This document shows positions 1 to 64,000 of a DNA stretch of 64,000 bases, in pieces. The translations under genes were made by a program, and so were the position numbers. This DNA is from Deltaproteobacteria bacterium (lineage in GTDB: Bacteria; Desulfobacterota; Binatia; UBA1149; JAJCZL01), in the NCBI GenBank assembly GCA_029262415.1, contig JAJCZL010000067.1, positions 1 to 64,000 of the forward strand, written 5' to 3'. The notes below the pieces were generated by a model. It was not told the origin of the DNA, did no database searches, and saw only the letters and a program-made list of their open reading frames with translations. Every line of letters begins with the position of its first letter. Within the stretch, counting starts at the first letter, position 1.

Positions 1-615
1 CTAGCCCTCGGGGTGAAAGAGCCCGTTCAAGAGCAGGTCTTCCGCTTCGCGCACGGCTTCGCTGAGCGAGAGGTCCACGCTACCAAGAAACGCCGGGTCG
101 ACCACACAACGGTATGCGGCGAGCATCAACTCCGCGGCCAGGTGTGCGTGAACCTGCCGAAACACGCCCGCACGAATTCCTTCCTCAAGCAGGCCCTGGA
201 GCTGGACACGCCGCGCCTCCTGATGTTCGGCCAGGCGCTGCCTGGCCGGCGGATGGCCGGCGATATCCGCAAAAAGCACGGCGTTGGCATTGGCCAGCTC
301 GGTGAAGCCCGGAGCCGCGAATCCGGTGATGCGCTGCCGCAAGCCGCCGCCGGATTCCATGCACGCTCGCCCCAGGCTGTCGATGCGGCAAAGCAACCGA
401 TCGAGAACCAGCTCAAAGAGTTCTTCCTTACTGGGTGCCAGCGAATAGAGCGTGCGCCGCGAGCAGTGCAGGCGTGCGGCCAGGTCGGCGACGGTCAGCC
501 GCCGGAACCCCTCGGCCAGGAACAGCCGCTCAAGGCCGTCGAGGACTTTGAGTGCCCGCGGGGTCGGGAGCGTTCGCCCGGTCGTGCCGGGCGAAGTTCC
601 GCTTGACAGGGACAT
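1..615 (-). CDS. TetR/AcrR family transcriptional regulator
   Basis: A complete 204-residue TetR-family repressor; the stop codon lies on the first three bases and the ATG at 613-615. Residues about 20-70 form the DNA-binding domain, with a clear helix-turn-helix (LTVADLAARLHCSRRTLY, about 40-57) and the usual following K-EEL helix. The C-terminal ligand-binding half is too divergent to name an effector. It is divergent from the acyl-CoA dehydrogenase operon that starts at 696. In this arrangement a TetR protein usually represses both itself and the operon until a pathway intermediate, often an acyl-CoA, binds. The family call is strong; the ligand and target are inference. Confidence 0.9.
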   Translation of the reverse strand: MSLSSGTSPGTTGRTLPTPRALKVLDGLERLFLAEGFRRLTVADLAARLHCSRRTLYSLAPSKEELFELVLDRLLCRIDSLGRACMESGGGLRQRITGFAAPGFTELANANAVLFADIAGHPPARQRLAEHQEARRVQLQGLLEEGIRAGVFRQVHAHLAAELMLAAYRCVVDPAFLGSVDLSLSEAVREAEDLLLNGLFHPEG

Positions 616-695
616 GGCAGGACGGTAGCGGTGGTACCAAATGCAGTCAAGTAGTACCTCGACACCGCCCTGGGCCGAGGCACGGAGGTGAGACT
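616..695. promoter_or_regulatory. Divergent control region with possible TetR operator
   Basis: An 80-base gap separates the regulator ATG from the acyl-CoA dehydrogenase ATG. It holds an inverted repeat, GGTAC at 633-637 and GTACC at 654-658, centred in the gap and therefore well placed for a TetR dimer. A Shine-Dalgarno GGAGGTG lies at 684-690. A TTGACA at 603-608 could be a -35 box for the rightward operon, but no convincing -10 follows. The operator call rests on symmetry and position only. Confidence 0.35.
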
Positions 696-1916
696 ATGAA
701 TCCGCCCGACATTGATTTCGACCTGACTGACGAGGAGCGCGAAATTCGCCAAACGGTGCGTAAGTTTGCGCTGGAGGTGCTCCGCCCACTCGGCCAGCAG
801 CTCGATCGACTCTCTGCCGACGACGTCATTGCCAGGGAGTCTGTGCTCTGGACGGTCCACACCAAGTGGAATGCGATGGGAATGGGCCTCATGACCTCCG
901 GCGAGTCCGACTACACCCCGACGCAGATCGCGCGGCTCGGTTGCATTATCAATGAGGAGCTCGGGTGGGGTGACTCGGGGCTCGCGATCAGTCTCGGGGC
1001 CGCGGAATTCCCGGCGATGCTCGCACAGGTATCGCAGAACCCCGACGTCATGGCGGCCTTTCCGCCGAGCAAGATCGGCTGCTGGGCGATCACCGAGCCC
1101 GATCACGGCAGCGACGAGTTGGATTTTGGATCTGACCCCAATCGACCCGCACTGCGCAAGCCCAACTGCCTGGCGAAACGAGACGGCGACTATTACGTGC
1201 TTAACGGCCAGAAGGCGGCTTGGGTGTCGAATGGCACAATTGCCGAAACCGCCGCGCTGTATACCGCCGTCGACGACGGCAGCGGCGTCCCCGGCTGCGG
1301 CGTGTTGTTGGTCGATCTCACCGCGCCGGGCGTCTCACGCGGCAAGCCGCTGGAAAAGCTCGGCCAGCGGCCGTTGCCCCAGGGAGAGGTGTTCTTTGAC
1401 GACGTGCGCGTGCCCGCGAGTCATCTCGTGGTCGCGCCCGAGATGTATCCCATAATGGTCGAACTCACGCTGTGTACTGCAAACGGTTTCATGGGCGCCA
1501 CCTTCGTTGGGCTCGCGCGCGCAGCCTACGAGATGGCGCTGGCCTACGCGCATGAGCGCGTACAGGGTGGCGTACCGATCTTCCAGCACCAGAGCGTTAA
1601 AGCGCGGCTCTTTGAGATGTTCCGCAAGATCGAGGCGGCTCGCTCGCTGAACCGTCGTGTGGTGCTTTACAACACCATACACTCTCCGTTCTTCGAGCAA
1701 TCCGGGGCGATGCCGGCAGTGCAGTACGCGATTGCCTCGAAGATCACCTCGACCGAGGTGGCCTTCGAGGTCGCCACCGAGGCACTGCAAATCTTCGGCG
1801 GCAATGGCCTGAGTCGCGAGTACCCGATCGAGAAGTTGCTACGCGATGCCCGTGCATCATTAATCGAGGATGGCTGCAACGAGGTCCTCGCGCTGCACGC
1901 GGCCGAGAGACTGTAG
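696..1916 (+). CDS. Acyl-CoA dehydrogenase family flavoprotein (catalytic Glu replaced by Asp)
   Basis: 406 residues from ATG 696, chosen because GGAGGTG sits six bases upstream; the frame stays open further upstream but overlaps the divergent regulator. The N-terminal helical domain is followed by the ACAD signature (CWAITEPDHGSD) and the C-terminal FAD motif (FGGNGLSREYP). Such enzymes oxidise acyl-CoA at C2-C3 with FAD and pass electrons to ETF. At the usual catalytic-base site, the family pattern IYEGTxxI reads IEDGCNEV here, so Asp replaces Glu. Asp at this site is known in some cyclohexanecarboxyl-CoA-type dehydrogenases; an alicyclic substrate is therefore a guess. It is the first gene of a six-gene operon. 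Confidence 0.9.
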   Translation: MNPPDIDFDLTDEEREIRQTVRKFALEVLRPLGQQLDRLSADDVIARESVLWTVHTKWNAMGMGLMTSGESDYTPTQIARLGCIINEELGWGDSGLAISLGAAEFPAMLAQVSQNPDVMAAFPPSKIGCWAITEPDHGSDELDFGSDPNRPALRKPNCLAKRDGDYYVLNGQKAAWVSNGTIAETAALYTAVDDGSGVPGCGVLLVDLTAPGVSRGKPLEKLGQRPLPQGEVFFDDVRVPASHLVVAPEMYPIMVELTLCTANGFMGATFVGLARAAYEMALAYAHERVQGGVPIFQHQSVKARLFEMFRKIEAARSLNRRVVLYNTIHSPFFEQSGAMPAVQYAIASKITSTEVAFEVATEALQIFGGNGLSREYPIEKLLRDARASLIEDGCNEVLALHAAERL

Positions 1917-1925
1917 GAGGACGAC

Positions 1926-2720
1926 ATGAAACTCAGAGAAGTCATCGGACGCCGAAGGTCGATTCGCTTCGTCAGGCCGTACCAGCAGGTCGAGCCGGAA
2001 AAGATTCAGTGCATGCTCGAGGCGGCACGGATCGCGTCGCACTGGGGCAACGTACAAAGCCTGCGCGCGTTGGTCGTCTTCCGCGATAGCGCGCCGCAGG
2101 AGACGCTCGACGCGATCCAGGCACCGGTGGCCGGCTGGCAGCTGCGCCTCGCGCCGGTCACGATCGTCTGGTACATCCAGCCCGCCGCAGTCGACGAGCA
2201 GAGCGACCGCCTACGCGAACTCATGAGAGCCGGTGCACTGGGCTTCGGCGACATCGACACCAAGCTCAAAGCGCTCGAGGAGCAGCTCATCCCGATCTTC
2301 GACGGGATCAGAGAGTCGTTGAAGCAACCGGGGCTCGGCGAGATCGATTGCGGACAGGGCATCGCGCAGGCGACCTTGATGGCCTACGAGCTGGGTTTGG
2401 GCACGTGCTGCATCGGTACGCCCTACGGCGACCAAATCATGCAGGCCCTGCACATGCCCGAAGGGTGCCGTCTACTGGTACTGCAAACCGTTGGCTATCC
2501 GGCCGAGCACTGGGAGGCAGGCGGCCAGCGCCCACGTCAGCCATTCGAAAAGCTCTTCCAGATGAACTCGTTCGAGACGCCGTTTCCGCGCAGTCAGGCG
2601 GTCGTCGACGAGCTAACCAGGGACGGCGTGTTCACGCGGCCCGCGCCCTTGCCCGACCGCGAGGCGGAACTCGCCTATCTCCAGAAGGCGCTGGATCTCG
2701 AGCCGCCCGGTCTGATCTAG
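1926..2720 (+). CDS. Nitroreductase family FMN oxidoreductase
   Basis: 264 residues, ATG preceded by AGGAGGA and only nine bases after the acyl-CoA dehydrogenase. The N-terminus has the nitroreductase-fold start (VIGRRRSIRFVRPY) in which Arg residues bind FMN phosphate. The Gly-rich segment around residues 150-165 (YELGLGTCCIGTPYG) matches the second FMN-binding region. The family uses FMN and NAD(P)H for diverse reductions, not only of nitro groups. An extra segment of roughly 50 residues around 85-140, and the long C-terminal tail, make it longer than typical 200-220 residue members. It may reduce an enoyl or ring intermediate in the same pathway; that role is inference. Confidence 0.85.
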   Translation: MKLREVIGRRRSIRFVRPYQQVEPEKIQCMLEAARIASHWGNVQSLRALVVFRDSAPQETLDAIQAPVAGWQLRLAPVTIVWYIQPAAVDEQSDRLRELMRAGALGFGDIDTKLKALEEQLIPIFDGIRESLKQPGLGEIDCGQGIAQATLMAYELGLGTCCIGTPYGDQIMQALHMPEGCRLLVLQTVGYPAEHWEAGGQRPRQPFEKLFQMNSFETPFPRSQAVVDELTRDGVFTRPAPLPDREAELAYLQKALDLEPPGLI

Positions 2721-2761
2721 GGTTCTAGGCGCTACACTGACACGCGAGAGGGAGACATAGG

Positions 2762-3994
2762 ATGCAATTAGACGCGTACATCGCCGGGGTCGGCATGACC
2801 CACTTCGGCAAACACCTGGAAACCGGGCTCAAGGCCTTGGGAGCCGAGGCTGTGCAAAAGGCACTCGCCGATGCCGGGATCGGCCAAGACGACCTCGAAG
2901 CCGCCTGGGTCGGAAATGCCGCCGCGGGCCTGGTCACCGGACAGGAATCGATCCGCGGCGAGGTGGTGCTGCGTAGCATCGGCATCGGTAAGATCCCCGT
3001 CGTCAACGTTGAGAACGCCTGTGCGAGCGCATCCACCGCGCTCAATCAGGCTGCCGCGATGGTATCGGCGGGACTCTACGACACAGTGCTCGCCCTCGGC
3101 GTGGAAAAACTCTACCACGCCGACAAACAACGAACGTTCGGCGCGTTCAGCGGTGCGGTCGACGTCGAGGCTCTCGGTGAGATCATGGCATCGCTCAAGC
3201 AGGCCGCCGAACAGGGCGGGGCCACAGCGGCGGCTTCCGGAGCGGGTCAGAAACGATCGATGTTCATGGACATCTACGCAATGGCGGCACGCGCGCACAT
3301 GGAGCGCTACGGCACCACCGTTGAGCAGTTCGCCGGCATCTCGGCGAAGAACTCCTTCCACGGTAGCATGAACCCGCGCGCCCAATTTCGCGAGCAACTC
3401 TCCGTAGAGGACGTGCTGCGCGCGCCGATGATCGCCGAGCCGCTCACGCGACCGATGTGCTCACCGGTCGGTGACGGAGCCGCGGCGGTCGTCATCGTAA
3501 GCGAGCGCAAAGCAAGGGAACTCGGGCTCGAACGGCCGGTGCGCGTTGCCGCAAGCGTGCTGCGGTCGGGGTGGGACCACGGCCCTGATGAAGACGGGCT
3601 CTCGGAGACGTGCGCACAGCAGGCCTACGAGGAGGCCGGCGTGGGTCCCGAAGATCTCAGCGTGGTCGAGTTGCACGATGCGTCGGCTCCGGCCGAGCTC
3701 ATCGCATACGCGTCGCTCGGCCTGTGTGCGAAGGGTGAAGGCGGAAAGCTCGTCGAGGACGGATCGACCCGCTTGGGCGGACGCACGCCGGTAAACACCT
3801 CGGGCGGATTGCTGCGCAAGGGCCATCCGGTCGGCGCCACCGGCATCGCGCAGATCGTCGAACTGACCGAGCAGCTACAGGGACGCTCCGGCGACCGCCA
3901 GGTCGAGGGCGCGAAGGTGGGATTGGCGCACAACGGGGGCGGCAACATCGGCATCGATGCTGCCGCCCTGTGCGTCACCATCCTCACACGCTAG
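2762..3994 (+). CDS. SCP2-type thiolase family protein
   Basis: 410 residues with the thiolase fold. The nucleophilic Cys is at about residue 87 (NACASAS). The central motif VELHDASAPAE carries the His/Asp-type motif of lipid-transfer (SCP2) thiolases, and GHPVGATG supplies the active-site His near residue 355. The C-terminal active-site Cys motif of classical biosynthetic thiolases (CxG) is not evident, as in other SCP2-like members. Expected reaction: thiolytic cleavage of a 3-ketoacyl-CoA, or the reverse condensation. It lies in the operon between the nitroreductase and a CoA ligase. Some SCP2-like thiolases act with a DUF35 partner protein; none is visible here. Confidence 0.88.
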   Translation: MQLDAYIAGVGMTHFGKHLETGLKALGAEAVQKALADAGIGQDDLEAAWVGNAAAGLVTGQESIRGEVVLRSIGIGKIPVVNVENACASASTALNQAAAMVSAGLYDTVLALGVEKLYHADKQRTFGAFSGAVDVEALGEIMASLKQAAEQGGATAAASGAGQKRSMFMDIYAMAARAHMERYGTTVEQFAGISAKNSFHGSMNPRAQFREQLSVEDVLRAPMIAEPLTRPMCSPVGDGAAAVVIVSERKARELGLERPVRVAASVLRSGWDHGPDEDGLSETCAQQAYEEAGVGPEDLSVVELHDASAPAELIAYASLGLCAKGEGGKLVEDGSTRLGGRTPVNTSGGLLRKGHPVGATGIAQIVELTEQLQGRSGDRQVEGAKVGLAHNGGGNIGIDAAALCVTILTR

Positions 3995-4000
3995 GCCGTC

Positions 4001-5605
4001 ATGCGAGAACAAAACGACCTCATCCTCGCCGACATGATCGCCACCCGCGCCGAAGAGGTGCCCGATCACGCCGTGGTGACGTTTGAAGGTGCAGGCGTTC
4101 GCAACGACGAGGTGCGGACCTACGCTGATCTCTGGATGAACGGCAGCCGAATCGCTGCCGGTCTGATCGCCCACGGCATGCAGCGCGGCGACCGCTTCGG
4201 GCTCCTCATGCAAAACCATCCAGAGTTTATCGAGTGCATGGTCGCGGCGTCGATCTCGGGCTGTGTGTTCGTGCCGGTCGACCCGCGAACCAGAGGGGAC
4301 AAGCTCGCCTACACGCTGCGCAACTCGGCTTGCCGCGGTATTGTCTGCGGGGACTATTCCCTCGCCCAGGTCGCCGCCATCCGCGAACAGACACCGGATC
4401 TCGAATGGATTAGCGTCCTCGAAAGCGGGGATGAGGCTGACGCGATGCCGACGCGCGACGTCGCCGGGGCCGAGTCGATCGCCAGCATGCTCGAGGTGCC
4501 TGAGATCTCGGTCGATGTGCGCCTCGAGAGTCCCCTCGATCCGTTCGAGATCATCTACACATCGGGAACGACGGGCGATCCAAAGGGCGTGGTCTGCTCG
4601 AACGTGCGCTACGGGGCCGCCGCCATGATCGGCGTGCTTTGCAACTTTCAACCCGATGAGCGGCCCTACACCGGCCTCTCCCTCACGCACGGCAACGCGC
4701 AAATGATCACGCTCGCCCCGACCTTGAGCATGCGCCTGCACGCGACCTTCAGCCGCAAGTTCACCAAGTCGCGCCTGTGGGACATCACCCGCACGCACGG
4801 TTGCACGGTGTTCAACCTACTCGGCGGAATGGTCACAGCGATCTACAGCGAACCGCTCAAGCCCGACGATGGTGACAACCCCGTGCGCTTCGTGGTGAGC
4901 GCCGGTATGCCGGTAAGCATATGGGAAGCCTTCGAGCAGCGCTTCAACGTAAAGGTGCTCGAGTGCTACGGCGCGATCGAGGGCGGCCTGGCAATCAAGC
5001 CGGTCGGCGTAGGGCCGGTCGGGAGCTTCGGCAAACCGCCGCCGACCCTGGAGATGAAGATCCTCGACGAGAACGACAACGAGTGTCCCCCCGGCGTGAT
5101 GGGCGAGCTCGTCTCGCGACCGCTCACCGGCGAGAAAGCAGAGGTCGAGTACTTCAAGAACAAGGAGGCCTCGGAGAAGAAGACCGCAGGTGGCTGGCTC
5201 CGTAGCGGCGACGTCTGTCATCGCGACGAGGACGGCTGGTTCTACTTCGACTACCGTAAAGGTGGCGGGATCCGTCACAACGGCGACTTCGTCAATCCCG
5301 GCTTCGTCGAGAAAGTCGTGGCCGAACATCCGCAGGTGACCGACGTCTTCGTCTACGGTGTCCCCGCGGCGAGTGGCGCACCGGGCGAGAAGGATGTGGT
5401 TGCCGCCGTTGTGCCAACCGATCCGGACACCTTCGATCCGGCCAGCGTGTTTGCGTCCTGCCGTTTGGGTCTGGAAGGGAACTTCGTCCCTTCCTTCCTG
5501 CAAGTCGTCGACGAGATTCCCAAGACCGCCTCGGAGAAGCCGCAGGAGCGCCTCCTGCTCGAGCGATTCGGCCCCGGGCGGGCGGGCATCTACGCCGCAA
5601 CTTAG
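4001..5605 (+). CDS. Class I adenylate-forming acyl-CoA ligase
   Basis: 534 residues, starting six bases after the thiolase stop. The AMP/ATP-binding P-loop is at about 184 (IIYTSGTTGDPKG), followed by ECYGAIEGG (A5-like motif). The A7/A8 region (RSGDVCHRDEDGWFYF, then DYRKGGGIRHNGDFVNP) contains the ATP-ribose Asp and the hinge. The catalytic A10 Lys lies near the C-terminus (PKTASEKPQ). This ATP-dependent activation of a carboxylic acid to its CoA thioester is the likely entry step of the pathway encoded from 696. Overall form is closest to carnitine/crotonobetaine-CoA-ligase-like enzymes. The substrate cannot be read from sequence. Confidence 0.9.
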   Translation: MREQNDLILADMIATRAEEVPDHAVVTFEGAGVRNDEVRTYADLWMNGSRIAAGLIAHGMQRGDRFGLLMQNHPEFIECMVAASISGCVFVPVDPRTRGDKLAYTLRNSACRGIVCGDYSLAQVAAIREQTPDLEWISVLESGDEADAMPTRDVAGAESIASMLEVPEISVDVRLESPLDPFEIIYTSGTTGDPKGVVCSNVRYGAAAMIGVLCNFQPDERPYTGLSLTHGNAQMITLAPTLSMRLHATFSRKFTKSRLWDITRTHGCTVFNLLGGMVTAIYSEPLKPDDGDNPVRFVVSAGMPVSIWEAFEQRFNVKVLECYGAIEGGLAIKPVGVGPVGSFGKPPPTLEMKILDENDNECPPGVMGELVSRPLTGEKAEVEYFKNKEASEKKTAGGWLRSGDVCHRDEDGWFYFDYRKGGGIRHNGDFVNPGFVEKVVAEHPQVTDVFVYGVPAASGAPGEKDVVAAVVPTDPDTFDPASVFASCRLGLEGNFVPSFLQVVDEIPKTASEKPQERLLLERFGPGRAGIYAAT

Positions 5606-5653
5606 GACACCGTCGAGCCGTTTCGCTCAAACCGGAAACCTAAGACGGAGGAC

Positions 5654-6688
5654 ATGATGGCAGACAAAGATACCACCTCACGCCGCCACTGGAGCATTAT
5701 CACCCCTCTGCCCGCCCCTGCGTTGGTTGCGATCGCGCAACAGGCAGAAGCACGCGGCCTGCACGGCGTGTTCGCACCGCAGGTGTACGGCCCGCCGTGG
5801 ATTCCGCTCGCCGCAGCCGCCGCGGTAACCGAGCGGATGCAGCTTGCCAGTGGAATCGCCATTGCCCCGGTGCGAAGCCCGTTCGAGACGGCAATGGCCG
5901 CGATCGACCTCGACCGCATATCCAGCGGCCGCTTCGTGCTCGGTCTCGGCACCAGCGTGCATGCCTGGACCCAAGGCGTCTTCGGCACACCGAAGTACAA
6001 GCCGGTCTCGCACCTGCGCGAGACCGTTGCGGCCGTACGTCACATCGTACGCGGCGCGCACAAGGGCCTGGCACCGTTCGAGGGTGAGTACTATCACGCC
6101 GACTTCAAGGAACTACAGCCGTCGGAAGCACCGCTGCGCGAAGAAATCCCGATCTGGATCGCGGCGCTTCGGGTCGCCCTTGTACGTCTGGCCGGCGAGG
6201 TCGGAGACGGCCTGATCGGCCATCCAATGTGGTCCATCGAATGGGCCCTAGAGCAGATGCGGCCGGAGTTCGAGGCGGCGGCGGCAAAGGCCGGCCGCAG
6301 TAGCGCGGACATCGAGGTGAATCTGTGGCCGTGGGCGGCGCCCAACCCTAACGAGGCCGAGGCCATCGAGGACGCGCGCCCGACCATGGCCTTTTACGGA
6401 GGCGTCAAGCAATACGAATCATTCTTCGAAGCGCACGGCTTTCTTGACGTAGCCCGCGCGCTCCAGCAGGGCGTGCAGAACGGCGACTACCGAACCGTGG
6501 CCCATCTTGTGCCCGACGAGATGGTGCGCACATTCGTGGCGATCGGCGAGCCGGCCAAGGTGCGCGAACGTATCGAGCCACTCTGGGACTTCGCCGACTC
6601 GCTGTGCGTCGTGCCCCCTATCTACGCGCTTCCACCGGAGAAGATCTTCTACTACAGCGAGATGATCGCGCAGACATTCTACGCGTAG
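5654..6688 (+). CDS. LLM class flavin-dependent oxidoreductase
   Basis: 344 residues with two adjacent ATGs (5654 and 5657) after an ACGGAGGAC ribosome site. It has the luciferase-like TIM-barrel pattern: early AIAQQAEARGLHGVF, then LASGIAIAPVRSPFETA, then ISSGRFVLGLGTS, which is the flavin-contact strand common to F420-dependent members. Members use FMN or coenzyme F420; the GLGTS segment suggests the F420-type branch, but no F420 biosynthesis gene is in view. As the fifth operon gene it probably catalyses a redox step on the same substrate as the dehydrogenase and nitroreductase. Confidence 0.87.
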   Translation: MMADKDTTSRRHWSIITPLPAPALVAIAQQAEARGLHGVFAPQVYGPPWIPLAAAAAVTERMQLASGIAIAPVRSPFETAMAAIDLDRISSGRFVLGLGTSVHAWTQGVFGTPKYKPVSHLRETVAAVRHIVRGAHKGLAPFEGEYYHADFKELQPSEAPLREEIPIWIAALRVALVRLAGEVGDGLIGHPMWSIEWALEQMRPEFEAAAAKAGRSSADIEVNLWPWAAPNPNEAEAIEDARPTMAFYGGVKQYESFFEAHGFLDVARALQQGVQNGDYRTVAHLVPDEMVRTFVAIGEPAKVRERIEPLWDFADSLCVVPPIYALPPEKIFYYSEMIAQTFYA

Positions 6689-6723
6689 GAGCGAGACAGA
6701 CCGCTCAATCCTAAGGAGTAGCC

Positions 6724-7359
6724 ATGCCCACTGATTTCGCTTCGCAAGCGCTCACCAACCTACGCGACGGTAGCCACTTCCAGTGGTACGTCATTCCGAT
6801 CCTAGTACTGGTCCTCTACGTGTACTCGGTCGAGGTCGAGCGCCGCAACTGGAACGCGCTGTTCGCCGGTCTCGCCTTCTGGGGCATGGACTGGTTCAAT
6901 GAGATCTGGAACGGCCTCGTATTCCACTTCACCGATTACGCACCGATGTGGGCGACACCCGGCGGTAGCGCCTACACCATTCTGATCGGGCTCAACATCG
7001 AGATCGCCCTGATGTTCGCCATCATGGGGCTGTACGCGACCAAGGTGCTCCCGCGCGAGAAGTCACTACGCATCCTCGGAGTTCCCAACCGACTCTTTGT
7101 GGCGTGCGCGAACTCTGCGGCCTGCGTGATCATCGAGCTCTTTCTCAACCGCATCGACGCGCTCACGTGGGACTATTGGTGGTGGAGTGCCCGAAGCCCC
7201 ATCCCGATCTTCCTGTTCGGCTATCTGCATTTCTTCCTGGTCGCCTACTGGGTCTACGACATGGAGACCGTGCGGCAGAAAGCCGTCACCGTCGGCGTGA
7301 TTTACGCTTTTGATGTGGCGTGTCTGATCGTTTTTGGATTCGCGCTCGGCTGGATTTGA
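6724..7359 (+). CDS. Multi-pass membrane protein of unknown function
   Basis: 211 residues with a good AAGGAG site at 6713-6718. About six hydrophobic segments are visible (roughly residues 20-36, 45-62, 80-102, 118-135, 155-172 and 185-210), with Trp-rich connecting stretches such as FWGMDWFNEIWNGLVF. No family is recognised. It is the last gene of the TetR-controlled operon, so it may import the substrate or anchor a redox enzyme; this is inference. A decayed copy of its 3' end lies 2.7 kb downstream at 10046-10100, which shows that a paralogue once existed. Confidence 0.8.
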   Translation: MPTDFASQALTNLRDGSHFQWYVIPILVLVLYVYSVEVERRNWNALFAGLAFWGMDWFNEIWNGLVFHFTDYAPMWATPGGSAYTILIGLNIEIALMFAIMGLYATKVLPREKSLRILGVPNRLFVACANSAACVIIELFLNRIDALTWDYWWWSARSPIPIFLFGYLHFFLVAYWVYDMETVRQKAVTVGVIYAFDVACLIVFGFALGWI

Positions 7360-7381
7360 GCTTCCGCTCCGCTGCGGCCGC

Positions 7382-9901
7382 TCAATGCCGTAGGAAGTTG
7401 TCGGTAGCCGCGATGCCCATCCCGGCATTGCCGATCGGACCGAAGGGGCGATACACACGCCAATCGACAACCGCTGAGCCGTCGGTTTCGTAGGCACGTA
7501 CCTCAGGAGTACCGCCTTCGGCAGGAGCCAAAAGGATTTCTCCCTTGCCATCGAGATCGACATCGGCCACCGCGATGCGTACTCCGGTGGGGTAGGCGGC
7601 GTCGGCGGGTATGAAGTTTACCGGTGATACGCCGCCCGCAGGGATGAAATCACTCAAGTCGCCCTTGAAAGCTTTAATGCGGATCGTACCTGCAGTCGCC
7701 GGTGCGGTCACTACTTCGTTGCGGCCGTCTCCGTCCAGATCACCGATGGCCACCGATACTCCTCTCGTCTCGAGACCGTAGACCGTGCGCGCGACAATCT
7801 GGGCGCCGGCTCCACCGCTGCAAGTGCCGAGGCCCATCGAGGAGCAATCGGAGTCTTTGTTGCAGGCAACCGTGATATCCAATGAACAGCTTCTCGCGGA
7901 ATACACCCGGACTTCGGGGAATCCATCCACCGGAGCAACAACGACCTCGGCTTTACCGTCGCCGCGGATGTCACCGACGGCGACCGAAGCGCCGTCGGCA
8001 TCTATCAGCGTAGTGCCCGAACCGACCGTGTCCGTGGAACGGAATACGAAGAAGCTGTCTACCAAAGCCCAATCTTCACGGCTGGTCACCGGGTCGACGT
8101 CAAGCAGGCTGAATACCAACGCTTGGACATCCCCGGTTGCCGAATTAGCCTGCGTGGTGATGATCTCCTGCACTCCGGAGCCGTCCAAATTGCCGGCAGC
8201 AACGTTCACACCGCCACTGTAACTTCCACCGAAAGGTTTGAAAGAAGCAAGCGGTGCTCGTCGCCGCGAAGCCCGTAGGATGACGATGGAGCTGTTGTCA
8301 CCGCCGTGTCCGGCACCGACGGCTAGACGTAGGTGACCTGGAGTGGCGACGTCCACGCTATCGATCACGGCCAAAGAGGGTAGGCCGTTACGCACGCCAC
8401 GCAGAACGTCAGTTCCGGGGGCACGACGCTTCCCCTTGAAGTTGGCGCCGCGTATATGCAGCTCGCGTCCGTGACGCCAAGTCGCGATGAAGACGCGCGT
8501 TTCGATTCCCCGCCGACCGTTTACCCGAAGAATTTCCGAGCCATCGACTCCCGAAAGCATGCGTACGCCGCCCGCACCGCGCCGCCCGCGGGGGGCATCG
8601 CCGGGTACGCCGACGAGAACATCGGAAATGCCGTCTCCGTCGAAATCAACTCCCCCTTCCAGGGCCTGTCCCATGCGCATGTTCCGGCGGTCTCCATCGA
8701 GACTCCAGACGACCGATCCATCGGCCGCGGACAGAGCATGAATTCGGCCGGCTTCCGAGACACTGTTGTTGTTGGCCGCCGGCGCCGAAGAGACGAGGTC
8801 GGGCTGGTTATCACCGTTGATATCGCCGAGCGCGACAAGCGCGGTCCCGAAGGACGAAGCGACCAGCGGTGTCGGTTCGGTGAACGTGCGCAGTACGGTT
8901 CCCGTGGCCGAATAGCGAAAGGCGGCACCCGCCCTGCTGACTCCTCCGGGATCGAAGCCCGGTGCTCCGACGAAGAACTCGGTTGTTAAAGCACCGCCGA
9001 GATCACGCGCTGCTCGTACACTTCGCCCGAGCCGGTCTTCGGCGAGTCCGTCGATGCGGAGAATCTGAGTCGTGAGCGAGACCCCGGAAAGAATCTTGAC
9101 CACCCCGTTGTCTAGCTGGCCGCCGGCGTTGGCAACATTAGAAGCGACAATCAGGTCGGCGATCTGATCACCATCGACGTCGCCAATGCGGGTGAGCGTA
9201 CTACCCCAACGGTCGAACTCCATTTCGCCGAAAGTGGAATCGAGAATTGTTCCATCGCTACCGGAAACGACAAAGGCTGCACCGCGCCGTTCGTTGGCAA
9301 TTTTGGCGCCACCCGCGCCGACGAGAAGGTCGTCTACCAGGTCACCGTCGAAGTCATGGATAGCAATGATGGCTTCACCGAGATTTGCGAATGCAGTCTG
9401 ACCTTCGACCGTGAACAGTTCTCCGTTGGTAGAAGAATGGACCTCGAGTTTGCCGGCGCTGCTGGTTTCGCCGCCACCCGGCTCGGCACGATTCCAACCC
9501 TGTGATCCGATGGCGAACTCGTCGCCTGAGGTACCGTCGAGGTCCGCTAAGAACGCCATCGCCGTACCCAGGAACTGCCTGGTAGTGCTACCCTTGAAGC
9601 GTGCGAGGAGGGAGCCGTCGGCGCCCGAACGTACGTCAACGATACCGGCCTTGCGGTTCTCGCCAACGCGTGCGCAGGGCGAACCGACCGCAAAGTCAGC
9701 GATACCGTCGCCGTTGTAGTCGCCGCCTACGGCAAGGCTGCGTCCAGTCTCGTCGCCGGGGCCGTCACAGTTAACCGTGACCGCTCGTAGGTCCGCGGCC
9801 GAACAGAGTACGAGAAGGATGGCCAGCGCGGACGGGAGAGCGAGCGACGAGCAAGAGCTGCGGACAACCGCACGGGTTCGAGACGATTCAGTTCTTATCA
9901 T
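7382..9901 (-). CDS. Secreted FG-GAP/VCBS repeat protein
   Basis: 839 residues from ATG 9901. The start was chosen because residues 1-40 are a typical signal peptide (basic RTESSRTR, hydrophobic LALPSALAILLVLCS); the frame is open to 10447, but that extension is low-complexity and overlaps decayed gene remains. The body is a run of about ten FG-GAP/integrin-alpha-like blades with Ca-binding loops (DYNGDGIADF, DVDGDQIADL, DFDGDGISDV, DLDGDGRNEV), consistent with one or two beta-propellers. A Cys-containing insert (CNKDSDCSS) lies in the C-terminal half. Probably exported, with a surface or binding role. It ends 22 bases from the convergent membrane-protein gene. Confidence 0.85.
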   Translation of the reverse strand: MIRTESSRTRAVVRSSCSSLALPSALAILLVLCSAADLRAVTVNCDGPGDETGRSLAVGGDYNGDGIADFAVGSPCARVGENRKAGIVDVRSGADGSLLARFKGSTTRQFLGTAMAFLADLDGTSGDEFAIGSQGWNRAEPGGGETSSAGKLEVHSSTNGELFTVEGQTAFANLGEAIIAIHDFDGDLVDDLLVGAGGAKIANERRGAAFVVSGSDGTILDSTFGEMEFDRWGSTLTRIGDVDGDQIADLIVASNVANAGGQLDNGVVKILSGVSLTTQILRIDGLAEDRLGRSVRAARDLGGALTTEFFVGAPGFDPGGVSRAGAAFRYSATGTVLRTFTEPTPLVASSFGTALVALGDINGDNQPDLVSSAPAANNNSVSEAGRIHALSAADGSVVWSLDGDRRNMRMGQALEGGVDFDGDGISDVLVGVPGDAPRGRRGAGGVRMLSGVDGSEILRVNGRRGIETRVFIATWRHGRELHIRGANFKGKRRAPGTDVLRGVRNGLPSLAVIDSVDVATPGHLRLAVGAGHGGDNSSIVILRASRRRAPLASFKPFGGSYSGGVNVAAGNLDGSGVQEIITTQANSATGDVQALVFSLLDVDPVTSREDWALVDSFFVFRSTDTVGSGTTLIDADGASVAVGDIRGDGKAEVVVAPVDGFPEVRVYSARSCSLDITVACNKDSDCSSMGLGTCSGGAGAQIVARTVYGLETRGVSVAIGDLDGDGRNEVVTAPATAGTIRIKAFKGDLSDFIPAGGVSPVNFIPADAAYPTGVRIAVADVDLDGKGEILLAPAEGGTPEVRAYETDGSAVVDWRVYRPFGPIGNAGMGIAATDNFLRH

Positions 9902-10045
9902 GTTTGTAAGCTCACCAAGGCTGCGCAGAGCAGAGACTCCAGCCTCGAACACTGACTGACTTTGGGACTGCGAACAACCCCCAGCCGGGGGCGGCCAAGG
10001 CGCAGCACCCGGCACCGCAGATGCTGTGCGAGTCCGTAAGATACT

Positions 10046-10100
10046 GCCGCGATTTACACTTTCAACGTGGCGTGTCTGGTCTTTGGGTTCGCACTCTGTT
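10046..10100 (+). pseudogene. Remnant 3' end of a paralogue of the 6724-7359 membrane protein
   Basis: Reading 10046-10099 in one frame gives A-A-I-Y-T-F-N-V-A-C-L-V-F-G-F-A-L-C-W-I, then a TGA stop. This matches the last residues of the membrane protein at 6724-7359 (VIYAFDVACLIVFGFALGWI, stop) with one residue deleted and a few substitutions. The nucleotides also align, including some bases past the stop codon. Upstream, the frame is broken by a TAA at 10037-10039. Amino-acid conservation across a 3-base deletion suggests a once-functional paralogue rather than chance. Confidence 0.7.
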
Positions 10101-10404
10101 GGATCTGAACCTTCGCCGGGAGTGGGTACCGTCCGAGTCTCTACAACGCGTTCAGCGACAAGAAGACGTTGTACCGAAGGGCGCTGGCCAGTGTCGTCGA
10201 TCGACTCAAAGCCGGGGTGGGAGCACCACTGTCGATCGAGCCCGCTCTGAGTCGGGGTCTCAAGAACTTCTAGTGTGCCGCCCTCGAGATCTACTTCGCG
10301 CGCGATCAAACGAATCGAAGGCTGCGCAAGATGGCGCGTGACACCGTCGTTATCATCAGCCCTTAACGTCAATCCCCACGCTGGTGCCGCAGCTGGATCT
10401 GCGC
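10101..10404. other. Non-coding stretch between two gene remnants
   Basis: No open frame here has family resemblance, a ribosome-binding site or codon bias like its neighbours. Together with the adjacent remnants (10046-10100 and 10405-10641) it looks like decaying former coding DNA. Confidence 0.5.
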
Positions 10405-10641
10405 CGGCTGATCCGCCGCGTCCAGAAAGGCAATGATCTCCCCGCAAGCGGCGGAAACACCTCTGTTGCGAGCGGCCAAGACCTCCGCCGAGACGGAAAA
10501 CGACAGGGGGTTGACCACTCCCGTCTGCTGCGCGCTAAGGGCCTCCTGCAGGGTTCTCCTATTCTCGCGACAACACCCTTCGTCGACGACGATGATCTCG
10601 ACCTGCCACCGTGGGGTCGCCGCGATGGGCACCGCATCCGC
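10405..10641 (-). pseudogene. Fragment of a family 2 glycosyltransferase
   Basis: On the minus strand an open frame contains VEIIVVDEG, a gap of about 30 residues, then AARNRGVSAACGEIIAFLDA. This is the GT2 core: the UDP-sugar-binding VVDDGS strand, the N-RGVSAARN-like helix and the strand ending in the DXD-type metal motif, here degraded to LDAADQ. Both the N-terminal nucleotide-binding strand and everything after the DXD region are missing, and the frame stops at 10369. It is a truncated relic. The intact GT-C glycosyltransferase that follows suggests a formerly larger glycan locus. Confidence 0.65.
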
Positions 10642-11053
10642 ACCGGGCACGCACGCCCCCCTCCATTTCAGGAGATCTAAAGGGTTGAATGTCCCATGGC
10701 TTACCGCCACACTGGACAGCAATCGAGCCCGTCGCCACATGAGCATGCCTAAAATTATTGAACACTGCTCGCAACACATTGGGATGTTCGGAACAGCCGT
10801 GAAGGCCGCAACCGGTTATCTCCGCGAGTCTACAGTCACAACGTCTCTCCGCCTCACTTGGTCGGCACCAACCCCAGCTACATGACGCGTCCCGGGCAAG
10901 TATTGATCGATCTCGCCGGCGCCTGCCGAGACTGATCGCGACTCTCCCGGAGACGGAGGAAGCAGCGAAAGGTTCGACACCGTAGAACTGGAAACTTTGA
11001 ACACGCAGATGCATACCTCAGGTATCCTCGGGTGCCGTGGATACCAAGCCTTG
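10642..11053. other. Non-coding leader before the GT-C glycosyltransferase
   Basis: About 400 bases with no supported gene. The downstream glycosyltransferase frame is open back to a TTG at 10997, and an in-frame ATG at 11009 is an alternative start. No terminator or strong promoter was recognised. Confidence 0.4.
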
Positions 11054-12568
11054 ATGCGCAACCGTACGGTGCTTGCAGCCACCCTCGCGGTCTCGCTGTG
11101 CGTTGGAGTTTTCGTCGCCTCCCAGCTCGGTTCCCAGAGTCTGTGGATCGATGAAACCTTGACGGTGATGCCGGTACTCGAGGCCGAAAACCTTCAGTCG
11201 CTGGTCGATGGCGTTGTCAACTACGATACGCAGCCACCCGCCTCTCACTTTATCCTTTACGCACTCAAGGGCCTTTTGCCGCGCACTGAGTTTGGTCTTC
11301 GGCTCCCGTCCTTCATCTACATACAATCCGCGATTCTGGTCGGCCTCTTCGTCATTCGCCGCTACTGGGACACTGCGACCGCACTTTTATTCGCAAGCTT
11401 TTGCGAGATCAGCCCTTTGCTCGCGTTCTATTCCGCTGAGGCGCGCAATTACGGCCTATGGTTTCTTGCCTCTGTGGGTGCCTACGCACTGTTCGCGCGC
11501 TGGCTCGAATCTGCAGGACTGCTCCGAAGACCGGCAGACGGCAAAGCTATGGTGTGGGGCCTGGCCCTCGGCGCGGTGAACGCGGTTGGGCTTTGGACTC
11601 ACCTATTTCATGTATTCGTGATCGGTGGCCAGGTCGTCGCTCTCGCTGCCACGTCCTTTATTCACGCCCCTGAACGGCGCCTCTACGTGCTCGACCGGGC
11701 GACGTTGCGGTCGGCCGCCGCGTCGCTCGCGTTGACCTCCATCGCATTCTTACCGTGGCTCTGGGTAATCCTTAGGGAGGCAAGCCGTGGGGAAGCCGGC
11801 GTGCCGTGGATACGCCCCTTTGGGATCATGAACGGCCCCTACTACGTCTACGCGGCACACTTCGGTATGTCGTTCGGGCCCAACATGATCGAGCTCCACG
11901 AGAAGCCTTTCAACCTCATACTCACTGAACACCCTTTGGCGGTCGCAACCGCGGGCGCGGTCGTTTCTGGCACCCTGCTCGTCTACCTCGCACTCCTCAA
12001 AACGTGGGCAACCGAGCGAACCGGCCGCTGGCAACTGGTACCGCTTGCCCTCGCGCCTGCGGTGATGATTCTCCCGCCGCTCGCCTACGGCCTCGCGGCT
12101 AGTTTCCCCCTCCACATCCGGCACTTTCTGTTCGTGTGGCCGGTGCTGCCTCTGGTTTTGGCCCTCGGTGCTCTGCGCACCCGCTTTGGAGCGCTGGTGT
12201 ATGCCGCTGCGTTTGTGGTCGCGTCAATCTCAACGTTCAACCTGCTTGTCGACGAAAACTATTCCAAGGATGATGCGCGAGGCGCGGTCTCGTTCGCCGA
12301 GTCTAGCTCGCACGGAAAGGTGGTTATTCTCGGGGAAGCCGCGCGCTTTTATTGCTCACATGCGACGTGCTACCCGCGCAGCTTCCATGCGATCGAAGCG
12401 GACACCGATCATTTGTGGCTATTGTACAACCGAGGCTGGGCAAGTGAGAATCGCAAGTTTCTCGATAGGGTGGTTCACGCTGCGGAGAGTTCCGGCTTGC
12501 GCAAAGTACCGGTGGAAGCCGTCTTCCACGGCATCGAGTTGATGCACTGGAGCAAAGAAGGATCGTGA
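11054..12568 (+). CDS. GT-C fold (GT39/ArnT-like) membrane glycosyltransferase
   Basis: 504 residues from ATG 11054, chosen because it begins directly before the first membrane helix; ATG 11009 and TTG 10997 are alternatives and no start has a good ribosome site. About eleven hydrophobic segments are present. The first periplasmic loop has the GT-C acidic motif (WIDETLTV), then YDTQPPASHFILY, the D-xx-PP pattern typical of PMT/ArnT-like enzymes using polyprenyl-phosphate sugars. A soluble C-terminal region of about 100 residues follows. The stop overlaps the next gene's GTG (GTGA), indicating coupled translation with the UbiA-type enzyme, which could supply a lipid-linked donor sugar. Confidence 0.8.
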   Translation: MRNRTVLAATLAVSLCVGVFVASQLGSQSLWIDETLTVMPVLEAENLQSLVDGVVNYDTQPPASHFILYALKGLLPRTEFGLRLPSFIYIQSAILVGLFVIRRYWDTATALLFASFCEISPLLAFYSAEARNYGLWFLASVGAYALFARWLESAGLLRRPADGKAMVWGLALGAVNAVGLWTHLFHVFVIGGQVVALAATSFIHAPERRLYVLDRATLRSAAASLALTSIAFLPWLWVILREASRGEAGVPWIRPFGIMNGPYYVYAAHFGMSFGPNMIELHEKPFNLILTEHPLAVATAGAVVSGTLLVYLALLKTWATERTGRWQLVPLALAPAVMILPPLAYGLAASFPLHIRHFLFVWPVLPLVLALGALRTRFGALVYAAAFVVASISTFNLLVDENYSKDDARGAVSFAESSSHGKVVILGEAARFYCSHATCYPRSFHAIEADTDHLWLLYNRGWASENRKFLDRVVHAAESSGLRKVPVEAVFHGIELMHWSKEGS

Positions 12569-13446
12569 GCGTACGTACGGGGTTGCTGTTCGGATTGTTG
12601 CGCTGCGATCAGTGGGTCAAGAACGCTTTTGTATTCAGTGGCCTGCTCTTCAGCGGCCGCCTCACAGATCCCAACGCGATCGTCTCGGCGACCGCAGCAT
12701 TCGGGCTCTTCTGCACAGTCGCCAGCGCGGGCTATCTGCACAACGATATAAACGACGCGGATGCGGACCGCGCTCATCCCGATAAACGCAACCGACCGAT
12801 CGCATCGGGCCGTATCCAGCCTCGAACCGCCCGCGCACTGCAGATAATCCTGTTGGCGATCGGTTTCGGCGGAGCCCTGTTGCTCGATACCCGAATACTG
12901 GCGTTACTCGTTTTCTACGTGGTCTTGAATCTCGCCTACACACACACGCTCAAACACATCGTCGTACTCGACGTGATGATCATCGCAAGCGGATTCGTCA
13001 TGCGCGTGCTGGTGGGGTGCTTCGCCGTCGGGGCGCAGGCTTCGGCTTGGCTGCTACTCTGCACTTTCATGATCGCCTTGTTCCTGGGCTTCGGAAAGCG
13101 GCGAAACGAATTGATCGTGATGGGCAAGGACCATGATACGCACCGGCCGGTGCTGGGCCACTACGGCGTCAAATTCCTCGACCAGATGATCGCCGTCGTC
13201 AGTGCCGTCACCATCGTGTGCTACATCATGTACACCCTCTCGCCCGAGACCGAGGCACGGCACGGCAATACCAACCTGGTGTACACGGTGCCCTTCGTAC
13301 TCCATGGATTGTTCCGCTACGACTACCTCATTTACCAGCAGACCGATGGTGGTAATCCGACCGGAATCATCCTCCGCGACGTCCCGACAATCTTGACTGT
13401 CGCGGGTTGGGTACTGACCTGCGTGGCCATCCTGTACTGGACCTGA
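12565..13446 (+). CDS. UbiA family, decaprenyl-phosphate phosphoribosyltransferase-like
   Basis: 293 residues starting with GTG inside the GTGA overlap with the glycosyltransferase. The N-terminus RCDQWVKNAFVFSGLLFSG and the motif HNDINDADADRAHPDKRNRP match the branch of UbiA enzymes that transfers phosphoribose to polyprenyl phosphate (the mycobacterial Rv3806c type) rather than the quinone-prenylating branch; the Asp-rich motif binds Mg-pyrophosphate. About eight or nine membrane helices are visible. The product would be a lipid-linked pentose usable by the GT-C enzyme encoded just upstream. The family call is good; the exact product is inference. Confidence 0.8.
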   Translation: MSVRTGLLFGLLRCDQWVKNAFVFSGLLFSGRLTDPNAIVSATAAFGLFCTVASAGYLHNDINDADADRAHPDKRNRPIASGRIQPRTARALQIILLAIGFGGALLLDTRILALLVFYVVLNLAYTHTLKHIVVLDVMIIASGFVMRVLVGCFAVGAQASAWLLLCTFMIALFLGFGKRRNELIVMGKDHDTHRPVLGHYGVKFLDQMIAVVSAVTIVCYIMYTLSPETEARHGNTNLVYTVPFVLHGLFRYDYLIYQQTDGGNPTGIILRDVPTILTVAGWVLTCVAILYWT

Positions 13447-13502
13447 GACCCATGCCGCCTGGAATCTCCACAACGCTGGTGGCACAGCTGAGCTGCCGGG
13501 GA

Positions 13503-15476
13503 TCAGTCCAGATAGCCGAGCGCGCGGAGGTTCTCGAGTTGCCGCGCTGAGAATTCGGCATCTTGTGCTCCCCTTTCGGTTCGGTTCCAAAGCTCACGCC
13601 ACGTGCGGAGATGAACGGCCAGTTCACTGAGTAGTTCTGGTCGTTGCGAAGCCAGATTTACGTGCTCGCCTGGATCTGTTTGTAGGTCGTAGAGCTCATC
13701 GTTCCCCAACCCGTCAGCCTCGGCGATCAGTTTGTATCTACCGAGCCGCACGTAGCCCCGTCGTCCAAGAAGGTCACCGAACAAAGGGCGGGGTTCTTCG
13801 GGCTCAGCCGTCGGTTGGGGAACGCGAGAAATCATGCCGGAAAGATCCAGGGCGGGACGTGGCTCCGCGACGTCGAGCCTACCGAACCTAGCCGGCATAT
13901 CGACGCCGGCCAAACTCAGAAGGGTCGGAGCCGCGTCGATCAGACTTACAGGTGTGGTGATTACCCGGCCCGCTGCCACGACTGGTGGATAGCGAATGAT
14001 CAGCGGGACGTGGATCGATTCCTGGTACAGGGTCTTGCTGTGCTTCCAGTGCCCATGCTCGAAGAACTCGTCGCCGTGATCTGCAACGACTGCGAGCAAC
14101 GTGTCGTCGTAAATCCCATACCGGCTCAAAGCCGTTGTAAGCTTGGCGAACTGCCCATCAACAAACGCGATCTCACCATCGTAGAGAGAAACCAGCCGTT
14201 CGACCGGAAGCTCATTGATGACATCCCTGGCCGCACCGTAGACATGGGCATTGAGCACTTCGTAGTCGATACGATCTGCGGGAGGTCCGCGCGGCGTAAA
14301 TGCGCGATCATAAGGTGGCGGAGGATTATAGAGGTCGTGGACATCCCAGAAGTGCACGAACAAGAACAACGGCCGAGTTCTTCCGCGACGGTTCCACTTC
14401 TCTAGATAGCCGGTTACAGACTCAAGCAACGCAGGACTGGTGACGCATCGTTTCTTGTGTACCTTGCAGGCCGAGGACACAGAGAAATCATCGTAGTAGT
14501 CAAAGCCCTGAATGTGTCCGCACTCCGCTTCCATATAGCCCGTCATAACGAAACCCGCAGTTTCAAAGCCTCGCGAGCGAAATGTCTCCGCTAACGTGAT
14601 CACGCGCCGGTGCAGACGTTGGCCTAGCTTAGTAACCACTCCGTGAGCGGCCGGTGGAAGACCTGTAAAAAGCGAGAGGTGAGTAGGGAGAGTCCACGAA
14701 CTCGGTGAAGACACGTCGGCAAAGCGCGCCCCCTCGGTGGCAAAGCGATCAAGGTTGGGCGTGGTGTTGCGTTCGTAACCGTACGCGCTGACGTGATCCG
14801 CGCGTAAGGTATCGATCGAGACCAACACCACGGCGGCAGGATACCCCGCCGTGGTCCTTGCGGGCTCGAGCTGGGGCTGAGCGCGTAGACCGAGGATTGC
14901 CGCTACCAAGATCACAACGAGCGCAGAGGTGAGTACCAAAGTGGAGGCAACTGACTGCGCACGGACATTCAGAAACTCGGCGAGTTTACTCGCGGCGACC
15001 CAAAGGAGCACCCAGAGCACGCCCCCGGCGGTGAGTGCCACCGCCGCAGCCATCGCGGGCGCAAGCGTGCCGGACTCGGTCAGACGAAAGTAGATGTCGG
15101 GGCAGAGGTCCAACGCAACAGTTGCGGAAAGTGCCGCCGACAAGGGGGAGAACCCTGACCCGGTGAGGCGCACAATAACGTATGCTGAGCCCGCAACAAC
15201 AAACACCAGAGCGGCCGGCGCGATAAGGAACTGCAGCGCCGAAGGCGCCCACCATAAGTCGAACGGACGATCCAACACGACCGCACACCAGGACTTTGTA
15301 GTGCTTGACAACGGAAGCGCTTCACACGAGGTCCGTACGAGCCAGGCCGCACCGAACTGACGTGGTCGTGCGGCTCCCGTCGAAATCGTGAACCACGCAG
15401 TTCGCATCGCAACCGCGAGCACCGTGACGGCCGCAACCTGCAGAAAGTCAAAAAGTATGTTGTGTCGTGCGCGCAA
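13503..15476 (-). CDS. Membrane-anchored sulfatase/phosphoethanolamine-transferase-like enzyme
   Basis: 657 residues from TTG 15476; the next ATG is at codon 24, so the start is uncertain. Residues 1-215 hold about five membrane segments and the rest is an alkaline-phosphatase-superfamily domain. Metal-site motifs are visible: LVSIDTLRADHVSAYGYERN and, near the C-terminus, VVADHGDEFFEHGHWKH. At the nucleophile site the sequence is WTLPTHLSLFTG, so the sulfatase signature C/S-x-P-x-R is replaced by T-x-P-x-H. It therefore cannot form formylglycine and may be a phosphatase or transferase. It converges on the UbiA-type gene. Confidence 0.78.
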   Translation of the reverse strand: MRARHNILFDFLQVAAVTVLAVAMRTAWFTISTGAARPRQFGAAWLVRTSCEALPLSSTTKSWCAVVLDRPFDLWWAPSALQFLIAPAALVFVVAGSAYVIVRLTGSGFSPLSAALSATVALDLCPDIYFRLTESGTLAPAMAAAVALTAGGVLWVLLWVAASKLAEFLNVRAQSVASTLVLTSALVVILVAAILGLRAQPQLEPARTTAGYPAAVVLVSIDTLRADHVSAYGYERNTTPNLDRFATEGARFADVSSPSSWTLPTHLSLFTGLPPAAHGVVTKLGQRLHRRVITLAETFRSRGFETAGFVMTGYMEAECGHIQGFDYYDDFSVSSACKVHKKRCVTSPALLESVTGYLEKWNRRGRTRPLFLFVHFWDVHDLYNPPPPYDRAFTPRGPPADRIDYEVLNAHVYGAARDVINELPVERLVSLYDGEIAFVDGQFAKLTTALSRYGIYDDTLLAVVADHGDEFFEHGHWKHSKTLYQESIHVPLIIRYPPVVAAGRVITTPVSLIDAAPTLLSLAGVDMPARFGRLDVAEPRPALDLSGMISRVPQPTAEPEEPRPLFGDLLGRRGYVRLGRYKLIAEADGLGNDELYDLQTDPGEHVNLASQRPELLSELAVHLRTWRELWNRTERGAQDAEFSARQLENLRALGYLD

Positions 15477-16132
15477 GTAAGCCGATTCCGACCGGTTCAG
15501 CGGTCACGACCTATCCTCCCAGTGGTAGGCCGCGCCGGGGCGAACGGTCACGGTTGTATGCGCCTGTGCACGGGGCAAGGCAATCCAGGCCCGACGCAAG
15601 ACAGAGGCGCAGATCCTCGCAGCGGCGATGGCGTTGAGTGAAACCACAGCTCCGCAGACCGCCGCCGACATCCCGATACGCGTTCCAACACGGTGTAGAA
15701 GGGATGTAGTTCACGCAGACAGCGTAAGGCCCTGCATTTGTCCGTCGTCGCTGTCGTGGCCTTCACCGTCGTCGTCAACCGACATACAGGCCTGCTCGGC
15801 AGGACACGTACCATTGCAGACAAGGGCGTCCTCCGCGCCGCACCGCACGATCGTCGAACACTCGGCTTTGCAGTCAAGATCGACTAGGTCGTTACCAACC
15901 GCCGAGCGCAACGGCCTGCGGCATCCGAAACACTCGTTTACGAAAAGGCCTGCCGGAGAAACCCTCCGCATGCGAAACATAATTTCTTCCGCCGAGCCGC
16001 TTATCGAATCGTCACGCGTGCCTAACCAAGGCACCTGCCAATCGGCGTGACACCGATCCGGGGTGTGGTCCCGGCGATCGAGCGCCTAACGCGAGGCTTG
16101 GCGTCGAGCGGGCACACTAGTAGGCTACGAGA
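15477..16132. other. Intergenic region with a possible Cys-rich relic
   Basis: No confidently real gene in about 650 bases. On the minus strand, 15711-16034 could encode 107 residues with a Cys pattern (CKAECSTIVRCGAED, then CNGTCPAEQACM) of the kind seen in small secreted Cys-rich proteins. It lacks a signal peptide and a ribosome site, so it may be a relic or chance. Confidence 0.35.
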
Positions 16133-16591
16133 ATGGGCCGCATTGAAAATGACCCCCAGGTTCGGCTGCTCCGTTGTGCTTTTCTCCTCGGCGCCATTAC
16201 GGATGGACTCGCCCTCATCCCAATGTTGGTGCCGGACATGGCAGCCGTCCTCTGGGGTTTCAGCGATTTAACCGGAAGCTATCGCTTCGCCATGGGCTAT
16301 GGCGCGTCGCTCATGCTCGGCTGGACGGTGCTGCTCGTGTGGGCCTATCAACGTCCGCTCGAACGCCGTTTCGTAGCAGCGCTTACGGTCCTCGTGATCT
16401 ACGGGCTCGTCGCCACTGAGGTGTTCGCTGTGGTCTCGGGGGCTATGCCCGCCTGGCGCATGGTTCCTACCTGGTGCCTTCAGACAGCGCTGCTGGCGTT
16501 GTTCGCGACGGCCTACCACTATCGGACCGTCCGCAGCTGGGTTACCGCATGGCAAGGCACTGAAGGTGACGCTACCGACCATGCGTTGTAA
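16133..16591 (+). CDS. Small four-helix membrane protein, unknown function
   Basis: 152 residues from ATG 16133. Four hydrophobic segments are clear (about 13-40, 48-68, 80-102 and 112-130), followed by a short polar tail. The layout resembles small DoxX-like or DUF-type four-helix membrane proteins, but no family motif is certain. It lies 24 bases before the Dyp peroxidase gene and probably shares its transcript. No function is proposed. Confidence 0.65.
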   Translation: MGRIENDPQVRLLRCAFLLGAITDGLALIPMLVPDMAAVLWGFSDLTGSYRFAMGYGASLMLGWTVLLVWAYQRPLERRFVAALTVLVIYGLVATEVFAVVSGAMPAWRMVPTWCLQTALLALFATAYHYRTVRSWVTAWQGTEGDATDHAL

Positions 16592-16615
16592 GTATTGCAA
16601 GATTCGGAGAGACGC

Positions 16616-17497
16616 ATGAAGAACACTCAGCCAGGGATTCTCGCAGCTGTTCCTCGGTTGGCAAGATACCTGACCTTCTCCCTCGCGCCAGACTCAGACC
16701 CTAAGAAGGCTCTGACCGACCTGCGTGAGATCGCGGATGGAGACCAGGTCGTGGTGGGGCTTGGCAAGTCGTTGGTACTTGCCGTGGGAGTCGACCTCGC
16801 AGGCCTGCGCACCTTTCCTAGTTTTGCTGGTGCCGGCGTTGACGTAGCGTCTACTCCTTTCTCACTGTGGTGTTGGCTGAGAGGCGAAGACCGCGGCGAA
16901 CTCCTACATCAGACGAGATTGATCCGCAGCACGGTGGCCGGGACTTTTCGTTGCCACGGTGTAATCGACGCATTCCAGTACGGTCCGAGTCTGGACCTGA
17001 CCGGTTACGAAGATGGAACCGAGAATCCGAAGGGTGATGAGGCGGTTGAAGCCGCCATCGTCAAAGGCGCGGGAAAGGGTCTGGATGGGTCGAGTTTTGT
17101 AGCGGTCCAGCAATGGGTCCACGATCTCGATCGCTTCGAGTCGATGTCACGGGCAGATCAGGACAACAGCATAGGCCGGAGAAAGAGCGACAACGAGGAG
17201 CTCGCCGACGCCCCCGTTTCGGCACACGTGAAGAGGACGGCGCAAGAAAGCTTTGAGCCCGAGGCGTTTGTTCTCAGGCGTTCGATGCCTTGGGCAGACG
17301 CAACCAACGAAGGATTGGTGTTTGTCGCATTCGCAAAGAGTTTCGACGCCTTTGATGCTCTTTTACGACGCATGGTTGGCGCTGAAGACGGAATAACCGA
17401 CGCGTTGTTCAACTTCACCCGGCCGATCTCCGGCAGTTATTTTTGGTGTCCGCCTGTAGCTGAAGGGCGTCTTGATTTCACGGCTCTTGGTCTTTAG
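16616..17497 (+). CDS. Dyp-type (dye-decolorising) haem peroxidase
   Basis: 293 residues from ATG 16616, preceded by CGGAGAG. The Dyp hallmark GxxDG occurs as GYEDGTENP (about 130-138), supplying the distal Asp. A proximal haem-ligand His is at about 204 (SAHVKRTAQ), and a distal Arg lies in FVLRRSMPW. The form and length fit the YfeX-like B-type class, a cytoplasmic peroxidase acting on porphyrins, dyes or aromatics with H2O2. No signal peptide is present, and no encapsulin shell gene lies next to it, although B-type Dyps are often encapsulin cargo. Confidence 0.88.
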   Translation: MKNTQPGILAAVPRLARYLTFSLAPDSDPKKALTDLREIADGDQVVVGLGKSLVLAVGVDLAGLRTFPSFAGAGVDVASTPFSLWCWLRGEDRGELLHQTRLIRSTVAGTFRCHGVIDAFQYGPSLDLTGYEDGTENPKGDEAVEAAIVKGAGKGLDGSSFVAVQQWVHDLDRFESMSRADQDNSIGRRKSDNEELADAPVSAHVKRTAQESFEPEAFVLRRSMPWADATNEGLVFVAFAKSFDAFDALLRRMVGAEDGITDALFNFTRPISGSYFWCPPVAEGRLDFTALGL

Positions 17498-17809
17498 CGA
17501 ACCTGATGCGGGGCAGCCGCCGGCACCTTGACCTCCGGGCTGGATCGCAGCTCCCGCGTTTCGCGACCACCGTGTGACTTTCGTTTTGCTAATCGCTTCT
17601 CGGAATCGGGAAGCCAATAACCGGCGCAGCCCGAAAATCCCTACAACCAAGCAGATTCATCGGTGACGTCGGCGGCACGCTTTATGCAGCTAAGAAGAAG
17701 GTAACTAAACGCGCACGCTGTTGCTCGTCTTCGTAGGCCGCGGTGCCGACGCGTCAACGAGTCCGCCCGCTGCCGTTGCCGGTAGCAGAACGGCGGTGAT
17801 GGGGTCGCC
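17498..17809. other. Intergenic region, nothing recognised
   Basis: About 310 bases between the Dyp peroxidase and the dockerin-like gene. No gene, repeat, terminator or promoter could be supported. Confidence 0.4.
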
Positions 17810-18802
17810 ATGAAATACCTTGCAAGTTCAATAGTCGTCTGCGTTACTGTTTTTCTTGCAGGATCGAACCTCGCAGCCGGGGCGGGCGCGCCCCCTCCCC
17901 CCTCTCGCGTCATGCCCGACTCGACCAGCACCACGACGACGGCAGTTCATACAGAGAGTAGGGCATGTGGCGATCCGGTCAACGCAAGGGCCGGCGCGCC
18001 GCGCGTGATCAACACGACCGACGCGCTCTTCACGTTGCGCGTGGCAGTCGGCGCACAGGTCTGCGCACAATGCATATGTGACGTGAACGGCACGGGCGAC
18101 ATAACTGCCAGCGATGCGCTGCACATCCTGAGGCTGGCGATCGCGATCCCGATGGACTTGAACTGTCCGCGGTGCCCGGAGTGCGCCGTCACATTCGGCG
18201 TCACCGATGCCGACGAGTTCGAGGCACTGCAGTTCCGTGTCGACTACAGCGGCGTCGGCGGTGAGTTTGTCGGATCGGGGCCGATGCCGCCTGCGGGAGA
18301 CTTGGCATGCTCATGGGTAACCGATGGCGGTTCCGGGGTGCGCGATGACGAAACAACCTCGATGATGTCGGTTATCACCGCCCGAATCGTGGGACCCGCC
18401 GACGTAGCGGTGTGTCGGTTCGCCGCGGACGTCGGTGCTCTGTGGCCGCCTATCGCTGAGGACTTCTTGATCGATACGGTAAGCGAAGTACGCTTGAGCA
18501 GCCCACCGACTACAGGCGGGAGCAACGTCTGCGGTGCGCCGGTAACCGGGCTGAGTCCTCCCACCGCTGAAGACATGTACTTCGTGCTTGGCGTGTCGGT
18601 AGGCAGCGGAGGAGCGTGCGACGCGTGCGAGTGCGACGTGATCCGCGATGACAGAATCACCGGCAGCGACGCGCTCGCAATCCTAGCAGCGGCAATGGGC
18701 GAGCCTGTGACGTTGGCCTGCCCGCCATGCACCGGGCCACCGGGTGGTACCGGCGGCAGCACGACGGCGGAGGTTAGCATTTCAGAGATTACCTGCCAAT
18801 GA
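17810..18802 (+). CDS. Secreted protein with dockerin-like repeats
   Basis: 330 residues with an N-terminal signal peptide (MKYLASSIVVCVTVFLAGSNLAAG). Two related segments resemble type I dockerin EF-hand-like halves. The first, around residues 65-120, contains CDVNGTGDITASDALHILRLA. The second, around 250-305, contains CDVIRDDRITGSDALAILAAA. Both are preceded by a C-xx-C-x-C cluster and followed by a CPPC/CPRC pair. Between them is a domain of about 130 residues with no recognised family. Dockerins bind cohesins through Ca-loops, but no cohesin is in this window. The repeat layout is seen directly; the binding role is inference. Confidence 0.72.
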   Translation: MKYLASSIVVCVTVFLAGSNLAAGAGAPPPPSRVMPDSTSTTTTAVHTESRACGDPVNARAGAPRVINTTDALFTLRVAVGAQVCAQCICDVNGTGDITASDALHILRLAIAIPMDLNCPRCPECAVTFGVTDADEFEALQFRVDYSGVGGEFVGSGPMPPAGDLACSWVTDGGSGVRDDETTSMMSVITARIVGPADVAVCRFAADVGALWPPIAEDFLIDTVSEVRLSSPPTTGGSNVCGAPVTGLSPPTAEDMYFVLGVSVGSGGACDACECDVIRDDRITGSDALAILAAAMGEPVTLACPPCTGPPGGTGGSTTAEVSISEITCQ

Positions 18803-18899
18803 GAAAAGCCCGTAAGGGACGCTCTCTACACTAATAGCCCGTGCTTAGCGGTTCGTTACGCACGTTAGTCCGCCGTGAAACACGCAGAACCCCGCCGGC

Positions 18900-20306
18900 T
18901 TATACCAGCCCGCCGAAGGCCGCAGCCAGACGGTGCGGGAGTCCGCCAAAGCCCCCGTTGGACATGCATACAACCACGTCGCCGTCGCCGATCTCACCGA
19001 CAAGCCGTTGGTAGATTGCATCGGGACCGTCGGCAACCCACGCGTTGACGCCGGCGATCTCCAAGTCTTCGACAAGTTTGGCGGTAGACAACATCTCTTC
19101 GGGACGGAGAGGGTCGTTCTCTTTTGCGAAAACTTCGCTCAAGACGACGGCGTCGGCACCACCGAGCGCGTCTGCGAAACGCCGCTGGAACACCGCGCGC
19201 CTGCTGGTGTTTGAGCGCGGTTCGAACACAACGCGCAGCTTGCGCCCAGGGAAGCGCGCGCGCATCGACTTGATGGTCTCGGCGATCGCGGTGGGATGAT
19301 GTGCAAAGTCGTCAACAATCGAAATCCGCCCCTGCGTGAGCAGCTGTTGGCGGCGCGCGGCGCCACGGAACTCGGCCAATGCCTCTTTCGCACCTGTTAC
19401 ATCTACGCCGAGTTCGCGCAGCAGTGCGTATACCGCCAAGCCGTTGAGCAGATTCATTTCGCCGAAGGTACCGAGACGAAGCTCGTCTTCGGGCTTGTCG
19501 TTGTAAAGAATGGCCGCGCGCGAGCCGTCGGCATCAGCATACACACCGGTTATACGGAACTTGCAGTTTTCGCCCGTTCCGTAGGTCACCAAGCAGCCCT
19601 GCCCTGCGCCGGTGACAGTAGACATGAGGTCTCGCGCATCTCCGCAACAAACAAGCGGCGCACCAGCGGGAATGATACCTGCGAGCTTGCGAAACGAACT
19701 CTTTACGTGGTCAAGGTCGGTGTAGATATCGGCGTGGTCGAACTCCAGACTGGTAACGATCGCTGCAGACGGTTGGTAGTGGAGGAACTTCGGACCTTTG
19801 TCAAAATAGGCCGAGTCGTACTCGTCGCCCTCGATCGCGAAGAACTCACCACCGCCGCGGTAAACCATACGACCGAGGTCTTCAACCAAGCCACCGACCA
19901 AGTAACCGGGATCCAGACCCGCGCCTTGCAGCGCACGGGCGAGCATCCCCGTGGTTGTTGTCTTCCCGTGAGTACCCGCGACCACCAACGAACGACGCCC
20001 GCTCAGGAAGAAGTGCGCGATCGCTTCAGGCAGCGACATCTTTTTGAGTCCCAGCCGCTCGACCTCTTCGGCTTCGGGGTTCACGCGTGGCACAGCGTTG
20101 CCGACGATTACGACGTCGGGCTTGTCGGCGACGTTAGCCGCAGCGAATCCCTGGATGACTTCGATACCCGCATCGGCGAGTACATTGCTCATCGGCGGAT
20201 ATGCGGCCTTGTCTGAACCTGTCACGCGGAACCCCGACTCTTTAAGGAGAACCGCCATCGGCGCCATCCCTACGCCGCAGATCGCGATCATGTGAATATG
20301 CTTCAT
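18900..20306 (-). CDS. mpl: UDP-N-acetylmuramate:L-Ala-gamma-D-Glu-meso-DAP ligase
   Basis: 468 residues, a full-length Mur-ligase family enzyme. It has the N-terminal Rossmann motif (HMIAICGVGMAPMA), the ATP P-loop (VVAGTHGKTTTTGMLA, near 110) and the C-terminal DDFAHHPTAI segment typical of the Mpl/MurC group. Mpl joins the recovered murein tripeptide L-Ala-D-Glu-DAP to UDP-MurNAc, bypassing MurC-E. It starts five bases after the serine hydrolase stop, making a three-gene recycling operon with the S66 LD-carboxypeptidase. The early MAPMAVLL rather than a MurC-type N-terminus supports Mpl over MurC. Confidence 0.93.
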   Translation of the reverse strand: MKHIHMIAICGVGMAPMAVLLKESGFRVTGSDKAAYPPMSNVLADAGIEVIQGFAAANVADKPDVVIVGNAVPRVNPEAEEVERLGLKKMSLPEAIAHFFLSGRRSLVVAGTHGKTTTTGMLARALQGAGLDPGYLVGGLVEDLGRMVYRGGGEFFAIEGDEYDSAYFDKGPKFLHYQPSAAIVTSLEFDHADIYTDLDHVKSSFRKLAGIIPAGAPLVCCGDARDLMSTVTGAGQGCLVTYGTGENCKFRITGVYADADGSRAAILYNDKPEDELRLGTFGEMNLLNGLAVYALLRELGVDVTGAKEALAEFRGAARRQQLLTQGRISIVDDFAHHPTAIAETIKSMRARFPGRKLRVVFEPRSNTSRRAVFQRRFADALGGADAVVLSEVFAKENDPLRPEEMLSTAKLVEDLEIAGVNAWVADGPDAIYQRLVGEIGDGDVVVCMSNGGFGGLPHRLAAAFGGLV

Positions 20307-20311
20307 TGGAT

Positions 20312-21514
20312 CTAAACCTCAGCGAAAACCGCATCGTGAAACTGCACGCGCAGCTCGTTGAACTTCTCGCGCGCGGTATCCCTGTGCACCCGATTGGTCA
20401 GCAGCACGACGTGCACACCGCGCTCGCGGTCGATCCAGACCGAGGTCCCGGTAAAACCCAAATGGCCGACCGCGCTGGCGGAAATCTTGGTTCCCGCGGT
20501 TGAGCCTGCGACCGACGGCGTATCCCAACCGAGCAACCAGGTTGCACCGGGCGGGCGGTTCGAAGTGTCGAAGCACGCCCGCACGACCTCGCCACGCAAC
20601 ACCCTGCCGTTGTCTTTCTCCGCTCCGACGAACTCGGCCGTAAGCCCGTGAACATCTCGTACGGTCGCGAACAAGCCGGCATGGCCGGCCACACCGCCCA
20701 TCGCGTACGCGTTGTCGTCATGAACGAAGCCGCGGACGGGCGTGCCGCGACCGATACTGTGGCCGCACGGCGCTGTCACGTCCGGGTCGATAACCCCGTC
20801 AACGTGTTTAGATACGGTGAGGCTTGCGGCCGCGTCAGGGTCGCGTGAGGGTACCAGCGGGACGAATGACGTCTCCCGCAGACGCAGCGGTTGAAAGATC
20901 CGCGTGCGAGCATATTCGTGCAACGGATGCTTGGTTACCAACTCGACGATGCGACCGAGCACGATGTAGCCGACGTCGCTGTATAACGCACGGGTCCCGG
21001 GCTGGGCCTGCAACTGCGCCGCGTCGGCCAATCGGTACACGGCACGCTTCCCTTGCTCGGTGCCGAAGAGCGGCGGCGCCACGGCCCCGGTCGCCTCGCG
21101 AACCTTCTGGATCTCAGCGACCGCCTCGTGAAACGGTAACCATGCAGGCAGCCCAGAACTGTGCCCCAATAGATGCCGCACGGTCACACGGGCCTTGTCA
21201 TGACCGGGTCCGGTCTGCGAGAACGAACGGAAGAAGTCGATAACCTGCGCATCAAGGTCGATAACACCCTCGGCTACCAGCGTCATGATGGAGGCCGCAG
21301 TCGCGAGCGGTTTAGTCAGAGAAGATAGGTCGTAGATCGTGTGCGGCCCGACCGGCATGTCGGCGTCACCTTCAAGTCCGAGTGTCCCCGTGTAGATCTC
21401 GGCAAGAACATCGGCACCACGCGCTACAATCGCAGCCGCGCCCGGAGTTAAGTCGTCGGAGACCGCCTTATCGAGCACAGCACGCGCGGCGCTGAACGCC
21501 TCGCCGGTACTCAT
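20312..21514 (-). CDS. Beta-lactamase-related serine hydrolase (class C-like)
   Basis: 400 residues. The SxxK motif occurs as SSLTK at about residue 65-69, the tyrosine motif as YSDVGY and the third motif as HLGFTGTS, all typical of the penicillin-binding-protein-like beta-lactamase/esterase superfamily. No signal peptide is seen, so it is probably cytoplasmic. Its ATG overlaps the ldcA stop by four bases (ATGA), and mpl follows after five bases. This context points to cleavage of a murein peptide or amide during cell-wall recycling rather than antibiotic resistance. The precise substrate is unknown. Confidence 0.87.
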   Translation of the reverse strand: MSTGEAFSAARAVLDKAVSDDLTPGAAAIVARGADVLAEIYTGTLGLEGDADMPVGPHTIYDLSSLTKPLATAASIMTLVAEGVIDLDAQVIDFFRSFSQTGPGHDKARVTVRHLLGHSSGLPAWLPFHEAVAEIQKVREATGAVAPPLFGTEQGKRAVYRLADAAQLQAQPGTRALYSDVGYIVLGRIVELVTKHPLHEYARTRIFQPLRLRETSFVPLVPSRDPDAAASLTVSKHVDGVIDPDVTAPCGHSIGRGTPVRGFVHDDNAYAMGGVAGHAGLFATVRDVHGLTAEFVGAEKDNGRVLRGEVVRACFDTSNRPPGATWLLGWDTPSVAGSTAGTKISASAVGHLGFTGTSVWIDRERGVHVVLLTNRVHRDTAREKFNELRVQFHDAVFAEV

Positions 21515-22446
21515 GCGGCGTGCGCCGACTCTAGCAGTTCAAGGTGACCGGCATCCGCGTCGAGTCGCACGCGGATGCCGAACGGCAGCACCACGTGATT
21601 CGAGAGGTGGCCGGCATCGAACCCGAACGTCACGGGAAACGAGAAACCCTCGAAAGCCTCGAGTGCAATCTCGCGCAGGATGTCCGGACCGGCGCCCGCG
21701 TCGCAGTCCTTCATCGCACCGAACACCACACCGGCGACCTCGTCGAATTTGCCTGCATGACGAAGATGCATCAGCATCCGATCGATCCGATAGGGCCGCT
21801 CGGCGATGTCTTCCAAAAAGAGCACACAACCGCGGGTGTCCACCGCCTCGGGCGTACCGAGCGTAGTAACGATCACCGACAGGCAGCCGCCGACGAGATT
21901 GCCATCGGCCTTTCCGCCTCGCCAGGCCACTCCGGTATCAGTGTCGTACCAGCCGTCCTCGCCGAACAAAAAACGCCGGAAGCGCTCGCGCGACTTTTCG
22001 GTCATCCGCGGTAGGTCAGTCGCAACCATAGGACCGTGGTAGGCGACCATCCCAGCCTCTTGAACGAAGCGGTTCAAGAGAATTGTGAGATCGGAAAACC
22101 CGACGAAGAGTTTCGGATTCGCGCGAACCAGGTCGAGATCGAGATGATCGCGGATGCGGACACTACCGTATCCGCCACGCACGCACAGCACTCCGCTGAC
22201 CTCCGGATCAGCGAACAGTTCATTCAACCGCTCGGCGCGCCAGAGGTCTTCACCGGCAAGGTAACGCTTCTCCGCGCAGCCGGGCAGGTCGCGAACCTTC
22301 AGCCCCCATGAGCGCAGCATGTCTGAGCCCTCGGCAAGACGCCCGGGATCGCATACGCCGGCGGGCGCGGCCAAGCCGACGGTATCGCCCGGCGAGAGGG
22401 CTCTGGGTTTTACGGGTGGCAGTTGCTGGCTCCAGGTCGGCGCCAT
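21511..22446 (-). CDS. ldcA: LD-carboxypeptidase, peptidase family S66
   Basis: 311 residues from ATG 22446, the start matching family length; the frame stays open to 22524, which would run into the control region. The S66 features are visible: the DTVGLAAPAG N-terminal strand, the nucleophile Ser in GGYGSVRI, GFSDLTILL, a Glu in LFLEDIAERPYRIDRM, and the C-terminal His in FDAGHLSNHVVLPFG. LdcA removes the terminal D-Ala from recycled murein tetrapeptide, giving the tripeptide that Mpl uses. First gene of the ldcA-hydrolase-mpl operon. Confidence 0.92.
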   Translation of the reverse strand: MAPTWSQQLPPVKPRALSPGDTVGLAAPAGVCDPGRLAEGSDMLRSWGLKVRDLPGCAEKRYLAGEDLWRAERLNELFADPEVSGVLCVRGGYGSVRIRDHLDLDLVRANPKLFVGFSDLTILLNRFVQEAGMVAYHGPMVATDLPRMTEKSRERFRRFLFGEDGWYDTDTGVAWRGGKADGNLVGGCLSVIVTTLGTPEAVDTRGCVLFLEDIAERPYRIDRMLMHLRHAGKFDEVAGVVFGAMKDCDAGAGPDILREIALEAFEGFSFPVTFGFDAGHLSNHVVLPFGIRVRLDADAGHLELLESAHAA

Positions 22447-22560
22447 CTGGGGCCGCGACCGGCCCTTAGAATAACGCACCCGACCGAGACGCGAAACACA
22501 ACGGTGACCGACTTTCGCGTTCACTTGAAAGAACGGTGCGAACAGCGGCTAAATACCCGC

Positions 22561-22839
22561 ATGGCTGACGGAATGCGTGTTATAGAGCAGATGGCTTCGC
22601 GGATCGCGAGCGCCGTGATCACCGGTGAGCCGCCCGCTGTCAAGGGAGACCCCGCCGAGATCGCGGCCGCTGTGAAGAGGGCGATTGTGACCAATCTCTC
22701 CGAGGAAGCGACGATCAACAAAGAAGCCGAGCGACTGCTCGATGCCATGCCCGAGGCCAACCGCCCGGGGATGGACAAGGACAAACTGCTCGCCGGTCTA
22801 CGCGAGCGCATCGCCAAGAAACGAGGTTTCGTACTGTGA
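22561..22839 (+). CDS. DUF507 family protein (first of a pair)
   Basis: 92 residues from ATG 22561. A GTG at 22504 would add 19 residues; the shorter start matches the length of the neighbouring paralogue, and neither has a strong ribosome site. The helical, charged sequence (MRVIEQMASRIASAVI at the start, LRERIAKKRGFVL at the end) fits the DUF507 family. The stop overlaps the start of the second DUF507 gene (22836), so the two are translationally coupled. DUF507 genes occur in such pairs in delta-proteobacterial lineages. No function is known. Confidence 0.75.
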   Translation: MADGMRVIEQMASRIASAVITGEPPAVKGDPAEIAAAVKRAIVTNLSEEATINKEAERLLDAMPEANRPGMDKDKLLAGLRERIAKKRGFVL

Positions 22840-23108
22840 AGAAACTGAGTGACGCCCGCATTGAAGCGATGGCCCTCGGCGTGGCCAAGCAACTTGAAGC
22901 CACCCCAGGCATCGAGATCCTCGACCGGGGCGCGGCAGTAAAAAACGCCGTAGCAGCGCTCAGCAAGATATTCCAAGGCGATCCCGAACTCGACAAGGCC
23001 GTGCGCGCGCGTATCGCGTCGCTCAGCCGCGGGGTCGAAGAAGGCAGCCGCGAATGGGATCTGCTCTACAGACAGTACTCCGACGAACTCGCCGCACGCC
23101 GCCGCTGA
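22836..23108 (+). CDS. DUF507 family protein (second of a pair)
   Basis: 90 residues, GTG start inside the last codons of the first DUF507 gene. It carries the most recognisable DUF507 feature, the C-terminal SLSRGVEEGSREWDLLYRQY segment. The rest is predicted helical with regularly spaced hydrophobic residues. The coupled pair suggests the two proteins form a heterodimer; this is inference. No enzyme motifs are present. Confidence 0.85.
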   Translation: MKKLSDARIEAMALGVAKQLEATPGIEILDRGAAVKNAVAALSKIFQGDPELDKAVRARIASLSRGVEEGSREWDLLYRQYSDELAARRR

Positions 23109-23355
23109 GGGAGTGCTGTCGGCAGACCCAAGCGCAAAACGCGGGGGACTACTGCAAGCAACTCGACGGGGGGTGAGCACGGAACGCGCCAGAGGTTCAC
23201 AAGCGCCATCGAGCGCTAGCGGATCTCGCCGCAAAGGCAGGCTCCGGCACTTGGCATCCGGGGGAGTTGAGCTGATACCGATACGGCTAGGGCTATCTCC
23301 CGCCGATCGCCGGGTCCGGTCAACGAACTCCCGGGTATGGGCGGAACGGGGGTCA

Positions 23356-23372
23356 GGCACGTTTTTTGTGCC
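23356..23372. repeat. Stem-loop GGCAC-T6-GTGCC, possible REP-like relic
   Basis: GGCAC (23356-23360) pairs with GTGCC (23368-23372) around a T-rich loop. The outer flanks, GGGGGTC at 23348-23354 and GACCC at 23386-23390, are also complementary but unevenly spaced. The form recalls the palindromic REP elements mobilised by Y1-type transposases, here decayed. It might act as a weak terminator for the DUF507 transcript instead. Confidence 0.4.
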
Positions 23373-23401
23373 GAAAAGCTACCTGGACCCTTATTTCTTG
23401 G

Positions 23402-23429
23402 TTGACAACCCAATCGCCGTGCTTAAGGT
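23402..23429 (+). promoter_or_regulatory. Possible sigma-70 promoter for groES-groEL
   Basis: A perfect TTGACA (23402-23407) is followed after 16 bases by TAAGGT (23424-23429), a poor -10. The leader to the groES ATG would be about 135 bases. Position supports it; the weak -10 keeps confidence low. Confidence 0.35.
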
Positions 23430-23571
23430 TCGGGTGGTTTACCGCATTAGGAAGCCCGGTACGTGGTCCGAGAAGGCCCGCTCCGGAGGCTACCTTCCGG
23501 ATTTCGGGGCTCGCCCTGACCGGTTTGGGCACAACCCGCATTGATAGATTTTCTAGGAGGCTAAGAAAGGA

Positions 23572-23865
23572 ATGGCAGTAAAAATTCGTCCGTTGCACGA
23601 CCGCATCGTGGTCCTTCGCGTCGATGAAGAAGAGGTCAGCTCCGGGGGGATTATCATCCCGGACTCGGCCAAAGAAAAACCCCAAGAGGGCAAGGTTGTC
23701 GCCGTCGGTAACGGCAAAATAGGCGACGACGGCAAAATCCAGAAGTTGGAGTTAAAGAAGGGTGACCGCATTCTCTTTAGCAAGTACTCGGGCAACGAGA
23801 TCAAAATCGACGGCGTCGAGCACCTGATCATGCGCGAGGACGACGTCCTCGGCATCCTCGAATAG
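23572..23865 (+). CDS. groES: Co-chaperonin GroES (HSP10)
   Basis: 97 residues of standard length, with TAGGAGG at 23554-23560 upstream. It begins [17 protein letters not shown] and continues through the mobile loop [15 protein letters not shown] to the end motif EDDVLGILE. GroES caps the GroEL ring and contacts it through the mobile loop IIIP. It lies 39 bases upstream of groEL in the usual bicistronic order. Confidence 0.98.
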
Positions 23866-25542
<1,677 letters not shown>

Positions 25543-25570
25543 TACTCCCCTCCTGGTCTAGTAAAGGCAC

Positions 25571-25608
25571 AACCCCCGGTCGTTAATATAGGCGGCCGGG
25601 GGTTTTTC
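25571..25608 (+). terminator. Rho-independent terminator of groESL
   Basis: AACCCCCGGTCG (25571-25582) pairs with CGGCCGGGGGTT (25593-25604) with one G-T pair, directly followed by a T-rich run. It lies 28 bases after the groEL stop. Confidence 0.9.
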
Positions 25609-25732
25609 GCTTCCGTTACCTAACCTTAAAGCTTAGAATGGCGCCGATGTTTACCCTTGATGCGATTTGCAACGGGGGGGAGCAAGTTACAAGACATCAG
25701 CTTAGCCCACCGATAAGAGGACTTAGTTACCA

Positions 25733-25978
25733 ATGGCTGTAAAGATTCGACTCGCACGACACGGGAGTAAGAAGCGCCCGTTTTACCGAATGGTAGTAGC
25801 GGATGAGCGTATGCCACGCGATGGCCGCAACCTAGCTGTTGTTGGTACCTACAACCCACTCACGGAGCCGGCTGAAGTGAAGCTTGATGGGGAGACGATC
25901 GGCGCATGGTTGAACAAGGGAGCGAAACCGACACCCACCGCAGCGAGGCTGATCAAACAAGCGGGGCTGTTGACTTAG
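25733..25978 (+). CDS. rpsP: 30S ribosomal protein S16
   Basis: 81 residues with the classic S16 start ([20 protein letters not shown]) and the motif VGTYNPL in the middle. A ribosome site AGAGGA lies about 12 bases before the ATG. First gene of the conserved rpsP-khpA-rimM-trmD-rplS block. ffh, which often precedes rpsP, is absent; groEL lies there instead. Confidence 0.98.
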
Positions 25979-26001
25979 AGGCGTTAAGGGCCCAAGGAGC
26001 A

Positions 26002-26238
26002 GTGCTGAAGGAACTCCTCACGTTCCTGGCGCAGAACCTTGTAACCAATCCGGGGGCCGTTGAGGTCACCCAAGGCGAAAGTAACGACTCTGCCGTTCTT
26101 GAACTGCATGTCGATAAGCAAGACCTAGGTAGGGTCATTGGCAAGCAAGGACGTACCGCGAAATCCTTGCGAACGATTCTCAACGCGGCCGCATCTCGTG
26201 CAAACACCAAGGTCGTCCTCGAAATCGTCGAAGACTGA
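26002..26238 (+). CDS. khpA: KH-domain RNA-binding protein KhpA
   Basis: 78 residues from GTG 26002, chosen because AAGGAGC sits directly upstream and the length matches KhpA; the frame is open back into rpsP. The KH GxxG loop appears as VIGKQGRTAKSLRTIL, preceded by the beta strand ELHVDKQDLG. KhpA proteins bind RNA, often as a partner of KhpB/Jag. Position between rpsP and rimM is the widely conserved one. Confidence 0.93.
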   Translation: MLKELLTFLAQNLVTNPGAVEVTQGESNDSAVLELHVDKQDLGRVIGKQGRTAKSLRTILNAAASRANTKVVLEIVED

Positions 26239-26797
26239 CCAGAACGCGCTGATCCTGGTCGGCGAGGTTAGCAAAGTCCACGGCGTCCGTGGCGCATTCA
26301 TCGTTTCCGTCGACACGTCGATGAAGGATGTGCTGGCTCCCGGGACGCGTATCTACTTGGATTCTCGCGGCCGCCGTGGTCAGGATAAACACGCCCCTAA
26401 GATTTCGGACCTCACCCGATTGGAAATCGAGACTGTGAGCGGCCACGGCCCCGGACTCCGGGTAACGACCCGCGGTCTGGGCGATCGTAGCGCCGCCGAA
26501 GCCCTCATCGGTAGATTGGTTCTTATGCCTCGGGAGCAACTCCCCGACCCCGGTAACTCGACTTACTACGACGTTGACCTGATCGGTTTACGTGTGATCA
26601 CCGATCGCGGCGACGAGGTCGGCGAGCTGGCCGAAGTCCTGGGGACCAGCGCGAACGATGTCTACGTAGTTCGCACCACAGATGCCGGCGAGGTTCTGAT
26701 CGCAGCCGTTGCCGCGAACATACTCTCGGTCGATATCGCCGCGGGTAGCATCGTTGTTCATCACGAATGTGTACAGGATGCAGGGCAGCCGGCGTAG
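26198..26797 (+). CDS. rimM: 16S rRNA processing protein RimM
   Basis: 199 residues if started at GTG 26198. RimM homology begins only at about residue 20 ([16 protein letters not shown]), and no ATG, GTG or TTG lies between the khpA stop and that point, so the start is uncertain; a rare start such as CTG 26249 is possible. The C-terminal PRC-barrel shows [20 protein letters not shown]. RimM assists 30S maturation by binding ribosomal protein S19. It overlaps khpA by 41 bases if the GTG is used. Confidence 0.88.
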
Positions 26798-26825
26798 ACC
26801 GGCGACTTCGGTTCTCCGCACCACC

Positions 26826-27521
26826 ATGCGCTTTGACGTCATATCTCTTTTCCCTGAACTCATCGAAGCCTTCGCCGACCACGGCGTGATCGGCAAGGGC
26901 GTCGATTCAGGCAAGCTTAGCGTGGTTGCACATCAGCTCCGCGACCACTGTGGAGGCTCGATTCACGCCGTCGACGACGCCCCTTACGGCGGCGGACCGG
27001 GTATGGTCATGCGGCCCGAACCAATCTTCAGCGCCGTAGAAATGGTAGTCGAGGCTGCCCAACCCGCCCGCAAAGTCCTGCTGACCCCACAGGGGACCCG
27101 CTTCGACCAAGCCGCCGCCGAGCGGCTCAACGCCACGGGCTCAATACTTCTATTTTGCGGTCGCTACGAAGGTGTCGATGAACGGGTGCGCGGCCTATTC
27201 GATGAAGAACTCTCTCTCGGTGACTTCGTCTTGAGCGGAGCCGAAGCTGCCGCGGTAGCTGTAATCGACGCCGTCGGTCGCTTGGTACCCGGCGTGCTCG
27301 GTTGCGAAAAGTCCTCGGTACAAGAGTCGTTCTCGGCAACCGAGGGCCAAAGGCTGCTTGAGTATCCTCAGTACACTCGCCCCGAAGAATTTCGCGGAAT
27401 GAAAGTTCCAGCGGTTTTGACCTCAGGCAACCACGCACTCATCGAGAAGTGGCGACGCGAACAGGCGCTCGAACGCACCCGCGCACGCCGTCCCGACCTG
27501 CTCACCGGCCCGAAAGACTGA
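26826..27521 (+). CDS. trmD: tRNA (guanine37-N1) methyltransferase TrmD
   Basis: 231 residues from ATG 26826, chosen because the family start [16 protein letters not shown] begins there. The SPOUT trefoil-knot SAM site is visible ([14 protein letters not shown], then [14 protein letters not shown]). The earlier [17 protein letters not shown] loop and the final [20 protein letters not shown] are canonical. TrmD methylates G37 of tRNAs to prevent frameshifting. It lies 28 bases after rimM. Confidence 0.97.
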
Positions 27522-27531
27522 GGCCTGAGCC

Positions 27532-28098
27532 GTGGCAAATCTCTACGTCGCGCTGCTTCACCATCCGGTCTATGACAAAAATCACGAGATTGTGACCACT
27601 TCGGTGACCAACATCGATGTCCATGACATCGCCCGCTCCTGCCGTACCTACGGGGTCAAAGGCTTTTTCGTAGTCACTCCGGTCGACGCTCTGCGCGGGT
27701 TGGTCCGCAAGATCATACGCCATTGGCAGGAAGGGGCCGGATCGACCTACAACGAAACGCGCAAAGACGCCCTCGGGCTGGTAGCGATCACCGCCGCGCT
27801 TGAGGACGCCGAAATGGACGTCGAGATAGCCGAAGGCCGCATGCCCGTGCTGGTCGCCACCAGCGCGCGCCGTTTGCCCGGTGCGGTCTCGTTCGGCCAA
27901 TTTCGCACCGAATTGGCAGCCGAAGAAGACGGCGGCCCCTACCTATTGCTGCTCGGGACCGGCTGGGGCCTGACCGATGAGGTCGTCGAGCGCTGCGGCC
28001 GCTGCCTGGAACCGGTGCAGGACTCCGGTGACTACAATCACCTGTCTGTGAGGGCGGCGGCGGCCATCATCCTTGACCGGCTGCGGGGTACAAGCTAA
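27532..28098 (+). CDS. SPOUT-like RNA methyltransferase (TrmD-C-terminal-type)
   Basis: 188 residues from GTG 27532, ten bases after trmD. The family, usually called SAM-dependent RNA methyltransferase or RNA methyltransferase domain protein, occurs between trmD and rplS in delta-proteobacterial genomes. Diagnostic stretches are [17 protein letters not shown] at the start, [17 protein letters not shown], and the C-terminal knot-like [15 protein letters not shown]. The target RNA is unknown. Its presence here supports the taxonomic inference. Confidence 0.88.
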
Positions 28099-28154
28099 AC
28101 AGGCGGATTGACCCGTTAGGCCGGGCCGAATTTCGAGAGCCAGGAGCCCCAGCA

Positions 28155-28499
28155 ATGAACCTCATCGACAAGGTCGAAGCCTCCCAGACCAAATCCGACA
28201 TTGTGGATTTTCGCGCCGGCGACACACTGCGCGTACACGCGAAGATCGTCGAGGGAGAAAAGGAGCGTATCCAGGTCTTCGAGGGTGTCTGCATCCGCAA
28301 GACGCGAGGATCCAGCCGGGCCACGTTCACTGTGCGCAAAACATCGTACGGCGTCGGCGTGGAGCGTACCTTTCCTTTGCACTCGCCGCGTATCGACAAG
28401 ATCGAGGTCAAGTCGCGCGGGCGAGTGCGCCAGGGTCGCCTCTTTTACCTGCGTGCTTTGACCGGCAAAGCTGCCCGCATCCGCTCGCGCGACCACTAG
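28155..28499 (+). CDS. rplS: 50S ribosomal protein L19
   Basis: 114 residues of canonical length with CAGGAG upstream. Recognisable stretches are [53 protein letters not shown] and the end [25 protein letters not shown]19 sits at the 30S-50S interface. It closes the conserved translation block. Confidence 0.98.
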
Positions 28500-28600
28500 C
28501 GCGAACGATCCAACGGCCGACCCGCCAGCCCTCGTCTGAACCGGGATCTGCGCTTCGGGGTTGCGGCTGCCTAACCCACACGTGAGACTGCGTCCTAACG

Positions 28601-28810
28601 ATGGCGCACGAAACTCCAAGTAACCGGCCCTCATGGCAACGGCCCGGCGCGGTGTCCCCCGCCCGCTTGGCCGACGCGCGTCGGTATGCCGTCGGCTTCA
28701 CGTCGGCCGTTACCCTCAGTGCAAACCTAGTCACGGCGGATCTCAACAAGGTGGTCGGGCTCCTCGATCGGCAGATCGACCTCTGCCTCGAGCTTCTGAC
28801 ACATAGCTGA
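28601..28810 (+). CDS. Small hypothetical protein (doubtful)
   Basis: 69 residues in the 320-base gap between rplS and the enoyl-CoA hydratase. It has no ribosome-binding site and no recognised family, but ends in a regular amphipathic stretch (LNKVVGLLDRQIDLCLELL) that could be a helix. It stops ten bases before the next gene. Real coding status is uncertain; the rest of the gap shows nothing else. Confidence 0.3.
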   Translation: MAHETPSNRPSWQRPGAVSPARLADARRYAVGFTSAVTLSANLVTADLNKVVGLLDRQIDLCLELLTHS

Positions 28811-28820
28811 ACGGGGCAAT

Positions 28821-29624
28821 GTGAGTACAGTCGACGGAAACAACTACAGCACCCTCAGCATCGATCGCATCGGCAGTGTCTTGCGCATTACCATCGATCA
28901 TCCTGACAGCGACCTGAACTCGGTCGACGCCGCTATGCATGCAGATTTCACGCGTTTGTTCCGTGAGTTGAAGCGCGAGGACGAAGCACGCGCGGTTTTG
29001 CTCACCGGCAAAGGACGCGTGTTCTCGGCGGGCGGCAGCTTTGATTGGTTTCCGGAACTCTCGACAACTGCAGCCCTCGATCATCTGCGTCGCGATGCAA
29101 AGCAGATGATCTGGGACCTGCTTGATGTAGAAGTCCCGATCGTGGCCGCGCTCAACGGCCACACGGTGGGGCTTGGAGCTTCGATCGCGCTGCTGTGCGA
29201 TACGATCTTCATGGCCGACACCGCCACGATCTCCGACCCGCACGTTCGCGTCGGAATCGTTGCAGGCGACGGTGGCGCGGCGATCTGGCCGCTGATACTC
29301 GGCCCCGCGCGTGCCAAGCAGTATTTGCTGACCGGGGATTCGGTGAGCGCCGAAGAGGCCGAGCGGATCGGCTTGGTGAACAAGGTCGTCCGTGCCGATC
29401 AGCTCAGCGATGAAGCCCTCGCTTTCACCCAGCGGCTTGCCGCAGGCGCTCCGTTGGCCATCCGCTTTACCAAATTAGCCGTTAACAAACTCGTGAAAGA
29501 CGCTTTGAACGTCGCGTTCGATACTTCGACGGCGTTGGAACTCGTCACGTTTCGAAGCGACGATCACCAAGAGGCACTAACCGCGATCAAAGAGAAACGC
29601 GCACCGGTGTTTCGTGGATGCTGA
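28821..29624 (+). CDS. Enoyl-CoA hydratase/isomerase family protein
   Basis: 267 residues from GTG 28821. Crotonase features: oxyanion-hole segment GKGRVFSAGGSFDWF, second hole HTVGLGASIALLCDT and PHVRVGIVAGDGGAAIWPLIL. The two catalytic Glu residues of true hydratases (in the C-E-L and G-G-T positions) are not present; the second is an Asp-Gly-Gly. This is common in actinobacterial-type EchA proteins and leaves hydration, isomerisation or hydrolysis all possible. First gene of the second acyl-CoA operon (28821-32752). Confidence 0.88.
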   Translation: MSTVDGNNYSTLSIDRIGSVLRITIDHPDSDLNSVDAAMHADFTRLFRELKREDEARAVLLTGKGRVFSAGGSFDWFPELSTTAALDHLRRDAKQMIWDLLDVEVPIVAALNGHTVGLGASIALLCDTIFMADTATISDPHVRVGIVAGDGGAAIWPLILGPARAKQYLLTGDSVSAEEAERIGLVNKVVRADQLSDEALAFTQRLAAGAPLAIRFTKLAVNKLVKDALNVAFDTSTALELVTFRSDDHQEALTAIKEKRAPVFRGC

Positions 29625-29682
29625 GCGCCGATCCAAGCCACCGGAACCCGGGTTGGGCGGCGGGCCTGATAGGAGCGAACTG

Positions 29683-30354
29683 ATGCCTGAAACCGGACTT
29701 TACGAGGCGATGAGCACGCTGCGCGCGGTAAGACGCCTTAGGACCGACCCGATTCCCGACGACGTCCTGCAGCGTGTGCTGCAGGCCGCCAGCTGGGCGC
29801 CAACCGGGAGCAACGCCCAACCGTGGCGCGTAATTGTCGTACGTGAAACCTCTCTCAAACAACGCCTGGGTGCGTTGTACGCGGAGCGATGGAACGAGTT
29901 TTCAGGTAAATACGATGCGATGCTCGCGGGTTTGCCTCTAACGGAACGCGAACGGCAACAACGGATGCTTCGCGCCGGCAACTACCTTGCCGAGCACTTC
30001 GGCGAATCGCCGGCGATACTGGTGTTCTGTTTCGCGCCGAAACTCATGGCCATCACCGATGCCGCTCTCGACCGCCCATCAGTCGTGGGTGGGGCATCGA
30101 TTTATACCGCGGTCGAGAACGCACTGCTCGCGTGCCGCGCCGAGGGGCTCGGCTGCACGCTGACCACGCTTCTTTGTATGTGCGAGTCCGAAGTCCGTGA
30201 GATTCTCGCGATCCCTGAGGACTGGGGGACTGCTGCGCACATCCCGATCGGTTACCCGAAGCTCCGTGGCCACGGTCCGATCACGCGGCGTCCGGTCGAG
30301 CAGCTCGCCTATGCTGACCGCTGGAAACACCCGTTGTCCTTTAAAACGCCCTGA
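29683..30354 (+). CDS. Nitroreductase family FMN oxidoreductase
   Basis: 223 residues from ATG 29683 with AGGAGCG upstream; the frame is open to 29614, overlapping the hydratase gene. The FMN-binding start (MSTLRAVRRLRTDPIPDD) and the segment AASWAPTGSNAQPWRVIVV are typical, and CRAEGLGCTLTTLLCM supplies the C-terminal FMN contact. It stands between a crotonase and an acyl-CoA dehydrogenase. The first operon of the window (696-7359) shows the same nitroreductase/dehydrogenase pairing. The substrate is unknown. Confidence 0.88.
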   Translation: MPETGLYEAMSTLRAVRRLRTDPIPDDVLQRVLQAASWAPTGSNAQPWRVIVVRETSLKQRLGALYAERWNEFSGKYDAMLAGLPLTERERQQRMLRAGNYLAEHFGESPAILVFCFAPKLMAITDAALDRPSVVGGASIYTAVENALLACRAEGLGCTLTTLLCMCESEVREILAIPEDWGTAAHIPIGYPKLRGHGPITRRPVEQLAYADRWKHPLSFKTP

Positions 30355-30369
30355 GAAGACCATCCCACG

Positions 30370-31545
30370 ATGTATTCCTTTAGCGCAGAACCCGAATATC
30401 TCTCGCAACTCCGCGATACCCTGCGCAAGTTCGCCGCGCGCGAGATCCCGGCCGACAAAGCCCGCGCGTACGACCGCGACCATACTTTCCCACGCGATAG
30501 CTTCGCGCGGCTTGCCAAGCTCGGAGTGTGTGGGCTGACGATCGATGAGCAATACGGAGGCCAGGGACGCGACCTGCCCGCCGCGATCACCGTCATCGAA
30601 GAACTGTGCCGCGCGGGTGCCGCCTGCTTGGCCGGTCCTTACATCCATTGCGTGTTTTACGGCGGCGTCAACATCTCTGAACACGGATCCGAAGAGCAGA
30701 AACGCCAGTTCCTCCCGCGTCTTGCGCGCGGAGAGATGTGGCTCGCCTACGGGCTCAGCGAACCCGACGTCGGCGGCGATCTTGCCAGCGTCAGAACCAC
30801 CGCACGCCTGAGCGAGGACGGCTCGACGGTAACGCTGAACGGCAGCAAGCGCTGGTGTACCGGCGCCGACTTCGCCGACTACCTTTATTGCCTGGTGCGT
30901 TCAGAGGCCAACGACGCCCGTTACCAGAATCTCAGCTTCGTGTTGGTGCCACCAAACGCGCCGGGCGTAACCGTCGAGCCGATCGATCACGTAAATCTGC
31001 GCTACACACTCTCGAGCGACGTGACCTTCGAGAATGTAGAGATCCCCGCATCTGCAATCGTAGGAGGGCCGGACGGCTGGGAACGCGGGTGGGAGCTACT
31101 TGCCGGCAAGGCGCTCGACGTCGAGAAACTCGAGATCACGGCCGTCACTTTCGGGATCGCCTCAGCAGCGGTCGAAGACGCATGGCAGTACGCGCAAGAA
31201 CGCGAGCAGTTCGGTAAGCCCATCAGTGGCCACCAATCGGTTCGCCATGCGCTCGTCGATGCACGCACCAAACTGCAGGCTTGCCGCCATATGCTTTACC
31301 ACGCCACATGGCTCGCACAGAGCGGGCAGCTCTGTAGCGTTGAGACATCGATGGCGAAGCTGTTTGTCGCCGATACCGCCGTCGAGATTGCGCTCATCTG
31401 TCAACGTACGCTGGGAGCCTACGCGCTCTCCAACGAGTACCCGATGGAACGTTACGTTCGCGATTTGCTCGGGATGCCGATCGTCGGCGGCTCCTCCAAC
31501 ATCCAACGCAACAATATCGCCAACCGACTCGGGCTGGCGGGCTGA
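30370..31545 (+). CDS. Acyl-CoA dehydrogenase family flavoprotein (Glu at isovaleryl-type position)
   Basis: 391 residues, 15 bases after the nitroreductase. The ACAD motif YGLSEPDVGGDLAS is clear and the C-terminus reads GGSSNIQRNNIA. The usual catalytic Glu (pattern YEGTxxIQ) is Gly here. A Glu in LDVEKLEITAV aligns with the alternative catalytic Glu of isovaleryl- and long-chain dehydrogenases, so the enzyme is probably active with that base. This suggests a branched or long-chain acyl-CoA substrate; the alignment is by eye. Confidence 0.88.
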   Translation: MYSFSAEPEYLSQLRDTLRKFAAREIPADKARAYDRDHTFPRDSFARLAKLGVCGLTIDEQYGGQGRDLPAAITVIEELCRAGAACLAGPYIHCVFYGGVNISEHGSEEQKRQFLPRLARGEMWLAYGLSEPDVGGDLASVRTTARLSEDGSTVTLNGSKRWCTGADFADYLYCLVRSEANDARYQNLSFVLVPPNAPGVTVEPIDHVNLRYTLSSDVTFENVEIPASAIVGGPDGWERGWELLAGKALDVEKLEITAVTFGIASAAVEDAWQYAQEREQFGKPISGHQSVRHALVDARTKLQACRHMLYHATWLAQSGQLCSVETSMAKLFVADTAVEIALICQRTLGAYALSNEYPMERYVRDLLGMPIVGGSSNIQRNNIANRLGLAG

Positions 31546-31552
31546 GAATGCA

Positions 31553-32752
31553 ATGACGACAACAACTCCAGATCGAACCGATGGTTCAGCAACACAGCAA
31601 CCCTGGGCCCAGCCGGAGCAGTCGGCTGCGGGTATCGCCGCAGCCGTGCGCGAACGTGCGGACGAGATCGAAGCCGCGCGCCGAGTGCCCGCCGATCTCT
31701 CAGCCGAATTCGCGAAGGCCGGCTTGTACGCGATGCTCAGCCCGCGTGCCTATGGAGGTCTGGAGATGGCGCCCGACGCCTTCGCGCGTACCATCGAACG
31801 AATCGCACAGGCTGACGCTTCGGCCGCGTGGGTCGCCTTCATCGGCGCAACCTCCGGATCCGCCCTCGCCTACCTGCCCGAACGAGTGGCACGCGAGATT
31901 ACGGCGTCGCGTGAAACCATGATCGCAGGTGTGTTTGCGCCGCGCGGAAAAGCCGTCGTCCAAGGCAGCGACTTTATCGTCAACGGACGTTGGCAGTGGG
32001 GATCCGGAACGCAAAACGCGCAGTGGATTCTCGGCGGCTGCTTGATCGAACGCGACGGCGAACTTGAACGTATGCCGAACGGTGCACCGCTTTCACGTAT
32101 GGTCGTCGTCCGTTCATCGGAGGTTGAGTTTCTCGACACCTGGCAGGTCTCTGGCCTCTGCGGAACCGGCAGTACCGACTTCGCGATGAAGAACGTTCGG
32201 GTCCCTGTCGAACGCTCCGTCGGGCTGGCGATCGACAGACCGCTGGATCGCCCGCTGTATAGATTTCCGCAGTTTACTTTGCTCGCGCTCGGGATCGCCG
32301 CCGTAGCGATGGGTACCGCACGCAACGCCATTGAAGAACTGATCGACTTTGCCGGCGGCAAGAAACCTCAAGGCAGCTCGCGTTCGCTGGCCGCGCGTTC
32401 GCGCACGCAGTCCGATGTCGCCGAGGCCGAAGGCTTTCTGCGCTCTGCGCGCAGCTTCTACTACGAAACCGTGGCGGCGGCCTGGAAAGCGGCCAATGAT
32501 GATGGCGAAGTGCCCGTCGCGATGCGCCGCGACATGCGCCTGGCGACTACCCATGCCGTACGCAGCGCGGTGCGCGCCGTAGACCTCGTCTACAACTTGG
32601 GCGGTGGTACCTCGGTGTACAAAACATCTCGACTGCAGCGCTGTTTCCGCGACATCCACGTGGCTACGCAACACATGATGGTCGCGCCGGCAACGCTCGA
32701 ACTCACCGGACGGCTCTTTCTCGGCCTCGACACCGAGACCTGGGCTCTGTGA
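31553..32752 (+). CDS. HsaA/DszC-like acyl-CoA-dehydrogenase-fold flavin monooxygenase
   Basis: 399 residues from ATG 31553, seven bases after the preceding gene. The fold is that of acyl-CoA dehydrogenases, but the middle has the group D flavin-monooxygenase signature (DTWQVSGLCGTGSTDFAMKNV) and the C-terminus matches the type 2 domain (HATQHMMVAPATLELTGR-like). Relatives such as HsaA and DszC use reduced flavin from a partner reductase and hydroxylate ring substrates. No dedicated flavin reductase is next to it; the nitroreductase could fill that role (inference). Confidence 0.82.
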   Translation: MTTTTPDRTDGSATQQPWAQPEQSAAGIAAAVRERADEIEAARRVPADLSAEFAKAGLYAMLSPRAYGGLEMAPDAFARTIERIAQADASAAWVAFIGATSGSALAYLPERVAREITASRETMIAGVFAPRGKAVVQGSDFIVNGRWQWGSGTQNAQWILGGCLIERDGELERMPNGAPLSRMVVVRSSEVEFLDTWQVSGLCGTGSTDFAMKNVRVPVERSVGLAIDRPLDRPLYRFPQFTLLALGIAAVAMGTARNAIEELIDFAGGKKPQGSSRSLAARSRTQSDVAEAEGFLRSARSFYYETVAAAWKAANDDGEVPVAMRRDMRLATTHAVRSAVRAVDLVYNLGGGTSVYKTSRLQRCFRDIHVATQHMMVAPATLELTGRLFLGLDTETWAL

Positions 32753-32815
32753 CGCAACTCATCGGATCGGTAGATCACCGGCCGCCGCCGGTCCGGCCCT
32801 CCAGCGGGGAGGGGC

Positions 32816-33319
32816 TCAGTCGCGCAGGATGTGGCAGTTGTAGCCGTATGGGTTCTTATCGAGATAGTCTTGGTGGTAATCTTCGGCGGGCCAGAACGTT
32901 TCGAGGTCGACGATCTGGGTCACCACCGGACGCTCCCAGCGACCGGATTCGTTCTCAGTGCGAACAAACTCTTCGGCGATTCGCCGCTGTGCCGGTGTCG
33001 CCGCAAATATCGCCGATCGATACTGGCTACCGACGTCGTTGTGCTGACGATTGAGCATCGTCGGGTCGTGGAGTCGGAAGAAGTAACGTAGCACCTCCTC
33101 ATAGGCGACACGCGTAGAGTCAAAGCGCACGAGCACCGCCTCCGCATGACCCGTGACTCCTGTACACACTCGGTGGTAGTCAGGTTCAGGCATTCCGCCG
33201 CCGGTGTAACCAACTTCGGTCTCCAACACTCCGTCGAGCTTCTTGAACAGCTGCTCGACCCCCCAAAAACATCCAGCCGCGAGTACCACTTCTTCTGTGC
33301 TGTTTACTGCGGTTGTCAT
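32816..33319 (-). CDS. msrA: Peptide methionine sulfoxide reductase MsrA
   Basis: 167 residues. The active-site motif AAGCFWGVEQLF holds the nucleophilic Cys at about residue 17, and the core continues VGYTGGGMPEPDYHRVCTGVTGHAEAV. The C-terminus EDYHQDYLDKNPYGYNCHI contains a likely resolving Cys. MsrA reduces methionine-S-sulfoxide using thioredoxin. Last gene of the long minus-strand set beginning at 42858. Confidence 0.96.
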   Translation of the reverse strand: MTTAVNSTEEVVLAAGCFWGVEQLFKKLDGVLETEVGYTGGGMPEPDYHRVCTGVTGHAEAVLVRFDSTRVAYEEVLRYFFRLHDPTMLNRQHNDVGSQYRSAIFAATPAQRRIAEEFVRTENESGRWERPVVTQIVDLETFWPAEDYHQDYLDKNPYGYNCHILRD

Positions 33320-33405
33320 CGTCCAGCTCCTGGAGTTCGGGCTTGTGCCCGGCTCGCGACAGGCTCGGCGCCAACACCGGCGATGTCAACCGTGGTGTCG
33401 CGCGG

Positions 33406-34551
33406 TCAGGCCGAGCCCCGCTCAAAACAGGCGAGCGTCTCTACGTGACCCGTGAACGGAAAGAAGCCGTAGCCCTGCAGCGCACTCAAGCGTAACTTAC
33501 CGGCCATGAGCAGCGCGTCGGTATCCGCAATGAAACTGTCCAATCCGCAGCTTGCGTAGACGAGTAGCGCAGGAGGGTGGTCGGCCAACCGTGCACGCAG
33601 TTGAGCGTCCAATCCGCGCCGCGGCGGATCGACAATCACAGCGTCGGCACCGTCCATCACCGAAAGCGCGGCGGACGCCGAACCGGCCACGACACGCGCG
33701 CGAGCGGACACAGGTTCGGGAAGCGCCGCCAACCCGAGCTCGAGCCCCTTGAGCGATCCCTCTCCAATTTCGTTGAACACCACTCGGTTGCCGCGCGCGA
33801 GCAGACCGAGCCCGATCGCGCCGACACCGGCATAAAACTCGGCGACGTTTGCGGTCTCAGGAATCCATGCATGGATCTGTTCAATCAACTTGTCGGCGAT
33901 CACAGGATTAGCCTGACCGAAGGCCCCCGGCGGGTAGAATACGGTCGCCCCGGGTACGCGGTCGGTTCCCGCCTCAGGGCCGTGGATGCGTTGCCAATGC
34001 GGTCCGAGAATTGTGTTGCTACGTTCAGGCTGTCCGTTCCAAAACAGACTGTGCAAGCGCGGGCCGAACTCCGCGGCAAACGCGTCGAGCAAACCCGCGG
34101 CCGGTGCCGGCGTCTCGGAGTTGGTGACGATGACTGTTTGCACCGTTTCATCCGCACGCCAAACCACTGCTTGCAACGCACGTACCAACCCCCGGTGCGG
34201 CACGTCGGCGTATGGAGCCGCACCGGTTGCGTGTATCGCGTGCTTCAACGCCGCAGCCGCTTCGTTGACACGCGGGTGATGAATTCCACAACGCGGAATA
34301 TCGACGATCTTGTGGGTACCGGTCTGGAAGATTCCGACCTTCGGCGATGCAGCTCGGCCGCGTACCATCAGGCGCACGCGCCTGCGCGAGCCGAATCCGT
34401 CGGCGGTTACCGTAAGCGGGCGATCTAGCCCGTTGATATCGGCAAGCACGCGCAATTTGCCAAGTGCGTCGGGTGCGACCGTCGTATCACCGAAGCGCGG
34501 GCACCCGGGGCAGGGCGGCAGGTGCGGGCAGTCACGCCCGGACGAGGTCAT
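33406..34551 (-). CDS. RNA m5U methyltransferase, TrmA/RlmD family
   Basis: 381 residues from ATG 34551; the frame is open to 34620 but would overlap the ABC gene. The N-terminal CPHLPPCPGCPRFG resembles the Cys cluster for a [4Fe-4S] centre, although the spacing is compact. The SAM-binding motif is EFYAGVGAIGLGLLAR, the catalytic segment is VIVDPPRRGLDAQL, and the nucleophilic Cys is in YASCGLDSF. It methylates uridine in tRNA or rRNA. Which RNA is targeted cannot be read. It follows the peptide ABC operon by 46 bases. Confidence 0.87.
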   Translation of the reverse strand: MTSSGRDCPHLPPCPGCPRFGDTTVAPDALGKLRVLADINGLDRPLTVTADGFGSRRRVRLMVRGRAASPKVGIFQTGTHKIVDIPRCGIHHPRVNEAAAALKHAIHATGAAPYADVPHRGLVRALQAVVWRADETVQTVIVTNSETPAPAAGLLDAFAAEFGPRLHSLFWNGQPERSNTILGPHWQRIHGPEAGTDRVPGATVFYPPGAFGQANPVIADKLIEQIHAWIPETANVAEFYAGVGAIGLGLLARGNRVVFNEIGEGSLKGLELGLAALPEPVSARARVVAGSASAALSVMDGADAVIVDPPRRGLDAQLRARLADHPPALLVYASCGLDSFIADTDALLMAGKLRLSALQGYGFFPFTGHVETLACFERGSA

Positions 34552-34597
34552 GCCGACACCACGCTCATGCCGACAATACGGCAGCTGCCGAGCAACC

Positions 34598-35584
34598 TCA
34601 CGCGAAATGACAGGCTGCAACGCGCCCGTCGCGTTCGATCAACTCTGGGACATCGGTCTTGCAACGGTCTTCGGCAACCGGACACCGCGGGTGGAACGGA
34701 CATCCCGGAGGTGGCGAGATCGGGCTCGGTACATCGCCGGTCAGCACCGTGCGTACGGTCTTACCGAGATTCTCGATGCGTGGGACAGCCGAGAGTAGCG
34801 CCTTGGTGTAGGGGTGGCGCGGGTCCTTGTAGATGTCTTCGGAGTCGGCGATCTCAACGATGCGCCCGAGATACATTACCGCTACGCGGTGACTAATGTA
34901 TTCCACCACACGCAGGTCATGCGAGATGAACGCGAAGGTCAGGTTCATCTCGTCTTGAAGATCCATGAGCAGGTTGAGGATCTGGCCTTGAATCGACACG
35001 TCCAACGCCGAGACCGGCTCGTCAGCAACAATGAACTCAGGAGAGACGGCAAGAGCTCGCGCGATACCGATACGTTGACGCTGCCCGCCGCTGAACTCGT
35101 GTGGATAACGGTCGTAGGCGTCGGCACTGAGCCCGACTTTTTCCATCAGCTCGAGCACCCGCACCCGTAAGCCGTCACCAGTTGCGAGCCGATGAACCTC
35201 GATCCCTTCGGCGATGATACGGCCGATACGCATCCGCGGGTTGAGAGACGCATAGGGATCCTGGAACACGATCTGCATGCGACGTCTGAGCGCGCGCATC
35301 TCGCGCGAGCCGAGTGAATCGATATCAATACCGTCGAACTCCACCGATCCTTCGGTCGGCTCGAGAAGCCGTAGCATGAGACGGCCGAGCGTCGATTTTC
35401 CGCAACCGGACTCACCGACGATGCCAAGCGTCTCGCCGGCACGGATCTCCAGATCGACGCCGTCTACGGCCTTTACGGTGCGCTTGCCCGCGCCCAGCCC
35501 ACCACCGGCCGAAAAGTAACGCTTAAGGCCGCGGGTCTGGAGGAGAGCCGGCCTACCGCCGAACGTGGGGGTGTCGCCGAGCAT
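34598..35584 (-). CDS. Peptide ABC transporter ATP-binding protein (OppF/DppF type)
   Basis: 328 residues from ATG 35584. Walker [13 protein letters not shown], signature ELSGGQRQRIGIARAL (here FSGGQRQRIGIARAL) and Walker B EFIVADEPVSALD are all intact. The C-terminal oligopeptide extension contains CPFHPRCPVAEDRCK, a Cys-rich zinc/iron-like motif of the Opp/Dpp family. It starts 23 bases after the OppD-type gene. Pairs with it as the two ATPase subunits of the importer. Confidence 0.94.
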   Translation of the reverse strand: MLGDTPTFGGRPALLQTRGLKRYFSAGGGLGAGKRTVKAVDGVDLEIRAGETLGIVGESGCGKSTLGRLMLRLLEPTEGSVEFDGIDIDSLGSREMRALRRRMQIVFQDPYASLNPRMRIGRIIAEGIEVHRLATGDGLRVRVLELMEKVGLSADAYDRYPHEFSGGQRQRIGIARALAVSPEFIVADEPVSALDVSIQGQILNLLMDLQDEMNLTFAFISHDLRVVEYISHRVAVMYLGRIVEIADSEDIYKDPRHPYTKALLSAVPRIENLGKTVRTVLTGDVPSPISPPPGCPFHPRCPVAEDRCKTDVPELIERDGRVAACHFA

Positions 35585-35607
35585 GGGTTTGCCGCTATTC
35601 GCGCCGC

Positions 35608-36591
35608 TCACGCTCCGCCTCGCGTGCGCGTACGCCGTGCGACGATGCACGCAGCTTCGCGCCCCGAGCCGTAGTCTTCGAGTTCCGGTTCGATGCCTGA
35701 ACAGTCGTCGATCAACTCGGTGCAGCGCGTACGGAAATTGCATCCGCTCGGCAACTCGGTCAGTCGCGGGACAATACCCGGAATCGTCGCCAAGCGTCGC
35801 GGCCCGCCAATACGCGGCAGCGACCCGAGCAAGCCCTTGGTGTAGGGATGAATCGGATCACCGAAGACATCGGCGACCTTCCCTTCTTCGACAATCCGCC
35901 CAGCGTACATGACCGCGACGCGCTCGGCCTGTTGCGCGACGACGCCGAGGTCGTGGGTGATCAACATAATCGCCATGCCGAGCCTGTCGCGCAAACTACC
36001 AAGAAGATCGAGAATCTGCGCTTCGATCGTTACGTCGAGAGCCGTAGTCGGCTCGTCGGCGATCAACAGTTTAGGGTCACAAGAGAGCGCGATGGCAATC
36101 ATCACCCGTTGGCGCATGCCGCCACTCAACTGATGCGGGAAGTTTCCTGCACGCTCTCCCGGCTCGGGAATCTCGACCAACCTCAGCATCTCGACCGCCG
36201 CGTCCCAGGCTTCATTATTGCCCACGCCGCGGTGCAACTGTACGGCTTCCGCAATCTGGTAGCCGACGGTGAGAACCGGGTTAAGCGAGGTCATCGGCTC
36301 TTGAAAGATCATCGCTATGTCGTTGCCACGCAGTGCGCGCATATCCGGTTCGGACAGTTCGAGCACGTCGCGACCCTCGAACTCTATCGTACCGCCCGCG
36401 ATACGGCCCGGAGGTGTCTGTACAAGCCGCATGATTGAGAGCGCGGTGACGCTCTTACCGCAGCCGGATTCACCGACGATGCCGAGAGTTTCACCACGGT
36501 CAATCGTGAAATTGACGCTGTCCACCGCGACGGCCGGACCTTCACTGGTGTCGAACACCGTGCGCAAATTCCGTACTACGAGCAGCGCCAC
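35608..36591 (-). CDS. Peptide ABC transporter ATP-binding protein (OppD/DppD type)
   Basis: 327 residues from GTG 36591, two bases after the OppC-type stop. Walker [18 protein letters not shown], signature [16 protein letters not shown] and Walker [14 protein letters not shown] are intact. The C-terminal [14 protein letters not shown] is the Opp/Dpp Cys motif. Energises peptide import together with the OppF-type subunit. Confidence 0.95.
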
Positions 36592-36593
36592 GC

Positions 36594-37427
36594 CTATCGC
36601 TCCTGCCTCAAACGTGGGTCGAGGGTGTCGCGCAAACCTTCACCGAGAAGGTTGTATCCAAGGACCGTGACGAGAATCGCCATGCCGGGATAAACCGACA
36701 TCCACCATGCAACCTCGATGGTCGCCTTGCCCTCGGTCAAAATATTGCCCCAACTCGGGTCGGGTGGAGGTACGCCGATGCCCAGAAAGCTCAAACCGCT
36801 TTCTGTCAGAATCGCGGAGGCGACACCCAAGATGAACGCCACGAAAACCGGTGCCATTGCGTTCGGCAGACCGTGGCGGAAGATAATCTTAGCGGGGCTT
36901 TGTCCAAGCCCACGTGCGGCAACCATGAACTCGCGTTCGCGCAAACTCAGGAATTCGGCACGCACCAGGCGGCACACGCCCATCCACGATGTAGCTCCGA
37001 TCACGATCATGATGTTCCAAATGCTTTGCTCTAGGACCGCGATCACCGCGAGGATCAAGAAGAAAGACGGGAAGCAGAGCATCAAATCGACGAACCGCAT
37101 GACTACCGTATCGACGACGCCACCGAAGTACCCGGCCACGGCACCAAGCGGAACCCCGATCGCACAGGCGATCCCAACAGAAACAAACCCTACCAGCAAC
37201 GACACGCGCGCACCGAAGATCATCCGGCTCAACACGTCACGACCGAGCGAATCGGTGCCGAGCCAGTGTTCGGCCGAGGGACCGACCAGGATCGTCGACG
37301 CATCAATATCACTCGGGTCGAAGGGTGCCAGCCATGGTGCAAAAACCGCGACCGCGAAAAGGATTGCAACAACTACGCCGCCTACTACCGTCACGCGGTT
37401 CTTGAGAGCGCGCTGCCATCCGTTCAT
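36594..37427 (-). CDS. Peptide ABC transporter permease (OppC/DppC type)
   Basis: 277 residues, ATG overlapping the upstream permease stop (ATGA). Six hydrophobic segments are visible, with the N-terminal [21 protein letters not shown] loop and the EAA-type region [20 protein letters not shown] that docks on the ATPase. Typical of the DppC/OppC family. Transports small peptides or related solutes; substrate unknown. Confidence 0.95.
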
Positions 37428-38398
37428 CGCTTTCTCAGCCTCGGGTCGGCAACTGCGTACATCAAGTCGGCAGCAAGGTTACCGATCAGCGTCAGCATAG
37501 AACTCATCACCAGCACACCCATGATCAATGGATAGTCGCGCGCGAGGATGCTCTGGAAAAACAACCGGCCCATGCCCGGAATCGCAAAGATCGACTCCAT
37601 GATCACCGAACCGCCGATCAGCCCTGGGATAGAAAGGCCGAGCAGCGTAATGATCGGCAGCAGCGCGTTGCGCAATGCGTGGCGGAACGTCACCGTCCTT
37701 TCGTCGAGCCCTTTGGCTCGTGCGGTGTTGATGTAGTCCTGCCGAATCACCTCGAGCATACTCGAGCGCATGTAACGCGACATCGCAGCGAGGCTGGTGA
37801 AACCGGAAATACAAACCGGCAAGATGAGATGCTTGGCGATATCGAGAACACGACCAACGTCCGACAGCGCGTTGTGATCAAACGAGCGCAGTCCCGAGAT
37901 CGGCAGCCACCCTAAATGCACGCTGAAAAAGAGGATGCATAGCAACGCGAACCAAAAGCTCGGCATAGCGAATCCGACAAACACGAAGACTGTCGTGGCT
38001 CTGTCGCCTAACGAGTACTGATGGGTAGCCGAGTACACGCCGATCGGAATCGCAACACAGAGCACAATCGCAAGCGACATCACGTTGAGGGCGAGCGTGA
38101 CCGGCAGCGCTTCTTTGATCTTGTCGAGTACCGGGCGGCGGTCTTGCTGGAACGAACGACCAAAGTCTCCGCGCGCGAGCTTGCTGACCCAGATCCAATA
38201 CTGAACCGGAAGGGGCTTGTCGAGACCGTACTCTTTCTCCAGCCGCTGCTGCACCTCGGGGCCTGCCTTCGGGTTGAGGTCGGTCATCAACTCGACCGGA
38301 GACCCAGGAGCGAGGTTGATGACCAGAAACGAGACAAAGGTGACGCCTATCAGCAGCGGAACCAAGCCCGCGATGCGTGTTAAGAGATAGCGTAGCAC
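37424..38398 (-). CDS. Peptide ABC transporter permease (OppB/DppB type)
   Basis: 324 residues from GTG 38398. N-terminal RIAGLVPLLIGVTFVSFLV and the loop LAPGSPVELM are typical of DppB/OppB. The EAA motif occurs as NTARAKGLDERTVTFRHALR. About six membrane segments. It starts 15 bases after the binding-protein stop. Confidence 0.95.
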   Translation of the reverse strand: MLRYLLTRIAGLVPLLIGVTFVSFLVINLAPGSPVELMTDLNPKAGPEVQQRLEKEYGLDKPLPVQYWIWVSKLARGDFGRSFQQDRRPVLDKIKEALPVTLALNVMSLAIVLCVAIPIGVYSATHQYSLGDRATTVFVFVGFAMPSFWFALLCILFFSVHLGWLPISGLRSFDHNALSDVGRVLDIAKHLILPVCISGFTSLAAMSRYMRSSMLEVIRQDYINTARAKGLDERTVTFRHALRNALLPIITLLGLSIPGLIGGSVIMESIFAIPGMGRLFFQSILARDYPLIMGVLVMSSMLTLIGNLAADLMYAVADPRLRKR

Positions 38399-38413
38399 CA
38401 GAGTCGTCCCGTC

Positions 38414-40108
38414 CTAGCGCGTGACCGTGTGTTTCTGGAACGCGGTCGGTACATACCACTCCGTAAGGTTGTGGGAGATGCCTGCGGGCGCCGGATCGAT
38501 GCCGTGAAAACGCTTGTGCACCGTCGGTAGAGACTTGGGGACGTACAAGAATGTGTAGGGCTGATCCTCATGGATGAGTTCCTGGAAGCGATCGTAGAAC
38601 TTCTTGCGCTCGGTTTTGTCGAACGTCCGCCTCCCCTTCTCTAAAACTTCGTCAGCTTCTGGGTTGTTGTAACCCACGAAGTTAAACTCCTTTTCGCCCG
38701 TCTTCGACGAGTGCCAGATGATGTACTGGTCGGGATCCGGATCCATCGACCAGCCAAGGATCACCGCCTCGAAGCGGCGCTTGTTGATGTAGTCATTGAT
38801 GAAGGCTGACCACTCGAGCGTCTTGATGTTCGCTTTCACACCGATTTGATCGAGTCGCTTCTGGATTATCGTCGCGGTCTTGAGACGCTGCTCGTTACCG
38901 TTGTTAGTGATGAGTTCGAACGAAAACTGCGCACCATCCTTGTCGAGCACACCGTCACCGTCGCGGTCTTTCCAACCGGCCTCAGCGAACAGCTCTTTCG
39001 CACGGCTCGGGTCGTAGGGCCACGGCTCGACGTCCTTGTTCACCCAATCGGTACCGGGTTGATACGGGACCGCAGTCGTCGTCCCGAGGCCGAGCAACAC
39101 ACCATCGATCAGCTCCTGACGGTCGATCGCGTGGGTGAGCGCCTGCCTTACCCGCTTATCCTTGAACAGTGGGTTCGAAAGATTGTAGCCGAGATAGGTG
39201 TAACCGTTAGAATAGTATTCGTACTTAGCGAACTGCTCTTCGAAAGTACGCGTGTCGGTTTGACGCTTGAACTGCAGCGGCGTCAGCCCCATCAGGTCGA
39301 TCCCACCGCCCTTGAGTTCCAAAAACATGGTTTGCTGGTCAGGAATGATCCGCCAGCGGTGACGGTCGATGTAGGGCCGCCCACGGTAGTAGTCATTGTT
39401 GGAAATGATCGAGATGCTCTCTCCGGTGGTCCAGTCCTCCAAGACGTAGGGTCCATTGCCGATCGGGTTTCGCGAAAACTTGGTATCGCCAAAGTCTTCG
39501 TCTTTGAGAATGTGCTCGGGCAGAACCACCATGATCGAGGCCCAACTCCCAAGCGCGGGCGCGTACGGCTCCTCGTAGACAACGGTAAACGCGTGATCAC
39601 CTTGGACACGCATCTCCTTTACTTGGAGATAGTCCTCAGCATACGCGGTCAAAGTCGACGGGTCGCGAATCGTGTCAAAGCCGAACTTGATGTCGTGTAC
39701 GTCAAAGGGCTCGCCGTCGGTCCAGCGAACGTCTTCGCGCAACTTGAAACTGATCTCCAGACCGTCGCGGCTGATTTCCCAACTCTCGGCCAGGCGCGGC
39801 TCGAACTCTGATAGCGTCTTGTCGTAGGTGATCAGCGGCTCGAAGATCATGCCGGCGATCTCCGCAGAGGAACTGTCCCCCGCGAGCATACGGATCAGGT
39901 TGGATGCATCGCCGATCGTCCCGAGGACCAACGCGTCACCGTAGGCGGGCTCTGTCGGGGCTGAGGCCGAAATCGCGCTGCTGCCGGAGTTCGCACTGCC
40001 AGCGTCTCCTTCACCTGAACTACCGTCCTTGCACGCCGGGAGCATCGACAAGGTGCTGAGTAGTAGAAAAGCCGACCAAGTCGCGGCTTTGCGGCTAACC
40101 GGCTTCAT
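38414..40108 (-). CDS. Peptide-binding lipoprotein of ABC importer (SBP family 5)
   Basis: 564 residues from ATG 40108, chosen because a lipoprotein signal follows, with lipobox Cys at residue 26 (LSMLPAC). Family 5 features: LVLGTIGDASNLIRM, FEPLITYDKTLSEFEPRLAE, RWTDGEPFDVHDIKFGFDT and VRQALTHAIDRQELI. The longer region before the lipobox frame overlaps the DUF4292-like gene and is not used. Delivers the solute, probably a peptide, to the OppBC-type permeases. It overlaps the upstream lipoprotein gene by 14 bases, so all are co-transcribed. Confidence 0.93.
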   Translation of the reverse strand: MKPVSRKAATWSAFLLLSTLSMLPACKDGSSGEGDAGSANSGSSAISASAPTEPAYGDALVLGTIGDASNLIRMLAGDSSSAEIAGMIFEPLITYDKTLSEFEPRLAESWEISRDGLEISFKLREDVRWTDGEPFDVHDIKFGFDTIRDPSTLTAYAEDYLQVKEMRVQGDHAFTVVYEEPYAPALGSWASIMVVLPEHILKDEDFGDTKFSRNPIGNGPYVLEDWTTGESISIISNNDYYRGRPYIDRHRWRIIPDQQTMFLELKGGGIDLMGLTPLQFKRQTDTRTFEEQFAKYEYYSNGYTYLGYNLSNPLFKDKRVRQALTHAIDRQELIDGVLLGLGTTTAVPYQPGTDWVNKDVEPWPYDPSRAKELFAEAGWKDRDGDGVLDKDGAQFSFELITNNGNEQRLKTATIIQKRLDQIGVKANIKTLEWSAFINDYINKRRFEAVILGWSMDPDPDQYIIWHSSKTGEKEFNFVGYNNPEADEVLEKGRRTFDKTERKKFYDRFQELIHEDQPYTFLYVPKSLPTVHKRFHGIDPAPAGISHNLTEWYVPTAFQKHTVTR

Positions 40109-41030
40109 CCATATCCACGTACCGCACGCCCTTTGCAGGGTCGATTCGGAATGCACCGTCCGAGATCGCCACACCACGCCAGATTTTCTCATAAACCAGG
40201 TTCGCCCGCCCGCCATCGGCGAGCACAACTTCGACTTCGTGCGGCGTGCGAACGCCGTCAACATCATGGAAGTCGCTAAAGTACGCCTCGACCGCACGGC
40301 CGCCGATCGCTTCCGATAGCTTCACGTAAACCGGATCAAAGTGCTCAAAAGCGTAGACGATCGACATCCGACGATCGCCGGGCAAGGGTACCTGCAGCAC
40401 CCACCCCTGCTCGCTGCGCACAACAACTGCGCGGGTGAGGTCAGCCTGCGGCGGCAACCCGCGCAGCAACGAGGCCAAAACCGGAACGTCTAAAGCGACG
40501 CGGGTGTAACGCGTTACGTTGTCGAGACTCGCATCGCCGGAGTAAAGAATCTTTTCTCCGCGATCGTAGGCAGTCAGCCGCGAGCCGTCGGATGCTACCG
40601 TATAGGAGGGACCGAACGGGCCCATGATGTCGATGCGCACCTGGTTGGGCGCCTTCACGACGATCATCTGCGACGATTTAAACTTACTCTCGGGGCCGTC
40701 GTAGGTCAGCCGTGCCTGTGCGCGGAATGCGCGCAGCCCGGCGGCGCGCTCGGCTGTTTCCGCCGCGAGACTCTCCGCAGACGGCTTAACGCCGATGGCA
40801 CCGGCAGCAAGCTTCGACAGCGGCTGCGCACTCGGGGCCTTGGGTGATGTGCCCGCAGGCGTAGGTGCGGAAGGCCCTGCGGGTACCGGACCCGATGCCC
40901 CAGCGGGGCCTCCGAATGTACCACTGCGGCGGTCGCTACCGCCGACCGTCGTCGTCGAGCACGCGCTCGAAATCAGCAGGACGGCAAGCGCTACGCCGAG
41001 ACCACGCACGGAGAACACGGCAGGCACCAT
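40095..41030 (-). CDS. DUF4292/LolB-like outer-membrane lipoprotein
   Basis: 311 residues from ATG 41030. The lipobox is LLISSAC with Cys at about 24, followed by a Pro/Ala/Gly-rich linker to residue 70. The rest (FRAQARLTYDGPESKFKS, VKAPNQVRIDIMGPFGPSY, DSRLTAYDRGEKILY-like) resembles the half-barrel fold of DUF4292 and LolB, proteins that hold acyl chains of lipoproteins. It lies between a TPR lipoprotein and a binding protein of the peptide importer. Role in lipoprotein transfer is inference. Confidence 0.78.
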   Translation of the reverse strand: MVPAVFSVRGLGVALAVLLISSACSTTTVGGSDRRSGTFGGPAGASGPVPAGPSAPTPAGTSPKAPSAQPLSKLAAGAIGVKPSAESLAAETAERAAGLRAFRAQARLTYDGPESKFKSSQMIVVKAPNQVRIDIMGPFGPSYTVASDGSRLTAYDRGEKILYSGDASLDNVTRYTRVALDVPVLASLLRGLPPQADLTRAVVVRSEQGWVLQVPLPGDRRMSIVYAFEHFDPVYVKLSEAIGGRAVEAYFSDFHDVDGVRTPHEVEVVLADGGRANLVYEKIWRGVAISDGAFRIDPAKGVRYVDMDEAG

Positions 41031-41061
41031 AGGGGGGCTCGTTGAGGGAAGAGACTCGATC

Positions 41062-42858
41062 CTAATTCCCGGGACCGGAGGTCGTGCGGCCACCGAGTTG
41101 AATGATCTTGCGCTGTACGCGCTGCTTTTGTTCAGTGTCTTCGGAGCGTGCCTCACAATCGCGGTACATACGAATCGCGTCTTGGGTACGCCCGACCTTG
41201 GCGTACGCATCGGCGAGATGCTCACGCACAACCGGGTCCTCGCCTGCAAGTTGGTTCGCTTTCTCGAGTTCTCCGACCGCCGACTCATACCGCCCCTGTT
41301 GATAGTACACCCAGCCAAGACTGTCGATAAAGGCCCCGTCGTTCGGGCGCAGCTCTAACGCCTTTCTCACCAGTGCTTCAGCTTCGTCGAGGTTCTCGCC
41401 GCGTTCTGCGAACGTGTACCCGAGAAAATTGAGCGCCAGCGGGTTGTCGCTGTTGAGCTCGAGTATCTGCCTCAGCAAGCGAATCGTACGCGGCACATGA
41501 CCAGCGTCGTGGTGTAGATAGGCGAGCTTGAAGAGATAATCCTCATTCTCGGGCTCCAGGTCGACGAGAACCTGCGCGACCTGCAAGGCCTTGCCGAACA
41601 GCTCTTGTTGACGGTACAGCTCGCTCAACAGGACGAGGCCCTGACGGCTCTCAGGATCGATCGTGAGCAACTCTTCGATCGCGGCAATGGCGTCCATCGG
41701 TCGACCGTCGTCGAGCAAGAGCTGTGAAAGGTTGTGGCGCGCGTCAACGTAGCGACGCGATGTCGCCTTGATGCGGAGGAACTCACGCTCGGCTGCGACG
41801 ATATCCCCCATCTGGTAATAGGTCGCGGCTAGGTAAAAACGAACGTCGTCGTCGTCGGGGTTCGCCCCCAACACCAGGTTGAACTCGGTCGAAGCACGAG
41901 CATAATCGCCTTTCTCTAAGCTGATAAGACCGATTTTACGCTGCGTCTCTATCGGATCTTCTTCAAGCTCGATCAACCCTTCGAACTCCTTGATCGCCTC
42001 GTCGAGCTGACGAGTAGTCACGTATAACGCACCGAGCCGCCGTCGTGCGGCGATCTGGTTGGGGTTAAACTCCAGCGCTCTGCGGTAACTGGAGATCGCA
42101 TCGTCTGTTCTGCTCAAGCGCTCATAGACACTACCGAGTTCGAGCAGAATCTGGTCGTGCGACGGGCGCAGTTTGCTCGCACGCAGATAGTGCCGCAAAG
42201 CTTCGTCGTATTGCTCGTTCAGAGCGTAGGAACGGCCCAGAAAGAAATTTGCGATTACCGACTCAGGACCGAGATCAACCGCACGGGTGAGGACGTCAAT
42301 GGCTTCGACGTGTCGTCCCATGCGATTGTACAGAGAGCCGAGCTGCACCAAAACCTCTTGGTCGCCGGGAACTTTCTCGGCAAGCGCGACATACTCTACG
42401 GCCGCATCATCGTAGCGACGCAGTGACACCAGTAGGCTCGCGATCAAGCGGCTGTGGTCAGGATCCTCGGGATCGGACAGCCGCAGGAGCCTGGATTGGT
42501 CGAGCGCTGCGTCGAGTTCTCCGCTGCGGATCTGAAGATTCACGAGCCCCAAGCGTAGCCTGGGCTCTGCGGGGTCTAAGGTCACTGCCCGCGACATCTC
42601 GTGCATGGCGTACTCGTAGTCGCCGTTGTTGCGCGCGATGAGGGCGTTCAGGTAGTGGCCGGCGGCCGCTACGCTCGGATCGGTCGGCTCTGCGCTGCTC
42701 ATGCCAGCCGTCAGCGTCGGCTCGTCGGCAGGCTCAGTATCCTGCTCCCCGCGCTCGAACAGGCCGCCCAATCCACCATTGACGGCGCAGCCGGAAGCGA
42801 GCGTAAGCACCGCTACAAGAGCGAGCGAACGGGTGTACATAGATGTACGCGCGGTCAT
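41062..42858 (-). CDS. TPR-repeat lipoprotein
   Basis: 598 residues from ATG 42858 (ATG 42840 is an alternative six codons in). Lipobox LTLASGC, Cys at 24. About 14 TPR units fill residues 60-580, recognisable by the pattern W/Y-x2-LG-x-Y-x8-A-x3-Y-x-A-x6-P (for example GRHVEAIDVLTRAVDLGPES and LALNFLGYTFAERGENLDEA). The frame is open to 43545, but that part overlaps a divergent gene and has no signal. Likely a periplasmic scaffold. Starts the minus-strand set that includes the peptide importer. Confidence 0.85.
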   Translation of the reverse strand: MTARTSMYTRSLALVAVLTLASGCAVNGGLGGLFERGEQDTEPADEPTLTAGMSSAEPTDPSVAAAGHYLNALIARNNGDYEYAMHEMSRAVTLDPAEPRLRLGLVNLQIRSGELDAALDQSRLLRLSDPEDPDHSRLIASLLVSLRRYDDAAVEYVALAEKVPGDQEVLVQLGSLYNRMGRHVEAIDVLTRAVDLGPESVIANFFLGRSYALNEQYDEALRHYLRASKLRPSHDQILLELGSVYERLSRTDDAISSYRRALEFNPNQIAARRRLGALYVTTRQLDEAIKEFEGLIELEEDPIETQRKIGLISLEKGDYARASTEFNLVLGANPDDDDVRFYLAATYYQMGDIVAAEREFLRIKATSRRYVDARHNLSQLLLDDGRPMDAIAAIEELLTIDPESRQGLVLLSELYRQQELFGKALQVAQVLVDLEPENEDYLFKLAYLHHDAGHVPRTIRLLRQILELNSDNPLALNFLGYTFAERGENLDEAEALVRKALELRPNDGAFIDSLGWVYYQQGRYESAVGELEKANQLAGEDPVVREHLADAYAKVGRTQDAIRMYRDCEARSEDTEQKQRVQRKIIQLGGRTTSGPGN

Positions 42859-42970
42859 CACAACTGAGGTTACCACACGCCTAGTAGATCGAACAATTAT
42901 TATCTCCCTGCACCGAGTTGACCAAGCCGGGTTGCCTGCCCACCCGGCTACAGATAGGCGGGACAGTTCC

Positions 42971-43801
42971 ATGTTCACCAGATGGCTCCTTACGGTTCTT
43001 CCCGCCGACATGCGCGCCGGATGGCGGCTGGTCAGCGCCAATCTACCCCTGTGGATCGGGCTCGCAACGCTAGCTGCCCTCTCAGCCCCGGTAGCCGCGG
43101 CCTTCCAGGCCGACGCTACGAGCCTCGGCCTCCGTTTCGTCGGACTCGCGGCAATCCTCGTCGGACTCGCCAAGGATATCGCCGGCGTTTCGCTCTTCGA
43201 TGACGCCTTCCACCGGCGTGATACCGACTGGTCACGCGCCGCTTCACTTGTCTTGCGGCGAGCAGTGCCGTTCGTGTTGTGTGTCACATTGACGGTCGGC
43301 GGAAGCCTGATTGCCGCGGAACTCGTCATGTCTGCCGTGGCTGTGACTCTCGAGAACACCCCGCTTTCGGAACCGATGGTTCCCGTCTTCGGCATCCTTA
43401 TATATGTAACGCTGCTCGCGCGTTTCGCGTTCGTACCGTTCTTGGTCGTGATCCGCACGTTCGACACGCTACCTTCATGGCTGCGAGAGAAACCCTCGGA
43501 CATGACCTCACACCACGCGAACAACTCTGCCGCCCAAGCTGCCAACTACCAGGTACCACTCCTCGCCCGGCTTCCGGCATCTCTCGCCAAACTGATCTGG
43601 CCGTTCGTAGCCAGCACCAAGCTGACTGACGGAATGCGCTGGCGGCTCGCGCCATATTTGGGACTCGTCTACCTAATGCGCTTTGCCGGTCGCGACCTCC
43701 CCGACGGCACACAGGTATTGTTCGCCGCCGCCACCTTCATCGTCGGCCTCACGGCACAAGCGGTTCTGTTCAGCTACTATTGCTTACGACTCAAAGAGTA
43801 G
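42971..43801 (+). CDS. Membrane protein, unknown function
   Basis: 276 residues from ATG 42971. Five or six hydrophobic segments at about 22-42, 50-70, 95-118, 128-150, 215-235 and 245-268. A short loop (LREKPSDMTSHHANNS) separates the two halves. No family motif was recognised. Divergent from the TPR lipoprotein across about 110 bases, and followed by the moa genes on the opposite strand. Confidence 0.7.
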   Translation: MFTRWLLTVLPADMRAGWRLVSANLPLWIGLATLAALSAPVAAAFQADATSLGLRFVGLAAILVGLAKDIAGVSLFDDAFHRRDTDWSRAASLVLRRAVPFVLCVTLTVGGSLIAAELVMSAVAVTLENTPLSEPMVPVFGILIYVTLLARFAFVPFLVVIRTFDTLPSWLREKPSDMTSHHANNSAAQAANYQVPLLARLPASLAKLIWPFVASTKLTDGMRWRLAPYLGLVYLMRFAGRDLPDGTQVLFAAATFIVGLTAQAVLFSYYCLRLKE

Positions 43802-43835
43802 ACGCAGCGAATGCGCGAACACCGCTGCGACCGCT

Positions 43836-44258
43836 TTAATGCGCGCAGTCGGCGAGTGACCCGATCCAAACCTCACCGCCTTCGAAGTATTCTTTTTTCC
43901 ATATCGGGGCCACGTGTTTGAGTTCGTCGATCATGAACTGACAGGCGGGGAGCGCATCTGCGCGATGGGCCGACGAAACCGCGATCGCAACGCTGGTCTC
44001 TCCAAGGGGGACCTCGCCGATTCGATGGAGAACGGCGATCTTCTTAACTTCCCACTTGCCTCGTGCAATCTCAGCGATCTTCTCCAACTGCGCTACCGCC
44101 ATCTCCGGGTAGGCTTCGTACTCCAGCTTGAGAACCCTACGGCCCCGGTTGGTGTCGCGGGTGACACCGGCGAATGTGGCAATCGCACCTACACCGGATT
44201 CGGCTACCGCCTCGGACACCTCATCGAGGGTAATCTTCCTGTCTACGACGTCGAACAC
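43836..44258 (-). CDS. moaE: Molybdopterin synthase large subunit MoaE
   Basis: 140 residues. Conserved features are GAIATFAGVTRDTNRGRRV, LEYEAYPEMAVAQL, HRIGEVPLGETSVAIAVSS and the active-site Lys region APIWKKEYFEGGEVWI. MoaE with MoaD converts cyclic pyranopterin monophosphate to molybdopterin. Directly follows moaD, one base apart. Confidence 0.96.
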   Translation of the reverse strand: MFDVVDRKITLDEVSEAVAESGVGAIATFAGVTRDTNRGRRVLKLEYEAYPEMAVAQLEKIAEIARGKWEVKKIAVLHRIGEVPLGETSVAIAVSSAHRADALPACQFMIDELKHVAPIWKKEYFEGGEVWIGSLADCAH

Positions 44259-44259
44259 T

Positions 44260-44505
44260 TCAACCTCCGCTTACCGGCGGTATGACCGCCACTTCGTCAT
44301 TCTCGGAAAGAGGGTACGAGGAATCGACGTACTCGCGGTTAACGGCAACGCGCACCGTGCCTGCCCCCACGTTATCGTTGCCTAGTCTCACGGTGAGTCC
44401 GCACTGGAAGTCACCGACTGTTGCGCCATCCTCGAGTTCGTAAACTTCGGATCCGACACCGAGTCGCTCGCGCACGATTCCAAAATACAGAACGCGCACT
44501 TTCAC
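44260..44505 (-). CDS. moaD: Molybdopterin synthase sulfur carrier MoaD
   Basis: 81 residues of a ubiquitin-like fold protein (MKVRVLYFGIVRERLGV at the start) that ends in the thiocarboxylate-accepting Gly-Gly (DEVAVIPPVSGG). Overlaps the moaB stop by four bases (ATGA). Partner of MoaE. Confidence 0.94.
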   Translation of the reverse strand: MKVRVLYFGIVRERLGVGSEVYELEDGATVGDFQCGLTVRLGNDNVGAGTVRVAVNREYVDSSYPLSENDEVAVIPPVSGG

Positions 44506-45068
44506 ACGTCCTCCTCGCCCGCTTCGCCGTCGGCGCGATCGACGTTGCGCGGCCGGCTCGCAAATGCGGGATCGGCGAGCGCAACCAAATGCCCGAGCTC
44601 CGGGACAATCAACTCACGCATCGCCAGACGGCAGGCCGCAGGCGAACCCGGTACGGAGAACACAGCGGTGTTGCCGACCAGCCCCGCGATAGCTCGCGAG
44701 AGCATCGCCGCCGGTCCGATCTCCCTATAGCTGAGCGCGCGGAAGAGTTCGCCAAAGCCGTCGAGCCGCTTGGTCAGAACACCGGACACCGCTTCGTAGG
44801 TATTGTCGCGCGTCCCAATCCCAGTGCCACCGTTCAAGACCACAGCCGCGCAATGCTCGTTAGCAGCCAGCGCGCGCACAACATCGGCGACGTGCCCGGG
44901 ATCGTCAGCGACGATCTCGTAGGCAACCACCCGGTGGCCGCCCGCTTCCAGGGCCTCGCAGACAACGCCCCCAGAGGCGTCATCGGCCTCCGTTCTGGTA
45001 TCGGACACGGTAACCACCGCACATGGAACCGCGCGTGCGCCTGCGCGCTTGTGCTCATCAACAGCCAT
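44502..45068 (-). CDS. moaB: Molybdenum cofactor biosynthesis protein MoaB
   Basis: 188 residues with the MoaB/Mog fold: CAVVTVSDTRTEADDASGG at the start, AVVLNGGTGIGTRDNTYEAV holding the molybdopterin-binding GGTGxxxRD motif, and VFSVPGSPAACRLAM. Adenylates molybdopterin in lineages lacking MogA. Heads the moaB-moaD-moaE operon and is divergent from miaB. Confidence 0.93.
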   Translation of the reverse strand: MAVDEHKRAGARAVPCAVVTVSDTRTEADDASGGVVCEALEAGGHRVVAYEIVADDPGHVADVVRALAANEHCAAVVLNGGTGIGTRDNTYEAVSGVLTKRLDGFGELFRALSYREIGPAAMLSRAIAGLVGNTAVFSVPGSPAACRLAMRELIVPELGHLVALADPAFASRPRNVDRADGEAGEEDV

Positions 45069-45131
45069 CCGAGGATTTCTCGCACAGCGCCGCAGTTTCC
45101 GCCAACCGGCCGCCCCAGCTATAGGTCGCGG

Positions 45132-46460
45132 ATGCCGGCCCTAGACGGTCTGCCCGGGCAAAGCCGGACCGACCGCACCATCTACATCGAGACTTACGGC
45201 TGCCAGATGAACGTGGCCGACAGCGAGCTTATCGCAGGCGTGCTTGCGCGCGGCGGCTACGCATCGGTCGCGAACCCCGAGCATGCCGATATAATCCTCC
45301 TCAATACCTGCGCGATCCGCGAGAACGCGGAGCAGCGTGTGGCCCAGCGGGTGCGCCACTTCATCTCGGCGCGCGAAAACAACAGCCGCGTGCGTATCGG
45401 ACTGGCCGGATGCATGGCCCAGCATCATCGCGACCGTTTGTTGAACGCCATCCCAGGCTTGGATTTCGTCGTCGGTCCCGACGGCTACCGTCGTCTTGCG
45501 CAACTCCTCGACGCCGAAGAGCCGGGCACCGACGTGCGCCTTGACCGCTCAGAGACCTATCAAGACATAGCCCCGGTGCGTGCCTCGGGCGTACGCGCTT
45601 GGCTGACGATCATGCGCGGCTGCAACCGGTTCTGCACGTTCTGCGTTGTTCCGTACGTACGCGGCCGCGAACGCAGCCTACCCGCAGACGTCCTTATCAA
45701 AGAAGCCCACTCGATTGCCGCGCACGGCTTTCGCGAGATTGTACTGCTCGGCCAAACCGTCAACGCCTACAACGACGGCACCACCGACTTCGGAGCACTG
45801 CTGCGTATGATGTCGGACATCGACGGCATCGACCGCGTCCGCTTCACTTCGCCCCACCCCGCCGATATGGCCGATTCGGCGATCGAAGCGATGCGCGACT
45901 GCGGCAAGGTCTCTCCGTATCTGCACCTTCCGCTGCAGAGCGGCTCCGACAGAATACTCGCGGCGATGGACCGTGGACACACCATCGATGAATACATGCG
46001 CCTGGTTGAGCGGCTACGGATTGAAATTCCCGACATCGCACTCTCTACCGACATCATCGTCGGCTATCCCGGTGAAACAGAAGCCGACTTTGCGGCGACT
46101 GCAGACTTGATGGACGAAGTCGGTTACGACCACGCCTTCATGTTCAAGTACTCTCGCCGCGAGGGTACACGTGCCGAAAAGGTTAAGGAGACAGTCAGCG
46201 AACAAGACAAGAACGCACGCCTGCAACGGCTGATCGCCGAACAACTCACGCGCGCAACAGCGATCAATCAGAAGCGTATCGGCCACGCCACCGAAGTTCT
46301 CGCCGAGTTCCCAGCTAGAAAGCAGAAGGGCTGGTTGTCCGGCAAGGACCCGCAGTTTAAAACCGTGGTGTTCGAACCTAAATCGACCGACGTCGGGCGC
46401 TTAGTTACGGTAATGATTGAGTCGGCGGGCCCGCAAACCCTGCTCGGCCGCGAAGTCTGA
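45132..46460 (+). CDS. miaB: tRNA-2-methylthio-N6-dimethylallyladenosine synthase MiaB
   Basis: 442 residues from ATG 45132, chosen because the first MTTase domain begins at about residue 15; the frame is open to 44421 but covers moaB. The auxiliary Fe-S cluster Cys residues lie in YGCQMNVADSE, LLNTCAIRENAE and GLAGCMAQ. The radical-SAM motif is RGCNRFCTFCVVPYVRGRE. The C-terminal TRAM domain ends LVTVMIESAGPQTLLG. MiaB adds the methylthio group to i6A37 of tRNA. Confidence 0.97.
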   Translation: MPALDGLPGQSRTDRTIYIETYGCQMNVADSELIAGVLARGGYASVANPEHADIILLNTCAIRENAEQRVAQRVRHFISARENNSRVRIGLAGCMAQHHRDRLLNAIPGLDFVVGPDGYRRLAQLLDAEEPGTDVRLDRSETYQDIAPVRASGVRAWLTIMRGCNRFCTFCVVPYVRGRERSLPADVLIKEAHSIAAHGFREIVLLGQTVNAYNDGTTDFGALLRMMSDIDGIDRVRFTSPHPADMADSAIEAMRDCGKVSPYLHLPLQSGSDRILAAMDRGHTIDEYMRLVERLRIEIPDIALSTDIIVGYPGETEADFAATADLMDEVGYDHAFMFKYSRREGTRAEKVKETVSEQDKNARLQRLIAEQLTRATAINQKRIGHATEVLAEFPARKQKGWLSGKDPQFKTVVFEPKSTDVGRLVTVMIESAGPQTLLGREV

Positions 46461-46531
46461 AATACCTCGCGGCCGACTGAGCCGGACGACGCGCCGGACT
46501 GCCGGGTCTGCGCCGGCCCGGTCGGCGAAAG

Positions 46532-47218
46532 TCAGGCCGAAGGTAGAACGCGGCTGAAAAACTCGCCCAGCCGCTCTGCGAACCAATCAGGGTCTTCTAG
46601 GTAGATTCCGTGTCCACGACCGGGGACAATCTCGATTTCGCTGCCGCGTATCGCACGCGAAAGAATCACCGATCCACCTGCGCCCAAAAAATCCTTGTCG
46701 CCAACGATGATGATGGTCGGTCGTACCACCTCGTGCATACGCGCGGTCAACGGATCATCGTTCAGCGTTGCCATCGCCTCGGGTAGATAAGCGAAACCGA
46801 GTGCGTCGGGCACCGGTGTCGAGCCGGGCCGAACCCCCATAGCCTGCAACGCTCCTTCGACGCCTTCCACGCGCGCGCGCGTGGCGGTTTGTCGATACCA
46901 AGTCGCGGTGTTTTCGTTGCACTCGCTCGCAGTACCGATAAGGCCAAGCGCGGTTACGCGTTCGGGGTGCTCAACTACCGCGTGCATCGCGATCACGCCG
47001 CCGGCCGAGTGTCCAACCACTGCGGCGCTCTCGATCTCGAGTGCGTCCAACAGAGAGATTAGATCGGCAGCGAGATCGCTTCTCGTGCACGGCGCGTGCA
47101 CGGCGTCGCTGCCGCCATGCGAGCGCAGATCGTAGCGAAGCACGCGGAAGCGGTCGCTCAGGCGTTCAGCCTGAGCCGCCCAATTGTCCTTGGAAGCGCC
47201 GAGCCCGTGTATGAACAC
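46532..47218 (-). CDS. Alpha/beta hydrolase
   Basis: At least 228 residues, given here from the first ordinary start codon, GTG 47218. The fold core is clear: oxyanion HGLGASKDNW, nucleophile elbow VVGHSAGGVIAMH with the catalytic Ser, and the His in PGRGHGIYLEDPDW. The GTG cuts the first beta strand. In the same frame upstream, 24 more codons (…SAGLTNYDLAGPERAPAI) are hydrolase-like and begin at a CTG (47290) that overlaps the beta-barrel gene's stop as CTGA. The true protein is therefore probably 252 residues with a CTG start. Confidence 0.85.
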   Translation of the reverse strand: MFIHGLGASKDNWAAQAERLSDRFRVLRYDLRSHGGSDAVHAPCTRSDLAADLISLLDALEIESAAVVGHSAGGVIAMHAVVEHPERVTALGLIGTASECNENTATWYRQTATRARVEGVEGALQAMGVRPGSTPVPDALGFAYLPEAMATLNDDPLTARMHEVVRPTIIIVGDKDFLGAGGSVILSRAIRGSEIEIVPGRGHGIYLEDPDWFAERLGEFFSRVLPSA

Positions 47219-47286
47219 GATTGCCGGGGCTCGCTCTGGCCCGGCTAAATCGTAGTTTGTCAGCCCTGCGCTGGTTCGAATGCGGC

Positions 47287-47871
47287 TCAGTCGAACCGCC
47301 AGAGGAAGGAGATCGAGGGAACCCAGATGTTAGCTTTCGAATCCGAAACATCCGCTACGTAAAACGGCGACTTGATGACAACGCCCCAGCTTTCGCCGAG
47401 CATCCACTGGAAACCGGCGCCAAAGTAGAAAGCGTCGCTGTTACCGTCAACGGTAGCCGGAACTTCGATGTCGTTAACGGGCAACCCGTCTATGTGAGAG
47501 TAGCCACCCATCAAAAAGACACGATTCGCCTGCTCGCGCTTTTCGCTGAGGATATAGTATCGAAGACCGGCGCTGTAGTGCTTGATTTTCTCCAAAGGGC
47601 GCGCCGCGCCGAAGACAATATCGGTCTCGTTCCGCGCCTCACCGTAAACAGCGCTGAGTTCGAGATCCCAGCGGTTACCAAAGCCAACCACCACACCGCC
47701 GACATAAGAAGTACCAGTGTCGATGTCGGAATCGTTGAGCCCGATATATGCACCGGCACCGATCTCAACATCGACGTTGGTAACGCCCGCGAAGGCAGGC
47801 GCGGCTTGGACAAAAATCAGTGCGGCGGCTGCGAGCGCACCCGCAAAAAATGAAGTAGATCGGTGTCCCAT
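47287..47871 (-). CDS. Outer-membrane beta-barrel protein
   Basis: 194 residues from ATG 47871, with GAGAGGGGA upstream; the frame is open to 47898. A signal peptide ending in APAFA is followed by alternating polar/hydrophobic strands of an eight-stranded barrel, with ends such as YVGGVVVGFGNRWDLELSAVYG and the C-terminal SFLWRFD, whose last aromatic-x residue pattern fits BAM recognition. Similar in layout to small OmpW/OmpA-like or YfaZ-like barrels. No specific function. Confidence 0.8.
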   Translation of the reverse strand: MGHRSTSFFAGALAAAALIFVQAAPAFAGVTNVDVEIGAGAYIGLNDSDIDTGTSYVGGVVVGFGNRWDLELSAVYGEARNETDIVFGAARPLEKIKHYSAGLRYYILSEKREQANRVFLMGGYSHIDGLPVNDIEVPATVDGNSDAFYFGAGFQWMLGESWGVVIKSPFYVADVSDSKANIWVPSISFLWRFD

Positions 47872-47921
47872 AGATGTCCCCTCTCGAGTGAAAGTCACGC
47901 GGACATACCATGCGCGCAGGC

Positions 47922-48473
47922 TCAGTCCAATAGGGTGACCGGAACCTCGACGTAGACGTGCTCGGCCTCCGACCAGGAAAAAATCCTAAACTCCCGTGGC
48001 TCCGCCTCGACCACCGAAATCACCAGCTGGACCGCCTCGGGGTAGGTCGGCTCCCCAAATGGGGTGGCTGCAGCCTGATCGGTGTCCGAGAAGTACGCCC
48101 CGTGGTCTGGATGAGAGTGATAGATGGCCAACAACTTGTGGTCCCCAGAGGCGCGCAACTCCTCGAGTTGGTCGATTTCGGCCTGATCCCAGCAGTACGC
48201 GGTCTTAGCCGTGCGGGTGAAGTGCTCAGGGAGCTTGGCGTGCATCTCCTCCTGGATGTTGGCCATCCGGCGTACCGCCGGTCGCCCGTCGGGCATCCGG
48301 ACCAGGACACCACAAGCCTCATTCGGGTAGGCTGCGACGGCGTGCTCACGAATCTCCTCGAGATTTGTCTCGCTCAACGTGAAAGGGTCAGTAATCACTG
48401 TCATTTGGTCGCTAGAGGCACCGGCCCCGTTTCCCCATTTGAGACGTGCGAACAGGGCAAAAATATTCGGCAT
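47922..48473 (-). CDS. JAMM/MPN-domain metallopeptidase (M67-like)
   Basis: 183 residues from ATG 48473 (AAGGG site upstream); ATG 48404 is an alternative. The JAMM zinc site is complete: Glu in NEACGVLV, then HSHPDHGAYFSDTD (H-x-H with downstream Ser and Asp). Prokaryotic JAMM enzymes act in cysteine or thiocarboxylate metabolism or remove ubiquitin-like proteins. MoaD at 44260 is a ubiquitin-like carrier nearby, but a direct link is speculative. Confidence 0.88.
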   Translation of the reverse strand: MPNIFALFARLKWGNGAGASSDQMTVITDPFTLSETNLEEIREHAVAAYPNEACGVLVRMPDGRPAVRRMANIQEEMHAKLPEHFTRTAKTAYCWDQAEIDQLEELRASGDHKLLAIYHSHPDHGAYFSDTDQAAATPFGEPTYPEAVQLVISVVEAEPREFRIFSWSEAEHVYVEVPVTLLD

Positions 48474-48593
48474 CGCATTTCCCTTGACGTTTTCGGCCCT
48501 TAGCGTGCCTCAGCCCATTGACGCACCGCGGCCCATGCACTATAAGTTCTCGCTTTTCAGGTGCTGCACCGGCTTAAGTAAGGGTTACCAAAG

Positions 48594-50621
48594 ATGGAGT
48601 CCACCCCCGCAACGAAGATTGAAAAGTTCCTCAAGCCCAAGGCTGTATCGTCGCGCAAGCTCGCGCGCGACCCTGCGGGCCGTCTGGTCATGGCTGAGGA
48701 AAGCGCCCTTGACATGGACCGGATCCGCGATGCCGGCTTAACCGTGATGGAACTCGGGCGACGGGTTCGGGTCTACAACTCGGACATGACCAAGCAGGTC
48801 GCCTCCTACATCGTCCCCGCCGAGGTCACCGAGATCCAAGGCCGTGCGACAAGGGCGGCCGAAGGCGCAAAGATCCAGATCGGCCGCCTGATCGCCCGTG
48901 AGGGCCTTTGGGTCCGCCACAACCCGGGACTGCGCGAGGTCGGCATCAACGACCGCGGCGACGTGGTACTGCGCCAAGACGCAGCAACCGCCGAGGATCC
49001 GACGGTCGGCCCAACGCTGAACTCCTACAACACCACGCAGTCTACGCTTACTTCGCGCGTGGTCGCTCGCATCGACAAGAAGACCCACGACCGCGACGTA
49101 AAAGAAGCGCGGGCGTGGCTCGAAGCCATGAATGTGCTTAACGACACCAAGACGTTGCGCACCCGTTTCTTCAGTGCCGGCGTCGCCTGCGAGCACCGCG
49201 GCAACGTACCGATGTTGTACAAGACCACGCAGGTCAACTTCTTCCCGATCAACGATCCACTTTCACTCGAACTCGCAAGCGCACTCGAAGCGCGCTTCGA
49301 AGACCTCAAGCGTCCGGTCCCCATGGTGCGAGTGATTAGCGTGCTTGGCATTCCGCCCAACGAACGCGCGTACAAAGAGTTCGTCGCGCAGCTCAAGAAG
49401 AAGAAGCAGAACCCGATCACGCTCGGCCTCCCCAGCCGCTTGCGCGACTCGCAATTCTTCGATGGGTCGTCCAAGTCGATCCCCCCGTCGTGCTTCATTT
49501 ACGCGTGCACGCTGGATGAGATCGGCGATTCAATTTACGTGATCACGATCAACACCGATTACCACGGCGAGGTCAAAAGTCGCGGCATCAACTCGGGCGT
49601 TGCCGCCGTGATGTCAAACGTCGAAGTGCTGTCTGTGCACGCCTCCTGCGGCATTCTCAATGCCGAGGGCTCGACGACAGTGTTCATGGGTTCCGGCGAC
49701 GTGGGCAAGTCGAAGGCGGTAACGTTCTGGGCCGAACGCAACCACGACCGCCGCCGCAGTGAGTTGCTCCGCCGTTACAAGATCGAAAAGAAGGACGACG
49801 AGAAAGCCGCAAAGGAAGCGACACAAGGTGTCGGCTTCGTTTGCCAAGACGACTGGGTCGAGATCGTACCGTCCGGCAACACAGTATGGGACTCGTGGCC
49901 GGCCGAGCGCTTCTTCTACATGCGCAGCCGTGACCTCCCGAGCCGCGACCTGATCCTGTCGGAGAACGAACCGATTATCGAGAACGCAACCGCCGACTAC
50001 GGCGCCTCGGGCGATCCGGCCGTGATCGGCCGCACCACGCACGATGACCCCCACGAACGCCTGCTCTACGATCCCGACTGGGACAACTACTACGCCGACC
50101 GTGACGTCCACCGTATCTCCTGCCTGGTCGTGTTGGAAAAAGACCGTGAGCTCGATTACTTGGTGAGAAGACTCTCGGCCAAGGACGCTCTCGACATGAT
50201 CATGGCCGGAGGTGTCGGCGATGGAGCGACCGAACCCTTCTACAACGATTACACCGACGTATCCGGCCTACTGATGAGCCAGGGCGTAGTGGGCGAACGC
50301 TTGCTGGGCGCCTACAAGGCGGCCAAAGCCGGCGACGTCGCCGCACTGATGAACGGCGACGAGGCGCTCGGACGCGTAGTACTCGACCGCCTGAATGCGC
50401 AGGTCGCGGTCTGGCAGCACTTCCTGAACGACGTTCCCTGCTACGTGGTTAACACCAGTGGCGGCGGTGACGTGCTCCAGGATCTGAACTGGTACGTTTC
50501 CGACAACCCCGAGTTCCTCAAGCCGGGCAAGGAAAAGTCGGTCGATGAGTTCAAGGCGCTCATGGAGAAAACCTACGGGGTCGCCTACGACAACAAGGGC
50601 GACTGGACCCACGACTCCTAG
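48594..50621 (+). CDS. PEPCK-like P-loop protein of unknown function
   Basis: 675 residues, not similar enough to a standard phosphoenolpyruvate carboxykinase to be named as such. Around residue 366 a kinase-1a-type loop (FMGSGDVGKSKAV) follows VLSVHASCGILNAEGSTT, the arrangement seen in ATP-type PEPCK (strand, then FxGLSGTGKTTL). Downstream, ISCLVVLEKDRELDYLVRRL and FYNDYTDVSGLLMSQ resemble the later PEPCK regions. The standard loop Thr is replaced by Ser-Lys, and the N-terminal 250 residues look unrelated. It could be an HPr-kinase-fold or PEPCK-fold enzyme with a new substrate. Confidence 0.65.
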   Translation: MESTPATKIEKFLKPKAVSSRKLARDPAGRLVMAEESALDMDRIRDAGLTVMELGRRVRVYNSDMTKQVASYIVPAEVTEIQGRATRAAEGAKIQIGRLIAREGLWVRHNPGLREVGINDRGDVVLRQDAATAEDPTVGPTLNSYNTTQSTLTSRVVARIDKKTHDRDVKEARAWLEAMNVLNDTKTLRTRFFSAGVACEHRGNVPMLYKTTQVNFFPINDPLSLELASALEARFEDLKRPVPMVRVISVLGIPPNERAYKEFVAQLKKKKQNPITLGLPSRLRDSQFFDGSSKSIPPSCFIYACTLDEIGDSIYVITINTDYHGEVKSRGINSGVAAVMSNVEVLSVHASCGILNAEGSTTVFMGSGDVGKSKAVTFWAERNHDRRRSELLRRYKIEKKDDEKAAKEATQGVGFVCQDDWVEIVPSGNTVWDSWPAERFFYMRSRDLPSRDLILSENEPIIENATADYGASGDPAVIGRTTHDDPHERLLYDPDWDNYYADRDVHRISCLVVLEKDRELDYLVRRLSAKDALDMIMAGGVGDGATEPFYNDYTDVSGLLMSQGVVGERLLGAYKAAKAGDVAALMNGDEALGRVVLDRLNAQVAVWQHFLNDVPCYVVNTSGGGDVLQDLNWYVSDNPEFLKPGKEKSVDEFKALMEKTYGVAYDNKGDWTHDS

Positions 50622-51598
50622 TTACGTCCAAACGATGAATCGCTGCCCGTGCGCAGCGCGGGCAGCGATTCGCCGACGACGAGATAGACCACCCCCCCAC
50701 ACGCCGCGGCGACCATCAAAACCACCAGCCAGAGCAGACCGATGGTCAAAGCGAGTTCGCGTGGCACCCCACCTTGTTCGAAAAACCACACGTAGCCGAG
50801 TTCGCGTACACCAAGTCCGGCTACGCTGATCGGCACGGCGCTGAGCACACTCACGAGCGGGTGGGCGACAAAGTAGTACGCCCAAGGCAAATCGACACCT
50901 GCCGCTTCGCCGATGACGATCAACGCTGCGACCTGCCAGCAATGAAAAACGATAGACAGCGCCGCCGCTCGTACCAGCAGAACCCGGTCGGTCCACAGCG
51001 GCGACAAATCCGAGCCGATCAGTCGCCTTAACCGGTTCTCTGGGCCGGTCAGCGCAGCGACCATCTTCGGGGCGAGCCACCAGGCCCCTACAAGTGCGAG
51101 CCCAAGAGCGACGGTTGTGGATATAAGCAGCGTGGGCAAGCCGAAACTCCCGAACACTGCGATCGCAGTGGCTGCGACGAGCACCAGCAACGCCAGCCCG
51201 ATCAGCCGGTCGAACAGCACGGTGTTTAGCGCCACCGTTCGGCTGCCGTCGCGACCGGCCAGCAGGAGGGCGCGAACTAGATCGCCGCCGAGCGTCGAAG
51301 GCCCGAACAGGTTGAAGAACATCCCGATGAAGTAGTAGCGCGCGATCGCGCCGGCACCCCGCACCATCCCCAGCGCATCGGCGATCAGCTTCCAGCGGTA
51401 GGCGGTGATCAGCTGACCAAACAGGTACATAGCGGCTGCGGCGGCAACCGGCCAGGGCCGCACCTCAGCGAGCGCCTGGGCCACGGCGGCCCCATCGAGG
51501 GGGCGGACCAGTATCCACGCCGCCGCCACGGTAATAGCGAATTTAAACCCGCGTAGGACCGTCGAAGACCGTGCAGAGGCCGTCCCACGATTACTCAT
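50618..51598 (-). CDS. Flippase-like UPF0104/LPG-synthase-TM family protein
   Basis: 326 residues, eight or nine membrane segments. The family hallmarks are AYRWKLIADALG, FFNLFGPSTLGGDLVRALLL and VPISVAGLGVRELGYVWFF. This family includes the membrane part of lysylphosphatidylglycerol synthase and AglD-like proteins, thought to flip lipids or sugars. It overlaps the convergent PEPCK-like gene by four bases. Confidence 0.85.
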   Translation of the reverse strand: MSNRGTASARSSTVLRGFKFAITVAAAWILVRPLDGAAVAQALAEVRPWPVAAAAAMYLFGQLITAYRWKLIADALGMVRGAGAIARYYFIGMFFNLFGPSTLGGDLVRALLLAGRDGSRTVALNTVLFDRLIGLALLVLVAATAIAVFGSFGLPTLLISTTVALGLALVGAWWLAPKMVAALTGPENRLRRLIGSDLSPLWTDRVLLVRAAALSIVFHCWQVAALIVIGEAAGVDLPWAYYFVAHPLVSVLSAVPISVAGLGVRELGYVWFFEQGGVPRELALTIGLLWLVVLMVAAACGGVVYLVVGESLPALRTGSDSSFGRN

Positions 51599-51792
51599 GC
51601 ACTAGGCCGCCATCCAGCCGGATAGCGCCGGGGCCCCCGCCGTTTGGATGTCACTGGCTACCATGTTCTAATTTCCGGCTGATCGGCGGCGTGGTTAGCG
51701 ACGCGGGGTGCTCTGTAGCGACCTTGACAGCCAAATTGCACGCCGAAACGATGGAATCAAACCACGAATCAAAACCGCCACGGAGGCAATCA

Positions 51793-52539
51793 ATGAGAAT
51801 GAAGTCCCTATGGGCACCTGCAGTCGTCGCAGTGCTGGCCGTGTATGTCGGCGCTTGCGCGAACGCACAGGACGCTAGTGAAATTAAAACGAAGATCAAC
51901 GAGATCCAGGCCGGCCAAAAAGATATCCTGGCGAAGCTCGAGGCCTTGAAAACAGGCCAGAAGCAGATTCAGGTCGCCGGCAAGGCGCCCGCGCGCGCGG
52001 CAAAGCCTGCTGAAGACCCTAACAAGGTTTACGACGTAAAAGTCGGCAACTCGTACGTAAAAGGCCCGGAAGACGCCAAAGTCACGATTATCGAGTTCTC
52101 TGACTTTCAGTGTCCGTTCTGCTCGCAGGCAGCCGCGCTGGTCAAGCAGGTCACCGACGCCTACCCGAAAGACGTCAAAGTCGTCTACAAGAACTACCCT
52201 CTTCCTTTCCACAAAGAGGCCATGCCTGCCGCCAAGGCGGCGATTGCCGCCGGCAAGCAGGGCAAGTTCTGGGATATGCACGACAAGCTCTTTGCAAACT
52301 ACCGTAACCTAGGCGAAGAGTTCTTCGCCAAGGCCGCCGAGGATATCGGTTTGGACGTCGCGAAGTTCAAGGCGGACATGGCCAGCCCTGAAGTCCAGGC
52401 GCTGGTGTCTGCCGAGATGAAAGAAGCGCAGGCCGCGGGAGTCCGCGGCACGCCCACATTCTTCATCAACGGCAAGAAGCCGCAGGGCCGCTCGTTCGAA
52501 CTTTACAAGGGTATTATCGACGGGATTCTAAACGGCTGA
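51793..52539 (+). CDS. Exported DsbA-like thioredoxin-fold protein
   Basis: 248 residues from ATG 51793 with CGGAGG upstream. An N-terminal signal with possible lipobox VGAC (Cys 22) is followed by a coiled-coil-like stretch and the DsbA domain. The redox motif is C107-P-F-C110 (FSDFQCPFCSQAA), and the cis-Pro is in VRGTPTFFINGKKP. Likely oxidises or isomerises periplasmic disulfides. The two downstream Cys-rich lipoproteins are possible clients, but a terminator separates them. Confidence 0.92.
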   Translation: MRMKSLWAPAVVAVLAVYVGACANAQDASEIKTKINEIQAGQKDILAKLEALKTGQKQIQVAGKAPARAAKPAEDPNKVYDVKVGNSYVKGPEDAKVTIIEFSDFQCPFCSQAAALVKQVTDAYPKDVKVVYKNYPLPFHKEAMPAAKAAIAAGKQGKFWDMHDKLFANYRNLGEEFFAKAAEDIGLDVAKFKADMASPEVQALVSAEMKEAQAAGVRGTPTFFINGKKPQGRSFELYKGIIDGILNG

Positions 52540-52554
52540 TCTTAGCTCTTGCGG

Positions 52555-52584
52555 GTCCGGCGCTTCGCTCGTGGAGCGCCGGAC
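52555..52584 (+). terminator. GC-rich stem-loop after the DsbA-like gene
   Basis: GTCCGGCGC (52555-52563) pairs perfectly with GCGCCGGAC (52576-52584). No T run follows, so this may be an mRNA 3'-end structure upstream of the true terminator. Confidence 0.5.
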
Positions 52585-52605
52585 AGCCTAAATCCAGGCC
52601 CATTG

Positions 52606-52638
52606 GGTCGGTCCTTTTACCAGGGCCGGCCTTTTTTT
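52606..52638 (+). terminator. Rho-independent terminator
   Basis: GGTCGGTCC (52606-52614) pairs with GGGCCGGCC (52623-52631), including two G-T pairs, followed by seven T. It separates the DsbA-like gene from the Cys-rich lipoprotein pair. Confidence 0.88.
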
Positions 52639-52732
52639 CGCCGAGCCATCGCAACATCCATCGGCAACTTACGTAAAGAACACGGGGTCACGCACCTCGA
52701 TTCCACAACTAACGAAAGGGAGAATACTACAA

Positions 52733-52993
52733 ATGAAGACCAAGAACACAATGCTGGTTACCGCCGCAATCTCGGGACTCGTGCTCGCAGCCGGATGCTC
52801 ATCAATGTCGGCCGACGCCGGCGCGGCCTCTGCGGCGCAAGTCGGCGAGTGCCACGGGGCAAACTCTTGTAAAGGCACCGGCGACTGTGCCGGCAAAGGC
52901 TACTCGTGCGCCGGTAACAACCAGTGCAAGGGCAAGGGTTGGAACAAAATGTCGCAAAGCGACTGCGATGCGAAGGGCGGAACCTTCAAATAG
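52733..52993 (+). CDS. Cys-rich lipoprotein, bufferin (BufA2)-like
   Basis: 86 residues, with AAAGGGAG upstream. A lipoprotein signal ends at Cys 22 (VLAAGC). The mature part has six Cys with spacing C-x5-C-x5-C-x6-C-x5-C-x12-C, including CHGANSCKGTGDC and CAGNNQCKGKGW. The pattern resembles periplasmic bufferin metallophores that bind Cu or Zn, though those are not usually lipidated. No bufB/bufC-type modification genes are in the window. The tandem partner follows at 53110. Confidence 0.78.
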   Translation: MKTKNTMLVTAAISGLVLAAGCSSMSADAGAASAAQVGECHGANSCKGTGDCAGKGYSCAGNNQCKGKGWNKMSQSDCDAKGGTFK

Positions 52994-53020
52994 TACTGAT
53001 CGCTGCTCTGTTCTGCGCAC

Positions 53021-53053
53021 CCGAACCCGATGAGGCGTTCTCATCGGGTTCGG
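53021..53053. repeat. Long perfect stem-loop between the two bufferin-like genes
   Basis: CCGAACCCGATGA (53021-53033) is fully complementary to TCATCGGGTTCGG (53041-53053), a 13-base-pair stem with a 7-base loop and no T run. It probably stabilises or separates the two messages rather than terminating them. Confidence 0.7.
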
Positions 53054-53109
53054 AGTCCCGCCCGTGGCCGGGTCCGGAGGCGGCGATCGCTAATAAAGGA
53101 TACGCGACT

Positions 53110-53376
53110 ATGACTAATTCGCTGTTTGTCGGTGCTGCCATCGCGGGGATGCTGTTGGGCGTGGGTTGCCAATCCGGCGGCGAGCCGGCCGCAAATGGTA
53201 AAATGGCCGAGTCCTCCAAGGGCGAGTGCTGGGGTATCAATACCTGCAAGGCGACAGGAGACTGTGCAGGCAAGGGCCACTCGTGCCACGCTCAGAACGA
53301 GTGCAAGGGCCGGGGCTGGAAGAGTCTGGGCAAGGCCGAATGCGACACTCGAGGCGGAGAGTTCAAGCAGATCTGA
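53110..53376 (+). CDS. Cys-rich lipoprotein, bufferin (BufA2)-like, second copy
   Basis: 88 residues from ATG 53110 with AAAGGA upstream; the frame is open further upstream but only this start gives a signal peptide. Lipobox LLGVGC, Cys at 20. The mature domain repeats exactly the six-Cys spacing of the gene at 52733 (CWGINTCKATGDC, CHAQNECKGRGW) with about half the other residues changed. Added His residues in CHAQNEC could modify metal choice. Clearly a tandem duplication that has diverged. Confidence 0.8.
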   Translation: MTNSLFVGAAIAGMLLGVGCQSGGEPAANGKMAESSKGECWGINTCKATGDCAGKGHSCHAQNECKGRGWKSLGKAECDTRGGEFKQI

Positions 53377-53516
53377 TCATCTGATGTGTCTTCCGGCATG
53401 GCCATGGCGAACACTCACGGCGGTAACCAGAAACGCCCTTTCTGTACGCCGCCCGGCGTGTTAAACAACGCGGATGGCGGCAAGCCCCACAGCTGTCCGC
53501 CACCCCTGATATAAAT

Positions 53517-54677
53517 ATGGCTTCTATCCGATTCGTCTGGCGCGGCCTTCCGACCCGCGTGCGCAACGCCACCGGGAACACGGTCAAGGCCGTCATCACC
53601 GTTGGTGCCTTCTATATGCTCCTCACCCACCCCGTCGACGGCGGCGAGGGGGTAGGCAAGATCCCGATCTACCACGCGATCCTTGACTACGTCGGCACCG
53701 TCGATGCGCGAACGTTCTTCGTCTGGTCGTTAGTCGCGATGGCGGTGAAGTTCTGCGGCGTTATCTCATCCGCGTGGGCGTGGTCGCTCCTGCTTCGGGG
53801 ACAAGGCCTCTTGTACCCATTCTGGCAGCAGATCATGACCGCCTTCCTGATCGGCCGCTTCATCGGCACCTTTCTCCCCTCAACCATCGGGCTTGACGCC
53901 TATACCCTTTACGAGTCCGGCCGCTACTCAAACCAGTGGCACCGCGCCGTGACCGCGAAAGCCCTCGAGAAGTTCATCGGCATTGCCGGACTGTTCATGG
54001 GTATCCTACTGACGCTACCTGCCGGCTACGTGGTGCTCAGCCAGATTGAGGCTGTTGGCAAACGTGCGCCGCTGTTGACCGGGGTCATTGGCGCACTGTG
54101 CGGCGCGATCACGTTCTTCGTCGTTATAGGCCTGGTCAAGCCTGGGATCCTACGCTGGGGTATGGGGTTGGTCGGCGCGGTCATGCCCGGGACCCTCCAA
54201 CGCCACGTCACACGCTTCACCGAGGCCGTCACCGCATACGAGGGCCAGGTCGGACTCTTGCTCACCGCGTTGTTCGCCAAGTTCATCACCCACTTTACCA
54301 CCGCACTGGTGTACTTTTTTACTGCGCTCGCGATCGGCGTTGTCGGCATTCAGTTCTTGCCGATCGTATTTGGTAGCCTGATTCAGATTCTCGGCACTTT
54401 GTTCTCGCCTACAATCGCGGGCGAGGGAGCCCGCGAAGCCGTCCAGGCACTACTGCTGTCCAACTACCTCGGCGGCGAGGCACAGGCAGTACTCTCCGCG
54501 GCGCTCGGCTTCATCGCAGCAGAGGCCGCAACGATGTGGGGAGGTGCCTTCTTGTGGACGCGCAAGCCGGGTTGGAGACCGACCTTCATGCTCGTCGACG
54601 GCAAGCAAGTCGACTACAGCTGGATCGACGACAGCGAGGACTACCGCGAAGCAATGGCCGCCACTCCAGTTCAGTAG
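53517..54677 (+). CDS. Flippase-like UPF0104/LPG-synthase-TM family protein
   Basis: 386 residues, about eight membrane segments, with motifs LIGRFIGTFLPSTIGLDAYTLY and SPTIAGEGAREAVQALLL that correspond to the conserved loops of this family. A soluble C-terminal tail of about 35 residues (VDGKQVDYSWIDDSEDY) is present. No clear ribosome site precedes the ATG. It lies 69 bases upstream of the zinc-ribbon/TPR gene, in apparent operon with the AAA+/VWA pair. The second member of this family in the window, after 50618-51598. Confidence 0.82.
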   Translation: MASIRFVWRGLPTRVRNATGNTVKAVITVGAFYMLLTHPVDGGEGVGKIPIYHAILDYVGTVDARTFFVWSLVAMAVKFCGVISSAWAWSLLLRGQGLLYPFWQQIMTAFLIGRFIGTFLPSTIGLDAYTLYESGRYSNQWHRAVTAKALEKFIGIAGLFMGILLTLPAGYVVLSQIEAVGKRAPLLTGVIGALCGAITFFVVIGLVKPGILRWGMGLVGAVMPGTLQRHVTRFTEAVTAYEGQVGLLLTALFAKFITHFTTALVYFFTALAIGVVGIQFLPIVFGSLIQILGTLFSPTIAGEGAREAVQALLLSNYLGGEAQAVLSAALGFIAAEAATMWGGAFLWTRKPGWRPTFMLVDGKQVDYSWIDDSEDYREAMAATPVQ

Positions 54678-54746
54678 TCCGGGCCCCACGGTCGCGTGGG
54701 CGGCAACTTCAAGTAGCCGCCGCATCCTGATAGGGATACGCGCATT

Positions 54747-56108
54747 ATGTCCGACGCATCACTTACACTTTTCTGTACCTCCTGCGGTTCCGCCCTCCCG
54801 GGTGAGGCCGCGTTCTGCCCCGCTTGCGGGGCGCCTCTCACGCAAACCGGCCAATCGGCTCGCGCAGTTCCATCTCACGCCGGTGTCGCTGCCACGGGCA
54901 CTACAGTGGCCTCCGGGAGCACTGCAGCGAGACCTCGCTCAGGCGGCTCCCCGGCCGTCGCGTTAGCGGTCTTCGCCGCCCTTGCGGCGCTCGGAGGCAT
55001 CGCCATGTACGCGACCGGCAGCCGGGTAGAGCCGCCACGTGCGGTTTCGGGAAGCCCTGGCGGCAACGGTGCCGTGGCCAATGCGCAGAACCCGTCCGCG
55101 GTGGAAGTGCCTGCGGAACTGCGCGCAGAGATTGAGCGTGCGCTCGCAGACCTCCAAAGCAAAGCCGACGCCGCCCCCGAGGACGAGCAAGCGTGGACGC
55201 TTCTTGCGCGTGCTCGCTACCGTGCCGCGCAACTCGACCCCGCCGCCTATCTGGCCGACACTGAAAAGACGTTAGGCCGGTTGGCCGAAATCGCTCCGGA
55301 CAACCCAGAGGCCATCCGCATGTACGGAAACCTCGCGTACACGCGCGGTGGGTTCGCAAAAGCGGAGAAACACTATCGCCGTTTCCTGGAGCTGCAACCG
55401 AACGAGCCCAACGTTGGCACCGACCTCGCTTCGGTATTGCTGTTCCAGGGTCAAGCTGAGGAGGCGAAGGCTGCATTCCGAAGCGTGCTCGCCAAGCACC
55501 CGGACTTCATGCAGGCGCACTTTCACTTGGGAGTCGCACTGCACACCGAAGGCGAGCACGAAGAGGCGGAAACGCATCTCGCCAAAGCCTTCGAGCTTGC
55601 GCCGGCAGACGTAAAGCAACGCATCGAACCCTTCCTGCAAGCGGCACGTAACCGTGTGCCACACGCGACTGCAGTTGCTGCACCCGTGGACCGAAATCAT
55701 GCGCCTGCCGCAACAAAGCGCGCCGGCAGCACTCCTGCGGTCCCACCGTCGGGTGGTAACGCGGCCGGCGCCGCCCAGCCGAGCAACGCCTCCTCTGAGT
55801 TCCAAAAAGGTGTAGACCGGGATCTGCTCGGGCACCAGGTTTTCGGACCTAGGATCGCATCGATCGACTGGACCGGCGCTTCGGCGGCCCGTGTAATGTT
55901 GGCCGATTTCCCGATGGATGAGATGCCGCCGGTTGTGCGCAACAAGTTCAAATCGACAATCAACGAAAAACTCGCCCGCCGTGCCGAAGAAGAAGGAATC
56001 GATGAGAATATCGATCTGGTGCTCGTCGACAACGCCACCGGCACGATCATGGACCACTTAGACGGCGAAGAATGGGTCGGAGCGTTCGACGAAAGTAACT
56101 ATGAGTAG
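54747..56108 (+). CDS. Zinc-ribbon, single-pass membrane, TPR protein
   Basis: 453 residues. Residues 10-27 are a zinc ribbon (CTSC, then CPAC); residues 68-90 are one membrane helix; residues 140-310 hold TPR units (for example [17 protein letters not shown] and [20 protein letters not shown]). The C-terminal domain of about 110 residues ([36 protein letters not shown]) has no named family. The stop overlaps the AAA+ start by eight bases, so it is co-translated with the AAA+/VWA pair. Likely a membrane adaptor for them (inference). Confidence 0.82.
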
Positions 56109-56949
56109 TAAGCCCGGCAACAAAGCGGCCGACCAGAGAGCCGCGCACAGTGCGCCGCCCTACTATTTACCGATCGGCGATGAAATCGAGGTCTTCGAGT
56201 GCGCTTACCGTCTGTCGCTGCCGGTGCTTCTCAAGGGACCGACCGGCTGCGGCAAAACACGTTTCGTCGAATACATGTCGTGGCGCCTACTCGGTGGGCG
56301 CGCCAAACAGCATGGCAACCTGATCACGGTAGCCTGTAACGAAGACCTCACCGGCAGCGATCTGGTCGGGCGCTACCTGATTCACGGTGACGAAACTGTC
56401 TGGATGGACGGCCCGCTCACACAGGCCGTACGCAACGGCGCGATCTGCTATCTCGACGAGATTGTCGAAGCGCGTAAAGACACCATGGTCTTGATCCACC
56501 CATTGACCGACCACAGGCGGATCCTCCCGATCGATAAGCTCGGCGAAACCATACGTGCGCACGACGATTTCATGCTCGTGGTGTCCTACAACCCCGGCTA
56601 CCAATCGGTCCTGAAAGACTTGAAACCTTCTACACGCCAGCGCTTCGTAACACTCGAGTTCGGCTACCCGGCACGCGAACAAGAAGCGGAGATCGTAGCG
56701 CACGAAAGTGGCTTGGACCTCGAGCGTTCTGTCGACCTTGCCCATCTCGGTGAACGTGTGCGTGAGTTAAGATCGGGAGGTCTCGAAGAAGGGGTAAGCA
56801 CGCGGCTGCTCATCTACGCCGCGCAGCTGATTGTCGAGGGCCTGTCCCCGCGGCGGGCTTGCGAGGCGACTATGGTACGCGGTCTGACCGACGATCCGCA
56901 GACCCAAGCCGCCATCTCCGAATTGGTCACCGCGCTTTTCGCCGAGTGA
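56101..56949 (+). CDS. CbbQ/NirQ/NorQ-type AAA+ ATPase
   Basis: 282 residues. Walker [11 protein letters not shown] at about 46-53, Walker [11 protein letters not shown] at about 115-122, and the sensor and arginine-finger parts in [14 protein letters not shown]. The C-terminal CbbQ domain ([17 protein letters not shown]) matches the family. These MoxR-group ATPases work with a VWA partner to remodel metalloenzymes such as RuBisCO or NO reductase. Its stop codon overlaps the start of the giant VWA gene, as in known pairs. Confidence 0.93.
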
Positions 56950-59900
56950 TGTCCGCTGCGCGGAGTTGGGTCGAAAGCCGCCACTTGCGCGAGAGCACCG
57001 GCGGCCGCGCCGCACTTGAACGGTGCGATACCCTCGAAGCCTCCATCCGCGAGCACATCCTCTTAAACGGTGATGAGATCGCCGGCACCTCGGTTGCGGT
57101 CGCACACAGCTATTTCGTAACCGCAGTAGCCGTCGCGGCAGCCGATCCCAGTTCGCTCGCGGATTGGGAAAGCGACGGTCTACGCCTGTTCGCAGCAGGA
57201 GCCGGCGGACGCGACGCCGCGCAGGGATACTACCGTCTCGACGCGAGGATCGCTGCATGTGAACGCGGACTGCGCGCGCAGTGGATCGAAGCGACGATCG
57301 ACATCTCCGAGACCAGTAGGCGCTTAGGAACACAGTTTTTGGAAACCACCGGGGCGTTTCTCTGCACACCCCCCTACCCATCGACAGAGCGTTTGCGGGC
57401 GTGGCACCACGGCACGCTCGAGGCCCTCGGTACAGCGAAATGGCGCGGCGAGTTTGCAGCTGGAGCCCTGGTCGACTCGTGTACAGCGCTAATGCACACC
57501 CTCGAAGCCGACGATGTGCAGACGTGGACGCGTTTTCTGTGTGCGATCGCCGCCGCAACTAAGGCCGGCGCTCTGCCCGAAGTCCCGGAGGATCTCGCGC
57601 AACTCACACCTGAGCTCGCTGGAAGGGCGGTTCTCGCGGTAGCCTGCCACGCTGACAAATTCCCGTTATCGGCACCCGCACTGTTGGCCACATTGCCACA
57701 CGCCTTGGCCGCGCTGCCCTACGATGCCGCACTAGCGCTGGCCGACACAGTGACCAAGGTCGCGACCGCCGAGGGTCTCAGCGACGCGCTCGCGCTGGTT
57801 CCGGCTGTCACCCATGGGAACTCCGAAGAAGATGTCTTGCACTTGTTTGGGTTGCTCGAACGCATTGGGGTCGCTTTCCCCGAAGGCGCGGCCTCCTATC
57901 TGCGAACGATGGCACGGGCCTTCGATGAGGGCGGGCGCGACGGGACCTCAATGTGGGTCGAGAAAGGGATTGAGCTCGGCCGACTCAACCGCGAGGCGGG
58001 CATCGGACACCTACAACTGCATACGCGCAACGCGCACAAGATCTTACGAATGCATACCACGGCCGTCTCTTTTGACGAGGTCGAGGGACTGATGCAGCGC
58101 TTTCTGATCATGATGTCGCGGCGCTCGTTTCAACTCATTCCGACACCGGGCATTTGGTTTCGTCCGCCGCTCGCAGCGCCCGAGGATACCAGCCTGCGGC
58201 TGCCCGAGCGCATCGACCTGTTCGAGACCTCCGAAGACAACCAAGCACTTTACAAGCTGACCCTCGCGCACATCGCCGGACGTTTCGAGTACGGAACCTA
58301 CAACCTGTCGCGAGCCGAGCTCGTCGCAGAAGGCCTCCTCGGGGATGATCCAGACGCCGAGTCCGACGATGTCATTGGGGTAATCTCATCGTTTCCGAAT
58401 CCGATGCTCGCTGCCGCTTTGTTTGTGCTGCTAGAGGGCGTGCGAATCGACGCTTGCTTAGAACGTGAGTTTGCGGGTTTGGCTGGCGACTTCGCGCGGC
58501 TCGGCAGGTACTACTCCGACAATCCCCCACCCGCCGCCGCCGACCGTCCAGCCGAACAACTGATCGAGGCCCTGTTCATGATGTCGGTCGGACGTCGCGC
58601 ACCCGAGACACTCGAACCGCGCCTTAGACGCGCCGGTGCTGCCCTTGCACCCGCTATGGCAGGACTGCGTGCACCCGAAGCGACGGTCTATGACAGCGCC
58701 CGACTGCTGCTGCGCTACTACGGGTCGCTACAACTCGCAGAGATCCGGGCAGCCGCTCTTGGCGGCGAAGACTCGGAGCTATCGATCGAGATCGGTGGCG
58801 CAACCGTGATCGATCCGTTCGAACATCTCGAGGCACAAAGCGGTGAGCCGGGCGCTATGGTGAGCGATGGTGGCGGCAACTTACTGCGTGAAATCGATGC
58901 AGACCTCGCCGAGCAAGAGACGACACTCGAGCTGGACGGCAGCCCCGAGGCACCCGCAACCGGTGGGGTTCCGCTTACACCCGAGGAGATCAAAGCGCTG
59001 ATAGAATCGGGCGCCGACCTGCGCATCACTTCGGAACATGCCCTAGAGGCCCAGCAAAGCCTCGGCCTCTACATCACTGATTTACTCGGCAAGCTTCCCG
59101 CCTCTGCGATTGAAGAACTGCGGCGTAGCCTCGAACAAGACAACGCCTACGCCGCGGCAACGTTCTTGATCGACCGCCCGGCTGAGAAGATTCACAACTA
59201 CGACGAGTGGGACTACCGAATCGGCGATTACCGGCGCCACTGGTGCAAAGTAGCGGAACACGATATCAGCGGCGACTCCGGCGAATACTTCAACCGGGTG
59301 CTCGCCAGCTCCGGCGACCTGATCGCGAGCCTCAAACGAGAGTTCCAGCGCCTGAAACCTGAGCAGTACCGCAAAGTACGAGGCATGGAGCACGGTGAAG
59401 AATTGGACCTGGCCGCGTTGGTTGACGCTCACGCCGATAGGCGTTCGCGCAAACCTCCTAGCGAACGGCTATACTTGGCGCGGCGTCGAGAAGAGCGCGA
59501 CATCGCCACACTGTTCTTGCTCGACATGAGCGCGTCTACCGACGAACCGCTCCCCGAATCGAAACAAGACGAAGGCGGGGAACGCCGCGTGATCGAGGTA
59601 CTCAAAGACACACTCGTCGTCATGTCCGAGGTAACCGAAGAGATCGGCGACGGCTACGCCCTCTACGGTTTCTCTGGACACGGACGCGAAGGGGTAGAGT
59701 ACTTTCACCTGAAAAGTTTCTCCGAGAGGCTCAGTGCAAAAGTAAAAGCCCGTCTGGGCGGTCTGACACCGAAACGATCAACACGTATGGGAGCCGCGCT
59801 TCGTCATTCCGGGGCAAAGCTCGCGCACGTAGCCGCGCGTTCAAAATACTTGGTCCTGTTGAGCGACGGTTTCCCGCAAGACTTCGACTACGGCGAAGAC

Positions 59901-60113
59901 CGCCGCTCTAACGTTCACGGGATTCAAGACACCATGAAGGCTCTACAGGAACTCGAAGGCCAAGGCGTGCGCACCTTCTGCATCACCGTCGATCCTGCAG
60001 GCCACGATTACCTTCGCGATATGTGTCAAGAGTCGCGCTACGCGGTCATCGACGACGTGGCCTCACTGCCGGAACAACTGCCACGGATCTATCAATCGTT
60101 GACACGTTCTTGA
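56949..60113 (+). CDS. CbbO/NorD-type VWA protein, very large
   Basis: 1054 residues from ATG 56949, overlapping the AAA+ stop (TGATG). The C-terminal 200 residues form a von Willebrand A domain with a MIDAS motif DMSAST at about 857 and downstream AALRHSGAKLAHVAARSKYL. The N-terminal 800 residues are helical and HEAT-like. Known CbbO/NorD proteins are usually 600-800 residues, so this one has an unusually long N-terminus. It should bind the AAA+ ring and recruit a client through the VWA site. No RuBisCO, NO-reductase or other obvious client gene lies in the window. Confidence 0.9.
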   Translation: MSAARSWVESRHLRESTGGRAALERCDTLEASIREHILLNGDEIAGTSVAVAHSYFVTAVAVAAADPSSLADWESDGLRLFAAGAGGRDAAQGYYRLDARIAACERGLRAQWIEATIDISETSRRLGTQFLETTGAFLCTPPYPSTERLRAWHHGTLEALGTAKWRGEFAAGALVDSCTALMHTLEADDVQTWTRFLCAIAAATKAGALPEVPEDLAQLTPELAGRAVLAVACHADKFPLSAPALLATLPHALAALPYDAALALADTVTKVATAEGLSDALALVPAVTHGNSEEDVLHLFGLLERIGVAFPEGAASYLRTMARAFDEGGRDGTSMWVEKGIELGRLNREAGIGHLQLHTRNAHKILRMHTTAVSFDEVEGLMQRFLIMMSRRSFQLIPTPGIWFRPPLAAPEDTSLRLPERIDLFETSEDNQALYKLTLAHIAGRFEYGTYNLSRAELVAEGLLGDDPDAESDDVIGVISSFPNPMLAAALFVLLEGVRIDACLEREFAGLAGDFARLGRYYSDNPPPAAADRPAEQLIEALFMMSVGRRAPETLEPRLRRAGAALAPAMAGLRAPEATVYDSARLLLRYYGSLQLAEIRAAALGGEDSELSIEIGGATVIDPFEHLEAQSGEPGAMVSDGGGNLLREIDADLAEQETTLELDGSPEAPATGGVPLTPEEIKALIESGADLRITSEHALEAQQSLGLYITDLLGKLPASAIEELRRSLEQDNAYAAATFLIDRPAEKIHNYDEWDYRIGDYRRHWCKVAEHDISGDSGEYFNRVLASSGDLIASLKREFQRLKPEQYRKVRGMEHGEELDLAALVDAHADRRSRKPPSERLYLARRREERDIATLFLLDMSASTDEPLPESKQDEGGERRVIEVLKDTLVVMSEVTEEIGDGYALYGFSGHGREGVEYFHLKSFSERLSAKVKARLGGLTPKRSTRMGAALRHSGAKLAHVAARSKYLVLLSDGFPQDFDYGEDRRSNVHGIQDTMKALQELEGQGVRTFCITVDPAGHDYLRDMCQESRYAVIDDVASLPEQLPRIYQSLTRS

Positions 60114-60161
60114 GCGCCGCGCTGACGACTGTGCGTGCGTGAGTGCGGCGACGTAGAGGGT

Positions 60162-61646
60162 CTATTTGAAACCTGCGCGGTGCAGGATGGCATCGCGCGC
60201 ATACCTGCGAATCCAAGCGTCAGCCGCTTCGGCGGCACCGTCACGAGTCAAGCGGGCGTGGTCTTCGTCTTTCTTTTTGGGGAGCGCAGCGGCGTCGGGG
60301 TTCGCTGCGGCTTCGGCCTCGGCGGCCGCGGCCGCGGCTTCTTCCTGCACATCTATCTGTTCATCCAGACGCGCAAGAAGCTCTACCATCGCCGCGAGGT
60401 GCTTGGGCGATCGAAACTTAACGATTGAGGCCCACTTGTAGCGTTCTTCCGGCGTGAGATTCGCTGCGCCGTGCGACCAGTCGAGTGCGGTCAGGGCCAC
60501 CTGGGCGTCGAGCAGTCCATTGTCGGCTGCCCATCGATAGTAGTGTAGCGCCTGATTGACGCTTCGCCGAACACCGCGGCCCGAGCGGTACATGCCCGCG
60601 GCCTCGTACTGAGCAAAAGTATGATTGCGTTCGGCAGCATTGCGATACCACTCAAACGCCTTTTCGTCGCTGCGCTCGACACCCGCGCCACGGCGATAGT
60701 TCTCGGCAAGCAAGAACATAGCGGCCGCATCCCCGCGTCGGGCTGCGGACGAGAACATCTCGTTGGCACGCACCAGGTCGGGGCGTCCACCAACACCCGC
60801 GGCGAGACACCGGCCAAGCACGTATTGCGCATCGGCAACGCCCCCTTTGGCGGGTTCCTCGAGAGCGGCGCAGGCGTCGGTGTCATTGGCTTTGTCTTCA
60901 TCCTGCAACGCCGCAACCGCACGCGCCATCAGGCTGTGGCCGCTGCTCACAGTTCGCTTGGGAGGTGCCGGTAGAGATCCGTCCACGAGCGCCTTCAACA
61001 CCATTTGCTCACGCCGTAACAGCGCTACCGGTGGATCCTCACCACCGTCGAACTCAAGATTAAAATTACCGATCGGCACGACGCGCGGCGAAGTGTCGAC
61101 GTCACGGACAACGAATACGTTGGACTCCTTCAGCGCGAACCTGCGTCCTTGCACATCGACCTCGCCACGTTCTGACCAGAGTCGAACCGGCATCACCACC
61201 TCTCCGAGCGTGACCTCGATGATGGTTGGAACTCCCTGGTCGAAGTCCGTACGACTCTCGGCGGAAAGCCAACCCGGATCGCCCTTATAATAAACGAGAA
61301 CCGCCAGTTTACTCGAGAGCACTCTGGCCTCACCTACAACGCCGTCGTCTCGGGCGAACAAACCGAAGCGACCCGGCTCCGGTGCGTCGGTGACAACGGT
61401 AGCCACCAACCACGTCGAACCGTGTAGGGCTGAGAGCGGCCTCGCGCCCCAACCGACCACACCAGGGTCGCGCCGGCTGTCGGCCGGGATGCTCTCCTCG
61501 GCGGGACGCGCGATCGACTCCGGTCGATCGGTGGCACGCGGCACCGGTGCAGGGCCAATAGGCGGCCGCGTGGCGCAGGCCGATACCGCAAGCGCCGTAA
61601 CTACGATCGCAACCCTAGAAATGAAAGAAATGTATTCGTCGAACAT
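60162..61646 (-). CDS. Sel1-repeat lipoprotein
   Basis: 494 residues from ATG 61646, with a lipoprotein signal (VTALAVSAC, Cys 24); the frame is open to 61712. Residues 40-260 hold a beta-rich domain with no named family. Residues 270-430 carry four Sel1-like repeats (DAQYVLGRCLAAGVGG, AAMFLLAENYRRGAGV, FAQYEAAGMYRSGRGV), helix pairs used for protein contacts. A final Ala-rich stretch precedes a short helix. Convergent with the VWA gene, 48 bases apart. Confidence 0.83.
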   Translation of the reverse strand: MFDEYISFISRVAIVVTALAVSACATRPPIGPAPVPRATDRPESIARPAEESIPADSRRDPGVVGWGARPLSALHGSTWLVATVVTDAPEPGRFGLFARDDGVVGEARVLSSKLAVLVYYKGDPGWLSAESRTDFDQGVPTIIEVTLGEVVMPVRLWSERGEVDVQGRRFALKESNVFVVRDVDTSPRVVPIGNFNLEFDGGEDPPVALLRREQMVLKALVDGSLPAPPKRTVSSGHSLMARAVAALQDEDKANDTDACAALEEPAKGGVADAQYVLGRCLAAGVGGRPDLVRANEMFSSAARRGDAAAMFLLAENYRRGAGVERSDEKAFEWYRNAAERNHTFAQYEAAGMYRSGRGVRRSVNQALHYYRWAADNGLLDAQVALTALDWSHGAANLTPEERYKWASIVKFRSPKHLAAMVELLARLDEQIDVQEEAAAAAAEAEAAANPDAAALPKKKDEDHARLTRDGAAEAADAWIRRYARDAILHRAGFK

Positions 61647-61800
61647 CGAAAACCGTATGCTGAATTCGCTCTCGGGTGCCGCCTGGTTCAGCGTGGGCCG
61701 CCTCTTGCCCATCTAAGGGTCGGCGGCGGGACGCGGATCGCAGACCATATAAGGTCGCCGCTGCAGGCACGAACAGCAAGAAGCCGGACAGCCTCGCCGT

Positions 61801-62580
61801 TCACTTTCCCGCATTGTCATGCGTCTCGGCATGACCCTCGGCATGAACAAAGCCGCCCGTGCGCAGGAAGGAAGCGGCCTGACTCTGTACTTCCCGGGAA
61901 TTCATAATGAACGTATGGGTGTGTGGAACAACGATGAAATCCTTCATGCCCTCAACACGGGTGCTCTCCACAGCCACGGTACCGTCATCTTCGCCGGGCA
62001 ACAGGCCCGAGAAGATCGGATTGATGCTTGCGCGCCCAGCGATGACTCCAACCTCGAAGCCGACCGGACCCAGAGACCGGGGAAGGTCTTCGCTACGGGT
62101 TCCCAATTGCGTCGCGGCGGGCCCGAAGCCATAACGAAACAAGAGGTTCCCTCGCAAGAGATCAACAACCTCGCTACCTGCGTTGGGGGTCGCCAGCATC
62201 ACCACGCGACCGATGCGATCAACGCCGTAGGCGCGCGCATATGCGCGCACGACAATACCGCCGAGCGAGTGCACAACGAAGCCGAGACGCCGGTGCTCCC
62301 GTTGTGTGCAACACTTGTCGATGCGTTCGGCCAGCAGCTTCGATAACCCTTCAACCGACGCACTTCGCGAAGGGTAACCGAAGTTCTCAACCGCAAAACC
62401 TGCGTCTTCGAGCGCACGCTGCATCGGCTGCATCGATCGCGACGTGCGGCCCAGGCCGTGCATGAGGATGATGGTTTCGAGCCCCGACGGATCCGACGCC
62501 GCACTCATCGTTGCCGCGGCAGCGAACAAAGCCGGCATCGACACGCCGAGAGAAACAACGACCGCACGTAAGATCGACAT
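61801..62580 (-). CDS. Secreted lipase-like alpha/beta hydrolase
   Basis: 259 residues with a signal peptide (VVVSLGVSMPALFAAAATMSA). The oxyanion turn is ILMHGLGRTSRSM; the nucleophile Ser is in FVVHSLGGIVVRA; the catalytic Asp is likely in GEDDGTVAVEST; and the His in VVPHTHTFIM. The pattern fits bacterial triacylglycerol lipase/esterase-like proteins acting on lipids outside the cytoplasm. Confidence 0.86.
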   Translation of the reverse strand: MSILRAVVVSLGVSMPALFAAAATMSAASDPSGLETIILMHGLGRTSRSMQPMQRALEDAGFAVENFGYPSRSASVEGLSKLLAERIDKCCTQREHRRLGFVVHSLGGIVVRAYARAYGVDRIGRVVMLATPNAGSEVVDLLRGNLLFRYGFGPAATQLGTRSEDLPRSLGPVGFEVGVIAGRASINPIFSGLLPGEDDGTVAVESTRVEGMKDFIVVPHTHTFIMNSREVQSQAASFLRTGGFVHAEGHAETHDNAGK

Positions 62581-62589
62581 TTCACCAAG

Positions 62590-62994
62590 CTATCCTAGGC
62601 GGACGATCTGCACCGTCTCGCCGCCGATGTAGCGGATCACATCGACGATATCGAACGCGAGAGAAACCGCATTGATGGCGACCACTCCGCGCAACCACGA
62701 GCCGAATGCGTCACCGGGCGGAACCTCACGTAACCGACCGGCGAGATACACGAGTAGCGGAATCCAAAAAACCACGTGCCCGAGCCCGAGAATGCGCGTA
62801 AAGCCCGTCGCGGCCGTCAATATCAACATCAGCGCAAACGCACCGTTGAAGGCCGCGAACACCACTTGGGCCTCGGTCCTGCGGATGAAGACCAGAGGTA
62901 AAATCATGTTGAAAACACCAAGAATGCATACCCACACCTGCCAGTACCAATCCATCGACATCAGGCCTGATAAGAAAGTTTGTACTGCGACCAT
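62590..62994 (-). CDS. Four-helix membrane protein, unknown function
   Basis: 134 residues with membrane segments at about 18-36, 44-62, 72-88 and 102-120. The GHVVFWIPLLVYLAGRLRE and AVSLAFDIVDVIRYIGGE parts look conserved-type but match no named family. It starts the minus-strand run toward the lipase, 9 bases upstream of it. Confidence 0.65.
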   Translation of the reverse strand: MVAVQTFLSGLMSMDWYWQVWVCILGVFNMILPLVFIRRTEAQVVFAAFNGAFALMLILTAATGFTRILGLGHVVFWIPLLVYLAGRLREVPPGDAFGSWLRGVVAINAVSLAFDIVDVIRYIGGETVQIVRLG

Positions 62995-63026
62995 AAGGGG
63001 TTCCTCCGCCGCCCTCCCGGGCTGCT

Positions 63027-63440
63027 CTACTCTATTGCTTCAAGTCGTATCGCGATCGACCGAGCGCTTTCGCGAATCATATCGATGAATCTGTCTCGCG
63101 CACCGTACTTCTCCGCCATCAGCCGATGGATGCGGTCACGGGTTTCCGGATCGTCAAACACCGCCACCCGATATCGATGGTCGACACCGGCACGCGTCAT
63201 CACCAGATCCCCAGCGGTCTGCGCCTGGCCGACCCAGGCCGCATGGCCCATGCCCGCGCGAAGCCAAGCATACCCACCGTCATCAACGACCCATAAACGG
63301 GTAGACTTGGTTGTACCGCCGGAACGCGCGGTCTTCACAGTGACGACCTCAGTCCCGGTCTCCGAGGCGACGATAATCGCGCCAATGAACAGCAACGCGA
63401 ATGCCAACAGAATCCCGAGACCTACAAGAATGCTCTTCAC
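63027..63440 (-). CDS. DUF385/PNPOx-fold-like membrane-anchored protein
   Basis: 137 residues from GTG 63440, chosen because GGGAGG lies eight bases upstream; the frame is open to 63536. One N-terminal membrane helix (LVGLGILLAFALLFIGAIIV) is followed by about 100 residues with LWVVDDGGYAWLRAG and GVDHRYRVAVFDDP, which recall F420/FMN split-barrel nitroreductases of the DUF385 group. The match is by pattern only. A possible redox partner for the nearby hydrolase or membrane proteins; unknown. Confidence 0.62.
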   Translation of the reverse strand: MKSILVGLGILLAFALLFIGAIIVASETGTEVVTVKTARSGGTTKSTRLWVVDDGGYAWLRAGMGHAAWVGQAQTAGDLVMTRAGVDHRYRVAVFDDPETRDRIHRLMAEKYGARDRFIDMIRESARSIAIRLEAIE

Positions 63441-63576
63441 GATAACCGCCTCCCGCGGAGAGGGTCCGAACCACCTGGTTAGGGGTAGCTCGTCCTTCCC
63501 GTGTGACCGTTCAATTCGGTTGGTTGTAAACGGCACGCGCAGGCCTTACCACCCATCGCGAAATTGTTGGGTCGGA

Positions 63577-63900
63577 TCAAACTCGGGGAGCCCAAACCAG
63601 CAGCGCAAAAAACAAAAAAACGGTATACGCGGTGGCGCAAACCGCCGCCGCAACCTTGGCGGGACGCGGGCGCGCTGTGCCCACAAGCCAGCCGGCACCG
63701 GCCACGACGAATACCGCCTCGGCGGTGCCGACGATGCGGCCGTAGTGTTCAGGATCCCAGTACGACACTGGGCTGGCGAACCGCCAGTCGGAGAGCGGAA
63801 AGAAATGTCGGTGTCCGTCGTCGTGATGAACCGGCAAATCCATTGCAACATGCAGAGCCATTGAACCCAAAACCATCACCCACGCACGTCGGCCCGTCAC
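63577..63900 (-). CDS. Small membrane protein, unknown function
   Basis: 107 residues from GTG 63900 (ATG 63876 is an alternative, eight codons in). Three membrane segments at about 9-20, 58-75 and 83-102. The loop DLPVHHDDGHRHFFPLSDW holds several His and Asp that could bind metal, reminiscent of YdjM-like inner-membrane hydrolases, but too short to assign. An in-frame stop lies just upstream, so the ORF is complete. Confidence 0.6.
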   Translation of the reverse strand: MTGRRAWVMVLGSMALHVAMDLPVHHDDGHRHFFPLSDWRFASPVSYWDPEHYGRIVGTAEAVFVVAGAGWLVGTARPRPAKVAAAVCATAYTVFLFFALLVWAPRV

Positions 63901-63910
63901 CGTGCACCGC

Positions 63911-64000
63911 TCAGAAGCCGGGTTCTTGTCCGGGGTGCCATTTTATATTGCAGCCAATGCTCGCGAGCTGCTCACCTGCGACGGGGCGGCCGGCGAGGAT
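63911..64000 (-). CDS. Redoxin/thioredoxin-family protein, C-terminal end only
   Basis: The last 29 codons of a minus-strand gene that enters from the right edge; its stop is at 63911-63913. The tail contains ILAGRPVAGEQLASIGCNIK and ends WHPGQEPGF. The pattern G-x-P-V, then IGC-x-IKW, is the C-terminal signature of a family of AhpC/TlpA-like redoxins. The catalytic part lies outside the window, so only family is proposed. Confidence 0.6.
   Translation of the reverse strand: MLAGRPVAGEQLASIGCNIKWHPGQEPGF

Follow-up and report, generated by a model that had tools for sequence, protein, structure and literature searches.

A conserved and clade-restricted branch of the phosphoenolpyruvate carboxykinase (PEPCK) superfamily exists in the Binatia, and by the tests made it is neither the cell's PEPCK nor an HPr kinase. 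Sequence comparison gives good support to a distant homology between the core of the protein and ATP-type PEPCK. Because the same bacteria also carry a normal PEPCK, the PEPCK-like protein probably acts on a substrate other than that of PEPCK. As far as we have seen, the family is confined to the Binatia.

The gene, its distribution and its neighbourhood

The gene P0001 lies in the window, a 64,000-nucleotide stretch of contig JAJCZL010000067.1, in a host genome assembly of 83 contigs and 3.9 Mb. Its reading frame is intact over 675 codons (Table 1). The initial annotation had described a 675-residue protein with the P-loop GSGDVGKSK in a PEPCK context, and the coordinates are as it gave them; the PEPCK-like surroundings of the loop include TDYHGEVKSRG, SVHAS and QDD. 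The long, unrelated N-terminus that it reported is also borne out: a Pfam search of the first ~125 residues gave no match, they have no counterpart in PEPCK, and the part before residue ~127 falls outside most VIA-align matches. The DapD model TIGR03536 (NCBIfam) weakly matches window positions 48690-48935 (residues 33-114; 12.7 bits against a cut-off of 518, E 0.042), a match that recurs in one orthologue at E 0.0088, far under the cut-off.

Table 1. Positions in the window of the PEPCK-like gene, its notable residues and its immediate neighbours.
Feature	Position	Strand	Basis and remarks
JAMM (Prok-JAB) peptidase gene, divergent left neighbour	47922..48473	-	Pfam
PEPCK-like protein gene P0001	48594..50621	+	ATG 48594, stop 50619-50621, 675 aa; Pfam, hhalign
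N-terminal extension, ~residues 1-125	48594..48968	+	Without recognised family; also in the orthologues complete there
T321-DYHGEVKSR-G331, equivalent of PEPCK Y207..K212,K213	49554..49586	+	K328 and R330 invariant in 14/14; residue 329 Ser (12), Asn (1), Cys (1)
H349, equivalent of PEPCK metal ligand His232, within SVHAS (347-351)	49638..49640	+	14/14, alignment
Walker A / P-loop G366-S-G-D-V-G-K-S373	49689..49712	+	G-x4-GK-[ST] in 14/14
D419-D420, equivalent of PEPCK Asp268-Asp269, within QDD (418-420)	49848..49853	+	D420 in 14/14; residue 419 Asp 12, Glu 2
R444, at the place of PEPCK Lys288	49923..49925	+	14/14
R489, possible equivalent of PEPCK Arg333	50058..50060	+	14/14; one residue off in alignments
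Flippase-like gene (LPG_synthase_TM), convergent right neighbour	50618..51598	-	Pfam; overlaps the 3' end by 4 bases

Orthologues occur in 12 of the 13 genomes of the order and in 2 of the 135 other genomes of the class. The one order genome without it is G002, an assembly of 87% completeness from which the neighbouring JAMM gene is missing too. The two orthologues from outside the order (G459 and G461, of another family) are 43–44% identical over their full length. The class profile search matched 15 of 148 genomes at E ≤0.1, namely the 12 of the order, G459, G461 and G426; the weak match in G426 (E 0.03) was judged spurious because blastp found no similarity between its frame and P0001. The gene is absent from G460, whose genus mates are G459 and G461, and this looks like a loss. 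In a phylum sample, a narrower 5-row profile that lacked the two distant orthologues matched 5 of 395 genomes, all within the order. A pattern scan of 84,980 species, which reaches close relatives only, returned four loci, all in order genomes (G001, G005, G007 and G011), and at a sensitivity likewise limited to close relatives, plasmids, phages and viral contigs yielded no relative. Our search of openly licensed papers found no literature on this family.

The protein is under purifying selection, with dN/dS values of 0.04-0.17 in seven orthologue pairs (Nei-Gojobori). The window protein and its L002 orthologue gave 0.114, at a dS of 1.37 that is near saturation; the six other pairs gave 0.039, 0.104, 0.116, 0.125, 0.172 and 0.103.

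All 13 order genomes encode a GTP-PEPCK that scores over its cut-off (fragmented in two of them), the host genome included, where it lies elsewhere and where PEPCK_ATP has no further match. Since, in addition, the residue at the place of PEPCK Lys213 is replaced in all 14 orthologues, the window protein is not the cell's PEPCK, in agreement with the initial annotation, which had called it non-standard.

To describe the neighbourhood we used a home-made gene caller over ~10 kb on each side of 12 order loci; the JAMM, flippase, TPR and DsbA families were named by Pfam from the window copies and all others by eye. An α/β-hydrolase-like, a JAMM, a flippase-like and a DsbA-like gene were each present at 11 of these loci, and a TPR, a MoxR-like and a VWA-like gene at 10 each. 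Pfam confirmed the JAMM and flippase-like neighbours that had been proposed from the sequence. The accompanying statement that the gene stands alone is true of its direction of transcription, because both neighbours are on the opposite strand, but large parts of the neighbourhood are conserved in the order. The arrangement varies in detail. In family f3, six loci have a ketopantoate-reductase-like gene between the JAMM and PEPCK-like genes. In the L018 stretch the caller found no flippase-like gene, the one in L019 lies ~5.6 kb downstream, and the TPR, MoxR and VWA genes are absent from both stretches. In the window, the zinc-ribbon TPR (Pfam), MoxR/CbbQ-like AAA+ and large VWA-like genes (the latter two by eye) are consecutive at 54747-60113, as they are at 10 of 12 loci. 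MoaE-like, MoaD-like and Mog-like genes lie within a few kb of the JAMM gene (window 43836-48473), their families occurring at 8, 9 and 7 of the 12 loci, again by eye.

The JAMM gene is near the PEPCK-like gene at all 13 loci with sequence there, comprising 11 of 11 in the order (L027 ends inside the gene) and both of the others. It adjoins the gene in G459 and is ~6 kb away in G461; no other window neighbour was found in those two stretches. The co-occurrence is not specific, because 132 of the 148 genomes of the class have a JAMM gene; G460 has one without a PEPCK-like gene. On these grounds we set aside the JAMM peptidase as a functional partner and take its link to the PEPCK-like gene as no more than suggestive. 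Two genes that are adjacent in G460 at L127:1-1363, by eye a peptidase-like and a ferritin-like one, flank the PEPCK-like gene in one genus mate each.

Relation to ATP-type PEPCK

The Pfam model PEPCK_ATP (PF01293) aligns with residues 316-372 of the window protein at E 9.9e-4 and 18.4 bits, below its curated cut-off of 26.5 bits. Order genome G003 attains 26.5 bits solely when neighbours join its frame. The model matches all 12 orthologues of our 12-row alignment (best E 9e-8, E limit 10), and a profile of these 12 searched against PDB sequences gave two matches, both ATP-PEPCKs (E 0.02 and 0.042). With the single window sequence, phmmer returned unrelated PDB chains only, at E 0.25 or worse.

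In profile–profile comparison against 11 canonical ATP-PEPCKs, hhalign scored the 12-row family at 65.5 (probability 93.9), with a maximum of 25.8 over 100 column shuffles, and a 14-row family that includes G459 and G461 at 64.5 (probability 93.4, 57 columns), with a maximum of 29.2 over 60 shuffles. Against merged PEPCK-like sets, the 12-row family scored 78.2 (probability 96.1) and the 14-row family 82.3 (probability 96.4, E 1.2e-9, 180 columns), the latter with a maximum of 31.9 over 60 shuffles. Six unrelated neighbour families used as controls reached at most 30.7 with the 12-row family, the highest being the P-loop AAA+ family, which scored 32.6 against the 14-row family. By contrast, the 14-row family scored no better than such controls against the L066-68 group (30.7), the L069 group (22.3) and two GTP-PEPCKs (19.7). 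Because the hhalign scores exceed those of the shuffles and of the AAA+, HPr kinase and GTP-PEPCK comparisons, we assign the relation to ATP-type PEPCK specifically. Statistical support for it begins at about residue 316; the region from ~130 to 315 aligns plausibly without support of its own.

Two features of the procedure affect how these scores are read. For the shuffles, columns with more than half gaps were removed, and 100 shuffles each were also run for an early PEPCK alignment and for the L070 trio described below; the highest score then was 31.9. When gap-rich columns were kept, as they were initially, 3 of 40 shuffles scored 134-137 against 59.9 for the real comparison, presumably owing to the gap columns, in an alignment that also contained the out-of-frame row described next. 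In addition, the early PEPCK alignment, the larger alignment with 24 PEPCK-like rows and the second structure model include one out-of-frame ORF as a row (L077:1054-2937:+; true frame L077:1040-2830:+). The 11-sequence canonical set behind the scores of 65.5 and 64.5 is free of it.

The closest comparison in length is with the divergent PEPCK subfamily NF006821, represented by L070, which scores over that model's cut-off, and by L073 (63% identity with L070) and L074 (82%). This trio gave the longest pairwise hhalign stretch (181 columns and a score of 58.8 with the 14-row family, 208 columns with the 12-row family), and the QDD, ENxxxD and RLTPEQ regions are common to both sides. Unlike the window family, NF006821 members keep the KK pair, Lys288 and GLSGTGKT, and identity is ~15%. 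Such long alignments bear on whether the likeness to PEPCK is simply convergence around Walker A in an unrelated P-loop protein. In favour of convergence, the alignment with canonical PEPCK covers a short block of 57-70 columns, and structure prediction from the orthologues alone did not yield the PEPCK fold. However, similarity also runs upstream, through YxGExK and H-x-S, and downstream: alignments with the L070 trio and with the merged sets span 180-232 columns and outscore both the shuffles and the P-loop controls. We regard convergence as very improbable.

A closer relation to HPr kinase, with which the initial annotation proposed a comparison, is not supported. The HPr kinase and PEPCK folds are related at superfamily level, and the QDDW motif of the window protein resembles the ADD of HPr kinase, which could suggest a protein kinase/phosphorylase of that kind. 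Only the P-loop and the DD are shared with the HPr kinase C-terminal domain (PF07475). Against 14 HPr kinase proteins, however, the 14-row family aligned over only 18 columns at the P-loop with a score of 33.7 (its own 60 shuffles reach 24.5), close to the AAA+ control, and Hpr_kinase_C has no match in the host genome at E 0.001. Elsewhere in the order, G003 has a single Hpr_kinase_C match below the cut-off (E 9.8e-5), on a different contig from its PEPCK-like gene. We consider an HPr-kinase-like activity far-fetched.

Two further groups share elements of the core. The HAS..GASGSGKSE block of DUF4914 (PF16260; L065) aligns with the window family, in a comparison with one sequence that scored 37.6 over 67 columns, hardly above controls; the DUF4914 profile has no match in the host genome at E 0.001. 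As in the PEPCK core, the L065 protein (1492-3399, reverse strand) has an HAS..GASGSGKSE..TDD pattern together with a Lys in the column of Lys213, and DUF4914 may belong to the PEPCK superfamily. A divergent PEPCK-like group of 562-618 residues from the same phylum (L066:1955-3808, L067:5883-7724 and L068:1042-2727, all forward strand) has GLSGxGKSS loops and an HDDA motif and scores at most 50 bits on PEPCK_ATP.

Structure prediction gave no confident model. From the 12 orthologue rows alone, AlphaFold2 gave a mean pLDDT of 48.6 and a pTM of 0.40, and this model had no PDB match at E ≤0.001 (the top-ranked chain, at E 0.35, was unrelated, and PEPCK chains first appeared at E 0.67). When 24 PEPCK-like rows were added (36 rows in all, one of them out of frame), mean pLDDT rose to 54.2 and pTM to 0.57; ten-residue pLDDT means were at least 65 in 341-440, 501-540 and 601-675 and mostly low elsewhere. 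All 50 Foldseek matches listed for the PEPCK-assisted model were PEPCKs (best 1j3b, E 1.6e-8; TM by query length 0.23-0.32), and VIA-align, run on these matches, superposed it on 1ayl with a Z of 14.8 and an rmsd of 4.4 over 326 residues at 15% identity. Because 24 PEPCK-like rows were supplied, the agreement is partly circular. The window sequence is compatible with a PEPCK fold in a model that is not independent of those rows.

Active-site residues

Conservation was counted over 14 orthologues (12 of the order plus G459 and G461), and equivalences are given in E. coli PEPCK numbering. In E. coli ATP-PEPCK, Lys213, His232 and Asp269 are the Mn2+ ligands, and Arg65 and Arg333 are substrate residues. 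The window family shares the YxGExK, HxS, Walker A and DD core motifs with ATP-PEPCK (PF01293, TIGR00224). It differs in lacking a Lys213 equivalent and a recognisable R65 loop, in having Arg in place of Lys288, in its variable P-loop, in an N-terminus longer by ~125 residues, and in an insertion that precedes the YxGExK strand. Metal sites of PEPCK are among the matters treated in PMC4370629.

The expected conservation of PEPCK residues turned out to be divided. H349, D420 and K328 (K212) are kept in 14 of 14 orthologues, as are Y323 (Y207) and G371-K372 (K254), and at residue 373, the T255 place, 10 orthologues have Thr and 4 have Ser. The Lys213 and Lys288 places, in contrast, are changed in all 14. 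If residue 329 is an insertion, the Lys213 place is taken by Arg330; otherwise it is taken by the Ser, Asn or Cys at 329. Among the other PEPCK-like rows, 23 of 24 have Lys in this column, the exception being the out-of-frame L077 row. We found no Arg65 equivalent, in an N-terminal lobe whose alignment is unreliable.

The P-loop is likewise altered. The canonical loop G-L-S-G-T-G-K-T, invariant in the 11 canonical ATP-PEPCKs, occurs in none of the 14 orthologues. The Ser-Lys loop pointed out in the initial annotation is present in the window protein, but it is not a trait of the family: orthologue loops include GTSGAGKTE and GGDGSGKTR, with GPTGTGKTT in both distant orthologues. Mean identity at the x positions (367-370 and 374) is 0.43 against 0.76 over all columns, and 13% of columns are equally or more variable. 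Judged from sequence, such variability may mean weaker nucleotide binding.

Candidate reaction and its meaning

Considering which residues are kept and which are lost, the interpretation we favour, at about even chances, is an ATP-dependent phosphotransferase of PEPCK fold with an altered metal site and a small-carboxylate substrate, a far-diverged branch of ATP-PEPCK that does not run the oxaloacetate/PEP reaction. The nucleotide pocket would be retained through G-x4-GK-[ST] and D420, and the PEPCK metal and substrate pocket partly retained through Y323, K328, H349 and possibly R489. At metal site 1, the lysine has given way to Arg330 with residue 329 inserted, or to Ser/Asn/Cys329, and Lys288 to Arg. 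Such a protein would bind Mg-ATP (or another NTP) and transfer the γ-phosphate; the acceptor would be a small molecule, with a carboxylate bound through the conserved Arg, Lys and Tyr residues as the likeliest candidate. A kinase with a new substrate, as the initial annotation suggested, is therefore still a plausible reading. A small-carboxylate phosphotransferase is favoured because the Arg/Lys/Tyr/His/Asp set appears to be kept and the Mn2+ lysine lost. Given the change in the site through which Mn2+ holds oxaloacetate, the protein would not run the oxaloacetate/PEP reaction.

Two alternatives interpret the same residues differently. A pseudoenzyme, that is, an NTP-binding sensor or scaffold without phosphotransfer, would fit the altered metal site 1 and P-loop x positions that are poorly conserved next to the invariant loop of canonical ATP-PEPCKs. 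Yet the Walker A Gly-Lys-Ser/Thr, D420, H349, K328 and R489 are invariant and not obviously needed by a pure scaffold, and we consider a pseudoenzyme unlikely, if worth keeping in mind. More doubtful still is a diverged yet working PEPCK that operates, for example, in the carboxylating direction beside GTP-PEPCK. In its favour, the protein retains the core motifs, equivalents of His232 and Asp269, and possibly one of Arg333. Against this, the Lys213 equivalent is missing, Lys288 is Arg throughout, the window protein stays below the Pfam cut-off, and every order genome already has its GTP-PEPCK.

The phosphotransferase interpretation has a more specific form, which we hold tentatively, at somewhat less than even chances: a PEPCK-fold enzyme with a rebuilt metal site 1 (Lys to Arg plus an inserted residue) that transfers phosphate to a new small acid, or to some other new class of substrate, in a clade-specific Binatia pathway.

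A genome paper refers to the Binatia as yet-uncultured. Our search of openly licensed papers found no PEPCK-family branch with another reaction. To our knowledge, PEPCKs are treated as a one-reaction family, and we know of no branch of it whose reaction differs from that of PEPCK. If the protein is a new small-acid kinase, it would be such a branch. With its changed Mn2+ site, a conserved branch that coexists with a normal PEPCK allows one to test directly which residues are responsible for PEPCK chemistry, and it may hint at a step of metabolism particular to the Binatia.
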